DNA of 54,888 nucleotides from Anaerolineaceae bacterium (GTDB lineage: Bacteria; Chloroflexota; Anaerolineae; Anaerolineales; Anaerolineaceae): assembly GCA_019429225.1 (NCBI GenBank), contig JAHYJK010000005.1, forward strand, positions 1 through 54,888, given 5' to 3'. Positions 1 to 54,888 of this stretch are shown here, in pieces. Both the position numbers and the translations under genes were made by a program. A model generated the notes under the pieces. That model worked only from the letters and a program-made list of their open reading frames with translations. It searched no databases and was not told where the DNA came from. The stretch's first letter is position 1; every line of letters starts with the position of its first letter.

Positions 1-2366
1 TTTAATAATATAACAATGAGGAAAATCAGCCAGATGCTGATCCTCAAATAGGCATACGCCAATACACTGATCATCAGGATGGGTAAAACCAGGTTCAATT
101 CGGTCAATCGTTGGATCAAATCATCCACCCAACCCCCAAACCAGACACCGGTTGCAGCCAGTACCATGGATAAAATCGTTGTTGCTAAAGAACCAAATAG
201 CCCGATGATCAGCGCAAATGGCATCCCCCAGAACAAAGGCACCGAAAGATCACGCCGTAAATAGTCAGTACCTGCAAGACCATACACCTGCCCCAACATC
301 ACCAATTCAGTGTTGATATCACTTGCTTCCTCAAAGGTAATACCGCTGATCCGCAATTGATAGAGCCCATTCAGCACCTGTGGGGTATTGACGTTAGGAT
401 CGGCAAACAGCACATAATAAAATGGGGTTGGAAAGATACGGGTGAAATTGAACCATTCCTGCCAGTTTTCATTTTGTGAAACCAATCGACGTGCGGGTAT
501 ATTCTCTTCAAAATTATATGTCCGTGTCGACCCACCTGACAGACCCCTCAAATTGAATTCGCGCCCATCCGGTGTAATCCATTGCATGGAAGCAAAAGGG
601 CTTTTTTCTTGAAAATTACCTGTGAGATACAAATTCATTTCATCCGGAAAATCTGCATAATAATAGTCCAGTAAGTAGACGATAGAAATTTGTTTTCCAC
701 CACTTTCCAATTTTTTCTCATCTCTTACCGTGTTTTCAGATTGTTCATTGAGAATTAAAGTGGAAAGATTCTTTGAACTTGTAAAAAAATTAAACCAGGC
801 TGGTCTGGCAAGTTTTGGCACATCTGCCCTACCAAACATGGTGGACCCACCCCAGGCTGCTCCAATTTCCCTGTAAGGTAATGCAATTAACGCATAAATA
901 GAACCTATCATCAATAAAACAATTATGAAAAGCCCTAATAATGCCGAAGGAAAGCGTTTAAATTCCATTGCAAATCGATTGATCCCCAAAAATGAATTTT
1001 GCAGATCTTGTTTAATGCCATTTAAAACTTCTCGAACATTGAACTTCTTTTGACGTTGTTCGTAAAATTGTGTCCACTTTGTAGAAGCCTGCTCATCCCG
1101 AAAAGTATTTCTTTTTTTGGAAAATAACCAACGTCGTGCATGGATCATTCGAAGTGTTGGTTCTTTTTGAACCAGTCGTATTCTGGGATCAACCAAAACG
1201 TAGATAAAATCCAGAAGAAAAACTGTGATTCCTAATAAATAAGCAAATAAAACGATTAATGAAACTGCAATGATTAATTCTCCCGGGTACATGCTTTCCC
1301 CCCAAAAGTTTGGTAAACCAACATTAATGAACAGCCAGCCAATCCCGCGCCACTGAAAAATGATTTCCAATGCCATGGTCATCTGCCAGAAACTGATTAA
1401 CAAAAGAGAGAAGTTTGTGATCACAAAAGGCAGGGTGGGTTTGAGAATATAATTCCTTCTCAGTCGGCGCGGTTTCATGCCCATGGCGGTGCCTAATTCG
1501 ACATAATCTTCCTTGCCAAAGGTGACAAATATGGTGCGCCAGGAATAAACCAGTTGGAAAAACAAACTCAAAAATATGGCTGTCACTGGAAGTATCATAT
1601 GTTTGGCAATCACTGGAATGTAACCCCATTTTGTATCTGGTGGTAAAGTTCCAAACATACCAAAAGCGGGCAGTATCTTTAACTCCACAGCGAAAAACAT
1701 GATTAATAAAATGCCTATTACCCAGCTGGGAACTGATGAGATGGGGGCAATCCAGGTAATCAAGCGGTCATACCATTTATGAGTTCTTTGGCTGAGGAAT
1801 AAAGCCAGGGGTAATCCAAAAACAAATAACAGCAGGTACGAAGCCCCGACCAATAATAATGTCATGGGTAAATACTGTAGTAACACCTCATTTAAGTTAA
1901 ATCGTGTGCGGCCTTGTGCAAAAAACTCTAATGGCTGAACATTGGTAATACCTATAGTGCCCCAATTAAACCGGAGTGCATTCAATGTCCATTTCACATG
2001 TTTTTTTAGAAAAGGATCATTAATTCCACTTTCTTCTGTTAACTGCATTCGGTAATCATTCAGTATTTTCTCGCGATCTGCAACCGAAAGATTATTAATC
2101 TCCGGATGATCCTGCCGGTACATTCGAACAGCATTTTCAATGCGTTTTTGGATGGCTGAATCCAGTTGTGGTTCACTCATTCCGAAAGTGGATGGAATGG
2201 GACGATTAACTATCAGAACAGTAATAAAGGTTCCCAAAAAAATGGTTAATACTATCAAAAATATTTTCTTAAATAAATAACGAAAAGCACCTTTCAAATT
2301 CGTATGCTTTTGAAAGGCTTGAATTTTTTTCAATGAGAGTTCCCTGAAGCTGTTATCTTCTTTCAC
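1..2366 (-). CDS. Fused DppB/DppC-type ABC transporter permease, partial (3' end off the window)
   Basis: This open frame runs from a GTG start at 2366, preceded by an AAAGG ribosome site, to the left edge, giving about 788 codons without a stop. After an N-terminal membrane helix and a periplasmic stretch there is a complete binding-protein-dependent permease domain, with an EAA-type cytoplasmic loop near 'EDYVELGTAMGMKPRRLR'. A second half follows: another membrane helix, a long extracytoplasmic segment of roughly 220 residues, and the start of a second permease domain. Peptide/nickel-type importers normally use two separate permeases (DppB and DppC), so this is a fusion of both. No ATPase or binding protein is visible because the operon continues to the left. 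Substrate unknown; oligopeptide or oligosaccharide uptake is the family expectation. The assignment rests on my own reverse-strand translation. Confidence 0.8.
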   Translation of the reverse strand, partial: MKEDNSFRELSLKKIQAFQKHTNLKGAFRYLFKKIFLIVLTIFLGTFITVLIVNRPIPSTFGMSEPQLDSAIQKRIENAVRMYRQDHPEINNLSVADREKILNDYRMQLTEESGINDPFLKKHVKWTLNALRFNWGTIGITNVQPLEFFAQGRTRFNLNEVLLQYLPMTLLLVGASYLLLFVFGLPLALFLSQRTHKWYDRLITWIAPISSVPSWVIGILLIMFFAVELKILPAFGMFGTLPPDTKWGYIPVIAKHMILPVTAIFLSLFFQLVYSWRTIFVTFGKEDYVELGTAMGMKPRRLRRNYILKPTLPFVITNFSLLLISFWQMTMALEIIFQWRGIGWLFINVGLPNFWGESMYPGELIIAVSLIVLFAYLLGITVFLLDFIYVLVDPRIRLVQKEPTLRMIHARRWLFSKKRNTFRDEQASTKWTQFYEQRQKKFNVREVLNGIKQDLQNSFLGINRFAMEFKRFPSALLGLFIIVLLMIGSIYALIALPYREIGAAWGGSTMFGRADVPKLARPAWFNFFTSSKNLSTLILNEQSENTVRDEKKLESGGKQISIVYLLDYYYADFPDEMNLYLTGNFQEKSPFASMQWITPDGREFNLRGLSGGSTRTYNFEENIPARRLVSQNENWQEWFNFTRIFPTPFYYVLFADPNVNTPQVLNGLYQLRISGITFEEASDINTELVMLGQVYGLAGTDYLRRDLSVPLFWGMPFALIIGLFGSLATTILSMVLAATGVWFGGWVDDLIQRLTELNLVLPILMISVLAYAYLRISIWLIFLIVILL

Positions 2367-2394
2367 ATTTTGCCTTTGTATTATGGGCTTTTTT

Positions 2395-2423
2395 ATTATA
2401 TGCCAAATTCACTTGATTTCCAG
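2395..2423 (-). promoter_or_regulatory. Predicted sigma70 promoter of the fused ABC permease
   Basis: Read on the minus strand there is a perfect TATAAT at 2400-2395 with a weak -35 (CTGGAA, 2423-2418) exactly 17 bp upstream. It lies about 30 bp before the GTG start at 2366, so the leader would be very short. The remainder of the 2367-2507 divergent gap shows no other clear element. Confidence 0.45.
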
Positions 2424-2507
2424 CGTTTTAAATGTTGATATTCTTGAAGCCGATCATTAACTATAGCTATAATTAACCTGTTCGAAATTCATCTCAAAGG
2501 ATTCATC

Positions 2508-2786
2508 ATGACGACACAAAAAGCCCACCGGACTCCGCTATCAGTACGTGCCTGGTTTGTGATTGGCTTACTTTCTCTTTCGGGGCAAATTGCCTGGGGG
2601 GTAGAAAACGCGTGGTTTAATACCTTTGTTTTTGACACGTTGACACCCAATCCGCGGCCGATTGCCTGGATGGTGGCCATCAGTGCGATCACCGCTACGA
2701 TCACGACGCTTTTGATGGGTACATTGTCCGACCGCACTTTTACCCGCTTCGGACGCCGGCGGCCGTATATCCTGTTTGGTTGTTAG
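2508..2786 (+). pseudogene. Truncated MFS sugar transporter (N-terminal 92 codons only)
   Basis: The reading frame starts at ATG 2508 and encodes the first two membrane helices of a major-facilitator transporter. The classical loop 2-3 signature follows (GTLSDRTFTRFGRRRPYIL), resembling glycoside-pentoside-hexuronide or SLC45-like sugar carriers. Such proteins are normally 400-500 residues, but this frame ends two codons after the signature with Cys-stop. The base composition changes at the same point from GC-balanced to strongly AT-rich. The missing ten helices are not found elsewhere in the window. The simplest reading is that insertion or recombination of the neighbouring island cut the gene at about 2780, leaving a remnant. 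Confidence 0.75.
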
Positions 2787-2905
2787 AAAACTGAGACTAG
2801 AGATCCTCATCTGTTATTATATTTTTAAATTGTCAAAACAAAGTTACTAACTGGAAAATGCATAATTGCCCAACTAGAAAAAGAATAAAAGAGACAGAGA
2901 AATTA

Positions 2906-5314
2906 ATGCAATATAAATATCAAATTGATAAAATGACTATTTCCGAAAAATGTGGTTTACTTTCAGGCAGGGACAATCAAACGACAAAACCAATTGAAAG
3001 GCTAGACATTGATTCCATTTATCTTTCCGATGGACCAACCGGGTTACGAAAACAAGTTGGAAGTAGTGATCATCTGGGGTTAAATGAATCTCAACCATCC
3101 ACATGTTGGCCAACAGCTTCTGCTTTGGCTTGTAGTTGGGATCCGGAATTATGCGAATCAATCGGTCAGCACTTGGGAATGGAAGCTATAGCTCAAGAAG
3201 TAAACGTGGTTCTAGGTCCGGGTCTCAACATTAAGCGAAGTCCGCTATGTGGGAGAAATTTCGAATATTTTTCTGAGGATCCCTATCTTTCTGGCAAACT
3301 GGCAGCAGGATATATTCGGGGCATTCAGAGCCAAAAGGTGGCTGCATGCCCCAAGCATTTTGCAGCTAACAGCCAGGAGTTAAACCGCATGACGAACAAT
3401 AGTGTGGTTGATGAACGCACCTTGCGCGAAATTTACCTCACCAATTTTGAAATAGCTGTAAAAGAAGGTAACCCAAAATCAATAATGAGTTCGTATAACA
3501 AAATAAATGGTATTTACGCTAATGAAAATGAACATTTGCTGCAGACTATTTTGGTGAAAGAATGGGGTTTTGATGGTGTTGTGATTAGTGACTGGGGAGG
3601 GTCTAACGATCATGTGCAAGGAGTAATGGCAGGTAGTCACCTCGAAATGCCCGGTTCAGGAGGTATTAGCGATCGCGAATTGGAGAGTGCGGTTGAGGAA
3701 GGGCTAATATCGGAAGAATTGGTCAACCAGCAGGTTGATAAATTATTGGATTTTATTTTTTCTGTAAGATCTGACTCGCAAGATCAAACCATAATTTTTG
3801 ATGAAGAAACCCATCAATCTATGGCTGAAAAAGCAGCAGAGCAATCCATTGTCTTATTAAAGAATCACCAAGAAATATTACCTCTCATGCCTGGCACCAG
3901 GATAGCAATCATTGGTGATTTTGCCAATGTTCCACGATATCAAGGTGCTGGAAGCAGTCATGTGAATCCGACGCGTTTGGAAAGCACTCTGGATGTGATC
4001 GACAAGTTCGATTTGGAAAATATGGGATTTGCCCCGGGGTTTAGACGTAATGGCAAGTCTGATACAAATCTTCAAGTACAAGCCATTGAGATAGCAAAGA
4101 AAACAGACGTGGTACTTTTATTCATGGGATTACCAGAGATTTATGAAACCGAAGGAATGGATAGGGAGCATATGCGTTTACCTTCCAATCAAAAAGAATT
4201 GTTACATAAATTAGCTGCTATAAACCCAAATATAGTTGTTATCTTGTCGGGAGGTAGTCCTGTTGAAATGCCATGGATCGAAGATTGTAAAGCGCTGGTT
4301 CTAGGCGGACTGGGTGGTCAGGCAGGGGCACCTGCGATGCTCAAAGTATTAACGGGCCAGGTAAATCCAAGTGGCAAGCTTGCAGAAACGTATCCAATGG
4401 TTTATGAAGATATGCCTGTAAGCACTTATTATCCGGGAAAGCAACGCAGTGCTGAATACCGCGAAGGTCCATATGTTGGCTATCGCTATTTCGAAACTGT
4501 TGATACACCGGCGCATTTCCCTTTTGGTTTTGGCTTAAGTTATACGAGCTTTGAATATACCAATCTCATTGTTAGCGAATCCCGAGTTTCTTTTACTATA
4601 AAAAACACGGGCAAAATACCAGGGTCCGAAGTTGCTCAAGTTTATATTGGATGTCCTGATAGCAAAGTCTTTCGGCCAACAAAGGAACTTAAAGGCTTTG
4701 CAAAGGTATTTTTAATTCCTGAAGAGAGTAAATCGGTTGACGTTTTTCTGGATGATAAAGCTTTTCGTTATTTTAATATTTATTCTGGGCATTGGGAAAT
4801 AGAACCCACTTGTTACAGAATCATGGTAGGTTCAAGCGTCCAAGACATTCACCTTTCTGCTAATTTGGATATTAAGGGTACGGCGGTGTATTGCCCTTAT
4901 AATCCTGAAACAATCATTTCATATTATTCTGGAAATGTAAAAAATGTCTCAAAACCTGAATTTGAAGCTCTATTGGGTTTTGCAGCCCCTGAATCCGACT
5001 GGGACTTGAATAGCCCATTATCTATGAATGACGCAATCTGTCAGATGTATTATGCCAGATCTGGGCTGGCGCGTTTAATATTTCGCTTACTTAGACATTT
5101 TAAAAACACGAGTATTGCGAGAGGTAAGCCAGACCTTAATATATTATTTATCTACCATTTACCTTTCCGAGGGATTGTTAAAATGACGGGAGGACTTGTG
5201 ACGAAAGACATGGCTCAAGCAATGTTAGTCATGGTCAATGGAAATTTACTTAAAGGTTTGACAAAGCTTTTCCGAGCTTTTCTTTTTCGTCATAAAGATA
5301 AAAAAAGAATATAA
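2906..5314 (+). CDS. Glycoside hydrolase family 3, cytoplasmic beta-glucosidase-like
   Basis: The protein has about 802 residues and no signal peptide. I prefer ATG 2906 over the in-frame ATG 2858 because the family typically begins just before the 'KMTISEKCGLLSG' segment. The N-terminal TIM-barrel domain holds the substrate-binding KHFA motif near residue 150 and the nucleophile Asp229 in 'VVISDWGG'. The C-terminal domain begins at 'AAEQSIVLLKN' and contains the likely acid/base Glu region (ETEGMDREHMRLP). A fibronectin-III-like domain follows, then a roughly 140-residue tail I know only from cytoplasmic GH3 enzymes of Firmicutes. Expected reaction: release of terminal beta-linked sugars, substrate not predictable. 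It is the first gene of the AT-rich island and has very different composition from the MFS remnant before it. Confidence 0.88.
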   Translation: MQYKYQIDKMTISEKCGLLSGRDNQTTKPIERLDIDSIYLSDGPTGLRKQVGSSDHLGLNESQPSTCWPTASALACSWDPELCESIGQHLGMEAIAQEVNVVLGPGLNIKRSPLCGRNFEYFSEDPYLSGKLAAGYIRGIQSQKVAACPKHFAANSQELNRMTNNSVVDERTLREIYLTNFEIAVKEGNPKSIMSSYNKINGIYANENEHLLQTILVKEWGFDGVVISDWGGSNDHVQGVMAGSHLEMPGSGGISDRELESAVEEGLISEELVNQQVDKLLDFIFSVRSDSQDQTIIFDEETHQSMAEKAAEQSIVLLKNHQEILPLMPGTRIAIIGDFANVPRYQGAGSSHVNPTRLESTLDVIDKFDLENMGFAPGFRRNGKSDTNLQVQAIEIAKKTDVVLLFMGLPEIYETEGMDREHMRLPSNQKELLHKLAAINPNIVVILSGGSPVEMPWIEDCKALVLGGLGGQAGAPAMLKVLTGQVNPSGKLAETYPMVYEDMPVSTYYPGKQRSAEYREGPYVGYRYFETVDTPAHFPFGFGLSYTSFEYTNLIVSESRVSFTIKNTGKIPGSEVAQVYIGCPDSKVFRPTKELKGFAKVFLIPEESKSVDVFLDDKAFRYFNIYSGHWEIEPTCYRIMVGSSVQDIHLSANLDIKGTAVYCPYNPETIISYYSGNVKNVSKPEFEALLGFAAPESDWDLNSPLSMNDAICQMYYARSGLARLIFRLLRHFKNTSIARGKPDLNILFIYHLPFRGIVKMTGGLVTKDMAQAMLVMVNGNLLKGLTKLFRAFLFRHKDKKRI

Positions 5315-5374
5315 TATGAAAAATGCTTTATTAGGCACTGAAATCCAAAACCTACTTTAAATGGAAATGCGAAA

Positions 5375-6082
5375 ATGATAAGAATTGCTATTGTCGAAGA
5401 CGAAGAGCAATGTTTTTTAAGCCTAAAAAAATTTCTTGAACAATACAGCCTGAAAACGGGTGTCCTGTTTTCAAGTGTTTGGTTTACTAATGGTTTTCAA
5501 TTCTTATCCGATTACGAACTGAATTATGATATTGTTTTTATGGATATAAAAATGCCTCAAATTGATGGGATGGAAACATCAAAAAGGTTGCGCAAGGTAG
5601 ATCCAAATGTCGCGTTGGTTTTCATCACCAACCTGATGCAATATGCAATAAAAGGTTATGAAGTGAATGCTTTGGATTTTATGGTGAAACCAGTTAATTA
5701 TTTTGATTTCGAAATAAAATTAAATAAAGCAATAGACTATGTAAACAAACATCAGGAATACGGTATATCAATAGATATAGGCGATGTGAAAAAGAAAATT
5801 CTGATATCCGAGATTTATTATATAGAAGTCTTAAACCACAAATTGATATATCACACTGAACATGGTAATTATGAAACATACGGTCAATTAAAAAAGATGG
5901 AAGAAGAATTAAGAATTAAGAATTTTTCAAAATGCAATAACGCTTATCTGATTAATCTTAGACATGTGACTGAATTGCATCCCAACCATATTGTTGTTGG
6001 GAAAGATGAAGTTCAGGTAAGTCGCCGCAAGAAAAAGGATTTTATGGCTCAACTCACAAATTACATGGGGGGTGGATTATGA
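5375..6082 (+). CDS. LytTR-family response regulator (AgrA-like)
   Basis: A 235-residue regulator. Residues 1-120 are a receiver domain with acidic pocket 'VEDEEQ', phospho-acceptor Asp57 in 'DIVFMDIKMPQIDG', and a conserved Lys in 'VKPVNYFDF'. Residues about 130-232 form a LytTR DNA-binding domain (FSKCNNAYLINLRHV and a basic 'VSRRKKKDF' end). The stop overlaps the kinase start by four bases (ATGA), so the two are translationally coupled. Family knowledge: LytTR regulators bind paired direct repeats about two helical turns apart and often control secreted or surface functions. Targets here are probably the flanking glycosidase and glycan genes (inference). Confidence 0.9.
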   Translation: MIRIAIVEDEEQCFLSLKKFLEQYSLKTGVLFSSVWFTNGFQFLSDYELNYDIVFMDIKMPQIDGMETSKRLRKVDPNVALVFITNLMQYAIKGYEVNALDFMVKPVNYFDFEIKLNKAIDYVNKHQEYGISIDIGDVKKKILISEIYYIEVLNHKLIYHTEHGNYETYGQLKKMEEELRIKNFSKCNNAYLINLRHVTELHPNHIVVGKDEVQVSRRKKKDFMAQLTNYMGGGL

Positions 6083-7392
6083 ACAATATTTTTTTATTTT
6101 TAATTGATTTTTTTAGAAATTTTCACACTCAAATCATTATTGTTGAATTGATGTTTTGTATATTTCTTAAACCACGATTCAAAATTTATCCAATTATTTT
6201 TATAATTGGAGTATATTTGGCGATTCCATTTATATTTCCAAGTGTATATTTTTGGGAGGTTTTTGCGATAGGCAATTGGTTTACTTTTGGTTTTATCGCA
6301 ATGATGCTCTTGTCGTTAGGGGTTATATGGGCATGTTTTAAAATTTCTTCAATTAAAGAATTACTATTTTATGCTACTGCAGCAATAGTTGTACAGCATA
6401 TGGTTTATTCTATTGCAAGATCGATCCGGTTTGCATTTCATATAGAGTCGGGATTACATTATCAAATTGTAATTGTTGCTATATTTTTCATTATATACAC
6501 CCTGTTTTACCTGATTTTTGTTCGACGCTTTCAACACGATAATATAGCTGGTGTGAGAAGCGGACACATCATCGCCTTTATGTTTTTTGCATCTTTTTTT
6601 GTTTATATTTTCGGATTGTGGACGGGCAGGAACGAGCCACAAACACTGGGTTCATACATATTTGATTTGTTTTGTTGTGTTTTGCTTTTGTTACTTCATT
6701 TTGGTATGTTTGAAAGAAGTAAATTGGAAAAAGAAAATGAAATTATGATCCATTTGTTACACTTAGAAAAAGAAAAACATACATTGTCTGCGGAAAACAT
6801 TGAGATAATAAACATGAAATACCACGATTTAATTTATCAGATATCAGAATTGAAACTGTCAACCAATTCAGATAAACAAAAAGAAACCATCAATGAGTTG
6901 GAAATGGCAACAACAATATATGGCACGTCGGTAAAAACAGATAACGAAGCATTGGATGTTTTGTTATCGGAAAGAAGCTTATTTTGGAGCAAACATAACA
7001 TTAATTTTACCTGCATAGCTGATGGAAGCAAATTGAATTTTATGTCGCCGTCAGACACATATTCTATATTTGGTAATGCTCTTGACAACGCCATAGAAAG
7101 CGTAAAAAAGATTGATGATGAAGAAAAAAGGATAATTAGCCTTAAAGTCATCTCAAAAGGCAATTATGTAATCATTAATATATCCAATTACTTTGAACAT
7201 GAAATAGTTTTTGAAAATGGATTACCCGTTACAACGAAATCAGATAATCTATATCATGGTTACGGGATCAAAAGCATCAAATATTTAACTGAAAAGTATG
7301 GTGGGACGATGTCAATACAGTCTGAAAATGACATATTTAAATTAAATATCATTATTCCTATAAAAGAGGAAAAAGCAGAAGTAATAAAATAA
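6079..7392 (+). CDS. AgrC-like sensor histidine kinase (GHKL ATPase, multi-helix sensor)
   Basis: A 437-residue kinase. Residues 1 to about 210 form six or seven membrane helices, the sensor region typical of the AgrC/ComD peptide-sensing class. A dimerisation helix follows with His249 in 'MKYHDLIYQ', then a GHKL ATPase domain with an N box (GNALDNAIESVKK) and G box (HGYGIKSIKYL). It forms a pair with the LytTR regulator just upstream. No agrB or agrD-like peptide gene is seen beside it, so its signal is unknown and need not be a self-made peptide. The last ten codons and stop lie inside direct repeat copy 1, and the same 32 bases reappear after glf, showing where the repeat originated. Confidence 0.88.
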   Translation: MNNIFLFLIDFFRNFHTQIIIVELMFCIFLKPRFKIYPIIFIIGVYLAIPFIFPSVYFWEVFAIGNWFTFGFIAMMLLSLGVIWACFKISSIKELLFYATAAIVVQHMVYSIARSIRFAFHIESGLHYQIVIVAIFFIIYTLFYLIFVRRFQHDNIAGVRSGHIIAFMFFASFFVYIFGLWTGRNEPQTLGSYIFDLFCCVLLLLLHFGMFERSKLEKENEIMIHLLHLEKEKHTLSAENIEIINMKYHDLIYQISELKLSTNSDKQKETINELEMATTIYGTSVKTDNEALDVLLSERSLFWSKHNINFTCIADGSKLNFMSPSDTYSIFGNALDNAIESVKKIDDEEKRIISLKVISKGNYVIINISNYFEHEIVFENGLPVTTKSDNLYHGYGIKSIKYLTEKYGGTMSIQSENDIFKLNIIIPIKEEKAEVIK

Positions 7393-7395
7393 AGT

Positions 7396-7457
7396 AAACA
7401 ACCACAGGCTAAAAGAAGGGGAACTCACTTGCGTAAGGGAAACAACCACTTACGCAA
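7396..7457 (+). promoter_or_regulatory. Candidate regulatory leader with inverted and direct repeats before the GH3 lipoprotein
   Basis: Between the kinase stop and the lipoprotein gene there is a perfect 9-bp inverted repeat, TTGCGTAAG (7429-7437) and CTTACGCAA (7449-7457). There are also two copies of AAACAACCAC at 7396 and 7440, 44 bp apart or about four helical turns. No run of T follows the hairpin, so it is not an intrinsic terminator. It could be an operator or an RNA leader structure, and the LytTR regulator next door is the obvious candidate binder (inference). The same block is repeated at 15480-15541. Confidence 0.4.
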
Positions 7458-7584
7458 AATAAACAATAAAGCCGGATTATAAATGCTACTATCACCCAGA
7501 ATAGACTAAGTGTGTTTGGAAACATGTTCTCTAAACGCAGGCTATTTCACCACAGATCCGCAAAACAAACAAATAGGAGGAGAA

Positions 7585-10149
7585 ATGCAAAAAATACGTA
7601 GCAAACAATTATCGATATTGTTGGTGTTCGTGTTTCTGGCGAGCCTACTGGCAGGATGCGCAGGCGAAGCGACCCCGGTAGAGACAGCACCGACCACAGC
7701 ACCAGTCGAAGCGACGGCAGAACCAACCAAAGAGGTGGTCGTCGAAGAGCCGACTGAAGTAGTGGTAGAGCTCCCGGAATACCCAATGGAAGTTGAAGAG
7801 TTGGGAACCGGAGACGTGCTGTGGACAAAAGAGGAAACAGCCGATGGATGGACAAAAGTGACCAACGAAGGCGGAACAACCCTGGGATATACAAAAGGCG
7901 CAGGGTTAGAGCTAATCCAGGTGGACGGATACGCATTTAAAGATCTGAACAAGAATGGATTATTGGATCAACATGAAGACTGGCGATTAGAAACCGAATT
8001 AAGAGCAGCCAGTGCGGCAAAAGAAATATCAGTAGAACAGATGATGGGCTTAAAGATGAACCCATTCGGCATCGGAACAGCCAGTGCCGAAGAAGTAGAT
8101 GATACAACCAAGAACCTATTAAACCTGGGATATAGAGATTTGCGGTTCCCGGGAGGAAGTGTAGAAGTAAACGTTGGATGGAATAATAAAATTCAGGAAT
8201 ACATCGAAGGGCTTGATGGCATCGTTATCCCCGCGACCTATATCGCTGACCCATTAGGTAGTGGCGTATCAAAATGGCCAAACAACCTGGGATTTGCAGC
8301 AACATTTGATCCTGACGTAGCAGCTGAATTTGGAAGATTAATGTCAGAAGAATGGCGAGCAATGGGATTAACAATGCAGATCGCGACACAAATGGACCTG
8401 GCAACAGAACCAAGATGGCGTAGGATCACCGGCACATTCGGAGAAGATCCGGCATTATCGATGGATATGGCGGTTGCGACAGTAAACGGATTCCAATCAT
8501 CCTATGATGAAAACGGCAATGATCTAGGTTGGGGATCCACCAGTGTAAACTGCCAGATGAAACACTTTCCCGGAGATGGGGCAGCGGAAGCTGGACGAGA
8601 ATCACACACAGTAGATGGAAAATACACAGTATATCCCGGTGGGCAATTCTTCACACAAATTATGCCATTCGTAGCCTGCTTAGATTTACCAGGGAAGACA
8701 GAATCAGTATCAGCAGCGATGACAAATTACTCAATCGCACTGGATGCCAATGGCGAAGCAATTAGTGATGAACGGACCGGAACAAGCGTTAACAGCTGGA
8801 TAATCAATACCTTGTTACGAGACACCTATGGATTTGACGGCTATATCCTGACAGACTTTGGTGTAGTATGGAAAGCAGGCGAGAACCCAGGTGACCCGGC
8901 AGCAGGTGGAAGAACACACGGAACGGAAGATTGGACAGCAGTTGAACGTGAGTTAGCAATCCTGACAGCAGGGGTAGACGGATTTGGTGGAGAAGGACGC
9001 GCAGGACAGCCAGACGTCGACATGGCAATGGAAGTCTATGCGCTTGGTGTAGAAGAATTGGGCCAGGAAGCCATGGATCAAATCATGATCGATTCAACAA
9101 GAAGAACACTGGTAACGTTCTTCAACGTAGGCGTAGTGGACAATCCATATCTTGACTTAGAATATGCCAAAGCAGTGGTAAACAGTGAAGCAAATAATGC
9201 AGCAGGCTATGAAGCACAGCTAAAAGCAATCGTCATGGTGAAAAATAGTGACGGTATCATAGGAAAAGCAGCAGCAGAAAAACCGACAGTCTATATTCCA
9301 ATGAAATACACACCAGAATCACAAGGTCGTCGTGGAATAACACCGGCATCAGCAAAACCGGTAATAGATGTAGAAGTAGCGAGCGAGTATTACAACGTAG
9401 TAACAGATACAATATCCGAAACACTAACCGGACCGAATGATGCAGATGGCAAACCCACATTATCAGAAAACGATATTGTACGAGCATCAGCGGAAGAGAT
9501 AGCAGCATGTGATTTTGCACTGGTCAAGATAACCAGCCCACAAAACGGAACACCAACGAATGATGGAACGGTAGAAGATTATGTGTACTTACCGAGATCA
9601 TTACAATACGGGCCATACACAGCAGATTCACAATATGTACGGTTGGAATCGATTGGTGGTGATTACATCGTATCAACAGAAGAAAATGAATACGGGGAAA
9701 AGACAGTAGAAGAAAAAGAGAACCGCTCGTATTATGGTGAAAGTGCCATCATCACCAATACAGGAGATCTGGACTTAGTACTATATGCTGCATCAGTAGC
9801 CGAGAAGGTAGTTGTAGCAGTAGAACTAACAAACCCGATGATATTCTCAGAGTTTGAAAGTGAAGTAGATGCAATCGTTTTAGGGTTTGGAGTGACAGAC
9901 AAAGCCTATCTAGATATTATCAGTGGACAGGTAGAACCATCCGGTTTACTGCCAATGCAAATGCCAGCAAACATGGAAACAGTCGAAGCACAATTTGAAG
10001 ATGTGCCACGCGACATGGAATGTTATGTAGATAGTGCAGGAAACACATATGACTTCACATTTGGTCTGGATTGGTCAGGTGTAATCGATGATGCACGCGT
10101 AGCGAAGTACAATGTTGCTCCGCTGGTAGGTGTATCACCATTTGAATAA
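7585..10149 (+). CDS. Secreted GH3 glycosidase lipoprotein, copy 1
   Basis: The start is ATG 7585, preceded by AGGAGG at 7575-7580; the longer GTG frame from 7510 has no such support. The 854-residue product has a lipoprotein signal with lipobox LLAGC (Cys25), then a Thr/Pro/Glu-rich linker of the kind common in Chloroflexota lipoproteins. The GH3 catalytic part contains the segment 'FKDLNKNGLLDQHEDW', which resembles a calcium loop, the KHFPGDG motif and nucleophile Asp424 in 'GYILTDFG'. The C-terminal GH3 domain ends with 'FTFGLDWSG'. It should sit on the outer face of the membrane and cleave beta-glycosides; the exact sugar is not evident. Codons strongly prefer A in third position, unlike the AT-rich neighbours. 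The gene is duplicated exactly at 15669-18233. Confidence 0.88.
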   Translation: MQKIRSKQLSILLVFVFLASLLAGCAGEATPVETAPTTAPVEATAEPTKEVVVEEPTEVVVELPEYPMEVEELGTGDVLWTKEETADGWTKVTNEGGTTLGYTKGAGLELIQVDGYAFKDLNKNGLLDQHEDWRLETELRAASAAKEISVEQMMGLKMNPFGIGTASAEEVDDTTKNLLNLGYRDLRFPGGSVEVNVGWNNKIQEYIEGLDGIVIPATYIADPLGSGVSKWPNNLGFAATFDPDVAAEFGRLMSEEWRAMGLTMQIATQMDLATEPRWRRITGTFGEDPALSMDMAVATVNGFQSSYDENGNDLGWGSTSVNCQMKHFPGDGAAEAGRESHTVDGKYTVYPGGQFFTQIMPFVACLDLPGKTESVSAAMTNYSIALDANGEAISDERTGTSVNSWIINTLLRDTYGFDGYILTDFGVVWKAGENPGDPAAGGRTHGTEDWTAVERELAILTAGVDGFGGEGRAGQPDVDMAMEVYALGVEELGQEAMDQIMIDSTRRTLVTFFNVGVVDNPYLDLEYAKAVVNSEANNAAGYEAQLKAIVMVKNSDGIIGKAAAEKPTVYIPMKYTPESQGRRGITPASAKPVIDVEVASEYYNVVTDTISETLTGPNDADGKPTLSENDIVRASAEEIAACDFALVKITSPQNGTPTNDGTVEDYVYLPRSLQYGPYTADSQYVRLESIGGDYIVSTEENEYGEKTVEEKENRSYYGESAIITNTGDLDLVLYAASVAEKVVVAVELTNPMIFSEFESEVDAIVLGFGVTDKAYLDIISGQVEPSGLLPMQMPANMETVEAQFEDVPRDMECYVDSAGNTYDFTFGLDWSGVIDDARVAKYNVAPLVGVSPFE

Positions 10150-10185
10150 AAACTAAGAGATAGAAATACAATTAGATGTAACAAG

Positions 10186-10230
10186 CTGCCCGTTCCATAG
10201 TTGATGACAAATCAGCTACGGGATGGGCAG
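10186..10230 (+). terminator. Hairpin after GH3 lipoprotein copy 1
   Basis: Arms of 15 bases at 10186-10200 and 10216-10230 pair along their whole length with two or three G-U wobbles, around a 15-base loop. There is no T tract, so this is a 3'-end stabilising structure or factor-assisted terminator rather than a classical intrinsic terminator. It is copied at 18270-18314. Confidence 0.45.
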
Positions 10231-10279
10231 TGTAAATGAAAAGACAAGGCATCATAGAAGATATAAGGGAAAATGAAAC

Positions 10280-10867
10280 ATGCAAGAATCAGTAATAAAA
10301 AATAAATGGAACAATTTCAGCGAGAAACACCCAAAGCTATCAAATTTTTTATATCAATTTCTTAAATTTTATTTATTTTCATTACTAGTAACGTTATTGC
10401 AATATTTAATGTTAACATTTTTGCCTGAAATATTATTTTCTGTCACAAACTGGATGGATAAGCCATTCCAGTTTATTCATGTCAATTTTTGGATTGTTGA
10501 TACATATGCATTTGATTATCCTGTGACCGGTGATGCAACCGGTGGTTTGGGATATTTTATTGCCTTTGCAATCACATTATTCGTTGCGCAATGTGTCAAT
10601 TTTCCGTTGCAGAGGAATGTCACATTTAAATCAAAAGGTAATGTGGCGTATCAGATTATGTGGTATTTTATTGCCTGGGTTTTAATCACCTTCACCTGTA
10701 GTTTGTTGGCTTCCATTTATGTGCCGATTCTAAAAGAATATATTGAAACCGCGGTTTACAACATCGTGATTACGGTTGTGAATGGTGGTGTACAGATGGT
10801 AATTTATTTTCCAATTTACAAAATAATTTTTCCGGAAGGATCTAAAACTGAAATTGCAACTAAGTGA
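10280..10867 (+). CDS. GtrA-like membrane protein (putative lipid-linked sugar flippase)
   Basis: A 195-residue protein with four predicted membrane helices. The C-terminal half fits the GtrA family: a helix with 'AQCVNFPLQRNVTFKSKG', then two hydrophobic segments with 'NGGVQMVIYFPIYKIIF'. GtrA proteins help move undecaprenyl-phosphate-linked sugars across the membrane or associate with such synthases. The insertion between helices 1 and 2 (about residues 55-90) is longer than in phage GtrA. AAGGGA lies nine bases before the ATG. It is the first gene of the module bracketed by the repeats, and its neighbours GT2 and Glf support a role in surface glycan assembly. Confidence 0.78.
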   Translation: MQESVIKNKWNNFSEKHPKLSNFLYQFLKFYLFSLLVTLLQYLMLTFLPEILFSVTNWMDKPFQFIHVNFWIVDTYAFDYPVTGDATGGLGYFIAFAITLFVAQCVNFPLQRNVTFKSKGNVAYQIMWYFIAWVLITFTCSLLASIYVPILKEYIETAVYNIVITVVNGGVQMVIYFPIYKIIFPEGSKTEIATK

Positions 10868-10891
10868 CAAAGGAGTAGGAGGAAAATTCGT

Positions 10892-13267
10892 TTGAAGAAG
10901 ATAAATTTTAACGACAATTGGCAGTATGGTCACCTGGATCAAAACGACAAAACGGCTATCTCAATCCCTCACGATGCTATGTTTTTAGAAAAAAGAACTG
11001 CTGATAGCGTTGGAGATTTCAATATCAGCTGGTTTGAAGGGCTTGATTATTGGTATGAAAAATCATTTCAGGCTGTCGATGAATTTTTCACAAATAATGT
11101 CATTGTTGAATTTGAAGGCGTATATCAAAACGCAGAAGTATTTTTAAATGAACAACTGATAGCCAACAGACCATATGGCTATAGCAATTTTTATGCGGAT
11201 ATGACTGGAAAAATAAAAGAAGGCACTAATGTGCTCAGGGTTATTGTTAAAAATTCAATGCAACCTAACAGCAGATGGTATACAGGCTCTGGGATATACA
11301 GACCCGTTCACCTATATTTGTTACCACAAGAGCATATAGAATTGAATGGTATACAAATAAAGACTTTGGATCACACACGAGGTGAAATAGGAATTCGTAT
11401 TAAAACAAATTACCCTGGAGAGGCTAAAATTGAAATTTTCGACGGAGAGAGTGTTATTCTATCTCTAAAGGAAAAACTGGCAGGGGATTCGAAAATTGTT
11501 TGCGACGTGCCTGAAGCAAAGCTTTGGTCAACTGAATTTGCTCATTTATATAAATGCAAAGTAACATTCCTGGATGATGAACAATCCGTAGAATTTGGAA
11601 TAAGATCAATTCAATACGATGCAAAGAGCGGTTTTTGTATAAATGGTGAAAGAGTTATTTTAAGAGGGGCTTGTATCCACCACGATAATGGTTTGTTAGG
11701 TGCTTGTGCATATGATTTTGCTGAAGAAAGAAAAGTCAAAATCCTTAAAGAAGCAGGTTATAACGCAATTCGCTCCGCACACAATCCTTGCTCCAAAGCT
11801 TTACTTAAAGCATGTGACGAACAAGGTATGTTAGTTGTGGATGAATTTGTTGACTGTTGGTATATCCACAAGACAAAATATGACTATGTGAATTATTTTG
11901 AAGATTGGTGGCAAATTGATTTAAATGATATGGTAGAAAAGGATTTTAACCATCCTTCTGTAATTATGTATTCTATTGGAAATGAAGTCTCAGAAACTGC
12001 TCAAAAAAGAGGCATTGAACTCACAGGGCAAATGACGGAATACTTACATAGTTTAGATGACAGTCGACCGGTTACCTGTGGCATTAATGTGTTTTTTAAC
12101 TATTTAAGTTCATTGGGATTCGGTGTATACACAGATGAAAAAGCTGAGCAAGCGTTCATAAATGCCGAAAAGGGGGGAAACAAGAAAAATGCAGTAGGTA
12201 GTGAATTTTTCAACCGGCTGGCAGGTAAGCTTGGTGACAAAACAATGAAATTGGGAGCGACACTAAGAGGCAGTGATTTAAAAACTAAAGACGCATTCGC
12301 AAACCTTGATATATCTGGGTACAATTACGGCATATTAAGATATAAAAAAGATCTAAAAAAATATCCTGAAAGATTAATTTTAGGTAGCGAAACTTTTTGT
12401 AAGGATGCCTCTAAGTTCATGAAATTAGCGCAGCAATATCCGGCAATTATTGGGGACTTTGTTTGGGCAGGTATGGACTATTTGGGTGAGGCCGGAATTG
12501 GGGCTCATGAATATAAAGACTATGCAAAAGATTTTTCTATCGGAGTAGGGTGGATTAGTTCTGGTAGCGGTAGAATAGATTTAACCGGGAAACAATTAGC
12601 AGAAGCAGCTTATACCAGGGTCGCATTTGGAGTTGACCCTATTCATGTTGCAGTTGTACCGGTTGATAACTTCAAAAACCAGCATTCTCCATCAGCTTGG
12701 AAGATGACAAACGCCCGGGAAAGTTGGTCATGGAACGGGTGCGACGGAATGATGACAAAGGTTGATGTTTATGCCAACGCCTACAAAATAGAATTATATG
12801 TAAATGATAAATTAGTAGGCACGAAAAAGAATGTGAAAAATTGCAGAGCATATTTTAAAACAAAATATTATTCTGGTGAGATAAAGGCTATAGCATATGA
12901 CAAAAAAGGGAATAAAAAAGCGTCTACAATTTTAAAGACAGCTGAAGAAAACACAGTTTTGGGAATTTATCCAGAGTCTCATGAAATAAAAAAAGAAGAC
13001 CTTGCATATGTCAGATTCAAATACACAGATAAATTTGGTATATTGAAACCATTAACAAAGGGAAGAATAGACCTTAAAGTTTCAGGTGGAAAATTGCTCG
13101 GGTTTGGACACGCCTGTCCTTATAATGAAGTTGGATATTTAAACGATTTTTCAGACACGTATTATGGTGAAGCGCTTGCAATAATAAAGCCGGAAAGCGA
13201 TCGCATAATATTGCAAGCAACAAGCCCTTTCGGTGAAGGAAACGTTGAGATTAAAGTTGTTGATTAA
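10892..13267 (+). CDS. Glycoside hydrolase family 2 (beta-galactosidase/glucuronidase/mannosidase superfamily)
   Basis: Starts at TTG 10892, set by AGGAGG at 10877-10882 nine bases upstream; 791 residues and no signal peptide. Domain order is a GH2 sugar-binding jelly roll (about 1-150), an Ig-like domain (about 155-245) and a TIM barrel (about 250-580). The acid/base is Glu365 in 'SIGNEVSE' and the nucleophile is probably Glu500 in 'LGSETF'. C-terminal Ig-like domains follow. The residue pattern 'RGACIHHDNGLLGACAYDFAEE' is typical of GH2 enzymes from Clostridia. Substrate is uncertain; a beta-galactoside is a reasonable guess given glf nearby, but nothing in the sequence proves it. Confidence 0.87.
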   Translation: MKKINFNDNWQYGHLDQNDKTAISIPHDAMFLEKRTADSVGDFNISWFEGLDYWYEKSFQAVDEFFTNNVIVEFEGVYQNAEVFLNEQLIANRPYGYSNFYADMTGKIKEGTNVLRVIVKNSMQPNSRWYTGSGIYRPVHLYLLPQEHIELNGIQIKTLDHTRGEIGIRIKTNYPGEAKIEIFDGESVILSLKEKLAGDSKIVCDVPEAKLWSTEFAHLYKCKVTFLDDEQSVEFGIRSIQYDAKSGFCINGERVILRGACIHHDNGLLGACAYDFAEERKVKILKEAGYNAIRSAHNPCSKALLKACDEQGMLVVDEFVDCWYIHKTKYDYVNYFEDWWQIDLNDMVEKDFNHPSVIMYSIGNEVSETAQKRGIELTGQMTEYLHSLDDSRPVTCGINVFFNYLSSLGFGVYTDEKAEQAFINAEKGGNKKNAVGSEFFNRLAGKLGDKTMKLGATLRGSDLKTKDAFANLDISGYNYGILRYKKDLKKYPERLILGSETFCKDASKFMKLAQQYPAIIGDFVWAGMDYLGEAGIGAHEYKDYAKDFSIGVGWISSGSGRIDLTGKQLAEAAYTRVAFGVDPIHVAVVPVDNFKNQHSPSAWKMTNARESWSWNGCDGMMTKVDVYANAYKIELYVNDKLVGTKKNVKNCRAYFKTKYYSGEIKAIAYDKKGNKKASTILKTAEENTVLGIYPESHEIKKEDLAYVRFKYTDKFGILKPLTKGRIDLKVSGGKLLGFGHACPYNEVGYLNDFSDTYYGEALAIIKPESDRIILQATSPFGEGNVEIKVVD

Positions 13268-13296
13268 ACCTATGGGCTAATAAGGAACAGATTTGG

Positions 13297-14313
13297 TTGA
13301 AACTTTTAACTGTTGTAATTCCCTGTTATAACTCACAGAATTATATGCAAAAATGTATAAATTCTGTTTTGCCTGGTGGCGAAGATCTTGAGGTATTAAT
13401 CATAAACGATGGATCGACAGACAATACTGGTGTCATCGCAGACTTTTATGCGAGTCGGTATCCGAGTATTGTGAAAGTGATCCATCAAAAAAATAAAGGG
13501 CATGGGGGTGCAATTAATACGGGCATAAAAAATGCTAAAGGCATCTATTTTAAAGTGGTTGACAGTGATGATTGGATTGATTCTAAAGCGTTGCTTCAAA
13601 TAATAAATAAATTACAACAACTCAGACAAGATAGAATATTTATCGATATGTTGGTCAGTAATTATATTTATGATAAGCAAGGGGTCACCAGGAAAGCTGT
13701 TATGAATTATGAAAAAATATTACCTAAAAATCGAATATTTTCCTGGAATGAGGCTGGTCATTTCAGAAAAGGCAAATATTTATTAATGCACTCAATAATC
13801 TATAAGACGAGTGTTTTGCATGAGTGTGGACTTCAATTACCTGAACATACGTTTTATGTAGATAATCTTTTTGTTTACTTACCCCTGCCATACATAAAAA
13901 CTATGTATTACTTAAGTGTTGATTTCTATCATTATTATATAGGTAGGGATGATCAGTCCATAAATGAGAAAGTTATGATTGAGAGAATTGACCAGCAAAT
14001 AAAAGTGAATAAGCTTATGATCGAACTGGTCGATCTTAAAAAACTGAAAAACCAAAAGACTCGGCGATATATGTTTAATTATTTAGAGATTATTACAATG
14101 GTTACCGCGGTACTCTTAATTCGCTCTGGTGAAGAAGGTAATTTTTATAAAAGAAAAGCTTTTTGGAAATACATAAAAGGAAATGATCTGTGGTTATATT
14201 TAAAATTGCGATTTGGAGTAATGGGTATGGCATTAAATTTACCCGGTAAAATTGGACGTAAAATCACAGTGAAAATTTATACCTTATCAAGGTATATTTA
14301 CGGATTTAATTAA
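13297..14313 (+). CDS. GT2 family glycosyltransferase
   Basis: Starts at TTG 13297 after AAGGAACAG; 338 residues. It has a GT-A fold: 'VVIPCYNSQNYMQKCINSV' at the N-terminus, 'IINDGSTDNT' for nucleotide-sugar binding, 'NKGHGGAINTG', and the metal-binding DSDD of 'FKVVDSDDWID'. The C-terminal third is basic with one amphipathic or weakly hydrophobic segment, suggesting peripheral membrane attachment. It lies seven bases before the glf frame, so it may well use UDP-galactofuranose, though GT2 members use many donors and acceptors. Strongly AT-rich codon use like the rest of the module. Confidence 0.88.
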   Translation: MKLLTVVIPCYNSQNYMQKCINSVLPGGEDLEVLIINDGSTDNTGVIADFYASRYPSIVKVIHQKNKGHGGAINTGIKNAKGIYFKVVDSDDWIDSKALLQIINKLQQLRQDRIFIDMLVSNYIYDKQGVTRKAVMNYEKILPKNRIFSWNEAGHFRKGKYLLMHSIIYKTSVLHECGLQLPEHTFYVDNLFVYLPLPYIKTMYYLSVDFYHYYIGRDDQSINEKVMIERIDQQIKVNKLMIELVDLKKLKNQKTRRYMFNYLEIITMVTAVLLIRSGEEGNFYKRKAFWKYIKGNDLWLYLKLRFGVMGMALNLPGKIGRKITVKIYTLSRYIYGFN

Positions 14314-14319
14314 AAAATA

Positions 14320-15432
14320 ATGGTTGAAAAAATGTATGATTATTTAATCGTTGGAGCTGGTTTATATGGCTCAGTTTTTGCACATGAAGCGAAAAAAAGG
14401 GGTAAATCCTGCCTGGTTATTGACAAAAGACCCCATATAGGGGGCAATTGTTATACTGAAAGAATAGAAGATATAGAAATTCATGTATATGGTGCACACA
14501 TTTTTCACACTAGTGATAAAGATATTTGGGATTATGTCAATCAGTTTGCCCGGTTTAACAGGTTTATAAATTCTCCAATAGCCAAATACCACGATAGGAT
14601 TTTCAATCTCCCGCTCAATATGAACACTTTTAATGAATTGTGGGGGACAGTGACGCCTGAACAAGCGAAACAAAAAATAAAAGAACAAACAGAAAAGTAT
14701 AAGGATATAAAGCCAACAAATTTAGAAGAGCAAGTCCTTTACCTTGTTGGTGAAGACATATATGAAGTTCTAATTAAAAGCTATACGGAAAAACAGTGGG
14801 GGAGGAAATGTTATGAACTTCCCCCTTTTATAATTCAAAGGCTACCGATACGATTTACGTATAACAATAATTATTATGATGATTCATACCAGGGGATTCC
14901 GATTAATGGGTATACGGATATGATAAAAAATATTTTAGTTGGAATTGAAGTCAGGTTGAATACAAATTTTTTTGAAGAATATAAAAATTTTCGAAAATAC
15001 GCCAACAAATTAGTGTGGACCGGTATGATAGATGAGTATTATTCATATAAATTTGGAAGGCTTCAATACCGGAGCCTTCGATTTCAAACTGAGAAATTAA
15101 ATATAGATAATTTCCAAGGCAATGCGGTAGTGAATTATACGGATTCCTACACACCTTTTACCAGAATTATAGAACACAAACATTTTAATTTTGTTGAACA
15201 AGAAACGACTGTGATAACCCGTGAATATCCTTTAGAATGGAATTATGGTGAAGAGCCATATTATCCGATCAATGATGAAAAAAACAATTTAATTTATAAC
15301 GAAATTGAGAAGCAAGCAAAAAAGGATACTGATGTAATCTTTGGTGGAAGGTTGGGAAATTACAAGTATTATGATATGGATAAAGTAATTCGCAAATCTT
15401 TGGATGATGCAAAAAAAGAATTGGGCAAGTAA
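14320..15432 (+). CDS. glf: UDP-galactopyranose mutase
   Basis: A 370-residue flavoenzyme that converts UDP-galactopyranose to UDP-galactofuranose, the donor for galactofuranose-containing glycans. The N-terminus has the FAD-binding Rossmann motif 'DYLIVGAGLYGSVFAHEA' and the family hallmark 'RPHIGGNCYTE'. 'VYGAHIFHTSD', 'YTEKQWGR', the substrate-binding 'RFTYNNNYYDD' and the C-terminal 'GRLGNYKYYDMD' are all present, and the length is normal. An in-frame ATG at 14332 is an equally possible start because neither has a clear ribosome site. The gene ends 12 bases before repeat copy 2. Confidence 0.95.
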   Translation: MVEKMYDYLIVGAGLYGSVFAHEAKKRGKSCLVIDKRPHIGGNCYTERIEDIEIHVYGAHIFHTSDKDIWDYVNQFARFNRFINSPIAKYHDRIFNLPLNMNTFNELWGTVTPEQAKQKIKEQTEKYKDIKPTNLEEQVLYLVGEDIYEVLIKSYTEKQWGRKCYELPPFIIQRLPIRFTYNNNYYDDSYQGIPINGYTDMIKNILVGIEVRLNTNFFEEYKNFRKYANKLVWTGMIDEYYSYKFGRLQYRSLRFQTEKLNIDNFQGNAVVNYTDSYTPFTRIIEHKHFNFVEQETTVITREYPLEWNYGEEPYYPINDEKNNLIYNEIEKQAKKDTDVIFGGRLGNYKYYDMDKVIRKSLDDAKKELGK

Positions 15433-15668
15433 AGATAACCCAAGTAAAAGAGGAAAAAGCAGAAGTAATAAAATAAAGTAAACAACCACAGGCTAAAAGA
15501 AGGGGAACTCACTTGCGTAAGGGAAACAACCACTTACGCAAAATAAACAATAAAGCCGGATTATAAATGCTACTATCACCCAGAATAGACTAAGTGTGTT
15601 TGGAAACATGTTCTCTAAACGCAGGCTATTTCACCACAGATCCGCAAAACAAACAAATAGGAGGAGAA

Positions 15669-18233
15669 ATGCAAAAAATACGTAGCAAACAATTATCGAT
15701 ATTGTTGGTGTTCGTGTTTCTGGCGAGCCTACTGGCAGGATGCGCAGGCGAAGCGACCCCGGTAGAGACAGCACCGACCACAGCACCAGTCGAAGCGACG
15801 GCAGAACCAACCAAAGAGGTGGTCGTCGAAGAGCCGACTGAAGTAGTGGTAGAGCTCCCGGAATACCCAATGGAAGTTGAAGAGTTGGGAACCGGAGACG
15901 TGCTGTGGACAAAAGAGGAAACAGCCGATGGATGGACAAAAGTGACCAACGAAGGCGGAACAACCCTGGGATATACAAAAGGCGCAGGGTTAGAGCTAAT
16001 CCAGGTGGACGGATACGCATTTAAAGATCTGAACAAGAATGGATTATTGGATCAACATGAAGACTGGCGATTAGAAACCGAATTAAGAGCAGCCAGTGCG
16101 GCAAAAGAAATATCAGTAGAACAGATGATGGGCTTAAAGATGAACCCATTCGGCATCGGAACAGCCAGTGCCGAAGAAGTAGATGATACAACCAAGAACC
16201 TATTAAACCTGGGATATAGAGATTTGCGGTTCCCGGGAGGAAGTGTAGAAGTAAACGTTGGATGGAATAATAAAATTCAGGAATACATCGAAGGGCTTGA
16301 TGGCATCGTTATCCCCGCGACCTATATCGCTGACCCATTAGGTAGTGGCGTATCAAAATGGCCAAACAACCTGGGATTTGCAGCAACATTTGATCCTGAC
16401 GTAGCAGCTGAATTTGGAAGATTAATGTCAGAAGAATGGCGAGCAATGGGATTAACAATGCAGATCGCGACACAAATGGACCTGGCAACAGAACCAAGAT
16501 GGCGTAGGATCACCGGCACATTCGGAGAAGATCCGGCATTATCGATGGATATGGCGGTTGCGACAGTAAACGGATTCCAATCATCCTATGATGAAAACGG
16601 CAATGATCTAGGTTGGGGATCCACCAGTGTAAACTGCCAGATGAAACACTTTCCCGGAGATGGGGCAGCGGAAGCTGGACGAGAATCACACACAGTAGAT
16701 GGAAAATACACAGTATATCCCGGTGGGCAATTCTTCACACAAATTATGCCATTCGTAGCCTGCTTAGATTTACCAGGGAAGACAGAATCAGTATCAGCAG
16801 CGATGACAAATTACTCAATCGCACTGGATGCCAATGGCGAAGCAATTAGTGATGAACGGACCGGAACAAGCGTTAACAGCTGGATAATCAATACCTTGTT
16901 ACGAGACACCTATGGATTTGACGGCTATATCCTGACAGACTTTGGTGTAGTATGGAAAGCAGGCGAGAACCCAGGTGACCCGGCAGCAGGTGGAAGAACA
17001 CACGGAACGGAAGATTGGACAGCAGTTGAACGTGAGTTAGCAATCCTGACAGCAGGGGTAGACGGATTTGGTGGAGAAGGACGCGCAGGACAGCCAGACG
17101 TCGACATGGCAATGGAAGTCTATGCGCTTGGTGTAGAAGAATTGGGCCAGGAAGCCATGGATCAAATCATGATCGATTCAACAAGAAGAACACTGGTAAC
17201 GTTCTTCAACGTAGGCGTAGTGGACAATCCATATCTTGACTTAGAATATGCCAAAGCAGTGGTAAACAGTGAAGCAAATAATGCAGCAGGCTATGAAGCA
17301 CAGCTAAAAGCAATCGTCATGGTGAAAAATAGTGACGGTATCATAGGAAAAGCAGCAGCAGAAAAACCGACAGTCTATATTCCAATGAAATACACACCAG
17401 AATCACAAGGTCGTCGTGGAATAACACCGGCATCAGCAAAACCGGTAATAGATGTAGAAGTAGCGAGCGAGTATTACAACGTAGTAACAGATACAATATC
17501 CGAAACACTAACCGGACCGAATGATGCAGATGGCAAACCCACATTATCAGAAAACGATATTGTACGAGCATCAGCGGAAGAGATAGCAGCATGTGATTTT
17601 GCACTGGTCAAGATAACCAGCCCACAAAACGGAACACCAACGAATGATGGAACGGTAGAAGATTATGTGTACTTACCGAGATCATTACAATACGGGCCAT
17701 ACACAGCAGATTCACAATATGTACGGTTGGAATCGATTGGTGGTGATTACATCGTATCAACAGAAGAAAATGAATACGGGGAAAAGACAGTAGAAGAAAA
17801 AGAGAACCGCTCGTATTATGGTGAAAGTGCCATCATCACCAATACAGGAGATCTGGACTTAGTACTATATGCTGCATCAGTAGCCGAGAAGGTAGTTGTA
17901 GCAGTAGAACTAACAAACCCGATGATATTCTCAGAGTTTGAAAGTGAAGTAGATGCAATCGTTTTAGGGTTTGGAGTGACAGACAAAGCCTATCTAGATA
18001 TTATCAGTGGACAGGTAGAACCATCCGGTTTACTGCCAATGCAAATGCCAGCAAACATGGAAACAGTCGAAGCACAATTTGAAGATGTGCCACGCGACAT
18101 GGAATGTTATGTAGATAGTGCAGGAAACACATATGACTTCACATTTGGTCTGGATTGGTCAGGTGTAATCGATGATGCACGCGTAGCGAAGTACAATGTT
18201 GCTCCGCTGGTAGGTGTATCACCATTTGAATAA
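15669..18233 (+). CDS. Secreted GH3 glycosidase lipoprotein, copy 2
   Basis: Encodes a protein identical over all 854 residues to the gene at 7585-10149, with the same AGGAGG ribosome site, lipobox Cys25 and nucleophile Asp424. Absence of any amino-acid difference points to a recent duplication or continuing gene conversion between copies. It is also the kind of region a short-read assembly can mis-join, so copy number should be treated with some caution. It separates glf from the permuted GH3 gene and carries its own leader, so it is probably expressed independently of its position. Confidence 0.87.
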   Translation: MQKIRSKQLSILLVFVFLASLLAGCAGEATPVETAPTTAPVEATAEPTKEVVVEEPTEVVVELPEYPMEVEELGTGDVLWTKEETADGWTKVTNEGGTTLGYTKGAGLELIQVDGYAFKDLNKNGLLDQHEDWRLETELRAASAAKEISVEQMMGLKMNPFGIGTASAEEVDDTTKNLLNLGYRDLRFPGGSVEVNVGWNNKIQEYIEGLDGIVIPATYIADPLGSGVSKWPNNLGFAATFDPDVAAEFGRLMSEEWRAMGLTMQIATQMDLATEPRWRRITGTFGEDPALSMDMAVATVNGFQSSYDENGNDLGWGSTSVNCQMKHFPGDGAAEAGRESHTVDGKYTVYPGGQFFTQIMPFVACLDLPGKTESVSAAMTNYSIALDANGEAISDERTGTSVNSWIINTLLRDTYGFDGYILTDFGVVWKAGENPGDPAAGGRTHGTEDWTAVERELAILTAGVDGFGGEGRAGQPDVDMAMEVYALGVEELGQEAMDQIMIDSTRRTLVTFFNVGVVDNPYLDLEYAKAVVNSEANNAAGYEAQLKAIVMVKNSDGIIGKAAAEKPTVYIPMKYTPESQGRRGITPASAKPVIDVEVASEYYNVVTDTISETLTGPNDADGKPTLSENDIVRASAEEIAACDFALVKITSPQNGTPTNDGTVEDYVYLPRSLQYGPYTADSQYVRLESIGGDYIVSTEENEYGEKTVEEKENRSYYGESAIITNTGDLDLVLYAASVAEKVVVAVELTNPMIFSEFESEVDAIVLGFGVTDKAYLDIISGQVEPSGLLPMQMPANMETVEAQFEDVPRDMECYVDSAGNTYDFTFGLDWSGVIDDARVAKYNVAPLVGVSPFE

Positions 18234-18269
18234 AAACTAAGAGATAGAAATACAATTAGATGTAACAAG

Positions 18270-18314
18270 CTGCCCGTTCCATAGTTGATGACAAATCAGC
18301 TACGGGATGGGCAG
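18270..18314 (+). terminator. Hairpin after GH3 lipoprotein copy 2
   Basis: Same 15-base arms and loop as at 10186-10230, part of repeat copy 2. No T tract follows. The next gene starts about 50 bases downstream. Confidence 0.45.
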
Positions 18315-18362
18315 TGTAAATGAAAACGCTTATATGTGAGTAAAAGGTGTTGGAGGAAAAAA

Positions 18363-21300
18363 GTGAAAAATAAAAAAAAGGGAATTCAAAGGTGGCGCGG
18401 ATTATTTTGCGTTTTTGCGTCAATGCTTGTGTTATTTTCTGGATTATCATCACTTGCTGAAGATTGGAAATCAACATTAGATTCTAGACTTGGTACGGTT
18501 AGCTCAAAAGTAATTACAACTGAGTCTGAGAATACAGAAGATTTGTATTCATATAAATCTGATTATTCAAACACAGACGAATTGTTAGATGCTCATATGG
18601 ATTTGGCGGAAAGAATTCAAGAAGAAGGAAGTGTTTTATTGAAAAATATTGACAATGCGCTTCCTTTGAACGTAGACGCAAAAGTAACTTTACTTGGTAT
18701 GCGAAGCTACGAGCCTGTTTATGGTGGGCAAATAGGAAGCGATCCTGTTGAATCCCAGAATGTGAGTATCATTGAAGCTTTCAGGGAAAAAGGATTTGAC
18801 GTTAATCCAGTCCTGGAAAGAGTCTATTATCAGCTGAGTAAAGTAGCAGCAGAACAAGGTGATGGATTTGCTTATGTCCCCGGTGAATTGAGAACGACTT
18901 TCTCAGTTTCAAACGATAATATCACTTCTTTAAAAATCGGGGAACCCCCAATATCTGCTTACGAATCTATTAATGCAGAATATGCCGATAGTTTCTCAGA
19001 ATATAGTGATGCAGCAATCGTTGTTGTTGGTCGTCCAAGTTCAGAATCAGGAGACTTCTTTCCTGGTACAGTTGGAATGGCAGAAGATGAAGGTGCAACA
19101 AATATCCTTGGACTTACCACAAATGAGAGAGAGATTATCGCTCACGCAAAAGACAATTTTGATAAAGTGATATTGCTTATAAACAGCAGTAGTGCGATGG
19201 AGATTGACGAACTCAAGCAGGACGATGAATTTGATGCGATTATTTGGGTGGGGCAACCGGGTAATTATGGTTTTCTTGGGGTAGCGGATGTGCTTAACGG
19301 AACAGTTTCACCTTCTGGTTTGTTAACTGATATATATGCAGTAAATTCAACATCCTCTCCAGCTTTGCAAAACTTCGGAGTAATTCCTTACTCTAATCAG
19401 GAAGCAATCAACTCAGGAAATCTAACATACATAGATTATCGAGCAGGTTGGTATCTCGTAGAGGCAGAAAGTATTTATACTGGATACAAATATTATGAAA
19501 CCAGGTATGCGGACGTGGTTAATGGTGATGGCAATGCGTTGTCATCCATAGGATCCAGCAACAACAATGCCTGGAATTATTCTGAAGAGGTGTCATATAC
19601 CTTCGGTTATGGTTTGTCATATACGACATTTAATCAGACGTTGGGCCAAGTTAACTTTAATGATGAAGACCACACAGCAACAATAAAAGTTACTGTTGAA
19701 AATACAGGTAGCGTTGCAGGCAAATCAGTCGTTCAGTTATATGCCCAAACTCCATATACGGAATACGATAAACAAAACCTTGTGGAAAAAGCAGCTGTTC
19801 AATTGATGGGTTTTGAAAAAACAAAAGAATTACAGCCAGGCGAGTCGGAAGAAATAACAGTTGTTGTGGATCTTCAATATCTTGTGAGTTATGATTACAC
19901 AACCGCTAAGACTTATATCATGGATGATGGTGATTATTATTTTGCAATTGGTGATAATGCACATGATGCGTTAAATAATATTTTGTCAGCGCAAGGCAAG
20001 TCTACGAGTGATGGTATGGATGTGGATGGTGATGCGTCAAAAACATACCAATGGCATCAAGATACATTTGATCAGGAGACCTATTCCTTGTCTAAAGCAG
20101 GTGTCGAAATTACCAATCAGCTGGATAGTGCAGACCTGAATTATTATCTACCTGATACAGTCACATATCTTTCCAGGCAAGATTGGGAAGGCACATGGCC
20201 AAAGAATTATCTTGATATTGAAGCTAATGAAGAAATGATAACGCAACTTAGAAATGATACTTACACTATTCAAACTGGTCAGGATACGTCTGCTATCTTC
20301 CCGGAACGGGATAACGGGATGACCCTGTCAGCTTTGAAAGGTGCGTCTTATGATGATGAGTTGTGGAGTTTCTTGTTAGATCAAGTTAGTCTTGAAGAAC
20401 TGACCTATGTAATTCGAAACGCCAGTGAAAAAATCTATGAAATACCATCAATCAGTAGTTTTGCTGTTTGGGAGGCAGATGGTCCAGGAGGATTTATCCG
20501 GTTTAGACTTGCAGATCGTTCTACCGATGAGAATTCGCCTACTTTTGTATCTCAAGATGATAAAAACGCAAAATATACGTTAGTAGATATGCCTATGCAA
20601 TGCGTTGTTGGTGCTACCTTCAATAAAGAGCTTGTTTATGAACAGGGAGTACTATTCGGTAACGATTCTCTTTGGGTCGATACATCATTTATGTGGGCTC
20701 CTGGTTTGAACTTACACCGGTCTCCTTATAACGCAAGAAACCATGAATATTATTCCGAGGACAGCATGTTGACAAATATTCTTGGTGAAGCTGTTGTTCA
20801 AGGAGCTTACACAAAAGGGCTTATCATGTCCCCAAAGCACCTGGCATTTAATGACCAAGAATCTAATCGATCCGGGTTAAGTGTTTATATGAATGAACAG
20901 AAGGCTCGTGAAGGTGAATTGCGGGGCTTTCAAGGAGCATTAGCTGGTGACGGACTTGGTTTTATGACAGCTTACAACCGGGTTGGTGCTACCTTTGCAA
21001 ATGCCCATGAAGGATTAATGAAAGGTATTGTTCGTGGTGAATGGGACTTTAAAGGATACAACGTTTCTGATTGGGTTAACGGCGAACACTATATGACTGT
21101 CAAAGAGAGTGTAGTTTATGGTGCTGTTAGCGTCATGGATGCGAGGGGTGAAGAATGGATTGGTCCGGGAGATGCCTGGGAATATTTCACAGCCGATACC
21201 TTAAGAGGTGATGCGACAATTACTGCCGCCATGCGGGAAAATACTCATTACTTGTTGTACACAATTGCCAATAGTAATGCGATGAATGGACTCAGTTCAT

Positions 21301-21437
21301 CATCTTATGTTGTTGATCTTATGACCTGGTGGCGTGCTTCATTGAATGGTATTCAGATAGCATTTGCAGTTTTATCCCTCGCCAGTTTAGTGGGTTATAT
21401 TTTGGCAATTTGGAAGTCTAAAAAAGTGGAGGGTTAA
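18363..21437 (+). CDS. Circularly permuted, membrane-anchored GH3 glycosidase
   Basis: I place the start at GTG 18363, six bases after GGAGG (18352-18356), rather than GTG 18336; the product is about 1,024 residues. A basic N-terminus and a hydrophobic helix (about 15-32) act as signal or anchor. The usual C-terminal GH3 domain comes first ('LAERIQEEGSVLLKN' near residue 70), then a fibronectin-III domain (VTVENTGSVAGKSVVQLYA). The TIM-barrel domain comes last, with 'PKHLAFNDQESNR' and nucleophile Asp903 in 'YNVSDW'. A final helix (about 997-1018) ends in 'WKSKKVEG'. Normal GH3 enzymes have the nucleophile near residue 230-280, so the domain order is reversed; such permuted GH3s are known in some Clostridia. 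The catalytic part should be held outside the cell by one or two helices. Confidence 0.85.
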   Translation: MKNKKKGIQRWRGLFCVFASMLVLFSGLSSLAEDWKSTLDSRLGTVSSKVITTESENTEDLYSYKSDYSNTDELLDAHMDLAERIQEEGSVLLKNIDNALPLNVDAKVTLLGMRSYEPVYGGQIGSDPVESQNVSIIEAFREKGFDVNPVLERVYYQLSKVAAEQGDGFAYVPGELRTTFSVSNDNITSLKIGEPPISAYESINAEYADSFSEYSDAAIVVVGRPSSESGDFFPGTVGMAEDEGATNILGLTTNEREIIAHAKDNFDKVILLINSSSAMEIDELKQDDEFDAIIWVGQPGNYGFLGVADVLNGTVSPSGLLTDIYAVNSTSSPALQNFGVIPYSNQEAINSGNLTYIDYRAGWYLVEAESIYTGYKYYETRYADVVNGDGNALSSIGSSNNNAWNYSEEVSYTFGYGLSYTTFNQTLGQVNFNDEDHTATIKVTVENTGSVAGKSVVQLYAQTPYTEYDKQNLVEKAAVQLMGFEKTKELQPGESEEITVVVDLQYLVSYDYTTAKTYIMDDGDYYFAIGDNAHDALNNILSAQGKSTSDGMDVDGDASKTYQWHQDTFDQETYSLSKAGVEITNQLDSADLNYYLPDTVTYLSRQDWEGTWPKNYLDIEANEEMITQLRNDTYTIQTGQDTSAIFPERDNGMTLSALKGASYDDELWSFLLDQVSLEELTYVIRNASEKIYEIPSISSFAVWEADGPGGFIRFRLADRSTDENSPTFVSQDDKNAKYTLVDMPMQCVVGATFNKELVYEQGVLFGNDSLWVDTSFMWAPGLNLHRSPYNARNHEYYSEDSMLTNILGEAVVQGAYTKGLIMSPKHLAFNDQESNRSGLSVYMNEQKAREGELRGFQGALAGDGLGFMTAYNRVGATFANAHEGLMKGIVRGEWDFKGYNVSDWVNGEHYMTVKESVVYGAVSVMDARGEEWIGPGDAWEYFTADTLRGDATITAAMRENTHYLLYTIANSNAMNGLSSSSYVVDLMTWWRASLNGIQIAFAVLSLASLVGYILAIWKSKKVEG

Positions 21438-21442
21438 TAATA

Positions 21443-21880
21443 ATGAAAGAATTCTTTAAAAATCAATCAACCGGCTTCTATCTCTCGATTGCATCCATAA
21501 TTATTGCCCTGATAGCACTGTTAATATATACGTTAAATGGAAAAAGCACCTATTACAATGATTATAATTCCACGATCTTAAATTACACACTTATTGCTGT
21601 CGGTGTGGAAATTGTTTTCCTTGTTTTGGTGCTGACTATCGGAGAAAAACGATGGTTGGACATATTTTATGTAGTCCCCCCGATATTGTTTGGTATCGCT
21701 GCCGTTACTTTCATTTCGTTTAGAGTACAGTCTGCGGGTATTATCTTGGGCTCCGAGCTTGAAAAAGGGAATGTTGCTGCCAGTAATGCTCTTATGCAAG
21801 CGTTCATCGGAATCGGGCTGTATTTTCTAGCTATGATAACAAGCTTTGTTAAAAGTTTTAAGGCTCAGCTAAAACAATAA
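21443..21880 (+). CDS. Four-helix membrane protein, unknown function, partner of the permuted GH3
   Basis: A 145-residue protein with four hydrophobic segments (about 13-31, 48-68, 75-95 and 116-137) and a short polar extracytoplasmic loop after helix 1. It starts five bases after the GH3 stop with its own weak ribosome site, so it is co-transcribed. I recognise no catalytic motif. The tight coupling to a membrane-anchored glycosidase suggests a membrane partner or stabiliser (inference). It is the last gene of the island before a strong terminator. Confidence 0.7.
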   Translation: MKEFFKNQSTGFYLSIASIIIALIALLIYTLNGKSTYYNDYNSTILNYTLIAVGVEIVFLVLVLTIGEKRWLDIFYVVPPILFGIAAVTFISFRVQSAGIILGSELEKGNVAASNALMQAFIGIGLYFLAMITSFVKSFKAQLKQ

Positions 21881-21930
21881 TTTTTGATTAATAAACGATA
21901 GATAGTTAATTTTTCAAAATAAACAGAAAC

Positions 21931-21986
21931 AGAGCATATTCTAGTTGGAATTCATTCTGATTAGAATATGCTCTTGAATTTTTAAT
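21931..21986 (+). terminator. Intrinsic terminator closing the island operon
   Basis: Perfect 13-bp stem, AGAGCATATTCTA (21931-21943) with its complement at 21962-21974, followed by TGAATTTTTAATT. It lies 50 bases after the last island gene. Confidence 0.8.
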
Positions 21987-22126
21987 TGACGAAGTGGTTT
22001 GGAGTAAATAAGGATCACTATTTTTACGTCAACCATCAATTGCTGCCTTCCTATGACCGGGAAGTGATGAAGATGGACAGGGAGTTGATCCGTGCTGCCC
22101 ATCTTCGATTAATTGCTTCGAAATAA
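21986..22126 (+). pseudogene. 46-codon open frame, probable 3' remnant of a broken gene
   Basis: Directly after the island terminator a frame with TTG as first possible start encodes 46 residues, beginning LTKWFGVNKDHYFYVNHQ and ending at TAA 22124-22126. There is no ribosome site, and the composition is balanced like the flanking chromosome rather than AT-rich. It reads like the end of a larger protein (charged, helical C-terminus), but I do not recognise the family. It may be what remains of a gene cut at the right edge of the island, mirroring the MFS remnant on the left. The rest of 21881-22156 holds only the terminator. Confidence 0.35.
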
Positions 22127-22156
22127 TTTTTTGCAGTGTCCTTCGGACTTTATCCC

Positions 22157-22942
22157 TCAGGTAGTCACCAGCTGTGATTTAGCTTTGCATTTCTTCAGGA
22201 ACTTTGCAGACAACCACAACAATACAACCATTACGATGAATACCTCCAGAAATCCAACCGAAGCAAGCAATGGCAATTCCAGACCTTCTTTAACCAGTGT
22301 TATCAATTGCCCACCGGGTTGAAATAACGGCCATAAAATAAAGATGCTGCCCGTCAATCGAAAAGCGACTGCATACATCAAACCAATGAAGAAAAGAAAT
22401 ACCATTTCATTGAATGGCATATCGTATCCAATGTGATAAGCTGCGTATAACACCGAACCAAGCAATGCTGCTGGAATGAAACCAAAGGCTTCTTCCAGAC
22501 GCAGTAATACCCATCCCCGCCAAAAAATGGCTTCAAAAAAGCCTATGGCCAGTGCCAGACAAATGAGCGGTGCCAATTGCTCGAATGGCGGAAGCGTGAG
22601 ATCATTGAATCCACCTGGAAGAATAACCCCGGCCAGGGCAACCTGCAAAATCAGGCTGAGCAAAATGTTTTTCTTTGTTATACCAAGATCGTGGATAGGG
22701 CGTTTTTGCCAGAACACCATCCAATAAACCGGTAACCCGACGCCAAAGAGGGTGGCGGTGACAACTGCATAGAGTAAGAAGTAAGGAATACCGCCCCCGG
22801 TTTCTGCGTCAACAATGACGGTGGCAGTGTATAAGGAAGCCACCACCAAAATCCAGGAAACACCGACGACAACCAGATCTTTACCCGGTTTCCACCGCAA
22901 CACAAATAAACCCTTCAAAAAACCCAATAAATTGTTATCCAT
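22157..22942 (-). CDS. CPBP-like (Abi/CAAX protease-type) membrane protein with altered motifs
   Basis: A 261-residue protein with about eight membrane helices, preceded by a GGTGAGG ribosome site. The order and spacing resemble the CPBP glutamic intramembrane protease family. 'FFEAIFWRGW' lies where the EExxxR motif should be, 'LYAAYHIGYD' is in the position of the second motif, and 'SIFILWPLFQPGG' is where a HxxxN motif is expected. The second Glu of motif 1 is Ala, and the last His is replaced by Trp-Pro, so peptidase activity is doubtful. It is last in the metal-transport gene run, 128 bases after the DMT gene, and may not share its function. Confidence 0.7.
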   Translation of the reverse strand: MDNNLLGFLKGLFVLRWKPGKDLVVVGVSWILVVASLYTATVIVDAETGGGIPYFLLYAVVTATLFGVGLPVYWMVFWQKRPIHDLGITKKNILLSLILQVALAGVILPGGFNDLTLPPFEQLAPLICLALAIGFFEAIFWRGWVLLRLEEAFGFIPAALLGSVLYAAYHIGYDMPFNEMVFLFFIGLMYAVAFRLTGSIFILWPLFQPGGQLITLVKEGLELPLLASVGFLEVFIVMVVLLWLSAKFLKKCKAKSQLVTT

Positions 22943-23070
22943 AAGAACCTCACCTGGAATGAATGATATGCATCAGTTTACTGCGAGTTTTGACTCGTTT
23001 CATCCGGCGGAAGATGGATTATCACCTGGTCAATTGATCAGGTTTATCGATAAAAGAAGTCGATGAATAA

Positions 23071-24111
23071 TCAATCCTGTGTGTGAGGATGTCTATGATG
23101 GATATCAGGCCAATGCGGGTGGGCATGGCTTAAGAAGTCATGTTGATGTGGGTGAGTGTGCCAGCCATCATTCTCAATTTGCTCATGATGATCATGGTGG
23201 CCATCATCATGGCGGTGTGGATGATCATGCGTGACACTTTGATGAACATGGCTGTGCTGATGTTGTTCGCGCATGAGCAAAAGCAATGACGCTACAAATA
23301 ATACGATTGCGATGGCTAATTGCCAGGTGAATTTTTCACCCAGGATCAAAATGGAGAGAAGAATACCCCAAAAAGGCGCGCTCGAAAATATCAGTTGGCT
23401 GCGGGTTGCCCCTAACTGCTGAGCTGCTGTTATATATAATACGATGCTGAAACCATAGGCAAAAACACCCAGGATCAAGCCACCTGCCACAGAACCGAAC
23501 GAGCCGGTTAAAGGAGCAATACTGATCCCAATGATCAGATTGGTCGTCCCGGCTACCAGTCCCTTCCAAAGCGTGGATTGCGCCGGGGTGATCCCATCAA
23601 TTAATGCAGTCAGGTGATTATCAATCCCCCAACAGACACAGGCCAGGGTAACCAGAGTTCCAGCAAGAACGCCAGCCGAGCCTTCTCCAGAGGTCAGAAT
23701 GACGGCTGATAACAGGATGCCACCCGCCGCCAGCCAGCCGGTTTTTGTCAGGTGGTCTTTGAAAATAAAGTGACCCAGAATGGCGGTAGCAACCATTTCC
23801 AGATTGAGCCACATCGAAACCGAGGCTGCATTTGCCAACCGCAAACCGGCTAGCAGCAACACAGGCCCCAGCATGCCGCCAAACAGAACAGCGCCTAGCA
23901 GGCGTAAAGCATTTTTTCGATCCATATGCCAGGGCCAGGTAAATTTTTTATCGCGAATTACCAGTATGAATACACCCAGAGCCGCACCAATATATAGCAG
24001 ACCCGCTAATTGAAATGAAGTTAAATGGTCCAGCAGGTTTTTACTGAGAGGTGTCGCTGCCCCAAATAATAATGCCGATAAAATGGCAATTAAAATGACT
24101 GGAAATTTCAT
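23071..24111 (-). CDS. DMT/EamA-type permease with a histidine-rich C-terminal tail
   Basis: A 346-residue protein with ten membrane helices in two EamA repeats, the drug/metabolite transporter architecture (residues 1 to about 280). From about residue 283 the tail has 23 histidines within about 63 residues, interleaved with Asp, Pro and Gln. This pattern usually means binding of Zn, Ni, Co or Cu. The start lies 42 bases after the stop of the Fe(III)-type ABC ATPase, so both are probably one transcript. The context suggests a metal or metal-chelate permease, or an exporter with a metal-sensing tail (inference). DMT members otherwise move amino acids and other small metabolites. Confidence 0.8.
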   Translation of the reverse strand: MKFPVILIAILSALLFGAATPLSKNLLDHLTSFQLAGLLYIGAALGVFILVIRDKKFTWPWHMDRKNALRLLGAVLFGGMLGPVLLLAGLRLANAASVSMWLNLEMVATAILGHFIFKDHLTKTGWLAAGGILLSAVILTSGEGSAGVLAGTLVTLACVCWGIDNHLTALIDGITPAQSTLWKGLVAGTTNLIIGISIAPLTGSFGSVAGGLILGVFAYGFSIVLYITAAQQLGATRSQLIFSSAPFWGILLSILILGEKFTWQLAIAIVLFVASLLLLMREQHQHSHVHQSVTHDHPHRHDDGHHDHHEQIENDGWHTHPHQHDFLSHAHPHWPDIHHRHPHTQD

Positions 24112-24153
24112 ATAAAAATCAAATCCTTTTATGCGTGGAAGGGGTTGGAATTG

Positions 24154-25239
24154 TTAATTATTTTCTTCTATAGGTAGAACCTGGATGCAGCCTTCCGCAA
24201 AACCAACGGTGACTCTTTCGCCATTCGGGAATAGTTCCATCACATACGGATCGGATTCCACACAGGTCAAAAACTGCCCATTTACTTCAACGTCATATTC
24301 TATCACATCGCCTAGATAAACCCCACGACGAATGACACCGGGGAAGAGTTCACCAGTCTTATTAATACGAATCATTTCAGGGCGGATAATGAGATTAACT
24401 GGTTCCTGTTCTCGAAAATCACGTTGTATATTCAACAATTCCATGACTTCATTAAATACTTTCACAGCCAGTGTCTGCCCACTCTGTTTCTGCGCAATTC
24501 CATGCACAAAATTTGCACGTCCAATGAAATCCGCCACAAAACGGCTATTGGGAAAGCGATACATTTCCACCGGTGTGCCAACCTGTTCAATGATCCCGTT
24601 ATTCATAACCACAATCCGGTCGGATAATGTCATGGCTTCGATCTGATCATGGGTCACATACACACTCGTGATATTCAATTCCTTCTGAATACGGCGGATT
24701 TCAAAGCGCATTTCCTCGCGCAACTTGGCATCCAGGTTGGAAAGTGGTTCGTCCATCAATAATACTTTGGGTTCCATAATCAATGCTCTGGCCAATGCAA
24801 CTCGCTGCTGTTGCCCACCCGAAAGCTGCGTGGGCGCTCTGTCTCCATATCCCTGTAATTGAACCAGATCCAGCACCCTGTTCACGCGCTCCTCAATCAC
24901 AGCCCTGGGCAAGCGTTGCACATTCAGGCCATAAGCAATATTCTCAAATACATCCAGGTGCGGAAAAATGGCGTAACTCTGGAAGACCATCGACATATCA
25001 CGTCTGTGAGGTGGCAACATATTAATTTCATTGCCATCCAGAACGATCTGTCCCTCAGTTGGAAATTCAAACCCGGCAATCATCCTCAAGGTGGTGGTTT
25101 TTCCACAGCCACTGGGGCCTAATAATGTAATCAGTTCGCCTTTTTCGATATCCAGATTGACATTATAGACAGCGGTCACTTCGCCCACGCCGCCGCGAGC
25201 CGGGAATATTTTTGTAATATTTTCTAAAGTTAAGTACAT
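24154..25239 (-). CDS. ABC transporter ATP-binding protein, Fe(III)/polyamine type (FbpC/PotA-like)
   Basis: A 361-residue ATPase. Walker A GPSGCGKTT is at 41-49, the Q loop is in 'MVFQSYAIFPHL', the signature LSGGQ is at 139-143, Walker B 'LLMDEPLSNLD' starts at about 160 and the H loop is in 'YVTHDQ'. The C-terminal TOBE-type domain (about 240-355) is typical of the iron, spermidine and sugar importer class. The ribosome site is GGAGAGGGAC. It lies 18 bases after the permease stop and powers uptake with that permease and the lipoprotein at 27584-28639. Confidence 0.92.
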   Translation of the reverse strand: MYLTLENITKIFPARGGVGEVTAVYNVNLDIEKGELITLLGPSGCGKTTTLRMIAGFEFPTEGQIVLDGNEINMLPPHRRDMSMVFQSYAIFPHLDVFENIAYGLNVQRLPRAVIEERVNRVLDLVQLQGYGDRAPTQLSGGQQQRVALARALIMEPKVLLMDEPLSNLDAKLREEMRFEIRRIQKELNITSVYVTHDQIEAMTLSDRIVVMNNGIIEQVGTPVEMYRFPNSRFVADFIGRANFVHGIAQKQSGQTLAVKVFNEVMELLNIQRDFREQEPVNLIIRPEMIRINKTGELFPGVIRRGVYLGDVIEYDVEVNGQFLTCVESDPYVMELFPNGERVTVGFAEGCIQVLPIEENN

Positions 25240-25257
25240 AAGTCCCTCTCCGGTAAT

Positions 25258-27525
25258 TTAAAATCCCTGGCTCATATCTACAGAGCCTCTACCTTTAAAT
25301 AGTTTATTGACAAGCAAGTTAAGCACAAAAATGGCGATCAAAACAAAAATGATGATCACGGTTGAGTACGCCGCTGCGATGCTGACACCCCCTTGCTCCC
25401 ACTCACTCAGGATGGAGGCGGTCACAATCCTCCATTTGGCTGAGATCAGGAAAATGATAGCAGAGACACTGGTCATATGCCGGGTAAAACTGAAGACCAA
25501 CCCGGCGAATAAAGCCGGTAAGATCAACGGCAAGGTCACTTTCCGGAATGTGTATTGAGAATCAGCCCCCAGAATATTGGAAGCCTCTTCAATGGAGGGG
25601 TCAATTTGCTGCAAAGCCGCCACACCCGAGCGTACGGATGCTGGTACAGAGCGCACAATAAAGGCACCCATGATAATATAAGCACCACCCACCATGGCGA
25701 ATGGAACTCCTACAAACATCAGTGCACATGGTACAGCCAGCGTCAAAATGCCAATGACGATTCGGGGTGTTTTTCTGCTCAAATTTTGTAGTAATAACAC
25801 ACCTGCAAACACCAACGCAATTGCCAGGAGCGCTGGTGTGGGTTGCACAAGCACCTTGATGTGATCTGATGCCTGGAAAATCGCATTACTCCAAAAACCA
25901 CGCTCCAGAGAACGACTGAAATCAGCAATTGGTTTGGATATCATCACAGCCCAATTGGTGGACATCACATAAATTCCCAGCACTGCCAGAACCAATGGTT
26001 TTCGAAATATCTTCTGGGTTATCATCATATAGATAGCCACCACCAGGTAGAATCCTCCCAGGATGTAATACATATAGGGTTCATATACCTGATTCAGTGC
26101 CACGCCAGCCGCCGTACCCACCAGGAGAATGATGATCTTTTCCCAACGCGTCTTTCCAACCACCGATGCAAAAAATAATGCCATGACCGCATAAATCGCA
26201 ATTGCTAATGCCAGAGGGGGCTTATTGAATGCCATCACAAATCCAATGCCCAGAATGGTGCCGGGGACTGCTCCCCCCAGATTAGAGGTGAAATCCAGCA
26301 CCGATTTTCCGGTGAAGTTTTTCCGCACCACCAGCCAGGCGATGATCATACCCAGAATGGCTGCGAAGGGTGTCGCCAGCGCGCTCAGGAATGTGGTATC
26401 CAGGATCGCTTCCACACCGCGCGTGAGAGTCATTTCCCAATGACGCAAGGTGGGCGTGAAATCCACTCCCCAGGCAGTGCTGAAGGATCCATACACAATG
26501 GTTAAATATAAAAGCAGAATAAAGGCGATCATTGCATACGCTGCAATATTAAAAATCCAGCGAATGATGGGATCTTTTTCTAAAATGATGGATCCGGCTG
26601 GTTTTCCGGTTACGGAGATATATGTGCGCCGATTTACGTAATAACGCTGAACAAGAAAAATTACCAGGGTGGGAATCATCAACACAAAGGATAAAGCGCT
26701 GGCTTTCTGATAGTTGTATTCACCAATGACCGCCAGGAAGATTTGAGCAGAGAGGACCGTGCGGTTACCCGACAGGAATAACGGGTTCCCTAAATCTGCC
26801 AGCGATTCAACAAAGAGTAATAAGAACGAAGCAGCAATTCCTGGAATCAGAAGAGGCAGTGTAATGGTGCGAAACAGGTGAAACCGACCAGCACCCAGGC
26901 TGGATGCCGCTTCCTCAATGGCTGGATTCAAACGCTCCAACATAGCCCGTAGAATCAGGTACGAAACAGAAAAGAACGTGATCGTCTGTACGAGCACCAA
27001 ACCATCCAGGCCATAAACGTCATTCATTCCCTGCACAAAAGTAATCCCCAGAAATCTTTTGGTGATCAGTCCATTGCGGCCAAACAACAAAATCGTGGAG
27101 AGCGCTAATGCAAACGGGGGAGATACCGTTGGAACCAATGCGAGCCAATGAACGTATTTTTTCCCGGGGATATTACAACGCACTACTGCAAACGCAAAGA
27201 TGAAACCGACTAATGTGCCTGCAGTCGCTGTCAATAAACCCATTAACATGGTGTCTAAAAAGGCTTTTCGTAAAGCCGGACCATAATAATCATCAAAATA
27301 ACGCGCGAAGTAGGTGACATCAAATGCACCTTCTTTAGAAATAAAACCCCCGGATACGGAGCGGAATAAAGGGAATACAATAAAAACAAAAATAAAAATG
27401 CCAGCTAATAACAAACTCATGAAGAGAACCGGATCTCTTCCGATGAGGGTAAATTCTCGAATACGATGAATGATGGCTGAGGTTTTTGGGGGTGCTTTTT
27501 GTGTCCTGGTTGGGGAATTTTGCAT
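25258..27525 (-). CDS. Fused double-domain ABC permease, Fe(III)-type (FbpB-like), with extra membrane segment
   Basis: A 755-residue protein with two permease domains. EAA-loop motifs occur at about 204 (EEAASSLGAG) and 646 (EEASNILGAD), as in FbpB/AfuB-type iron permeases. Those are usually about 500-560 residues. The excess is mostly a hydrophobic insert at about residues 437-605, placed inside the second permease domain. It starts after 'GTILGIGFVMAFNKPP', the domain resumes at 'FVGVPFAMVGGAY', and the insert is predicted to form five or six helices. The gene lies between the binding lipoprotein and the ATPase on one transcript. Substrate is most likely ferric iron, but phosphonate or thiamine relatives share this architecture. 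Confidence 0.88.
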   Translation of the reverse strand: MQNSPTRTQKAPPKTSAIIHRIREFTLIGRDPVLFMSLLLAGIFIFVFIVFPLFRSVSGGFISKEGAFDVTYFARYFDDYYGPALRKAFLDTMLMGLLTATAGTLVGFIFAFAVVRCNIPGKKYVHWLALVPTVSPPFALALSTILLFGRNGLITKRFLGITFVQGMNDVYGLDGLVLVQTITFFSVSYLILRAMLERLNPAIEEAASSLGAGRFHLFRTITLPLLIPGIAASFLLLFVESLADLGNPLFLSGNRTVLSAQIFLAVIGEYNYQKASALSFVLMIPTLVIFLVQRYYVNRRTYISVTGKPAGSIILEKDPIIRWIFNIAAYAMIAFILLLYLTIVYGSFSTAWGVDFTPTLRHWEMTLTRGVEAILDTTFLSALATPFAAILGMIIAWLVVRKNFTGKSVLDFTSNLGGAVPGTILGIGFVMAFNKPPLALAIAIYAVMALFFASVVGKTRWEKIIILLVGTAAGVALNQVYEPYMYYILGGFYLVVAIYMMITQKIFRKPLVLAVLGIYVMSTNWAVMISKPIADFSRSLERGFWSNAIFQASDHIKVLVQPTPALLAIALVFAGVLLLQNLSRKTPRIVIGILTLAVPCALMFVGVPFAMVGGAYIIMGAFIVRSVPASVRSGVAALQQIDPSIEEASNILGADSQYTFRKVTLPLILPALFAGLVFSFTRHMTSVSAIIFLISAKWRIVTASILSEWEQGGVSIAAAYSTVIIIFVLIAIFVLNLLVNKLFKGRGSVDMSQGF

Positions 27526-27583
27526 GATCCATCCAATTTATCATACAGGGCGGCAAAAGCCGCCCTGTATTTCATTCAATATT

Positions 27584-28639
27584 TTATTGTTTCAGGTTTT
27601 CAGCATTCTGAATTTCGTTGGTGAATTTATCCACGAATTCTGTCTTATGGGTACCTGCCCAAATGAAGTCGTAATCAATCAGATTGACTTCCAGTAATTC
27701 TGGGTGAGAGAGTTCAACACCATTGACAGTCGGAGCCTGGTAGGCCGCATATTTGGGTCCGAGTGCCTGACCTTCAGGTGAAATTGCCCAGTCGAACCAC
27801 AGTTTGGCTGCCTGCATATGCTTGGCACCCTTCAAAATACCCTGTCCGCCAATTTCATAACCGGTGCCTTCTGCTGGGAAACTCAAGACCAATGGCATTT
27901 TATTATTTTCGATTTCATTGACGGTATCATGTGAGAACACAATCGCCACGGCGGCTTCACCCTGACCAACAAATTTGGCGGGGGCAGCACCACTTTTGGT
28001 AAATTGAGCTACCTGGCCGGCATACTTCTGGATATATTCCCAACCAGCTTCTTGACCACGGATCTGGAGGATGGTGGCTAAAGCGGTGTAAGAAGTACCC
28101 GAAGTGGAGGGGTGAGCCACCATAACCTGGCCTTTGAATTCTGGTTTCAAGAGATCATCCCAGGATGTTGGAGCTTCCACACCCGGATTGGCTTCCAACC
28201 AGTTTTTATTGGTAGCAAAGCCCAGGCTACCCACATATACACCCACCCAGTAATTATCAACATCCTTCATTAATTTCGGATCGCGGATATTGCCATAATT
28301 GGGTGAATCGTATTGTTCCAATAAGCCTTTTCCCTTGGCAGCCACAAAACTATCGATCGGGCCACCCCACCAGATATCAAATGTGGGATTATCTTTCTCA
28401 GCTTCCACACGGGCTAATGCTTCACCGGATGACATACGCACATAATTCACGGTGATGCCATACAGTGCTTCAAATTCCTGTTTCATACCCTGGCACCATT
28501 GTTCCTGGGGGGTACAGAGCACATTCAGCTCAGTGTCAGTAATAACATCTGCCGCTGGTTCGACTTCTGCTGGTTGGCAAGCCGTCAAGACTGTTGCAAT
28601 CAACAGAGTCAGGAATAGAATAAAACTTATTTTTTTCAT
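27584..28639 (-). CDS. ABC substrate-binding lipoprotein, Fe(III)-type (FbpA-like)
   Basis: I start it at ATG 28639, directly after a GGAGGAGAAAAA ribosome site; the in-frame ATG at 28735 lacks one and would bury the signal peptide. The 351-residue product has lipobox LTAC (Cys21). It has a two-lobed periplasmic-binding fold with 'CTPQEQWCQGMKQEFE', 'NPTFDIWWGGP', the hinge region 'WDDLLKPEFKGQVMVAHPS' and 'DWAISPEGQALGPKYAAYQ'. These match the class binding iron(III), 2-aminoethylphosphonate or similar anions. First gene of the minus-strand importer operon; the upstream gap 28640-28925 is divergent with the MFS gene. Confidence 0.88.
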   Translation of the reverse strand: MKKISFILFLTLLIATVLTACQPAEVEPAADVITDTELNVLCTPQEQWCQGMKQEFEALYGITVNYVRMSSGEALARVEAEKDNPTFDIWWGGPIDSFVAAKGKGLLEQYDSPNYGNIRDPKLMKDVDNYWVGVYVGSLGFATNKNWLEANPGVEAPTSWDDLLKPEFKGQVMVAHPSTSGTSYTALATILQIRGQEAGWEYIQKYAGQVAQFTKSGAAPAKFVGQGEAAVAIVFSHDTVNEIENNKMPLVLSFPAEGTGYEIGGQGILKGAKHMQAAKLWFDWAISPEGQALGPKYAAYQAPTVNGVELSHPELLEVNLIDYDFIWAGTHKTEFVDKFTNEIQNAENLKQ

Positions 28640-28878
28640 TTTTTCTCCTCCGAATTTGGTTTTGGCACGGATGCCTGGAAATTCTTCAATAATGAATTGA
28701 AGACTAACGACAATTCTATTATATAGATTTAACATTGAAAGTATATAGAAAACAAACTGCGAATTTATAGAAATCTCATAAATTTCTGATAGAAAACGAT
28801 TTCATGCCTTGATGTAATTGAAAGAAATTTCTCAGGATTTATGGATATGTGTTCAATAGATTCAGTGTACAATACAAC

Positions 28879-28908
28879 TTGATATAAAATTCATAGTTTT
28901 GTGATACT
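28879..28908 (+). promoter_or_regulatory. Possible promoter of the tandem MFS genes
   Basis: TTGATA (28879-28884) and, 18 bp later, GATACT (28903-28908) preceded by TGT as an extended -10. The ATG follows 17 bases further. Moderate matches only; the rest of the gap 28640-28925 is AT-rich without other clear signals. Confidence 0.3.
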
Positions 28909-28925
28909 TAACACCACCTGCAATC

Positions 28926-30101
28926 ATGAGCAAATCCAGCTTCCTTAAACCAACCATTCTCTCGTTATCTTTTCTGTCGATTCTCTCCGGGGCAGCAGTC
29001 TCCCCGGCACTGGGAAGAATTCAGCAAGCATTTCCTGAAGCCAGCCCATTAGCCATCCAGATGATTCTGACCCTGACACCCTTGTTTATCATCCCTTTCA
29101 GTCTGTTAACCGGACGTTTTTCATTGATCTTTCGCAAACGCCACATTTTGTTTGTTGGATTGATCATTTATTTGCTGGCTGGTGTGGGTGCCGGGTTCAT
29201 GAACAACATGACCATGATTCTGGCCATGCGTGCTTTGCTGGGTGTGGGAACAGGCCTGATTTCCGCGCTTTCTCTTTCCTTGATTGCTGATTTTTATCAT
29301 GGGGATGAACGCTCCAACACCATGGGACAGTCTTCAGCCGTTGCCACCATGGGAGGAATCGTGCTGACTTTGTTATCCGGTTGGCTGGCATTATTCAGCT
29401 GGCGTTTTGCTTTTGGCGCTTATCTGGTAAGTCTGATCGCCTTGATAATGGTTTATTTCTTCTTGCCAGAACCACCCATCTCAAGACAATATTTATCTAC
29501 AAAACCTGGCAAGTTGCCTCTCGGAGTTTTTGGCATGGGATTTCTGACAATTTTGTTGATGATCGTCTTCTATTTAATCCCAACTCAGATCGCGCTCTTC
29601 ATTCAAAATACCGGCATCGGAGATGCAGGGCAAAGTGGCATCAGCATCGCTACCATGAACCTGGCAGCCTTTATTGTTGGGCTGGCGTTTGGACGCATCC
29701 GGAAATTATTAAAATCCTTGTCCACATTAATTGGCCTTGTATTCCTGGGAGGTGGTTTGATTGCCCTCAATTTTGTTCTTTCATTTCCGGCCGTACTGGT
29801 TTCCCTCTTTTTTGCGGGTATGGGAATCGGCAGCTTAATGCCAACCATCTTTCTGGCCACTGCCAATCTGGTCCCGGATGAATTAAACGGTCCGGCTCTA
29901 TCCATCACCAATAGCAGTTTATATCTGGGGCAATTTATCTCACCGCTATTTTTCTCAGCACTCGCTTCTTTATTCAATTATCAGGATGTAAAGGTTAATT
30001 TTTTTGCTGGTGGCATGCTCACATTGCTAGCCGCTTTGATATTTATCGTCTGGATATGGGTTCGCAAACGCCAAACCCCTTCTGAAACAACTTCTTCATA
30101 A
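28926..30101 (+). CDS. MFS transporter, first of a tandem pair
   Basis: A 391-residue, 12-helix major-facilitator permease. It has 'GAAVSPALGRIQQAFP' in helix 1, a loop 2-3 basic motif shortened to 'GRFSLIFRKRHIL', and the helix 5 motif 'GWLALFSWRFAFGAY', which is typical of proton-coupled drug or metabolite antiporters. The next gene is a clear paralogue, 25 bases downstream. The substrate cannot be read from the sequence. Start chosen at ATG 28926 for lack of a better one; the ribosome site is weak. Confidence 0.85.
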   Translation: MSKSSFLKPTILSLSFLSILSGAAVSPALGRIQQAFPEASPLAIQMILTLTPLFIIPFSLLTGRFSLIFRKRHILFVGLIIYLLAGVGAGFMNNMTMILAMRALLGVGTGLISALSLSLIADFYHGDERSNTMGQSSAVATMGGIVLTLLSGWLALFSWRFAFGAYLVSLIALIMVYFFLPEPPISRQYLSTKPGKLPLGVFGMGFLTILLMIVFYLIPTQIALFIQNTGIGDAGQSGISIATMNLAAFIVGLAFGRIRKLLKSLSTLIGLVFLGGGLIALNFVLSFPAVLVSLFFAGMGIGSLMPTIFLATANLVPDELNGPALSITNSSLYLGQFISPLFFSALASLFNYQDVKVNFFAGGMLTLLAALIFIVWIWVRKRQTPSETTSS

Positions 30102-30126
30102 AATACATACAACAACTGGTAATCAT

Positions 30127-31308
30127 TTGAATTCTTCCTCTTCACAATCTTCTCGTTCTCTCTCGCTGGCTGTGCTTTCATTATCCATCCTGGCTGTATT
30201 GGCTGTCACCGCAGTTGCCCCGGCATTAGGTCGCATTCAGCTCTCATTCCCGCAAGCCAGTAAGCTGCAATTGCAAATGATGTTGAATTTTCCAGCTCTA
30301 TTTTTGATCCCCTTCAGTTTACTTTCCGGTCAATTAACCTTGCGCTTTAAAAAGCGTCATATTCTCTTAACTGGATTGGCGATCTATTTTCTGTCTGGAG
30401 TTGGGTCTGCTTTCATTAAGGACTTCACGGTTTTTATGGTGCTAAGGGCCTTTTTGGGTATCGGCATGGGTATGGTCACTCCTTTATCGTTCTCGTTGAT
30501 TGCTGATCTATTCTCAGGCGATAAAAGAGCCAAATTAATGGGTTTTTCTTCAGCCGTGGCAACATCCAGCGCCATTTTGATGTCATTGATCTCCGGCTGG
30601 CTGGCGCTTTATAACTGGCGCTATGCTTTGGGAGCTTATGGGATCAGCCTGTTTGTTTTCATCATGGTCTATTTTTATTTACCGGAACCGCAATCCTCAG
30701 ATCAAGCGGTTAAACAGGCGAAATTACCCATACTGGTATACGCTATTGTTTTATTTAATATGTTTTCGATCGTAATCTTTAACTTGATATCCAACCAGAT
30801 GGCATTTTACCTGAAGGACACCAACCTGGGAGATTCAGCGGAAAGTGGCATTGCGATTGCCGCATATCAGGGAGCGCAATTCCTTGTCGCGCTCATTTTT
30901 GATAAAATATATCGGGGACTTAAAAACAACACCGTCCTATTTGGATTGGGTGTTTCGGTCATCGGATTTATTATCCTTTTTTCAGCCAACAGTTTATGGA
31001 TGATCGTCCTAGCGGTCTTTATCACTGGCCTGGGGATCGGCACCCTGGTGCCCTTCAACGCCCTCACCATTTCCAATCAGGTGACCCCGGATTTAAGCGG
31101 CTGGGCATTATCCCTCAACACCAGTGCCCTCTTTGCCGGTCAATTTATTTCCCCATTCCTCTTTTCACTCATCAGTACCATTTTTGGATTCTCATCCGTT
31201 CGTTTTTACTTTCTTTCCGCAGCTGTCATGTGTGCAATCGTAGCGTTGATTATTTTTTCTGCAAAAATTAACTACAGACGAAATACGCTGGGAAAGACTG
31301 TTGTTTGA
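30127..31308 (+). CDS. MFS transporter, second of a tandem pair
   Basis: A 393-residue, 12-helix permease that aligns with its upstream neighbour throughout ('APALGRIQLSFPQASKLQLQ', 'RFKKRHILLTGLAIYFLSG', 'GWLALYNWRYALGAYG'), so the pair arose by tandem duplication and has diverged considerably. The start is TTG 30127, with a Ser-rich N-terminus and little ribosome-site support. Probably co-transcribed with the first. Substrate unknown; antiporter-type export is the family default. Confidence 0.84.
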   Translation: MNSSSSQSSRSLSLAVLSLSILAVLAVTAVAPALGRIQLSFPQASKLQLQMMLNFPALFLIPFSLLSGQLTLRFKKRHILLTGLAIYFLSGVGSAFIKDFTVFMVLRAFLGIGMGMVTPLSFSLIADLFSGDKRAKLMGFSSAVATSSAILMSLISGWLALYNWRYALGAYGISLFVFIMVYFYLPEPQSSDQAVKQAKLPILVYAIVLFNMFSIVIFNLISNQMAFYLKDTNLGDSAESGIAIAAYQGAQFLVALIFDKIYRGLKNNTVLFGLGVSVIGFIILFSANSLWMIVLAVFITGLGIGTLVPFNALTISNQVTPDLSGWALSLNTSALFAGQFISPFLFSLISTIFGFSSVRFYFLSAAVMCAIVALIIFSAKINYRRNTLGKTVV

Positions 31309-31375
31309 TTCAAAAATTTAACCAATCGCTCCCTCTCCTCTGTTGGAATATTTTCAATAATATGCAATAATATGA

Positions 31376-31392
31376 TTGTAAAAAATTAACAA
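31376..31392 (+). promoter_or_regulatory. Possible Rex/Crp-Fnr-like operator upstream of nrfHA
   Basis: TTGTAAAAAATTAACAA is an imperfect palindrome with a perfect TTAACAA right half, as in Rex sites (TTGTTAANNNNTTAACAA), but one base short on the left. It lies 50 bases before nrfH, a sensible place for redox control of nitrite respiration. Weak evidence. Confidence 0.25.
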
Positions 31393-31442
31393 TCCTATTT
31401 TCAACTCCACAGATAACCACATACAAACGAGGGAAAAGGCCT

Positions 31443-31919
31443 ATGAGGGTAGCTATTGTTATCAGTATTGCAGCTTTACTTATTGTTGCAGGAGCGTTAA
31501 TGGTGGCAACTGATTTTACTGCCTACCTGGGTAGTAACCCGGTCACCTGTAATAATTGCCACCTGATGGATGCTGCCTACGAAGGCTGGTATCACGCTGC
31601 GCATTCCTCCTGGGCAACCTGTGTGGATTGTCATGCTCCCCATGCATTTGTGCCCAAATACCTTTTCAAGGCATATTCCGGATACCGCCATGTAACCGGT
31701 TTTTTGTTCAAGGAGCATCCTACGATCCTGCGCGCCATTCCGCTATCCAAAGACATTATCCATGAAAATTGTATTGGCTGCCATGAAACAGCTGTAGAAG
31801 ACATTGCCTTTGGTGCAATGGATGAGGGACGCTATTGCTTTGATTGTCATCGCACCATTGCCCACGGTGAACGCGGAATATCCATATTACCTTATCGAGA
31901 TCAGGAGACAGATAGATGA
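31443..31919 (+). CDS. nrfH: Cytochrome c nitrite reductase small subunit (NrfH/NapC type)
   Basis: A 158-residue tetraheme quinol dehydrogenase: one N-terminal membrane anchor (about 3-25), then four CxxCH haem sites (CNNCH, CVDCH, CIGCH, CFDCH). NrfH takes electrons from menaquinol and hands them to NrfA outside the membrane. The length and haem count fit the family. The ribosome site GAGGGAAAAGG precedes ATG 31443, and the stop overlaps the nrfA start by four bases. Confidence 0.95.
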   Translation: MRVAIVISIAALLIVAGALMVATDFTAYLGSNPVTCNNCHLMDAAYEGWYHAAHSSWATCVDCHAPHAFVPKYLFKAYSGYRHVTGFLFKEHPTILRAIPLSKDIIHENCIGCHETAVEDIAFGAMDEGRYCFDCHRTIAHGERGISILPYRDQETDR

Positions 31920-33223
31920 TAAAAAAGATTTCACCCATTACGATTTTGAGTGTAACAATTGCCATACTGGTAGTCGCTGTGATCGGGTTGTTATGGTTCA
32001 TCCAATCACAACCGGATCCCATTCGAGGTATTCCGCCGTTGACAGACATCTCTCCCATGGAACCCGATTCTTCCGTCTGGGGTGTTAATTTTCCCAATCA
32101 GTATTCCACATTTTTATTAACGGCTGAAAACAACACTCGCACTGCATTTGCCGGGTCACAGCCATTCCAGAAGCTGGAGTGGGATCCGCGCCTGGTGACA
32201 CTCTGGGTCAATTACGGATTCAGTAAAGATTATAAAGAAGATCGTGGTCATATGCATTCCATAACAGATGTTGAGGAAACCTTGCGAACGACGGACACCT
32301 CCGCTGGCACCTGTTATTCCTGTAAAAGCGCTAATAATATTGAACTATGGAATGAGATGGGAGCAGCCAAATTTGCCAGCACACCATTCGGTGTTCTTGG
32401 AAAACAAATCACTGAACCCATCGGATGTGTAAACTGTCATGATTCCACCAGTATGCGATTGGTCGTCACCAACCCGGCTTTGGAAAATGCATTGGAGGAG
32501 CAAGGAAAGGATTGGCGCACTTTTTCGAGGCAGGAGATGCGTTCCCTGGTTTGTGCCAATTGCCATGTTGAATATTATTTTGCCGGGGAAGGCAATCTAT
32601 TGACGTTCCCATGGGATAATGGCACCAAAATTGAGGAAATTGCTGCCTACTACCAGGAGATAGAATTTAGTGATTGGGTACACGCTGAATCCGGGGCAAA
32701 TATGATCAAGATGCAACATCCAGATTACGAACTCTTCACCGCGGATAGCACCCACTACAAAGCCGGTGTTGCCTGTGCCGATTGCCATATGCCTTACACC
32801 AAAGATGGAGCTGCCAAGTTCTCCAACCACAATATGCGTAGCCCATTGATCGAGCCAGAAGCCACATGCGGCACATGCCACACCAGCGTAACTTACGTAA
32901 CCGAGCGCGTTGCGATCATTCAACAGCAAGTATGGGACACGATGGATGCAACTGAAGATGCACTCGTAGACGCGATCAATACAATAGCAACTGCATCCGA
33001 GGTTGCGGGGGTGGATCCAGAATTGTTGGCCGAAGCACGTAATTTGCACCGCGAATCACAATTGCGTTGGGACTTCATCTCCGCCGAAAGCAGCATGGGC
33101 TTCCACAATCCTTCCGAAGCCTTACGCATTCTGGCTGTCGCCACCGATTTAGCCCGTCAGGCGCAACTCAAAGCCATCGAAGCCACCGGGCAGGGATTGG
33201 ATATTCAGGTAAGGACACCATAA
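31916..33223 (+). CDS. nrfA: Ammonia-forming cytochrome c nitrite reductase catalytic subunit
   Basis: A 435-residue pentahaem enzyme that reduces nitrite to ammonium with six electrons. An N-terminal hydrophobic helix acts as signal or anchor. The active-site haem is bound by the special CxxCK motif, Cys133-Cys136-Lys137 (CYSCK), followed by four CxxCH sites (CVNCH, CANCH, CADCH, CGTCH). 'KAGVACADCHMPYTKDG' and 'NHNMRSPL' carry the expected calcium and distal-His surroundings. Translationally coupled to nrfH. It allows nitrite detoxification or respiration (DNRA), consistent with an anaerobe. A strong terminator follows. Confidence 0.96.
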   Translation: MIKKISPITILSVTIAILVVAVIGLLWFIQSQPDPIRGIPPLTDISPMEPDSSVWGVNFPNQYSTFLLTAENNTRTAFAGSQPFQKLEWDPRLVTLWVNYGFSKDYKEDRGHMHSITDVEETLRTTDTSAGTCYSCKSANNIELWNEMGAAKFASTPFGVLGKQITEPIGCVNCHDSTSMRLVVTNPALENALEEQGKDWRTFSRQEMRSLVCANCHVEYYFAGEGNLLTFPWDNGTKIEEIAAYYQEIEFSDWVHAESGANMIKMQHPDYELFTADSTHYKAGVACADCHMPYTKDGAAKFSNHNMRSPLIEPEATCGTCHTSVTYVTERVAIIQQQVWDTMDATEDALVDAINTIATASEVAGVDPELLAEARNLHRESQLRWDFISAESSMGFHNPSEALRILAVATDLARQAQLKAIEATGQGLDIQVRTP

Positions 33224-33247
33224 TCATCCAACCCCTTTGACTTACTC

Positions 33248-33286
33248 AAAAACACCGCTTATCGCCTTTAGCGGTGTTTTTATTTT
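33248..33286 (+). terminator. Intrinsic terminator after nrfHA
   Basis: AACACCGCT (33251-33259) pairs with AGCGGTGTT (33270-33278), extended by A-T pairs, around a ten-base loop, and runs into TTTTTATTTT. It lies 25 bases after the nrfA stop. Confidence 0.85.
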
Positions 33287-33366
33287 CTATAAATCTCTTT
33301 GGGAAAACAAAGGTAAAATTACAGGAGAAGACTCTGAGTAGAATTTTTAACCAGGATGGAACCCTT

Positions 33367-33927
33367 ATGCAGCGAATATCTGAGTATTTTTATAGTAAAG
33401 CAACGTTTTGGGCTTTTATTCTATCCACAGCACTTTTCATCATTTTCATGATGCTGGTCCTCCCATCGGAAGCTACCCGCTCAGACCAGGTGATTGGCTC
33501 TGCTCCGTCACCAGACACTTCTTTTTATTACACAAAAGCCAAACTATACCAGATGGCGGAAGCATACGGTCAGGAAGGCAGACTGTATTATCTGGATTCC
33601 CGCATCTCTTTTGATATCGTCTGGCCGCTCGTATACACCTTGTTTTTGATCAATGTGATCAGCTGGATATTAAACAAGACCATTCTGGAAGAGTCAAAAC
33701 TGCGTCTGCTCAATCTGGCACCTCTGGCAGGTATCCTGTTGGATTATCTGGAAAATATCACCAATATGATTATTATGTTTCGTTTCCCGCAACAAACTGA
33801 TATTCTTGCCAGCCTAGCAGGTGTTATCACTTCCTTAAAATGGGTGTTCGTGGGCGGTAGTTTTCTGATTCTGGTATTTGGTATTGTTCTTTGGGTCGGG
33901 GTAAAGACCAATATTATTAAGACATAG
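33367..33927 (+). CDS. Four-helix membrane protein, unknown function
   Basis: The frame is open from GTG 33274, but that start lies inside the nrfA terminator hairpin. I therefore prefer ATG 33367 with AGGATGG upstream, giving a 186-residue protein. Four hydrophobic segments are seen: residues about 12-32, 80-102, 115-135 (with a LDYLEN motif) and 155-178. A polar extracytoplasmic loop after the first contains 'YLDSRISFDIVWPL'. No enzymatic motif is recognised. Isolated gene between two terminator or gap regions. Confidence 0.65.
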   Translation: MQRISEYFYSKATFWAFILSTALFIIFMMLVLPSEATRSDQVIGSAPSPDTSFYYTKAKLYQMAEAYGQEGRLYYLDSRISFDIVWPLVYTLFLINVISWILNKTILEESKLRLLNLAPLAGILLDYLENITNMIIMFRFPQQTDILASLAGVITSLKWVFVGGSFLILVFGIVLWVGVKTNIIKT

Positions 33928-34058
33928 CTATTCCTAAGAAATCGTTCGAAGACAATAATCACTTGATTTTCTTTTTTTTTATGGTATTTTAGGATAAGGA
34001 TTCAAAAAATTATCGAAAGGAGGTAACATTTTTTAACATACTTGTTGAGTAAGCTTTG

Positions 34059-34229
34059 ATGAAATTTCCAGTGATGGTTTCATTCTTTGGAATCATTCTT
34101 GTTTTCCTGACAGGATTCATTCCGAATCCTTTGATCTCAAGTAATCAATCTCCCCTTCATTACCCTGTACTTGTTGAGTCAGGTGTAAATCTTTCATCAT
34201 GGGATTGGCTTTTTTTCAAAAAAAACTAA
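34059..34229 (+). CDS. Small putative secreted or membrane peptide (56 aa), unknown
   Basis: An open frame from ATG 34059 to TAA 34227-34229 encodes a basic start (MKFPVMVSFFGIILVF), a hydrophobic stretch resembling a signal peptide, and a polar C-terminal part rich in Ser and Pro. There is no good ribosome site: the AGGAGG at 34019-34024 is too far away and may serve a shorter upstream peptide. It ends 13 bases before the next gene. It may be real and co-transcribed with the secreted protein at 34243, or chance. Confidence 0.3.
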   Translation: MKFPVMVSFFGIILVFLTGFIPNPLISSNQSPLHYPVLVESGVNLSSWDWLFFKKN

Positions 34230-34242
34230 AAAGGAGGGAATA

Positions 34243-34971
34243 ATGGTCAAGCATATCCGTAATTTGTCTTTTTTTGTTATCGGATTATTGTTAATTAGTG
34301 TGGTTTTCTTACTTCGCGGGGAAAATACCCAGGCAGCTGAATTCACAATGCCGGAAAATGAAACCTATGATCCGAACCAACATTACGGTTTTGTGATGGG
34401 CAACGAGGATAGTGAAACCAACCCACAGACAATTGAAAATAATGGCGTGTTTATGGAACTGAAAAAAGTGAATATCACCGATTCACAGGTGGGTGGAATT
34501 GTTTGTTATAACTTTCCAGGTGAGGAGCAAAGCGGGCAACCAAATCCAGAAGGTTGGGTGATAGAAAGTTTGAATCTTGTTCAAGAGAAGCCATTATCGA
34601 TGAACACGGGGACTAGTCTTGAATCCTGGGTATATGACCAAAGCGGAGAAATAAAAATTGGTCGTTGCGATTATTTTTACAGCACCTACGCCGAAGAATT
34701 CAAGCCAGATGAACCGTTCATCATCGAAATCAAGAACATGTATTATGGGAATCGGACTGATTGCGATGAAATAAATGCCCATCTTTCGGAGAATAATACT
34801 GGCATTACTGTAGGTTGTGAATGGATCACAACAGAAGGCAGTGGTTACTATCTGGACTTAAAAATCCTTGAGAAACCAGTAACGATGAACGAAGATGAAG
34901 CCCGAATGAAGGTTGCCAGTATGTTGTCCATTGTTTTCGAAGGAACCTGGGAATTTGAAATACCCGGATAA
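34243..34971 (+). CDS. Secreted protein of unknown function
   Basis: A 242-residue protein with a strong AAGGAGG ribosome site before ATG 34243 and a classical signal peptide (hydrophobic residues about 9-24, probable cleavage after 'TQAA'). The mature part is acidic, with five cysteines ('GIVCYNFPGEE', 'GRCDYFYS', 'RTDCDEIN', 'VGCEWIT'). Segments such as 'GVFMELKKVNITDSQVGG' suggest a beta-sandwich like those of extracellular Ig or DUF4352-type domains. I do not recognise the family and no catalytic residues stand out. Confidence 0.7.
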   Translation: MVKHIRNLSFFVIGLLLISVVFLLRGENTQAAEFTMPENETYDPNQHYGFVMGNEDSETNPQTIENNGVFMELKKVNITDSQVGGIVCYNFPGEEQSGQPNPEGWVIESLNLVQEKPLSMNTGTSLESWVYDQSGEIKIGRCDYFYSTYAEEFKPDEPFIIEIKNMYYGNRTDCDEINAHLSENNTGITVGCEWITTEGSGYYLDLKILEKPVTMNEDEARMKVASMLSIVFEGTWEFEIPG

Positions 34972-35161
34972 ATTTTACTTCCACCTCTGATTTTTCAAAC
35001 AGACCAATAGCTCGTGAAAAATCGGGCTATGTACTTTAAAACCAGATTAGAATTTTTTAAGAAGTTTGTTAATCAGATTGAATTTGTCGTAAATTACGAT
35101 ATACTTTCAACCAATCAAAACCTCATCCTTCCTTTTAAGATAGGATGTCAAGGAGCAAACA

Positions 35162-35638
35162 TTGGCAAGACAGAAGAAGAGCAAACAAAAAATAGATCCA
35201 TCCATCTGGGTGATCCTGATTGGTGGGTTAATGTTGCTGGTGGCTGTGGTGGTGCTGGTTATTCAGGCGCAACAACCTGCGCAATCAGCTGTGGCTACCC
35301 AAAACCCATTTATCCCTTATAAAGAAGTGGAACGAGTGGCAGTTCAGGATGCCAAAGCAGCGTATGATGCTGGCACCGCTGTGTTTGTAGACGTGCGGGG
35401 AGATGAGCTATATAACATCGGTCATATTCCGGGTGCAATCTCCATCGCTGATACTGAAATGGAGACTCGCTTTACCGAGCTCGACCCCAACGCCTGGATC
35501 ATCACCTACTGTACCTGACCGGCTGAAGAATCCAGCGCCCGTGCGGCGTTAACTTTAATAGCGAATGGATTTTCCAACGTCAGCGCCCTCCAAGGTGGTT
35601 TGGCACTCTGGCAGCAGAGTGGCTATCCGATGGAGTGA
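35162..35638 (+). CDS. Membrane-anchored rhodanese, candidate selenoprotein (UGA = Sec119)
   Basis: Starts at TTG 35162 with AGGAG at 35151-35155. Residues 15-34 form a membrane anchor, followed by a rhodanese domain (VFVDVRGDELYNIGHIPGA). The domain reaches its active-site loop at 'WIITYCT' and there meets TGA (35516-35518). The same frame stays open for 39 more codons encoding the rest of a rhodanese (PAEESSARAALTLIANG, SALQGGLALWQQSGYP), ending at TGA 35636-35638. Rhodanese relatives with a YCxCP loop have cysteine at exactly the UGA position, as far as I recall. A fitting bacterial SECIS hairpin lies 21 bases downstream. I therefore read UGA as selenocysteine in a 158-residue protein. The alternative is a single nonsense mutation leaving a 118-residue pseudogene. 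Confidence 0.7.
35534..35550 (+). promoter_or_regulatory. Candidate bacterial SECIS hairpin for the rhodanese UGA
   Basis: A six-pair stem (35534-35539 with 35545-35550, one G-U pair) closes a five-base loop CGTGC. The loop starts 22 bases after the UGA and has a G in its second position. As I know the bacterial SECIS model, it asks for a G in the first two loop bases and an apical loop about 16-37 bases from the UGA; both hold. Confidence 0.5.
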
Positions 35639-35644
35639 GTAGCT

Positions 35645-35866
35645 GTTAGGGATTGGGTGTTAGGGGTTAGATTTATATCCTTCACTTATCCCCATTACAC
35701 CTGACCGGGAACTTCCATTACTAACAAAGGAAAGTTCCACAAAAATGAAATCAAGACTACCATGACGAAATATGGTAGTCTTTTTATCTAAATCTAATTA
35801 AGCACCGAAAAGCTATTTCAGGACGACACACTAATACCCAACCCCTAACACCTAACCCCTCTTAAC
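35645..35866. repeat. G-rich inverted repeat arms around an intergenic terminator
   Basis: The left arm (35645-35670) is made of TTAGGG, TTGGG and TTAGGGG runs. The right arm (35831-35866) is the reverse complement type (CCCAACCCCTAACACC). The arms are similar but not identical, about 160 bases apart. Each G-rich strand has several runs of three or four G, so it could fold into a G-quadruplex. This looks like a dispersed intergenic repeat; no coding capacity lies between the arms. Confidence 0.55.
35754..35785. terminator. Intrinsic terminator between rhodanese and methyltransferase
   Basis: Perfect ten-base stem AGACTACCAT (35754-35763) with its complement at 35772-35781, running into TTTTTA. 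It lies about 115 bases after the rhodanese stop. Confidence 0.85.
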
Positions 35867-35915
35867 TGATAAATCCCGTATAATTAACAATGATCCATTC
35901 CACCCGGAGGGAAAA

Positions 35916-36644
35916 ATGAGCGATTATACCGATGAAACCTATGGCGAGATGATTGCCGATGTGTATGATGACTGGTACGGCGAGGTAGATCCAGAAATGT
36001 TGGAGATGCTCACCCGCCTGGCAGCTGGTGGGCGTGCCCTGGAGCTGGGCATTGGTACTGGCAGAGTAGCGCTGCCGCTTGCACACAGCGGAGTGAAGAT
36101 GTATGGCATCGATTCCTCACCGGCCATGCTGCAGAAACTGCGGGCAAAACCAGGCTCCAAGCAGATTCAGCTTCATCAGGGAAGTTTTGTTAATATTCCC
36201 TTTGAAGAAAAATTCGACCTGATATTTGTGGTCTTCAGCACCTTCTATGCTCTGTTATCTCAGGAAGAACAAATTCGCTGTTTTCAGAGCGTTGCTGAAC
36301 ATCTGGAAAGTAAAGGGCTATTCGTTATCGAAGCCTTTGTCCCCGATCTGACGCGCTATCAGGGTGGCCAATCGGTGCGGGCTGTGAACCTGGAAAGCCA
36401 GCAAACGCGATTGGTGGCTTCCATGCTCGACCCTGTCAATCAGATCATCACCAGCCAGTTCATTGTGCTGGATAAGTGTAAGACCGACGTGAAACCTGTC
36501 AAGATTCGCTACGTCTGGCCATCCGAGCTGGATTTGATGGCGCGCCTGGCAGGATTGAAGTCAGTTTATCATTGGGATGATTGGGGACAATCTCCTTTTT
36601 CCAGTGGCAGCGGTAAACATATCGCTATTTATGGTCGAGCGTGA
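35916..36644 (+). CDS. Class I SAM-dependent methyltransferase
   Basis: A 242-residue protein with a GGAGGG ribosome site. A tyrosine/aspartate-rich start (YGEMIADVYDDWYG) precedes the SAM-binding motif I 'RALELGIGTGRVALPLA' (about 41-57), the acidic end of beta-2 (YGIDSSPAML), motif 'QGSFVNIPFEEKFDLIFVVF' and 'FVIEAFVPDL'. A C-terminal beta-rich part ends with 'HWDDWGQSPFSSGSGKHIAIYGRA'. This subclass acts on small molecules; the substrate cannot be told. Single gene. Confidence 0.85.
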   Translation: MSDYTDETYGEMIADVYDDWYGEVDPEMLEMLTRLAAGGRALELGIGTGRVALPLAHSGVKMYGIDSSPAMLQKLRAKPGSKQIQLHQGSFVNIPFEEKFDLIFVVFSTFYALLSQEEQIRCFQSVAEHLESKGLFVIEAFVPDLTRYQGGQSVRAVNLESQQTRLVASMLDPVNQIITSQFIVLDKCKTDVKPVKIRYVWPSELDLMARLAGLKSVYHWDDWGQSPFSSGSGKHIAIYGRA

Positions 36645-36772
36645 TTGCGAAGTTGAGTAAAATCATGTTTGCTTTGTGATTTCCATTGATGGCAGGTGTA
36701 ATCCAACATTTGAATAGCGTCATGCTGCGTGGTAGAATCGCTATGCAAGTATGATTCCTTAAGGAGGATGAT

Positions 36773-37660
36773 ATGACAGAAACAACCGGTACCTTTGCTG
36801 TTAAGAAAGGTTTAGCGCAAATGCTCAAGGGCGGCGTGATCATGGATGTGGTTACCGCGGAGCATGCCCGTATCGCGGAAGATGCTGGCGCCTGTGCGGT
36901 CATGGCGCTGGAACGCGTCCCGGCCGATATCCGTGCGGATGGTGGGGTAGCGCGTATGAGTGACCCCGAATTAATTCTCAAGATTATGGACACGGTCAGC
37001 ATCCCGGTCATGGCCAAATGCCGTATCGGGCACTTTGTGGAAGCGCAGATTCTTGAAGCGCTGGGTGTGGATTACATTGACGAATCCGAGGTGCTCACCC
37101 CCGCAGACGAGAGCCATCACATATACAAGCACGATTTCAAAGTGCCCTTCGTGTGTGGTTGCCGCAATCTGGGAGAAGCGCTTCGTCGCATTGGCGAAGG
37201 CGCTGCCATGATCCGTACCAAAGGCGAAGCCGGCACCGGGGATGTGGTTGAAGCTGTGCGCCACGCGCGTACCGTGCTGGGTGAAATTCGTCATCTGCAA
37301 ATCATGCCCGTAGAAGAATTGATGACTTATGCCAAGAACATCGGCGCTCCTTACGAGCTGGTGATGGAAGTTCATAAAACCGGAAAATTACCGGTAGTCA
37401 ATTTCGCTGCAGGCGGCATCGCCACCCCGGCGGACGCAGCCCTGATGATGCAATTAGGCGTGGAAGGTGTCTTTGTTGGCTCCGGCATCTTCAAATCGGG
37501 TGATCCCGCCAAACGCGCGGCAGCCATCGTCAAATCCGTCACGCATTATAACGAGCCCAAAATCCTGGCTGAAATCAGCCGCAACCTGGGTGAAGCGATG
37601 GTAGGCAGGCAGATTTCCACCCTGCCAGACAATGAATTAATGGCAGGACGTGGTTGGTAG
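36773..37660 (+). CDS. pdxS: Pyridoxal 5'-phosphate synthase, PdxS (synthase) subunit
   Basis: A 295-residue TIM-barrel enzyme that builds PLP from ribose 5-phosphate, glyceraldehyde 3-phosphate and ammonia. '[20 protein letters not shown]', '[20 protein letters not shown]', the Schiff-base lysine region '[10 protein letters not shown]' and '[14 protein letters not shown]' are all conserved. Perfect AAGGAGG site before ATG 36773. PdxT, which supplies ammonia, starts five bases after the stop. Confidence 0.98.
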
Positions 37661-37665
37661 GCAGT

Positions 37666-38250
37666 ATGCGCATTGGTATTTTAGCCTTACAGGGTGCCTT
37701 CATCGAACATGAAAACATGCTCCAACACCTGGGTGTGGAAACACAGCAGGTGCGTCTCAGCCTGCACCTGAAGGATCTGGACGGTTTGATCATCCCGGGT
37801 GGAGAATCCACCACCATCGCTAAACTGGCGATCGATTTTGGATTATTCGACGATTTGAAGGCCTTTGCATCCGGCCATCCCGTCTGGGGTACCTGTGCTG
37901 GAGCCATTCTGCTGGCAAAAGATGACCACTCCAACCCACCCAGCCTGGATATGATGGACATTCACATCGTCCGCAATGCTTTTGGCCGTCAGGTGGATAG
38001 TTTCCAGGCTGATCTGCAGGTAGCAGCGCTGGCTCATTTAAATGGAAGCAATCCAACCTTTCCGGCTGTCTTCATCCGCGCGCCCATCATCAACACGGTT
38101 GGAAAAAAGGTTGAGATTCTGGCTCAGATCGGGTTTGATAAAATTGTGGCTGCCAGACAGGGTCACTTGCTGGCAACTGTGTTTCACCCGGAATTGACCA
38201 ACGATGTTCGCTTCCATCGTTACTTTTTGGAGATGATACCATCGAAGTAA
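37666..38250 (+). CDS. pdxT: Pyridoxal 5'-phosphate synthase, PdxT glutaminase subunit
   Basis: A 194-residue class I glutamine amidotransferase that releases ammonia from glutamine for PdxS. It shows 'GILALQGAFIEH', the oxyanion loop 'IIPGGESTT', nucleophile Cys77 in 'VWGTCAGAILLA' and the His/Glu of 'ATVFHPELTND'. I use ATG 37666; the frame also opens at TTG 37654, which overlaps the pdxS end. Forms an operon with pdxS. Confidence 0.97.
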   Translation: MRIGILALQGAFIEHENMLQHLGVETQQVRLSLHLKDLDGLIIPGGESTTIAKLAIDFGLFDDLKAFASGHPVWGTCAGAILLAKDDHSNPPSLDMMDIHIVRNAFGRQVDSFQADLQVAALAHLNGSNPTFPAVFIRAPIINTVGKKVEILAQIGFDKIVAARQGHLLATVFHPELTNDVRFHRYFLEMIPSK

Positions 38251-38321
38251 GACCTTTTGGCTGGTTCGATTTACTGCATATCTGGCGCTATCGCAATCAG
38301 ATTCTATGTACCGACAGTATT

Positions 38322-39182
38322 TTGGGGTTGACGCATGGCAATCCGATTGGTAGTTCTGCCATGCTGGGTCATTTACGCATGGATTATAGCAGTTACAGCG
38401 GCATTGCCCGCCCCGGAAAAGGGTCAGCTCCCTTCATTGGCCAGATCAATTTCAATCCCGGCGATCAAAACGCTCACTTGACTTTTTTAGCTCCAGAATC
38501 CAATTTGATGGATCGTGCTTTGCTGGCTTTGTTGGATCATCTTTCCTGGGAGAGCGGAGGTCGCGGAGCTCTGCGCTTACTGGCAGAAATCAACGAGGAT
38601 GAATCTGTCTTTGAGATGTTGCGTCTTTCCGGTTTCAGCGTGTATGGCAGGCAGCAGGTTTGGCGTTTTGTAGATTTAACTCACAATGGTGAAAAAAACC
38701 AGGTGTGGCGTTCGTTTCAACAGATCGACCAGCATAATCTTAACAATCTTTACCATGCCGTGGTACCTCCCCTGGTACAGGGATCTGAAGCCATGGACAA
38801 AAGACCCGTCCAGGGTTATGTTCATTATGTGGACTCTGAATTGCTGGCCTTTGTGGAAGTTACCAACGGTCCAAAAGGAATATTTCTGACACCCGTTCTT
38901 CACCCCAATATTCGTGAACCGGAGAATTTACTGGCAGGTTTGCTCAAGTTGATGAATTCCTCCAACGGACGCCCACTCTATCTGGCAGTGCGGGATTACC
39001 AGTCCTGGCTAAATTCTGCTGCTGAGAGTCTGGGTGGATCGCCTGGTAATCCTAAAATCATGATGGTTAAACATCTCATCAATAAACAGCGTGTCAGCGT
39101 ACCAGCGACCATTCGTAAAGTCCTGGAAGCGCATGGCACCGAGACCACATCTCCGATCGTGCATAACTCAACTAAAAAATGA
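38322..39182 (+). CDS. GNAT-like acetyltransferase-fold protein, start uncertain
   Basis: 286 residues from the first usual start codon (TTG 38322). The middle (FNPGDQNAHLTFLAPESN, 'LRLLAEINEDESVFEMLRLSGFSVYGRQQVWRF') has the shape of a GNAT acetyltransferase domain, followed by a second, weaker repeat. The reading frame before 38322 also looks coding (VRPFGWFDLLHIWRYRNQ), back to about 38241, where only an ATC codon is available and where the frame would overlap the pdxT stop by ten bases. Either initiation is unusual, or a start was lost. Function unknown. Confidence 0.6.
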   Translation: MGLTHGNPIGSSAMLGHLRMDYSSYSGIARPGKGSAPFIGQINFNPGDQNAHLTFLAPESNLMDRALLALLDHLSWESGGRGALRLLAEINEDESVFEMLRLSGFSVYGRQQVWRFVDLTHNGEKNQVWRSFQQIDQHNLNNLYHAVVPPLVQGSEAMDKRPVQGYVHYVDSELLAFVEVTNGPKGIFLTPVLHPNIREPENLLAGLLKLMNSSNGRPLYLAVRDYQSWLNSAAESLGGSPGNPKIMMVKHLINKQRVSVPATIRKVLEAHGTETTSPIVHNSTKK

Positions 39183-39335
39183 AACTTCTAATGATATAAT
39201 CGCATCAAATAAATTGATGGGTTAATACCATTCTTAGAATAACCAGTTATGATGGTTGTGACCATGGATGAAATTAAAATTGAAACAGGTGGAAATACCT
39301 GATATTCGAATAACTAACAGGATTTTTAAGGACGA

Positions 39336-40955
39336 ATGAAACAAAGAAAAATTACAGATGATCTGCAGGCGCTAATGGAGGTTCTACCTCTGGAAATCGC
39401 TAAAGCATTGGAAGAAGCAGATAACAGCGACAACTTAATAGAGATTGTTATGGATCTGGGTCGCACACCGAAAGCTCGATTTGTGAACGACGAAGTACCA
39501 CTTTCCGAACACGAAGTAACCCATGAGGATCTTGATTATGTGGTCACCCGCATAGGAGATTTTGATGCCGATAATCGTGCCGGTTTAGAGCGCACCCTGC
39601 ATCGTATCTCCGGTATTCGCAACCGCCGTGGACAGGTAGTAGGTCTCACCTGCCGCGTGGGTCGCGCGGTTTATGGCACCATTGATATCATTCAGGACCT
39701 GATCGAATCCGAAAAAAGCGTTTTGCTACTGGGCAAACCAGGTATCGGAAAAACCACCATGCTGCGTGAAGCTGCCCGTATCCTGGCAGAGAAAAAACGT
39801 GTGGTCATTGTGGATACATCCAATGAAATCGGTGGCGATGGCGATGTTCCGCATCCAGCCGTGGGGATGGCGCGTCGTATGCAAGTTGCCAAGCCATCCT
39901 TACAACACGAAGTCATGATCGAAGCCGTCGAGAATCATAATCCGGAAGTAATTGTGATTGACGAGATCGGCCGTGAACTGGAAGCATTGGCAGCCCGTAC
40001 CATTGCCGAACGTGGTGTGCAATTGATCGCCACAGCCCATGGTCGCACCCTTGAAAATCTGTTGCTGAACCCGACACTTTCCGACCTGATTGGCGGTATT
40101 GAATCGGTAACGCTGTCAGATGAGGAAGCCCGCCGGCGAGGCACCCAGAAGACCGTGCTCGAACGCCGTTCTCCGCCAACCTTTGATGTGTTGGTTGAGA
40201 TTCAGGAGCGCAACCGCATGGCCATTCACCCGGATGTCTCTGAAGCTGTCGATTCCCTTTTACGCGGTTATCCACTGCCCCCCGAATTGCGATATCGCAA
40301 CGAAAACAATGAAATCAAGGTTGAAAAATTACCTGCGCCATCCATCACAACCCGTGGTGTGATGTCACAGGGAATGCGTCGTAGCAGCGAGAATGGGCGT
40401 TCAAACACACAACCGCGTCCGGCATATGCACAGTCGCCATCACAACCGGTTATGCCCGTCAATAATGATCCCGAAACAGGGCGCATGCGTACTGTCAAAA
40501 TTTTCCCTTATGGGGTTGCCCGCAACCGCCTGGAGCAGGCCGCCAAACGCTTATCTGTACCGGCTGTGATTGTGCGCTTACCTGAAGAGGCAGATATCAT
40601 CATGACCCTGCGCACTTATTACCGTTCCCGACAGCAGATATTGATTGAGGCTGAAGACCGTGGAACACCCCTTTACTTCCTGCGCTCCAACACCATCAAC
40701 CAGATGGAAAAGACGTTAATGGAGATCTATAACCTCAACGGTAATAATTTAACCCAAAATGATGATTGGCAATATGCATCGCAAGTAACAGAAGATGGTA
40801 TCCGCGCTGTGATGAATGGACAGCGCTGGGCAGACTTACCGCCCGCTTCCTCGGCGATTCGCCGCTTACAACACGAGATGGCTCGCCAGGCACAGCTGGT
40901 CTCCCATTCCTATGGGAAAGACCCCAACCGGCGTGTACGTATCTTTCGTGAATAA
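39336..40955 (+). CDS. AAA ATPase with C-terminal R3H domain (Ycf45/SpoIIIAA-like)
   Basis: A 539-residue protein. The N-terminal region (about 1-115) leads into a P-loop ATPase: Walker A GKPGIGKTT at 133-141, Walker B 'VIVIDEIG' at about 205, and 'ERGVQLIATAHGRTLENLL', as in the SpoIIIAA/Ycf45 family. A Pro/Gln/Ser-rich linker lies at about 345-390. A further domain follows, and the last 40 residues contain an R3H-type single-strand nucleic-acid motif (RRLQHEMARQ). Family members occur in cyanobacteria, plastids and Chloroflexota and lack an agreed function; RNA or DNA binding is likely. Ribosome site AAGGA. It ends four bases before tmk. Confidence 0.88.
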   Translation: MKQRKITDDLQALMEVLPLEIAKALEEADNSDNLIEIVMDLGRTPKARFVNDEVPLSEHEVTHEDLDYVVTRIGDFDADNRAGLERTLHRISGIRNRRGQVVGLTCRVGRAVYGTIDIIQDLIESEKSVLLLGKPGIGKTTMLREAARILAEKKRVVIVDTSNEIGGDGDVPHPAVGMARRMQVAKPSLQHEVMIEAVENHNPEVIVIDEIGRELEALAARTIAERGVQLIATAHGRTLENLLLNPTLSDLIGGIESVTLSDEEARRRGTQKTVLERRSPPTFDVLVEIQERNRMAIHPDVSEAVDSLLRGYPLPPELRYRNENNEIKVEKLPAPSITTRGVMSQGMRRSSENGRSNTQPRPAYAQSPSQPVMPVNNDPETGRMRTVKIFPYGVARNRLEQAAKRLSVPAVIVRLPEEADIIMTLRTYYRSRQQILIEAEDRGTPLYFLRSNTINQMEKTLMEIYNLNGNNLTQNDDWQYASQVTEDGIRAVMNGQRWADLPPASSAIRRLQHEMARQAQLVSHSYGKDPNRRVRIFRE

Positions 40956-40959
40956 GACT

Positions 40960-41583
40960 ATGATGTTTATTACCCTGGAAGGTCCGGAAGGTAGTGGAAA
41001 AAGCTCACAATTGCCCATTTTAGCGGAATGGTTGCGTGAGCAAGGTTATAACGTCTATACCACCCGTGAACCCGGTGGAACCATGATCAGTGATCAGATT
41101 CGCACCATTTTGCATGACTTAGAAAATACAGCCATGCACCCGCGCACTGAAATTCTCCTGTATCTGGCATCACGCGCACAACATGTGGAAGAGGTAATCC
41201 GGCCTTTGCTGGAGAAAGATACCATTGTGCTGTGTGACCGTTATGCCGATTCAACCCTGGCATATCAGGGGTATGGTCATGGTGTTGATATTCCTACGTT
41301 GAAGAAATTACTGGATTTTTCTACAGGTGGACTTTACCCGGATTTAACGATCCTTCTTGATCTTGATGTTGAGATTGGATTGGAACGCCGTAAACACAGC
41401 GGAGGTGAATGGAACCGTCTGGATGCTTATGCATTGGCTTTTCATAAACGCGTTCGTGAGGGATACTTAACCCTGGTTGCTAACGAACCGCAACGCTGGC
41501 GGATGGTGGATGCAGCCCAAACATTTGATGATGTACAGAACGCTCTAAGAGCAGTCATCAAGGCTGAATTTAGTAAAAAATAA
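40960..41583 (+). CDS. tmk: Thymidylate kinase
   Basis: The start is ATG 40960 (or the adjacent 40963); the longer frame from 40816 overlaps the upstream gene and is not needed. About 207 residues: P-loop 'LEGPEGSGKSS', 'TTREPGGTMISDQIR' with the dTMP-contacting Arg, the DRYxxS motif in 'CDRYADSTLAYQGYG', and a short lid 'ERRKHSGGEWNRLD'. It phosphorylates dTMP to dTDP for DNA synthesis. Coupled to the R3H-AAA gene upstream. Confidence 0.96.
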   Translation: MMFITLEGPEGSGKSSQLPILAEWLREQGYNVYTTREPGGTMISDQIRTILHDLENTAMHPRTEILLYLASRAQHVEEVIRPLLEKDTIVLCDRYADSTLAYQGYGHGVDIPTLKKLLDFSTGGLYPDLTILLDLDVEIGLERRKHSGGEWNRLDAYALAFHKRVREGYLTLVANEPQRWRMVDAAQTFDDVQNALRAVIKAEFSKK

Positions 41584-41617
41584 AACAGGGGAGATGAAGA
41601 AAGGCAGGAACCCTTTA

Positions 41618-42910
41618 ATGAAAAAATTTGGAACTTTATTGATCGTGTTAATGATTGCTTCTTTGGTCCTGGTTGCATGCCAGCCAAAAGAAGAAACACC
41701 GGTTGTGGAAACAAACCCACAAAATGAGACCGGAAATGAAATTGTGGTCGAACAACCCTCAACAGGATTTAAACCCAACTTGGCTGGCAAAACCACAGAA
41801 TGCACATTGGGAAAATTGATCCCGGAAATCCCGGCTGACCAGGTTCCACCCGTACCGATGGTAAGTGCAGATGATTGGGTCTTAGGTTCATTGGATGCAG
41901 AGATCTCCATCATCGAATATAGCGATTTCCAATGCCCATACTGCGCCATTGCTGCACCACAATTGGAACAATTTTTCAATGACAACGCAGATAAGGTCAA
42001 TTTGGCATTCCGACATTTGCCATTACCCAGCATTCATTCCAAAGCTTATCCAGCACATCAGGCTGCCGAAGCAGCCGGATTGCAAGGAAAATTCTTTGAA
42101 ATGCACGATTTATTATTTGCTGAACAACAGAGTTGGGCAGCAGATACCGTTTCAGTGGAAGGATTTTTAGACTATGCCCTCGGACTGGCTGAAAAATTAG
42201 ATCTGGACCTGACTCAATTTGAAAAAGATTACAATAGCGAAGAAATTTTAAACAAAATTACACTTTCCTATACCGATGCCACAGAAAATATTGGCATCAG
42301 CGGCACACCGACTGTGTTTATTGTGATCAACGGTGTTCCTTACTCTGCCTCGTATGATTACAACACCCTTTCCAGCATCGTGAAATTAATCGAACTGGAT
42401 AAGAACCGCTACACGGAATGTCCCCCCATGGTTGTGGATGTATCAAAAGTATATCAAGCGACCATCACCACCAGTAAAGGTGATTTCACGATCGAACTTT
42501 ATCCTGAAAAAGCTCCTCTGGCTGTCAATAGCTTTGTATTTCTGGCAGTGGAAGGTTTCTACAATAATGTAGAGTTCCACCGCGTGATCCCTGGATTTGT
42601 TGCTCAGGTGGGTGACCCAAGCGGATTAGGTATGGGCGGTCCTGGTTACAAGTACGCCAATGAAGTCTCTGATCTTAAGTTTGATTCAGAGGGCGTGCTG
42701 GGCGTAGCAAATTCCGGTGTTGACACCAATGGCAGCCAATTCTTCATCACCTATGCAGCTCAGACAGCGTTGGACGGTGGTTATACGGTCTTCGGTAAAG
42801 TGATTGAAGGCATGGATGTGGTCACCAGTTTGAACGCCGTCGATCCCCAACAGGGTATTACAGCCGAAACGCTGGATAAAATCCTCTCCATCACCATCAC
42901 TGAGAAATAA
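41618..42910 (+). CDS. Lipoprotein fusing a DsbA-like thioredoxin domain to a cyclophilin
   Basis: I use ATG 41618 with AGGAA upstream; an in-frame ATG at 41594 would spoil the signal peptide. The 430-residue product has lipobox LVAC (Cys21) and an acidic linker. A DsbA/DsbG-type domain (about 80-260) has active site Cys106-Pro-Tyr-Cys109 and cis-Pro loop 'GISGTPTVFIVI'. A cyclophilin peptidyl-prolyl isomerase domain (about 285-430) has 'FHRVIPGFVAQVGDP' and 'NGSQFFITY'. It would oxidise or isomerise disulfides and assist proline isomerisation in secreted proteins outside the membrane. The stop overlaps the next gene by one base (TAATG). Confidence 0.93.
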   Translation: MKKFGTLLIVLMIASLVLVACQPKEETPVVETNPQNETGNEIVVEQPSTGFKPNLAGKTTECTLGKLIPEIPADQVPPVPMVSADDWVLGSLDAEISIIEYSDFQCPYCAIAAPQLEQFFNDNADKVNLAFRHLPLPSIHSKAYPAHQAAEAAGLQGKFFEMHDLLFAEQQSWAADTVSVEGFLDYALGLAEKLDLDLTQFEKDYNSEEILNKITLSYTDATENIGISGTPTVFIVINGVPYSASYDYNTLSSIVKLIELDKNRYTECPPMVVDVSKVYQATITTSKGDFTIELYPEKAPLAVNSFVFLAVEGFYNNVEFHRVIPGFVAQVGDPSGLGMGGPGYKYANEVSDLKFDSEGVLGVANSGVDTNGSQFFITYAAQTALDGGYTVFGKVIEGMDVVTSLNAVDPQQGITAETLDKILSITITEK

Positions 42911-44127
42911 TGGCTGAAGGATCCATACTGCAAGGAAGAGCAAAAATATACGCCATTGCCCAGGTTGTCATTAGCAGCCTGGGCTTTTTAACCAGCCTGA
43001 TAGGGGGTGGATTGTTGCTGGTGTTTGGCTTCTTCAGCGGAATGATTGATCCAATGACAGCCAATGAAGCCGGCTTAATGCTGGTCATCGGTTGGACTTC
43101 CCTGCTGATTGCTTTAGCCTTTATTGCAGCTTTGATCAGTGCCATTTTCCATTTACAGGGCCGATCTATGTCAGCCTTAAAACCCTCCACACAACGGATC
43201 ATCCAGGCTGCTCTTGTCGTTATCTGGGTTGCTTCGATTTTGGGGGTATTGCTCATCAGCCGTTATCAGGCATTGAATCTGATCACCTCGTTATTGATAA
43301 TTCCACTGGTGTTGGTGCCCATTCTGTTCTTTTTCTGGATTGGCGCCAGAAATCTGAGCCTGGGGAACCGCCCACGTGTTTGGGGAGCCGTGGCTTTCAA
43401 TTTTTCCATCATGATGCCTATCGTATTGATCGCTGAACTGGTTTTGTTCTTTTTTATTTTTATAATTGCTGCGGTCTGGCTGGCAGGACAACCCGAATTA
43501 CTTTCGCAAATCATGATGTATGCAGAGCAGATTTCGAATGGTTTGATGGACCCACTGGAAGCAGAGCAATTGATCACCGATCTGATCAGCCGTCCCATTT
43601 TTCTGAATGGCAGTATTCTGGTGGTGGCAGTTCTGGTCCCTCTGATGGAGGAACTTTTCAAACCCATGGCGATCTGGTTCCTGGCAGGTAAACGTCTGAC
43701 CCCATCGCAAGGTTTTGTGGGCGGATTGATCGGTGGCGCATGTTTCGCCATGCTCGAAAGCCTGGGGGCGGTGGGAATTCCTGCTGAAGCGGAATGGATG
43801 ATGTTGTTATTTGGTCGTACCGGAACAGGATTGTTGCATGTCACATTATCCGGATTGGTAGGTTGGGGATTTGCCAGTGCTTTTTACAATCGTAATTGGG
43901 GGAGAGCGATTATTACATATCTTTCAGCTGTGACAATTCATGGTTTATGGAACTTCTTTGCGTTACTCTCCGGAATTGTTCCTATTTTGCCAATTTCCGA
44001 AAAGATGAATAACCTGCCCGTAATGCTGGGACAAATAGGGGTGTTTGTGCTGGTGGGGCTATTTGTGATCAACCTGGTATTGCTTTTCAGCGTTAACCGC
44101 CAACTGCAAAAGCAACTGGTTGAATAA
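42910..44127 (+). CDS. PrsW-family intramembrane metalloprotease-like protein
   Basis: A 405-residue protein with about ten membrane helices. The second half carries the PrsW motifs: 'MEELFKPMAIWFLAG' (Glu-Glu), 'GGACFAMLESLGAVG', 'HVTLSGLVGWGFA' and 'TIHGLWNFFALLSG', with the Glu and His residues expected to bind the metal. The first half, a poorly conserved set of helices, is an extension. PrsW proteases cut anti-sigma factors and other membrane proteins; the target here is unknown. Its start overlaps the DsbA-cyclophilin gene, which suggests a shared envelope-quality role. Confidence 0.82.
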   Translation: MAEGSILQGRAKIYAIAQVVISSLGFLTSLIGGGLLLVFGFFSGMIDPMTANEAGLMLVIGWTSLLIALAFIAALISAIFHLQGRSMSALKPSTQRIIQAALVVIWVASILGVLLISRYQALNLITSLLIIPLVLVPILFFFWIGARNLSLGNRPRVWGAVAFNFSIMMPIVLIAELVLFFFIFIIAAVWLAGQPELLSQIMMYAEQISNGLMDPLEAEQLITDLISRPIFLNGSILVVAVLVPLMEELFKPMAIWFLAGKRLTPSQGFVGGLIGGACFAMLESLGAVGIPAEAEWMMLLFGRTGTGLLHVTLSGLVGWGFASAFYNRNWGRAIITYLSAVTIHGLWNFFALLSGIVPILPISEKMNNLPVMLGQIGVFVLVGLFVINLVLLFSVNRQLQKQLVE

Positions 44128-44181
44128 AGAAATCTGATCACGAATCATTGCAATCAGGTATGGCTGCGGAATAACCCCGGC

Positions 44182-45141
44182 TTATTTTAAGGTCGTCTCA
44201 AGGCTCTTGAGCAGCCCGGGAATAGCATGTAAGGCGCTTTGCTTCCAGGTTTCGGATTGTTCAATCTTGGGTTGCATATATACATTATTGACGGCACACA
44301 GGATCTGCAACAGACGATAGAGCATCAACCGGCGTACTTCCGGTTTGGCACCATAACCCTGCAAAAATGCAATCCGCCATTGATCGAACATGAAAGTAAA
44401 GGGCGGCTCAATCAGAAATGTCAGATCATAGGCTGGATCCCACCAGAAGGTATCTCCCAGCCCGGAAATACGGGTTACCTGCCAATCAGGTCCTTGTTTT
44501 TCCAGGTAGATCGTCCAGGGGAAGGGGCTGCCATGCACCATCACAGGTTTGTGGTTTTTCAAATAAGCTAAATTTCCCTGCCAGACATCCACAATGCGTT
44601 GATGGAGCAGTTTGTTGAGTATACCTTTGCTTACCAAGGCAGCACCACTACCACCTACGATTTCATTTTCAAACAGGTAATCAGTAGGAGAGACATCCAT
44701 TAATTGTTCGGGGTCATTCACCCACACACCAGATTCTTTTCCCTGAATGGCATGTAAACGGCGATAAAACTGACCAATACCTCGAAACATAACTTTGATT
44801 TCATCGTCCGGTTTCAGTCGCATCAAGCGATCCAGACGTTCGCCAGGACCCTGTTCAACGACGATAAATGCATGACCAATCTCCTGCAGACTGTCATCCA
44901 CCACCAGTACCGGTGAGATGGGCAAACCGTTCTTTTCTAGAATCTCGCTTACGCGGTATTCATGTACGCTGCTATCGATCCAATCTGTGTTTACGGTAAA
45001 TTTATAAACAACAGCCTTTCGATCAGAAAAATGGACGCGGAAATTATGGCGTACCCAGGCACCCAGATCCTCAATCCATGAGATTGTGTTTGCTGGAAAA
45101 TGAGATTGAGCCAAACGGAGCACATCGGTTTCAGTTATCAT
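44182..45141 (-). CDS. APH/choline-kinase-fold protein lacking catalytic residues (pseudokinase)
   Basis: A 319-residue protein with a strong GGGAGGAG ribosome site. Overall it matches the aminoglycoside phosphotransferase/fructosamine kinase fold: a nucleotide-lobe Lys in 'KAVVYKFTV', the Glu region in 'HEYRVSEILEKNGLPISPV' and the hinge 'AFIVVEQGPGERLDRLM'. The catalytic loop, normally HGDxxxxN, reads HGSPFPWTI at 203-211, with the catalytic Asp replaced by Ser and the Asn missing. The metal-binding Asp (usually IDxE) is replaced in 'RISGLGDTFWWDPAYDL' (224-240). Phosphotransfer is therefore unlikely; a ligand-binding or regulatory role is more plausible. The flanking genes give no clear link. 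Confidence 0.75.
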   Translation of the reverse strand: MITETDVLRLAQSHFPANTISWIEDLGAWVRHNFRVHFSDRKAVVYKFTVNTDWIDSSVHEYRVSEILEKNGLPISPVLVVDDSLQEIGHAFIVVEQGPGERLDRLMRLKPDDEIKVMFRGIGQFYRRLHAIQGKESGVWVNDPEQLMDVSPTDYLFENEIVGGSGAALVSKGILNKLLHQRIVDVWQGNLAYLKNHKPVMVHGSPFPWTIYLEKQGPDWQVTRISGLGDTFWWDPAYDLTFLIEPPFTFMFDQWRIAFLQGYGAKPEVRRLMLYRLLQILCAVNNVYMQPKIEQSETWKQSALHAIPGLLKSLETTLK

Positions 45142-45209
45142 GCGTCTCCTCCCAAATTTGATTTTACATCAAGTTTAACAGAAGGTAAACTATTTTCTAA
45201 CTGATTTAT

Positions 45210-46892
<1,683 letters not shown>

Positions 46893-47087
46893 ATGGATAA
46901 TCGCAGTGGCTGTCTGGTTGGCTTACTCAAGCTATTTTTACTTGACAAAGTGTTCGATTGGTTGCAGAGCCGTTTTGGCTTTGGCCAGGGTTGTATGGGT
47001 TGTGGATGCGGGGTAATCCTATTGATTGCTTTTCTGATCATTGCCGGGTCAATTATCTTCGGCACGAACTGGTTCAGTTTCTTCTAA
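46893..47087 (+). CDS. Small membrane protein (64 aa) with a Gly/Cys-rich segment
   Basis: The ATG is preceded by AAAGGAAGCTTCAC. The protein has a short amphipathic start (LLKLFLLDKVFDWLQSRF), a 'GQGCMGCGCG' segment with three cysteines, then one strong membrane helix (about 42-60) ending 'GTNWFSFF'. The good ribosome site and clean composition support a real gene. No family is recognised; the Cys-Gly segment might bind metal or be lipidated. Confidence 0.55.
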   Translation: MDNRSGCLVGLLKLFLLDKVFDWLQSRFGFGQGCMGCGCGVILLIAFLIIAGSIIFGTNWFSFF

Positions 47088-47092
47088 CCTCT

Positions 47093-48772
47093 TTATTTGG
47101 ATGAGTGCCAGGTAACCACCTGGTTACCGCCATTTTGCTTGGCTATTAACCAGGCATGATTGGCATGCTCCAGAAGCATATCCATAGGTTTTTCATCATC
47201 TGCACTGGTACAGGCAATTCCCATGCTGATCGTTATTTGAATCGTTTTCTGATCGATCTCGAATATATGTTCGCGTACGTGTTGAAGAAGCCGTTCTGCC
47301 AGAATTTGAGCGTGCTTGCAATCTATATTGGGCAAAAGGATCACAAATTCCTCACCACTGATCCGCCATACCTGGTCACGCGGACGAAACTCGCCTCGTA
47401 ACATTTGTGATAGCTCCACCAGAATCTGATCAGCAATCAGATTACCGTTTTCCTGGTTGACTTTTTTGAACTGATCCACATCCAGCATGACCAGGGAAAC
47501 GATTTTTCCGTAATGCTCAATATTAAGGTGATCATTTTCCAGAATGGTGAGAAAGTGTTTGCGGTTCAACAAGCCCGTCAGTGGATCGGTGATCTGGGAC
47601 GGAGATAATGTCAATTGTGATGTCCGCATCAGATTGAGTTGATCTCGAAAGCTGAGGCTCTGTTGTCCTAATAGCCTGGAACTTGTCGGGGTCTGCGCAA
47701 CCTGGTGCATAATTTCCAAACTGCGGATGCGTTGCACATCCTGTTCTTTTTCAATCTGTTTTTCATAACGAAAGAAACTCTCAAAGTGGTCAAGGGATTT
47801 ATCAATGTCGCCTATTTGTTTATACCCTCGCGCCAGGGAGCGATGGATGCGGATGCCTTCATGGCGCATATTGAGTTGTTCGGATATTGCTAACGCTTCC
47901 TGCAGGCGACTGAATGCAGAATCGTAATCCTGTATTTCAAACTTAATTTGACCCATAGCCAATAACACACGCACTTTACGATAAAGCAATCCATGGTCTT
48001 CGCAGATCTGCAGTGCCTGATTCAGATGTTTAAGAGCTTCATCATAATCTTTCAGAGTTTCATGAACGCGGGCATGAATGACCAGGGCTTTGGTTAGTTT
48101 ATCCATGGCGTTAAAGCTGCGATAGATCTTGATGGCCTCGTGCACGTGCTGTTGTGCCTGTTCAAAATCTTCTTTTTTAGTGTCCAATAAACACCAGTTG
48201 AGATGAATATCAGCATGGGTTTTATTGGTGGGCAGACCTTCCATCTGGTCAACAGCCTGCTGAAAATAGCGTTCAGCCCAATCCAACTGACCCATCTGCA
48301 TATATTGACGCCCAACCAGGTTGTAGAGCCCTGCCTGCCAGCGTCGATTGGAAAGTGTCTCATAATAACTCAAAGCTTGCCAGGTAAATTCGAAACCCTC
48401 AGGCGCATTTCCCATGGCAAAGTTTGCCTTGGCCAGTACTTCAAAGGCGCGTCCATTCAACAGGTCATCTTTGATCTGCGTGATGAATGGTAGTGCCTGA
48501 TAAATGGAGGAAATCGTCAATTCATAATTGGTAGTTTCCAGGTTAAGCAAACCGCGTGTAAAAAGGCTGATCGCCACAACAGCGGAGACTTCCGGATTGG
48601 ATTCATCCAGACTCTGCGCCAGGTTTACAGCTTCATCCACCACCCGTATCGCATAGGAAAGATTGCTATCCTCCAATATCAGTGCTAATTCATTCAGTAG
48701 TTTGACCTTTTCGAATGAATCCCGGGTTTGTTCGATTTTCAGTTCCAAATCCTTAATAAGTGTCTGCTTCAT
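47093..48772 (-). CDS. TPR-repeat diguanylate cyclase (GGDEF variant SGEEF)
   Basis: A 559-residue soluble protein. Residues about 1-350 are tandem tetratricopeptide repeats (for example 'QAGLYNLVGRQYMQMGQLDWAERYFQQAV'-type units). A short coil (about 350-390) leads to a GGDEF domain starting at 'DPLTGLLNRKHFL'. The active site reads SGEEF instead of GGDEF/GGEEF, with the inhibitory I-site RxxD (RPRD) five residues upstream. Ser in the first position is tolerated in some active cyclases. It would make cyclic di-GMP in response to a TPR-bound partner. Paralogous to the next gene. Confidence 0.9.
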   Translation of the reverse strand: MKQTLIKDLELKIEQTRDSFEKVKLLNELALILEDSNLSYAIRVVDEAVNLAQSLDESNPEVSAVVAISLFTRGLLNLETTNYELTISSIYQALPFITQIKDDLLNGRAFEVLAKANFAMGNAPEGFEFTWQALSYYETLSNRRWQAGLYNLVGRQYMQMGQLDWAERYFQQAVDQMEGLPTNKTHADIHLNWCLLDTKKEDFEQAQQHVHEAIKIYRSFNAMDKLTKALVIHARVHETLKDYDEALKHLNQALQICEDHGLLYRKVRVLLAMGQIKFEIQDYDSAFSRLQEALAISEQLNMRHEGIRIHRSLARGYKQIGDIDKSLDHFESFFRYEKQIEKEQDVQRIRSLEIMHQVAQTPTSSRLLGQQSLSFRDQLNLMRTSQLTLSPSQITDPLTGLLNRKHFLTILENDHLNIEHYGKIVSLVMLDVDQFKKVNQENGNLIADQILVELSQMLRGEFRPRDQVWRISGEEFVILLPNIDCKHAQILAERLLQHVREHIFEIDQKTIQITISMGIACTSADDEKPMDMLLEHANHAWLIAKQNGGNQVVTWHSSK

Positions 48773-48834
48773 ACCATCACCACCATCTTCTGATAGCTAG
48801 ATTCTAACCGAATCCAATGAAAAAAGGTGTGATC

Positions 48835-50571
48835 TCAATAAATCGGGGCAAGTGGGTGTTTTTGATCGTTGGAAGAATTGTCGGATTCATCTTCCCAGAC
48901 CATAATGTGCTGGGTATCGCTGCGCCGTGCTTTTTCCAGCGCATGATCAGCTCGTTGGATGAAGACATCCACCGGCAGATCTTTTTTATATTCCACCAAT
49001 CCAGCATGGAAGGTGAGAGTAAGTTTTTCACCAGCAACCTCAAAATCGGCGCTGGCGAAGTGTTTGCAAATTCGATCGGCGACAATACAGGCATTCTCCA
49101 GGCTGGTTTCTGGCAGCAGCATAATGAAGGCATCACCACCATAGCGGCCAATCACATCTACGACACGTAATAGATCTTTGAGTCGCCGGGCAACCCATTG
49201 CAGCACCTGATCACCCATCACGTAACCAAAACGCTCGTTCACCTGACTGAAATGGTCAATGTCGATAACCAACAAGGAGAGTGGGTGGGGGTAACGGGTG
49301 ACTCGCAGGATTTCCTGTTCCGCCAGATCATAGAAATAACGCAAAGTGTTGACGGCTGTCGTTGCATCCAGGTTGAGAGCCCGACGGTATTTTTCCTCAC
49401 TCTGACGTAAAGCTTCTTCCACCCATTTCCGCTCGGCGATCTCCTTCTCGATTTGATCGTTTTTGTTCTGAATGATACGAGCTTCTTTTTGCAATGCATC
49501 AGCACGAATGATTGTTTCAAGGGTCATATATTTCAGATCGTTCTTCTCACGTTTAATGCGTTGTTCAATCTGGTAAAAACTCTGGAAATGCTCATAGGCT
49601 TTGCGATAATCGCTCAGTTCGGCATAGATCTGTGCCAGTTTTCGATCAGCGCGCAGGCAACCTTCTTCGTAATGATTGGTCTGAGCACGAGCATTGGCAT
49701 TCAGCAGGCGTTGGACAGCTGACGCCAGCTCTCCCTGGTAGTGATCGACTTCGCAGAGCCAGATATCACATAAAATTTCATCTGACTGGTAACCCTGGTG
49801 TTCTGCCAGTTGTCTGGCTTCTTCAAAATAATCTTTGGCTGTATCCAGATTACCATTGCGTAACTCATTCTGTCCTTTTTGACGAAGGTTATCAATGCGA
49901 ACCGGTAATACGCGCATATCATCTGCCAATTCGATTGAACGTTGCAAATACTGATCAAAGACTTCATAATCCCCAAGCATTTTGTATGCCGCGGCCAGGT
50001 AGTTGTAAGCATAACTGAGTTGAATGGATAAATCACGACTCTGAAATAGAGAGATAGCTTTTTTAAGTTCAGTAATGGCAGGTTCGATTTCTCCGCTGAC
50101 CAGATAGGTTTGTCCAATGGTCATGGTAATTTCACCCAACAGACGCGCATCGTGGAGGTGTCGCGCCATTTCCAATGCTTTGAGGAGGGATGTCATCGCC
50201 TTATTGTATTCATTCAAATGAACATAAATCATCCCCAGCAAACGCAACGTAAATGCCTGGCTGAGACTGTTTCGCAACTCGTTATAAATGTTGAGGGCTT
50301 CTTTTGCTTGAGCAAGCGCCAGCATCGTATCTCCGAGTTCGAGATGGAAATGTGACATGTTGAAAAGCGCATCCGCAACACCTTTGGGATATGGATCATG
50401 GCGAAATTCGGATGAAGTGGCAAGCTGATAAGCCCGTTTGCTGAGATCCAGCCCTTCTGCAGGAGCAAGGCTGATCATATCCTGTGCAGCCGCATTGAGT
50501 GAATCAATACGCTGGATGATTTCAGATTCCTGAATCAATCCTGGTCGGGTGGGGTGGTAGAAAATATTCAT
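48835..50571 (-). CDS. TPR-repeat diguanylate cyclase (GGDEF variant GGDAF)
   Basis: A 578-residue soluble protein built like its neighbour: TPR units over about 1-350, a coiled coil (ALQKEARIIQNKNDQIEKE) and a GGDEF domain (about 410-560). The signature is GGDAF, with I-site RVVD five residues before. The Glu that normally sits at the fourth position and helps catalysis is Ala, so cyclase activity is uncertain; it may instead act as a c-di-GMP receptor through the I-site. It lies 62 bases upstream of the other TPR-GGDEF gene on the same strand, probably one transcript. Confidence 0.88.
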   Translation of the reverse strand: MNIFYHPTRPGLIQESEIIQRIDSLNAAAQDMISLAPAEGLDLSKRAYQLATSSEFRHDPYPKGVADALFNMSHFHLELGDTMLALAQAKEALNIYNELRNSLSQAFTLRLLGMIYVHLNEYNKAMTSLLKALEMARHLHDARLLGEITMTIGQTYLVSGEIEPAITELKKAISLFQSRDLSIQLSYAYNYLAAAYKMLGDYEVFDQYLQRSIELADDMRVLPVRIDNLRQKGQNELRNGNLDTAKDYFEEARQLAEHQGYQSDEILCDIWLCEVDHYQGELASAVQRLLNANARAQTNHYEEGCLRADRKLAQIYAELSDYRKAYEHFQSFYQIEQRIKREKNDLKYMTLETIIRADALQKEARIIQNKNDQIEKEIAERKWVEEALRQSEEKYRRALNLDATTAVNTLRYFYDLAEQEILRVTRYPHPLSLLVIDIDHFSQVNERFGYVMGDQVLQWVARRLKDLLRVVDVIGRYGGDAFIMLLPETSLENACIVADRICKHFASADFEVAGEKLTLTFHAGLVEYKKDLPVDVFIQRADHALEKARRSDTQHIMVWEDESDNSSNDQKHPLAPIY

Positions 50572-50706
50572 CGGCTGTTACCCATCTTCTTCGCAAATTT
50601 GTCAGCCATAGAGACTGCAGTCTATAAGTTGCAACCTTTGTACCAGATATCTCAAAGCGTCTACGCCGGTATGGTCTTTTTTTCACAAGTATGTTAAAAA
50701 TAGTAT

Positions 50707-51450
50707 ATGAACAACAAACCCGATATTCGTATCTACCCCAACCTCTCAACCCTGGAGGACGCGGTTGCAAAGCACTTTCTGCTGGCGACCAACCAGGCAG
50801 TACAGCAACGTGGCCAGGCATTGATCGCCTTGTCCGGAGGCAGCACCCCATTGGGACTGTTCCACCTGCTGGGGAGTGATGCTTATCGTGCCACACTCCC
50901 CTGGACGCAGCTCCACTTCTTCTGGGTGGATGAACGTAGTGTCCCTCCGCAAGACAAAGAAAGCAATTACGGGCAGTTCAAACGCAATGTGCTCGACCCT
51001 CTTAAAATCTCTTCGCAACAGGTACATGCCATGGATGGCAATCTGCCTCCTGAGCAAGCAGCCAGCAATTATGAAGATATGCTGCGCACCTGGGCAGAGA
51101 AAGGGCAGGAATTGCCGCGCTTTGATTGGGTGCTGTTGGGCATGGGTAGCGATGGACATACTGCTTCGTTATTTCCTGGACAATCAACTGCATTGATGCA
51201 AGAGCGAGCTGTGATGGCGGTTACGGCACAGTACGAAGACAGGCCTTCCGACCGGGTGACCCTGACCCCGCGAATTCTGAATCTGGCAAGGCAGGTGGTT
51301 TTTATGGTCAGCGGCGCTCAAAAGGCGAATTGTCTCCAGGAAGTATTGCAGGGCACACATGATCCATTGCGCCTTCCCGCCCAACGGATCCAACCTACGG
51401 ATGGCCGTCTGGTATGGATGCTGGACGAAGCCGCTGCCAGTAAATTGTAA
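50707..51450 (+). CDS. pgl: 6-phosphogluconolactonase
   Basis: A 247-residue enzyme of the oxidative pentose phosphate pathway that hydrolyses 6-phosphogluconolactone. The DevB/SOL family motifs are all present: 'QALIALSGGSTPLGLFHLL', 'LHFFWVDERSVPP', 'FDWVLLGMGSDGHTASLFPG' and 'RVTLTPRILNLARQVVFMVSG'. There is no Shine-Dalgarno site before ATG 50707, so translation may start leaderless. Convergent and directly abutting arfB. Confidence 0.95.
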   Translation: MNNKPDIRIYPNLSTLEDAVAKHFLLATNQAVQQRGQALIALSGGSTPLGLFHLLGSDAYRATLPWTQLHFFWVDERSVPPQDKESNYGQFKRNVLDPLKISSQQVHAMDGNLPPEQAASNYEDMLRTWAEKGQELPRFDWVLLGMGSDGHTASLFPGQSTALMQERAVMAVTAQYEDRPSDRVTLTPRILNLARQVVFMVSGAQKANCLQEVLQGTHDPLRLPAQRIQPTDGRLVWMLDEAAASKL

Positions 51451-51873
51451 TTAATCCCAATCGTCGGGATTATATCGACGCAGGCGTTTGATCTCGCCGT
51501 GCTTCTTTTTACTTCCCAGGCGGGCTGCTCTGGCAGTCACACTCGGGCGGGTGGCTTTGCGTGGTTTGGGTTTCTCAGCAGCCTGCCGAATGATTTCGAC
51601 CAACCGCTCCTGGGCATCGTAGCGATTCTGCTCCTGGGTGCGGTATTGACGGGCATGGATCATCAAAACACCATCTTTATTGATACGCCCCGCAGCAATT
51701 TTGTATAAACGCTCTTTGATCTCATCGGACAGGCTCGATACGCTGATATTAAAACGCAATTGAACAGCCGTGGAGACCTTATTGACATTCTGTCCCCCAG
51801 GACCTGCAGAACGAACAAAATCAAATTGGATTTCATTTTCTTCAATTTTTACTGAAGGTGTAACCTCTATCAT
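51451..51873 (-). CDS. arfB: Alternative ribosome-rescue factor ArfB / peptidyl-tRNA hydrolase
   Basis: A 140-residue member of the ArfB (YaeJ) family. It carries the catalytic GGQ motif in 'VRSAGPGGQNVNKVSTAVQLRF' and the basic C-terminal tail (KPRKATRPSVTARAARLGSK) that enters the empty mRNA channel of stalled ribosomes. It frees ribosomes on non-stop mRNA by releasing the nascent chain. No ribosome site is obvious. Its stop adjoins the pgl stop, with no room for a separate terminator. Confidence 0.95.
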   Translation of the reverse strand: MIEVTPSVKIEENEIQFDFVRSAGPGGQNVNKVSTAVQLRFNISVSSLSDEIKERLYKIAAGRINKDGVLMIHARQYRTQEQNRYDAQERLVEIIRQAAEKPKPRKATRPSVTARAARLGSKKKHGEIKRLRRYNPDDWD

Positions 51874-52014
51874 TGTTTAAGTATAACAGTTCGCCCCAGT
51901 TTCATCTGAATGTTTGTTGTTTGAAGATACATAGATGACTTCAATCCAGCCTTAACCGAGTAATTAAGAAATCAATTATAATATGCCTGTCAATCGAAAG
52001 GTGAATTTATTATT

Positions 52015-52275
52015 ATGTCCAATAAAGTTTCAGTACCATTAACAAATTATGAGTATGACGTTTTGAAAAATAATTATATTATTTCAGGATGTTGCAATAG
52101 ACAATTGAACACAGTTACAATCAGTAAATCTGGCGCGGAGTTATTATTAACACCTCAGGAGCTTAAAGATTTAATTGGATATGTTGCTGCTGAAGCAAAT
52201 CATGCTCTTACAAAAAGAAATCAGAAAGACCTGAACGCGATATGTGATTATCTTGAGTGCTTCGAACGCAGTTAA
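52015..52275 (+). CDS. Hypothetical small soluble protein (86 aa)
   Basis: An 86-residue protein, AT-rich, with two neighbouring cysteines (ISGCCNRQLN) and a mixed alpha/beta pattern ending in an amphipathic helix. The region before it has only a weak ribosome site (GAAAGGTGAA). It shares orientation with the Zn-ribbon gene 36 bases downstream, so they may form an operon. No family recognised. Confidence 0.5.
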   Translation: MSNKVSVPLTNYEYDVLKNNYIISGCCNRQLNTVTISKSGAELLLTPQELKDLIGYVAAEANHALTKRNQKDLNAICDYLECFERS

Positions 52276-52311
52276 TCTAAGATTTTAAAATAACGCGGAT
52301 ATGCCAAAATT

Positions 52312-52926
52312 ATGAGTCGATCGAGTTTCGTTTTATATCCGAAAACCAGACGTGGTTTTACTATTGAATTTCTTTGTAATGCCTGCGGGCACAAATTCCG
52401 TCGCGATTTGCGCAGAATTTATGTGGATGGTCCTACCCTCCAAAAGCGCATAATCCACAAACTTCATACCGAGTACAGTGAGTACGTAATTCCTCAACGA
52501 ATTACCTGCCCTAAATGCCAAACGACTGACCAATATGAATTTACTGAATATACCCTTTCTTCATTGTCATTAGCTTTGCACGCAGCAGTAATCATCGGTG
52601 GATTGGACAAAAGTCACGCTGTTAGAATGATAGAATTTTCCCTATCAGATAAAATAATAATTCATCCACTGGAAGCTCTCAAAATCTGTCACCAAAGGGT
52701 AATCTCCAATCCCAAAAAACAGTCTGTCCGCATGCAATATGCAAAATTATTAGCTGCTTTGGGCTATTTTTCCGAAGCAGAAACCGAATACACTACACTC
52801 CTTAATCAAAATCCAGATCGATTAGAAGCCTGGTACCAATTAGCAGCTGTATATAAGGATGCATCGTGTATGGCCAGTGGCTTCATACATGGATTAAGTT
52901 ATGTTGCTGATGATGATGTACAATAA
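52312..52926 (+). CDS. Zinc-ribbon and TPR-like protein, unknown function
   Basis: A 204-residue protein. Two CxxC pairs (CNACGHKFRR near residue 23 and CPKCQTTDQ near 64) form a zinc ribbon, with a roughly 35-residue insert between them. The C-terminal half consists of helices with TPR features ('MQYAKLLAALGYFSEAETEY', 'NPDRLEAWYQLAAVYKD'). Nothing enzymatic is visible; this layout suggests a nucleic-acid or protein adaptor. The first ATG (52312) is used, without a clear ribosome site. Confidence 0.6.
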   Translation: MSRSSFVLYPKTRRGFTIEFLCNACGHKFRRDLRRIYVDGPTLQKRIIHKLHTEYSEYVIPQRITCPKCQTTDQYEFTEYTLSSLSLALHAAVIIGGLDKSHAVRMIEFSLSDKIIIHPLEALKICHQRVISNPKKQSVRMQYAKLLAALGYFSEAETEYTTLLNQNPDRLEAWYQLAAVYKDASCMASGFIHGLSYVADDDVQ

Positions 52927-52973
52927 AGGTAGAATTACATGGGTCAGGAATGAATCCTGTCCAGGAGGTAAAC

Positions 52974-53318
52974 ATGATCGTAACAGCATGGAATAATGGT
53001 GCTCATAGCCGCAATGGATCTGGCTATGGTTTTAAAGTATCAATTACAGATAGAGATTTGCATTTCAAACCAGAATGGGATGTGATTGTGTTGGAACTGG
53101 AAGGGGAAGAACCATTCGAAGTGAATATCAACAAAGAAGCATTCTGGAGTGAAGCCTGCCGCGAGTTGATGAGCGCAGAAATTGGCAAGTGGTTACGGCA
53201 TCAGGGCATGGCACCCTGGCCGAAAGGGAATCCCCCGCGCTTTGCAATTGATCCACTGGAAGACAACCGCTTCAGTGTGTCGAAAGCCGGCAAGAAATCC
53301 GGGAAAAAGCCGTTTTAG
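52974..53318 (+). CDS. Hypothetical protein (114 aa) upstream of hsdR
   Basis: AGGAGG stands directly before ATG 52974, so the earlier in-frame ATG at 52950 is rejected. The small protein begins 'MIVTAWNNGAHSRNGSGYGF', has a compact beta-rich middle (DVIVLELEGEEPFEVNI), and ends with a basic tail (KAGKKSGKKPF). I have seen this style of EVE/YopX-size protein next to restriction and other accessory genes, but I cannot name the family. It stands 457 bases before hsdR. Confidence 0.65.
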   Translation: MIVTAWNNGAHSRNGSGYGFKVSITDRDLHFKPEWDVIVLELEGEEPFEVNINKEAFWSEACRELMSAEIGKWLRHQGMAPWPKGNPPRFAIDPLEDNRFSVSKAGKKSGKKPF

Positions 53319-53775
53319 AATTAAAGAGGAAAGAGGAAAGGCGAAAGGACGACACAAAGTTTTTTTGAATTTCATTTGATCCTTGTACCCTCACCCTTTC
53401 GGACCACTTCAAAATATATCGCACAAGTCGATTTGTTCCTTGAAACAATTCGTAACAATTGCGTGAGGTGCAAGGTTTTGTACTGGATTATTATAGAATA
53501 ATTGTTCTATTTTTTCAAGAGGAGGAAAATGACGGATGACCGGGGACGGGGGACAGCTGACAAAGAACCCCGGAGGGGATAATGGCAACAAACAGCCAGA
53601 TTTGATGATCCAGACTGCAGGTGACAGGTTCATGCTGATCGCTCAAGCAGGGCTGGGGGTTTGACGAAGATGAGTGTACTTTTCCATTGGAACACTACAG
53701 AGATTTTCACTTGCCACGATTTCCAAAATTCTATATACTAAAATCAGCCCATGTCCCATCGGGGTAAGAGAAAAA
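53319..53775. other. Intergenic region before hsdR, with a small ORF
   Basis: The first 200 bases show no gene. At 53536-53664 an open frame of 42 codons (MTGDGGQLTKNPGGDNGNKQ onwards) follows a perfect GGAGG at 53521-53525 with ten bases spacing; a second ATG at 53529 in another frame gives only 17 codons. Its composition (GGGGAC-rich start) also resembles a dispersed Chloroflexota intergenic repeat, so coding is doubtful. The last part carries the hsdR promoter. Confidence 0.35.
53711..53739 (+). promoter_or_regulatory. Sigma70-type promoter of hsdR
   Basis: TTGCCA (53711-53716) and TATACT (53734-53739) with exactly 17 bases between them, 36 bases before the hsdR start. Five of six -35 and five of six -10 positions match consensus. 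Confidence 0.6.
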
Positions 53776-54888
53776 ATGGACAAAGAAGCCAAAGCACGCA
53801 TCAAAATCAATAAATTATTGGAGGAAGCCGGCTGGCGATTACTGCCCAACGGCGGACCGCCAAATGTTTTGCTGGAAAATCACATTAAGCTGACCGAGAA
53901 GATGCTGGATGAATGGGGTGAGGACTTCGAGAAAACTTCCGATGGCTTTGTAGATTTCCTGTTGCTGGATGCCAATGGTTACCCGTTCGTAGTGCTGGAA
54001 GCCAAAGCGGAGGATAAGAACCCTCTGATTGGCAAGGAACAGGCGCGCAAGTATGCCAATGCCCAGAACTGTCGCTTTGTGATCCTTTCCAATGGAAACA
54101 CGCACTATCTGTGGGATGTGAAATTCGGCAACCCCAAACGGATTGGCGCATTCCCACGGCAGGAAGAAATTCTGGGCTACCAGGTCTTCCAACCCAACCC
54201 GGATGCGCTGGCGCGCGAGATGGTCCAGGATGATTACATCATTTTGACACAACGGCCGGATTACCAACGCGACCCCGCCTGGCAATCTGAAAAGACAAGG
54301 GCAGATTTTATTGCAGCGAATAACCTGCGTTTCCTGCGACCCTACCAACTCAAAGCGGTGCAGGCAGTGCAGGCAGCGGTGCGGGAGAAGAAGGATCGTT
54401 TTCTGTTCGAGATGGCAACCGGTACCGGTAAGACCCTGGTTTCGGCAGCGATCATCAAGCTCTTTTTGCGCACCGGCAATGTTCGCCGGGTGCTCTTTCT
54501 GGTGGATCGCCTGGAGCTGGAATATCAGGCAGAGAAGGCTTTCAAACAATACCTCAAACCGGATTATCACACCGTGATTTACAAACAATCGCGGGATGAC
54601 TGGCGTAAGGCTGAGATCGTGATTTCGACGGTGCAGACTTTTCTCTCCAACAATCGCTACAAACGCGCGTTCAGCCCGAGTGATTTTGACCTGGTGATTT
54701 CGGATGAAGCCCACCGCAGTATTGGCGGAAATGCACGCGCTGTATTTGAGTATTTTATCGGGTATAAATTGGGACTGACCGCCACACCGAAGGATTATCT
54801 GAAGAATGTGGATGGGATGGGCGGATTCGGAAATGGAGAGATTGCTACGGGCGGGTTCGGAAATGATGAGATTGGTACGGGCGGGTTC
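53776..54888 (+). CDS. hsdR: Type I restriction endonuclease R subunit, partial (3' end off the window)
   Basis: 371 codons are visible from ATG 53776. An N-terminal nuclease domain of the HsdR type (about 1-130) has the PD-(D/E)xK core in 'GFVDFLLLDANGYPFVVLEAKAE'. A superfamily 2 helicase domain follows, with 'LRPYQLKAVQAVQAAV', Walker A 'MATGTGKTLVSA', motif II 'VISDEAHRS' (DEAH) and motif III 'LGLTATPKDYLKNVD'. HsdR translocates and cuts DNA lacking host methylation; hsdM and hsdS are expected beyond the right edge. After motif III the protein runs into a Gly-rich tandem repeat instead of the usual sequence. Confidence 0.93.
   Translation, partial: MDKEAKARIKINKLLEEAGWRLLPNGGPPNVLLENHIKLTEKMLDEWGEDFEKTSDGFVDFLLLDANGYPFVVLEAKAEDKNPLIGKEQARKYANAQNCRFVILSNGNTHYLWDVKFGNPKRIGAFPRQEEILGYQVFQPNPDALAREMVQDDYIILTQRPDYQRDPAWQSEKTRADFIAANNLRFLRPYQLKAVQAVQAAVREKKDRFLFEMATGTGKTLVSAAIIKLFLRTGNVRRVLFLVDRLELEYQAEKAFKQYLKPDYHTVIYKQSRDDWRKAEIVISTVQTFLSNNRYKRAFSPSDFDLVISDEAHRSIGGNARAVFEYFIGYKLGLTATPKDYLKNVDGMGGFGNGEIATGGFGNDEIGTGGF
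54819..54888 (+). repeat. 30-bp in-frame tandem repeat within hsdR
   Basis: Two full 30-base units (54819-54848 and 54849-54878) and the first ten bases of a third (54879-54888) differ by only a few bases. They encode ten-residue units GGFGNGEIAT and GGFGNDEIGT. The array runs into the window edge, so its real length is unknown. The unit resembles dispersed G-rich repeats seen in Chloroflexota and cyanobacteria. Confidence 0.8.

Follow-up and report, generated by a model that had tools for sequence, protein, structure and literature searches.

The window, a stretch of 54,888 nucleotides from an Anaerolineaceae bacterium, carries on its forward strand a rhodanese reading frame that begins at a TTG codon (35162) preceded by an AAGGAG-type ribosome site and ends at a UGA stop (35636-35638). 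A second UGA lies in frame, with 39 codons between it and the terminal one. The sequence-only reading had described this frame as running those 39 codons without a frameshift, and its coordinates, the residue number 119, and the hairpin spacing all proved right. The 3' end of the gene falls at about the same place as in its relatives. The features considered here are the following.

35162..35635, forward strand: putative selenoprotein coding region of 158 residues with a TTG start, an open frame if the UGA is read through
35198..35269, forward strand: codons of a predicted N-terminal transmembrane helix, residues 13-36 (AlphaFold helix; hydropathy)
35318..35635, forward strand: rhodanese domain, approximately residues 53-158 (Pfam, AlphaFold pLDDT, Foldseek)
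35510..35512, forward strand: TGT codon of Cys117 (profile alignment with the catalytic Cys of GlpE; UGA in six relatives)
35516..35518, forward strand: in-frame UGA, very likely the selenocysteine (Sec) codon of residue 119 (58 loci with UGA here; Cys in three relatives)
35534..35550, forward strand: putative bacterial SECIS hairpin (near-invariant third codon positions, compensatory pairs, absence in relatives that do not carry Sec, single genomic occurrence)

Genes for cytochromes of the nrfH-nrfA type, which reduce nitrite to ammonia, lie 2 kb upstream at 31443-33223 of the window and are also found at one relative's locus (L052). Elsewhere in the window, about 2.9 kb of sequence (7361-10242) recurs base for base as a direct repeat at 15445-18326. 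The repeat holds an ORF of 879 residues whose start resembles that of a lipoprotein, and it represents either a recent duplication or an assembly artefact.

Predicted anchor, rhodanese domain, and active-site loop

The assignment of the protein to the rhodaneses draws on both sequence and structure comparisons. Residues 62-152 match the Pfam Rhodanese family (PF00581) with 59.9 bits, well over the gathering cut-off of 22.2, and the matches listed by Foldseek against the PDB are rhodanese domains, the best with an E value of 1.6e-9. AlphaFold, run on the window protein and on nine relatives, predicts a helix at residues 13-36 and then a domain whose pLDDT exceeds 90 beyond about residue 60; the pTM is 0.67. 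Mean hydropathy over residues 15-33 of the window protein is 3.14, so that the membrane anchor proposed by the sequence-only reading is supported. The placement of the domain on the outer side, also proposed there, is a prediction: because a net charge of +4 falls within the first 15 residues, ahead of the transmembrane helix, and because paralogues of relatives have lipobox-like N termini (for example LLTALACN in L064), these features suggest that the rhodanese domain lies outside the cytoplasmic membrane.

The UGA occurs in the context WIITYCTUPAEESSARAA, giving the motif Y-C117-T-U119-P. In a profile alignment with Escherichia coli GlpE, C117 falls on the active-site Cys of GlpE while T118-U119 forms a two-residue insertion. 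By this alignment the canonical catalytic Cys is C117, with the predicted Sec119 two residues further on. The earlier assignment of the UGA to the active-site position thus holds for the loop, which is two residues longer than that of GlpE, but not for the catalytic residue itself. The window protein shares its fold and the position of the catalytic Cys with GlpE and other single-domain rhodaneses, and differs from GlpE in the longer active-site loop, with Sec in the extra part, and in the membrane anchor.

Relatives carrying UGA at the same site

Relatives were drawn from 301 genomes of the phylum and from a scan of species genomes. UGA at exactly this position was read in 58 loci including the window, the 57 others all from Chloroflexota, and these represent 53 distinct DNA contexts; among 38 aligned relatives, protein identity to the window ranges from 85% down to about 32%. 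The canonical Cys is kept in 52 of the 58 loci (CxU) and is replaced by Sec alone in the remaining six (UxU). Cys, for which the sequence-only reading had proposed to look, stands at the Sec position in three homologues (CxC in L120, L121, and L094), so that a conserved UGA is paired with Cys elsewhere in the family, the pattern by which selenoprotein genes are recognized. Up to three copies of the Sec rhodanese occur in one genome (G005). Other rhodanese stretches in the window genome (L123-L127) are all more distant and contain no UGA.

One group of homologues carries neither Cys nor Sec at the site. It had been suggested that another residue there in close relatives would speak against selenocysteine, and 13 rows of one family (f23: L038-L040, L044-L048, L050, L093, L095, L101, and L102) do have YGDA, YGDS, or YSDA. 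They are, however, not close relatives, and the catalytic Cys is lost along with the Sec; selB is retained in most of these genomes. With a long branch of its own (0.99 changes per column on the tree), f23 seems to be a derived group whose activity is different or absent, and it does not contradict Sec in the window protein.

In the six UxU loci (L037:1501-1815, L049:1501-1845, L068, L069, L072, and L082), the first UGA takes the canonical catalytic Cys position and the second follows two codons on, as UGA-ACY-UGA, UGA-GCC-UGA, or UGA-ACA-UGA. One hairpin is seen in each of these genes, 27 and 21 nt from its two UGAs, which are six bases apart. On the tree the UxU form calls for three changes, at least two of them on well-supported branches; the placement of L082 is unsure because its branch is long. 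Other Chloroflexota rhodaneses show UGA at other sites of the loop: in four loci (L070, L079, L083, and L092) it lies five residues after the catalytic position, as in FYCSGSTUGES, and in L086 it occupies the catalytic position itself (YUNMQHRG).

The breadth of this conservation bears on whether the UGA is simply a true stop, leaving a truncated protein of 118 residues, or else marks a pseudogene or a sequencing error. In favor of such a reading, UGA is an ordinary stop in the window genome and serves as this gene's own terminator. Yet the stretch after the UGA has Pfam and fold similarity and is conserved in the 57 other loci that share this UGA, and in the AlphaFold model a product ending there would be left without the rhodanese active-site helix. 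Over the 39 codons after the UGA, dN is 0.12-0.14 and dS 0.25-0.55 between the window and its two closest relatives, and 0.07 and 0.46 between those two relatives, values that come from small counts and in which dS itself is depressed by the hairpin; dN lies below dS throughout. A true stop is therefore very improbable.

The downstream hairpin and the decoding machinery

The putative SECIS element consists of AGCGCC (35534-35539), the loop CGUGC (35540-35544), and GGCGUU (35545-35550). Published limits on spacing, loop, and stem of bacterial SECIS elements (PMC13188914) are a distance of 16-37 nt, a loop of 3-9 nt with G as its first or second base, and a stem of 4-16 bp; the window hairpin, with 21 nt from UGA to loop, a 5-nt loop, G at loop position 2, and a 6-bp stem, falls within each of them. 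Its fit to the bacterial model in spacing and loop, noticed from the single sequence, is thereby borne out and is extended by covariation among relatives. Fold stability of the lone window hairpin is not unusual against shuffles (z = 0.20), and single-sequence stability was discarded as evidence; the case for the hairpin is therefore taken from the comparison of relatives.

That comparison reveals constraint at the level of the nucleotides. Codons 6-10 after the UGA are AGC, GCC, CGU, GCG, and GCG in 50, 49, 47, 41, and 48 of the 53 contexts, respectively, and each of these makes up only 17-26% of the codons for its amino acid in the window's neighboring genes. Third-position identity is 94-100% over these five codons, against mostly 36-66% in the remainder of the downstream stretch. 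The loop is 5 nt, reading CGUGC in most contexts. Five core pairs are paired in 261 of 265 cells, compared with 57-159 cells for slid stems used as a control, and two-sided changes that keep the pair occur in 5 cells, a number reached by none of 2000 shuffles (average 0.15). The compensated cells are in L028 (two pairs, with Ser recoded from AGC to TCA), L037, L082, and L090. Relatives that lack Sec, with Cys or another residue in its place, retain only one to three of the five pairs; L120 is one of them, even though it retains Ser-Ala-Arg at that place. The core sequence occurs once in the window genome at up to one mismatch.

The genome of the window (4.2 Mb in 368 contigs, 98% complete with 4% contamination) also encodes the machinery for Sec insertion, and the four genes for which a search had been proposed, selA, selB, selC, and selD, are all present. 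The selC product scores 69.9 bits as tRNA-Sec, over the family cut-off, and is called by ARAGORN as tRNA-SeC with anticodon tca (UCA); selB scores 342.5 bits; selA is split into two contig-end pieces that together span the model. The selD gene (L018:1408-2469; 352 bits) has an in-frame UGA of its own within CAGUASK, which we take to be the usual Sec site of SelD, and is thus a second predicted selenoprotein gene of this genome; Sec decoding of UGA therefore appears not to be confined to the window gene. Across the sampled genomes, selB exceeds the cut-off in 62 of 67; as nearly all carry it, its presence or absence was dropped as a discriminator. No selB match over the cut-off was found in two genomes with Sec-bearing relatives, G129 and G197, which are only 82-83% complete; G129 (82%) is one of the six UxU genomes.

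The same observations bear on the proposal that readthrough of the UGA inserts Trp or some other selenium-free residue. The frame of such a protein would look identical, but Cys is found at the site in a few relatives, Trp at the position of residue 119 in none of those read, and the full Sec machinery accompanies a hairpin that both covaries and agrees with the SECIS model, making readthrough of this kind scarcely credible. Because the UGA is conserved, the SECIS-like hairpin covaries, the decoding genes are present, and the hairpin is lost in relatives without Sec, the window gene is very likely a selenoprotein gene, with selenocysteine inserted at UGA 35516, as the sequence-only reading had proposed.

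Possible chemistry and place among known families

In the most likely role that can be envisaged, SelB and tRNA-Sec would decode UGA 35516 as Sec under the direction of the hairpin 21 nt downstream, and the single-pass anchored rhodanese would act on the outer side of the cytoplasmic membrane as a redox sulfurtransferase that relies on two residues, Cys and Sec. Sulfane sulfur would be taken up on Cys117 as a persulfide and resolved by Sec119, giving a C-U selenenylsulfide that a partner would then reduce. The sulfurtransfer chemistry, considered by itself, has about an even chance of being correct. A serious rival, possible rather than probable, accepts the same reading of Sec and differs in the chemistry alone: the rhodanese scaffold would serve a thiol-redox enzyme, active in disulfide or peroxide reduction or in metal or selenium handling, instead of a sulfurtransferase. 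The CxU motif resembles the redox pairs of Cys and Sec found in other selenoproteins, the sulfur-carrying Cys is itself replaced in the UxU relatives, and genes for a P-type ATPase or FeoB adjoin some relatives, all of which accord with a plain thiol-redox role; the retention of the canonical rhodanese Cys in 52 of the 58 Sec loci, with Sec as its sole substitute, favors the redox sulfurtransferase. A neighborhood of nrfHA, a small membrane protein, and pdxST is shared among the closest relatives only, while elsewhere the neighbors vary (P-type ATPase, FeoB, M3 peptidase, FAD-linked oxidase). Because they differ in this way, the neighbors do not indicate a substrate, and gene neighborhood was rejected as a guide to function.

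The sequence-only reading had called this a new selenoprotein, which is too strong. A CxU rhodanese selenoprotein has been listed as "rhodanese-like protein form 3," traced to Zhang and Gladyshev 2005 (PMC13188914, PMC9312934). The corresponding NCBIfam family, NF041203 (rhodanese_LYCAU, rhodanese-related (seleno)protein), gives the window protein its best match and shares with it the domain and the CxU motif, with Sec two residues past the catalytic Cys. The alignment spans the entire domain, from residues 51-158 of the window protein to positions 15-124 of 126, and YCTUP supplies the Sec or Cys expected two residues after the catalytic Cys, but the score of 73.3 bits (E 1.4e-20) lies below the cut-off of 115; the window protein therefore counts as a divergent relative that has the motif in common, and not as a formal member. 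All 38 aligned relatives match NF041203 with E values of 1e-10 or better. The window protein and its relatives differ from that family in the N-terminal transmembrane anchor ahead of the matched part, a CTUPxE motif, a shared SECIS, and the UxU variants. Other known rhodanese selenoproteins, forms 1, 2, and 4 (UxxS, UxxG) and TsoB (UxxxxU) (PMC13188914), likewise carry Sec in a rhodanese domain, with Sec motifs that differ from CxU; the match of the window protein to the TsoB profile is weak, at 22.6 bits where the cut-off is 805. No report of a Chloroflexota or UxU rhodanese selenoprotein was found in the literature searched, the coverage of which was partial.

On balance, a large and divergent clade of Sec rhodaneses, often extracytoplasmic, would seem to exist in Chloroflexota beyond the curated CxU family. 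In some of its lineages the sulfur-carrying Cys and the residue that resolves it would both have become Sec (UxU), and one hairpin would direct the two insertions. Sec rhodaneses are common across this phylum, and standard gene calling would truncate their genes. A hairpin kept so strictly across divergent proteins offers a clean natural case for the study of SelB recognition in Chloroflexota, and the UxU relatives bear both on whether one SECIS serves two neighboring UGAs and on what benefit selenium may bring at the sulfur-carrying position of a rhodanese.
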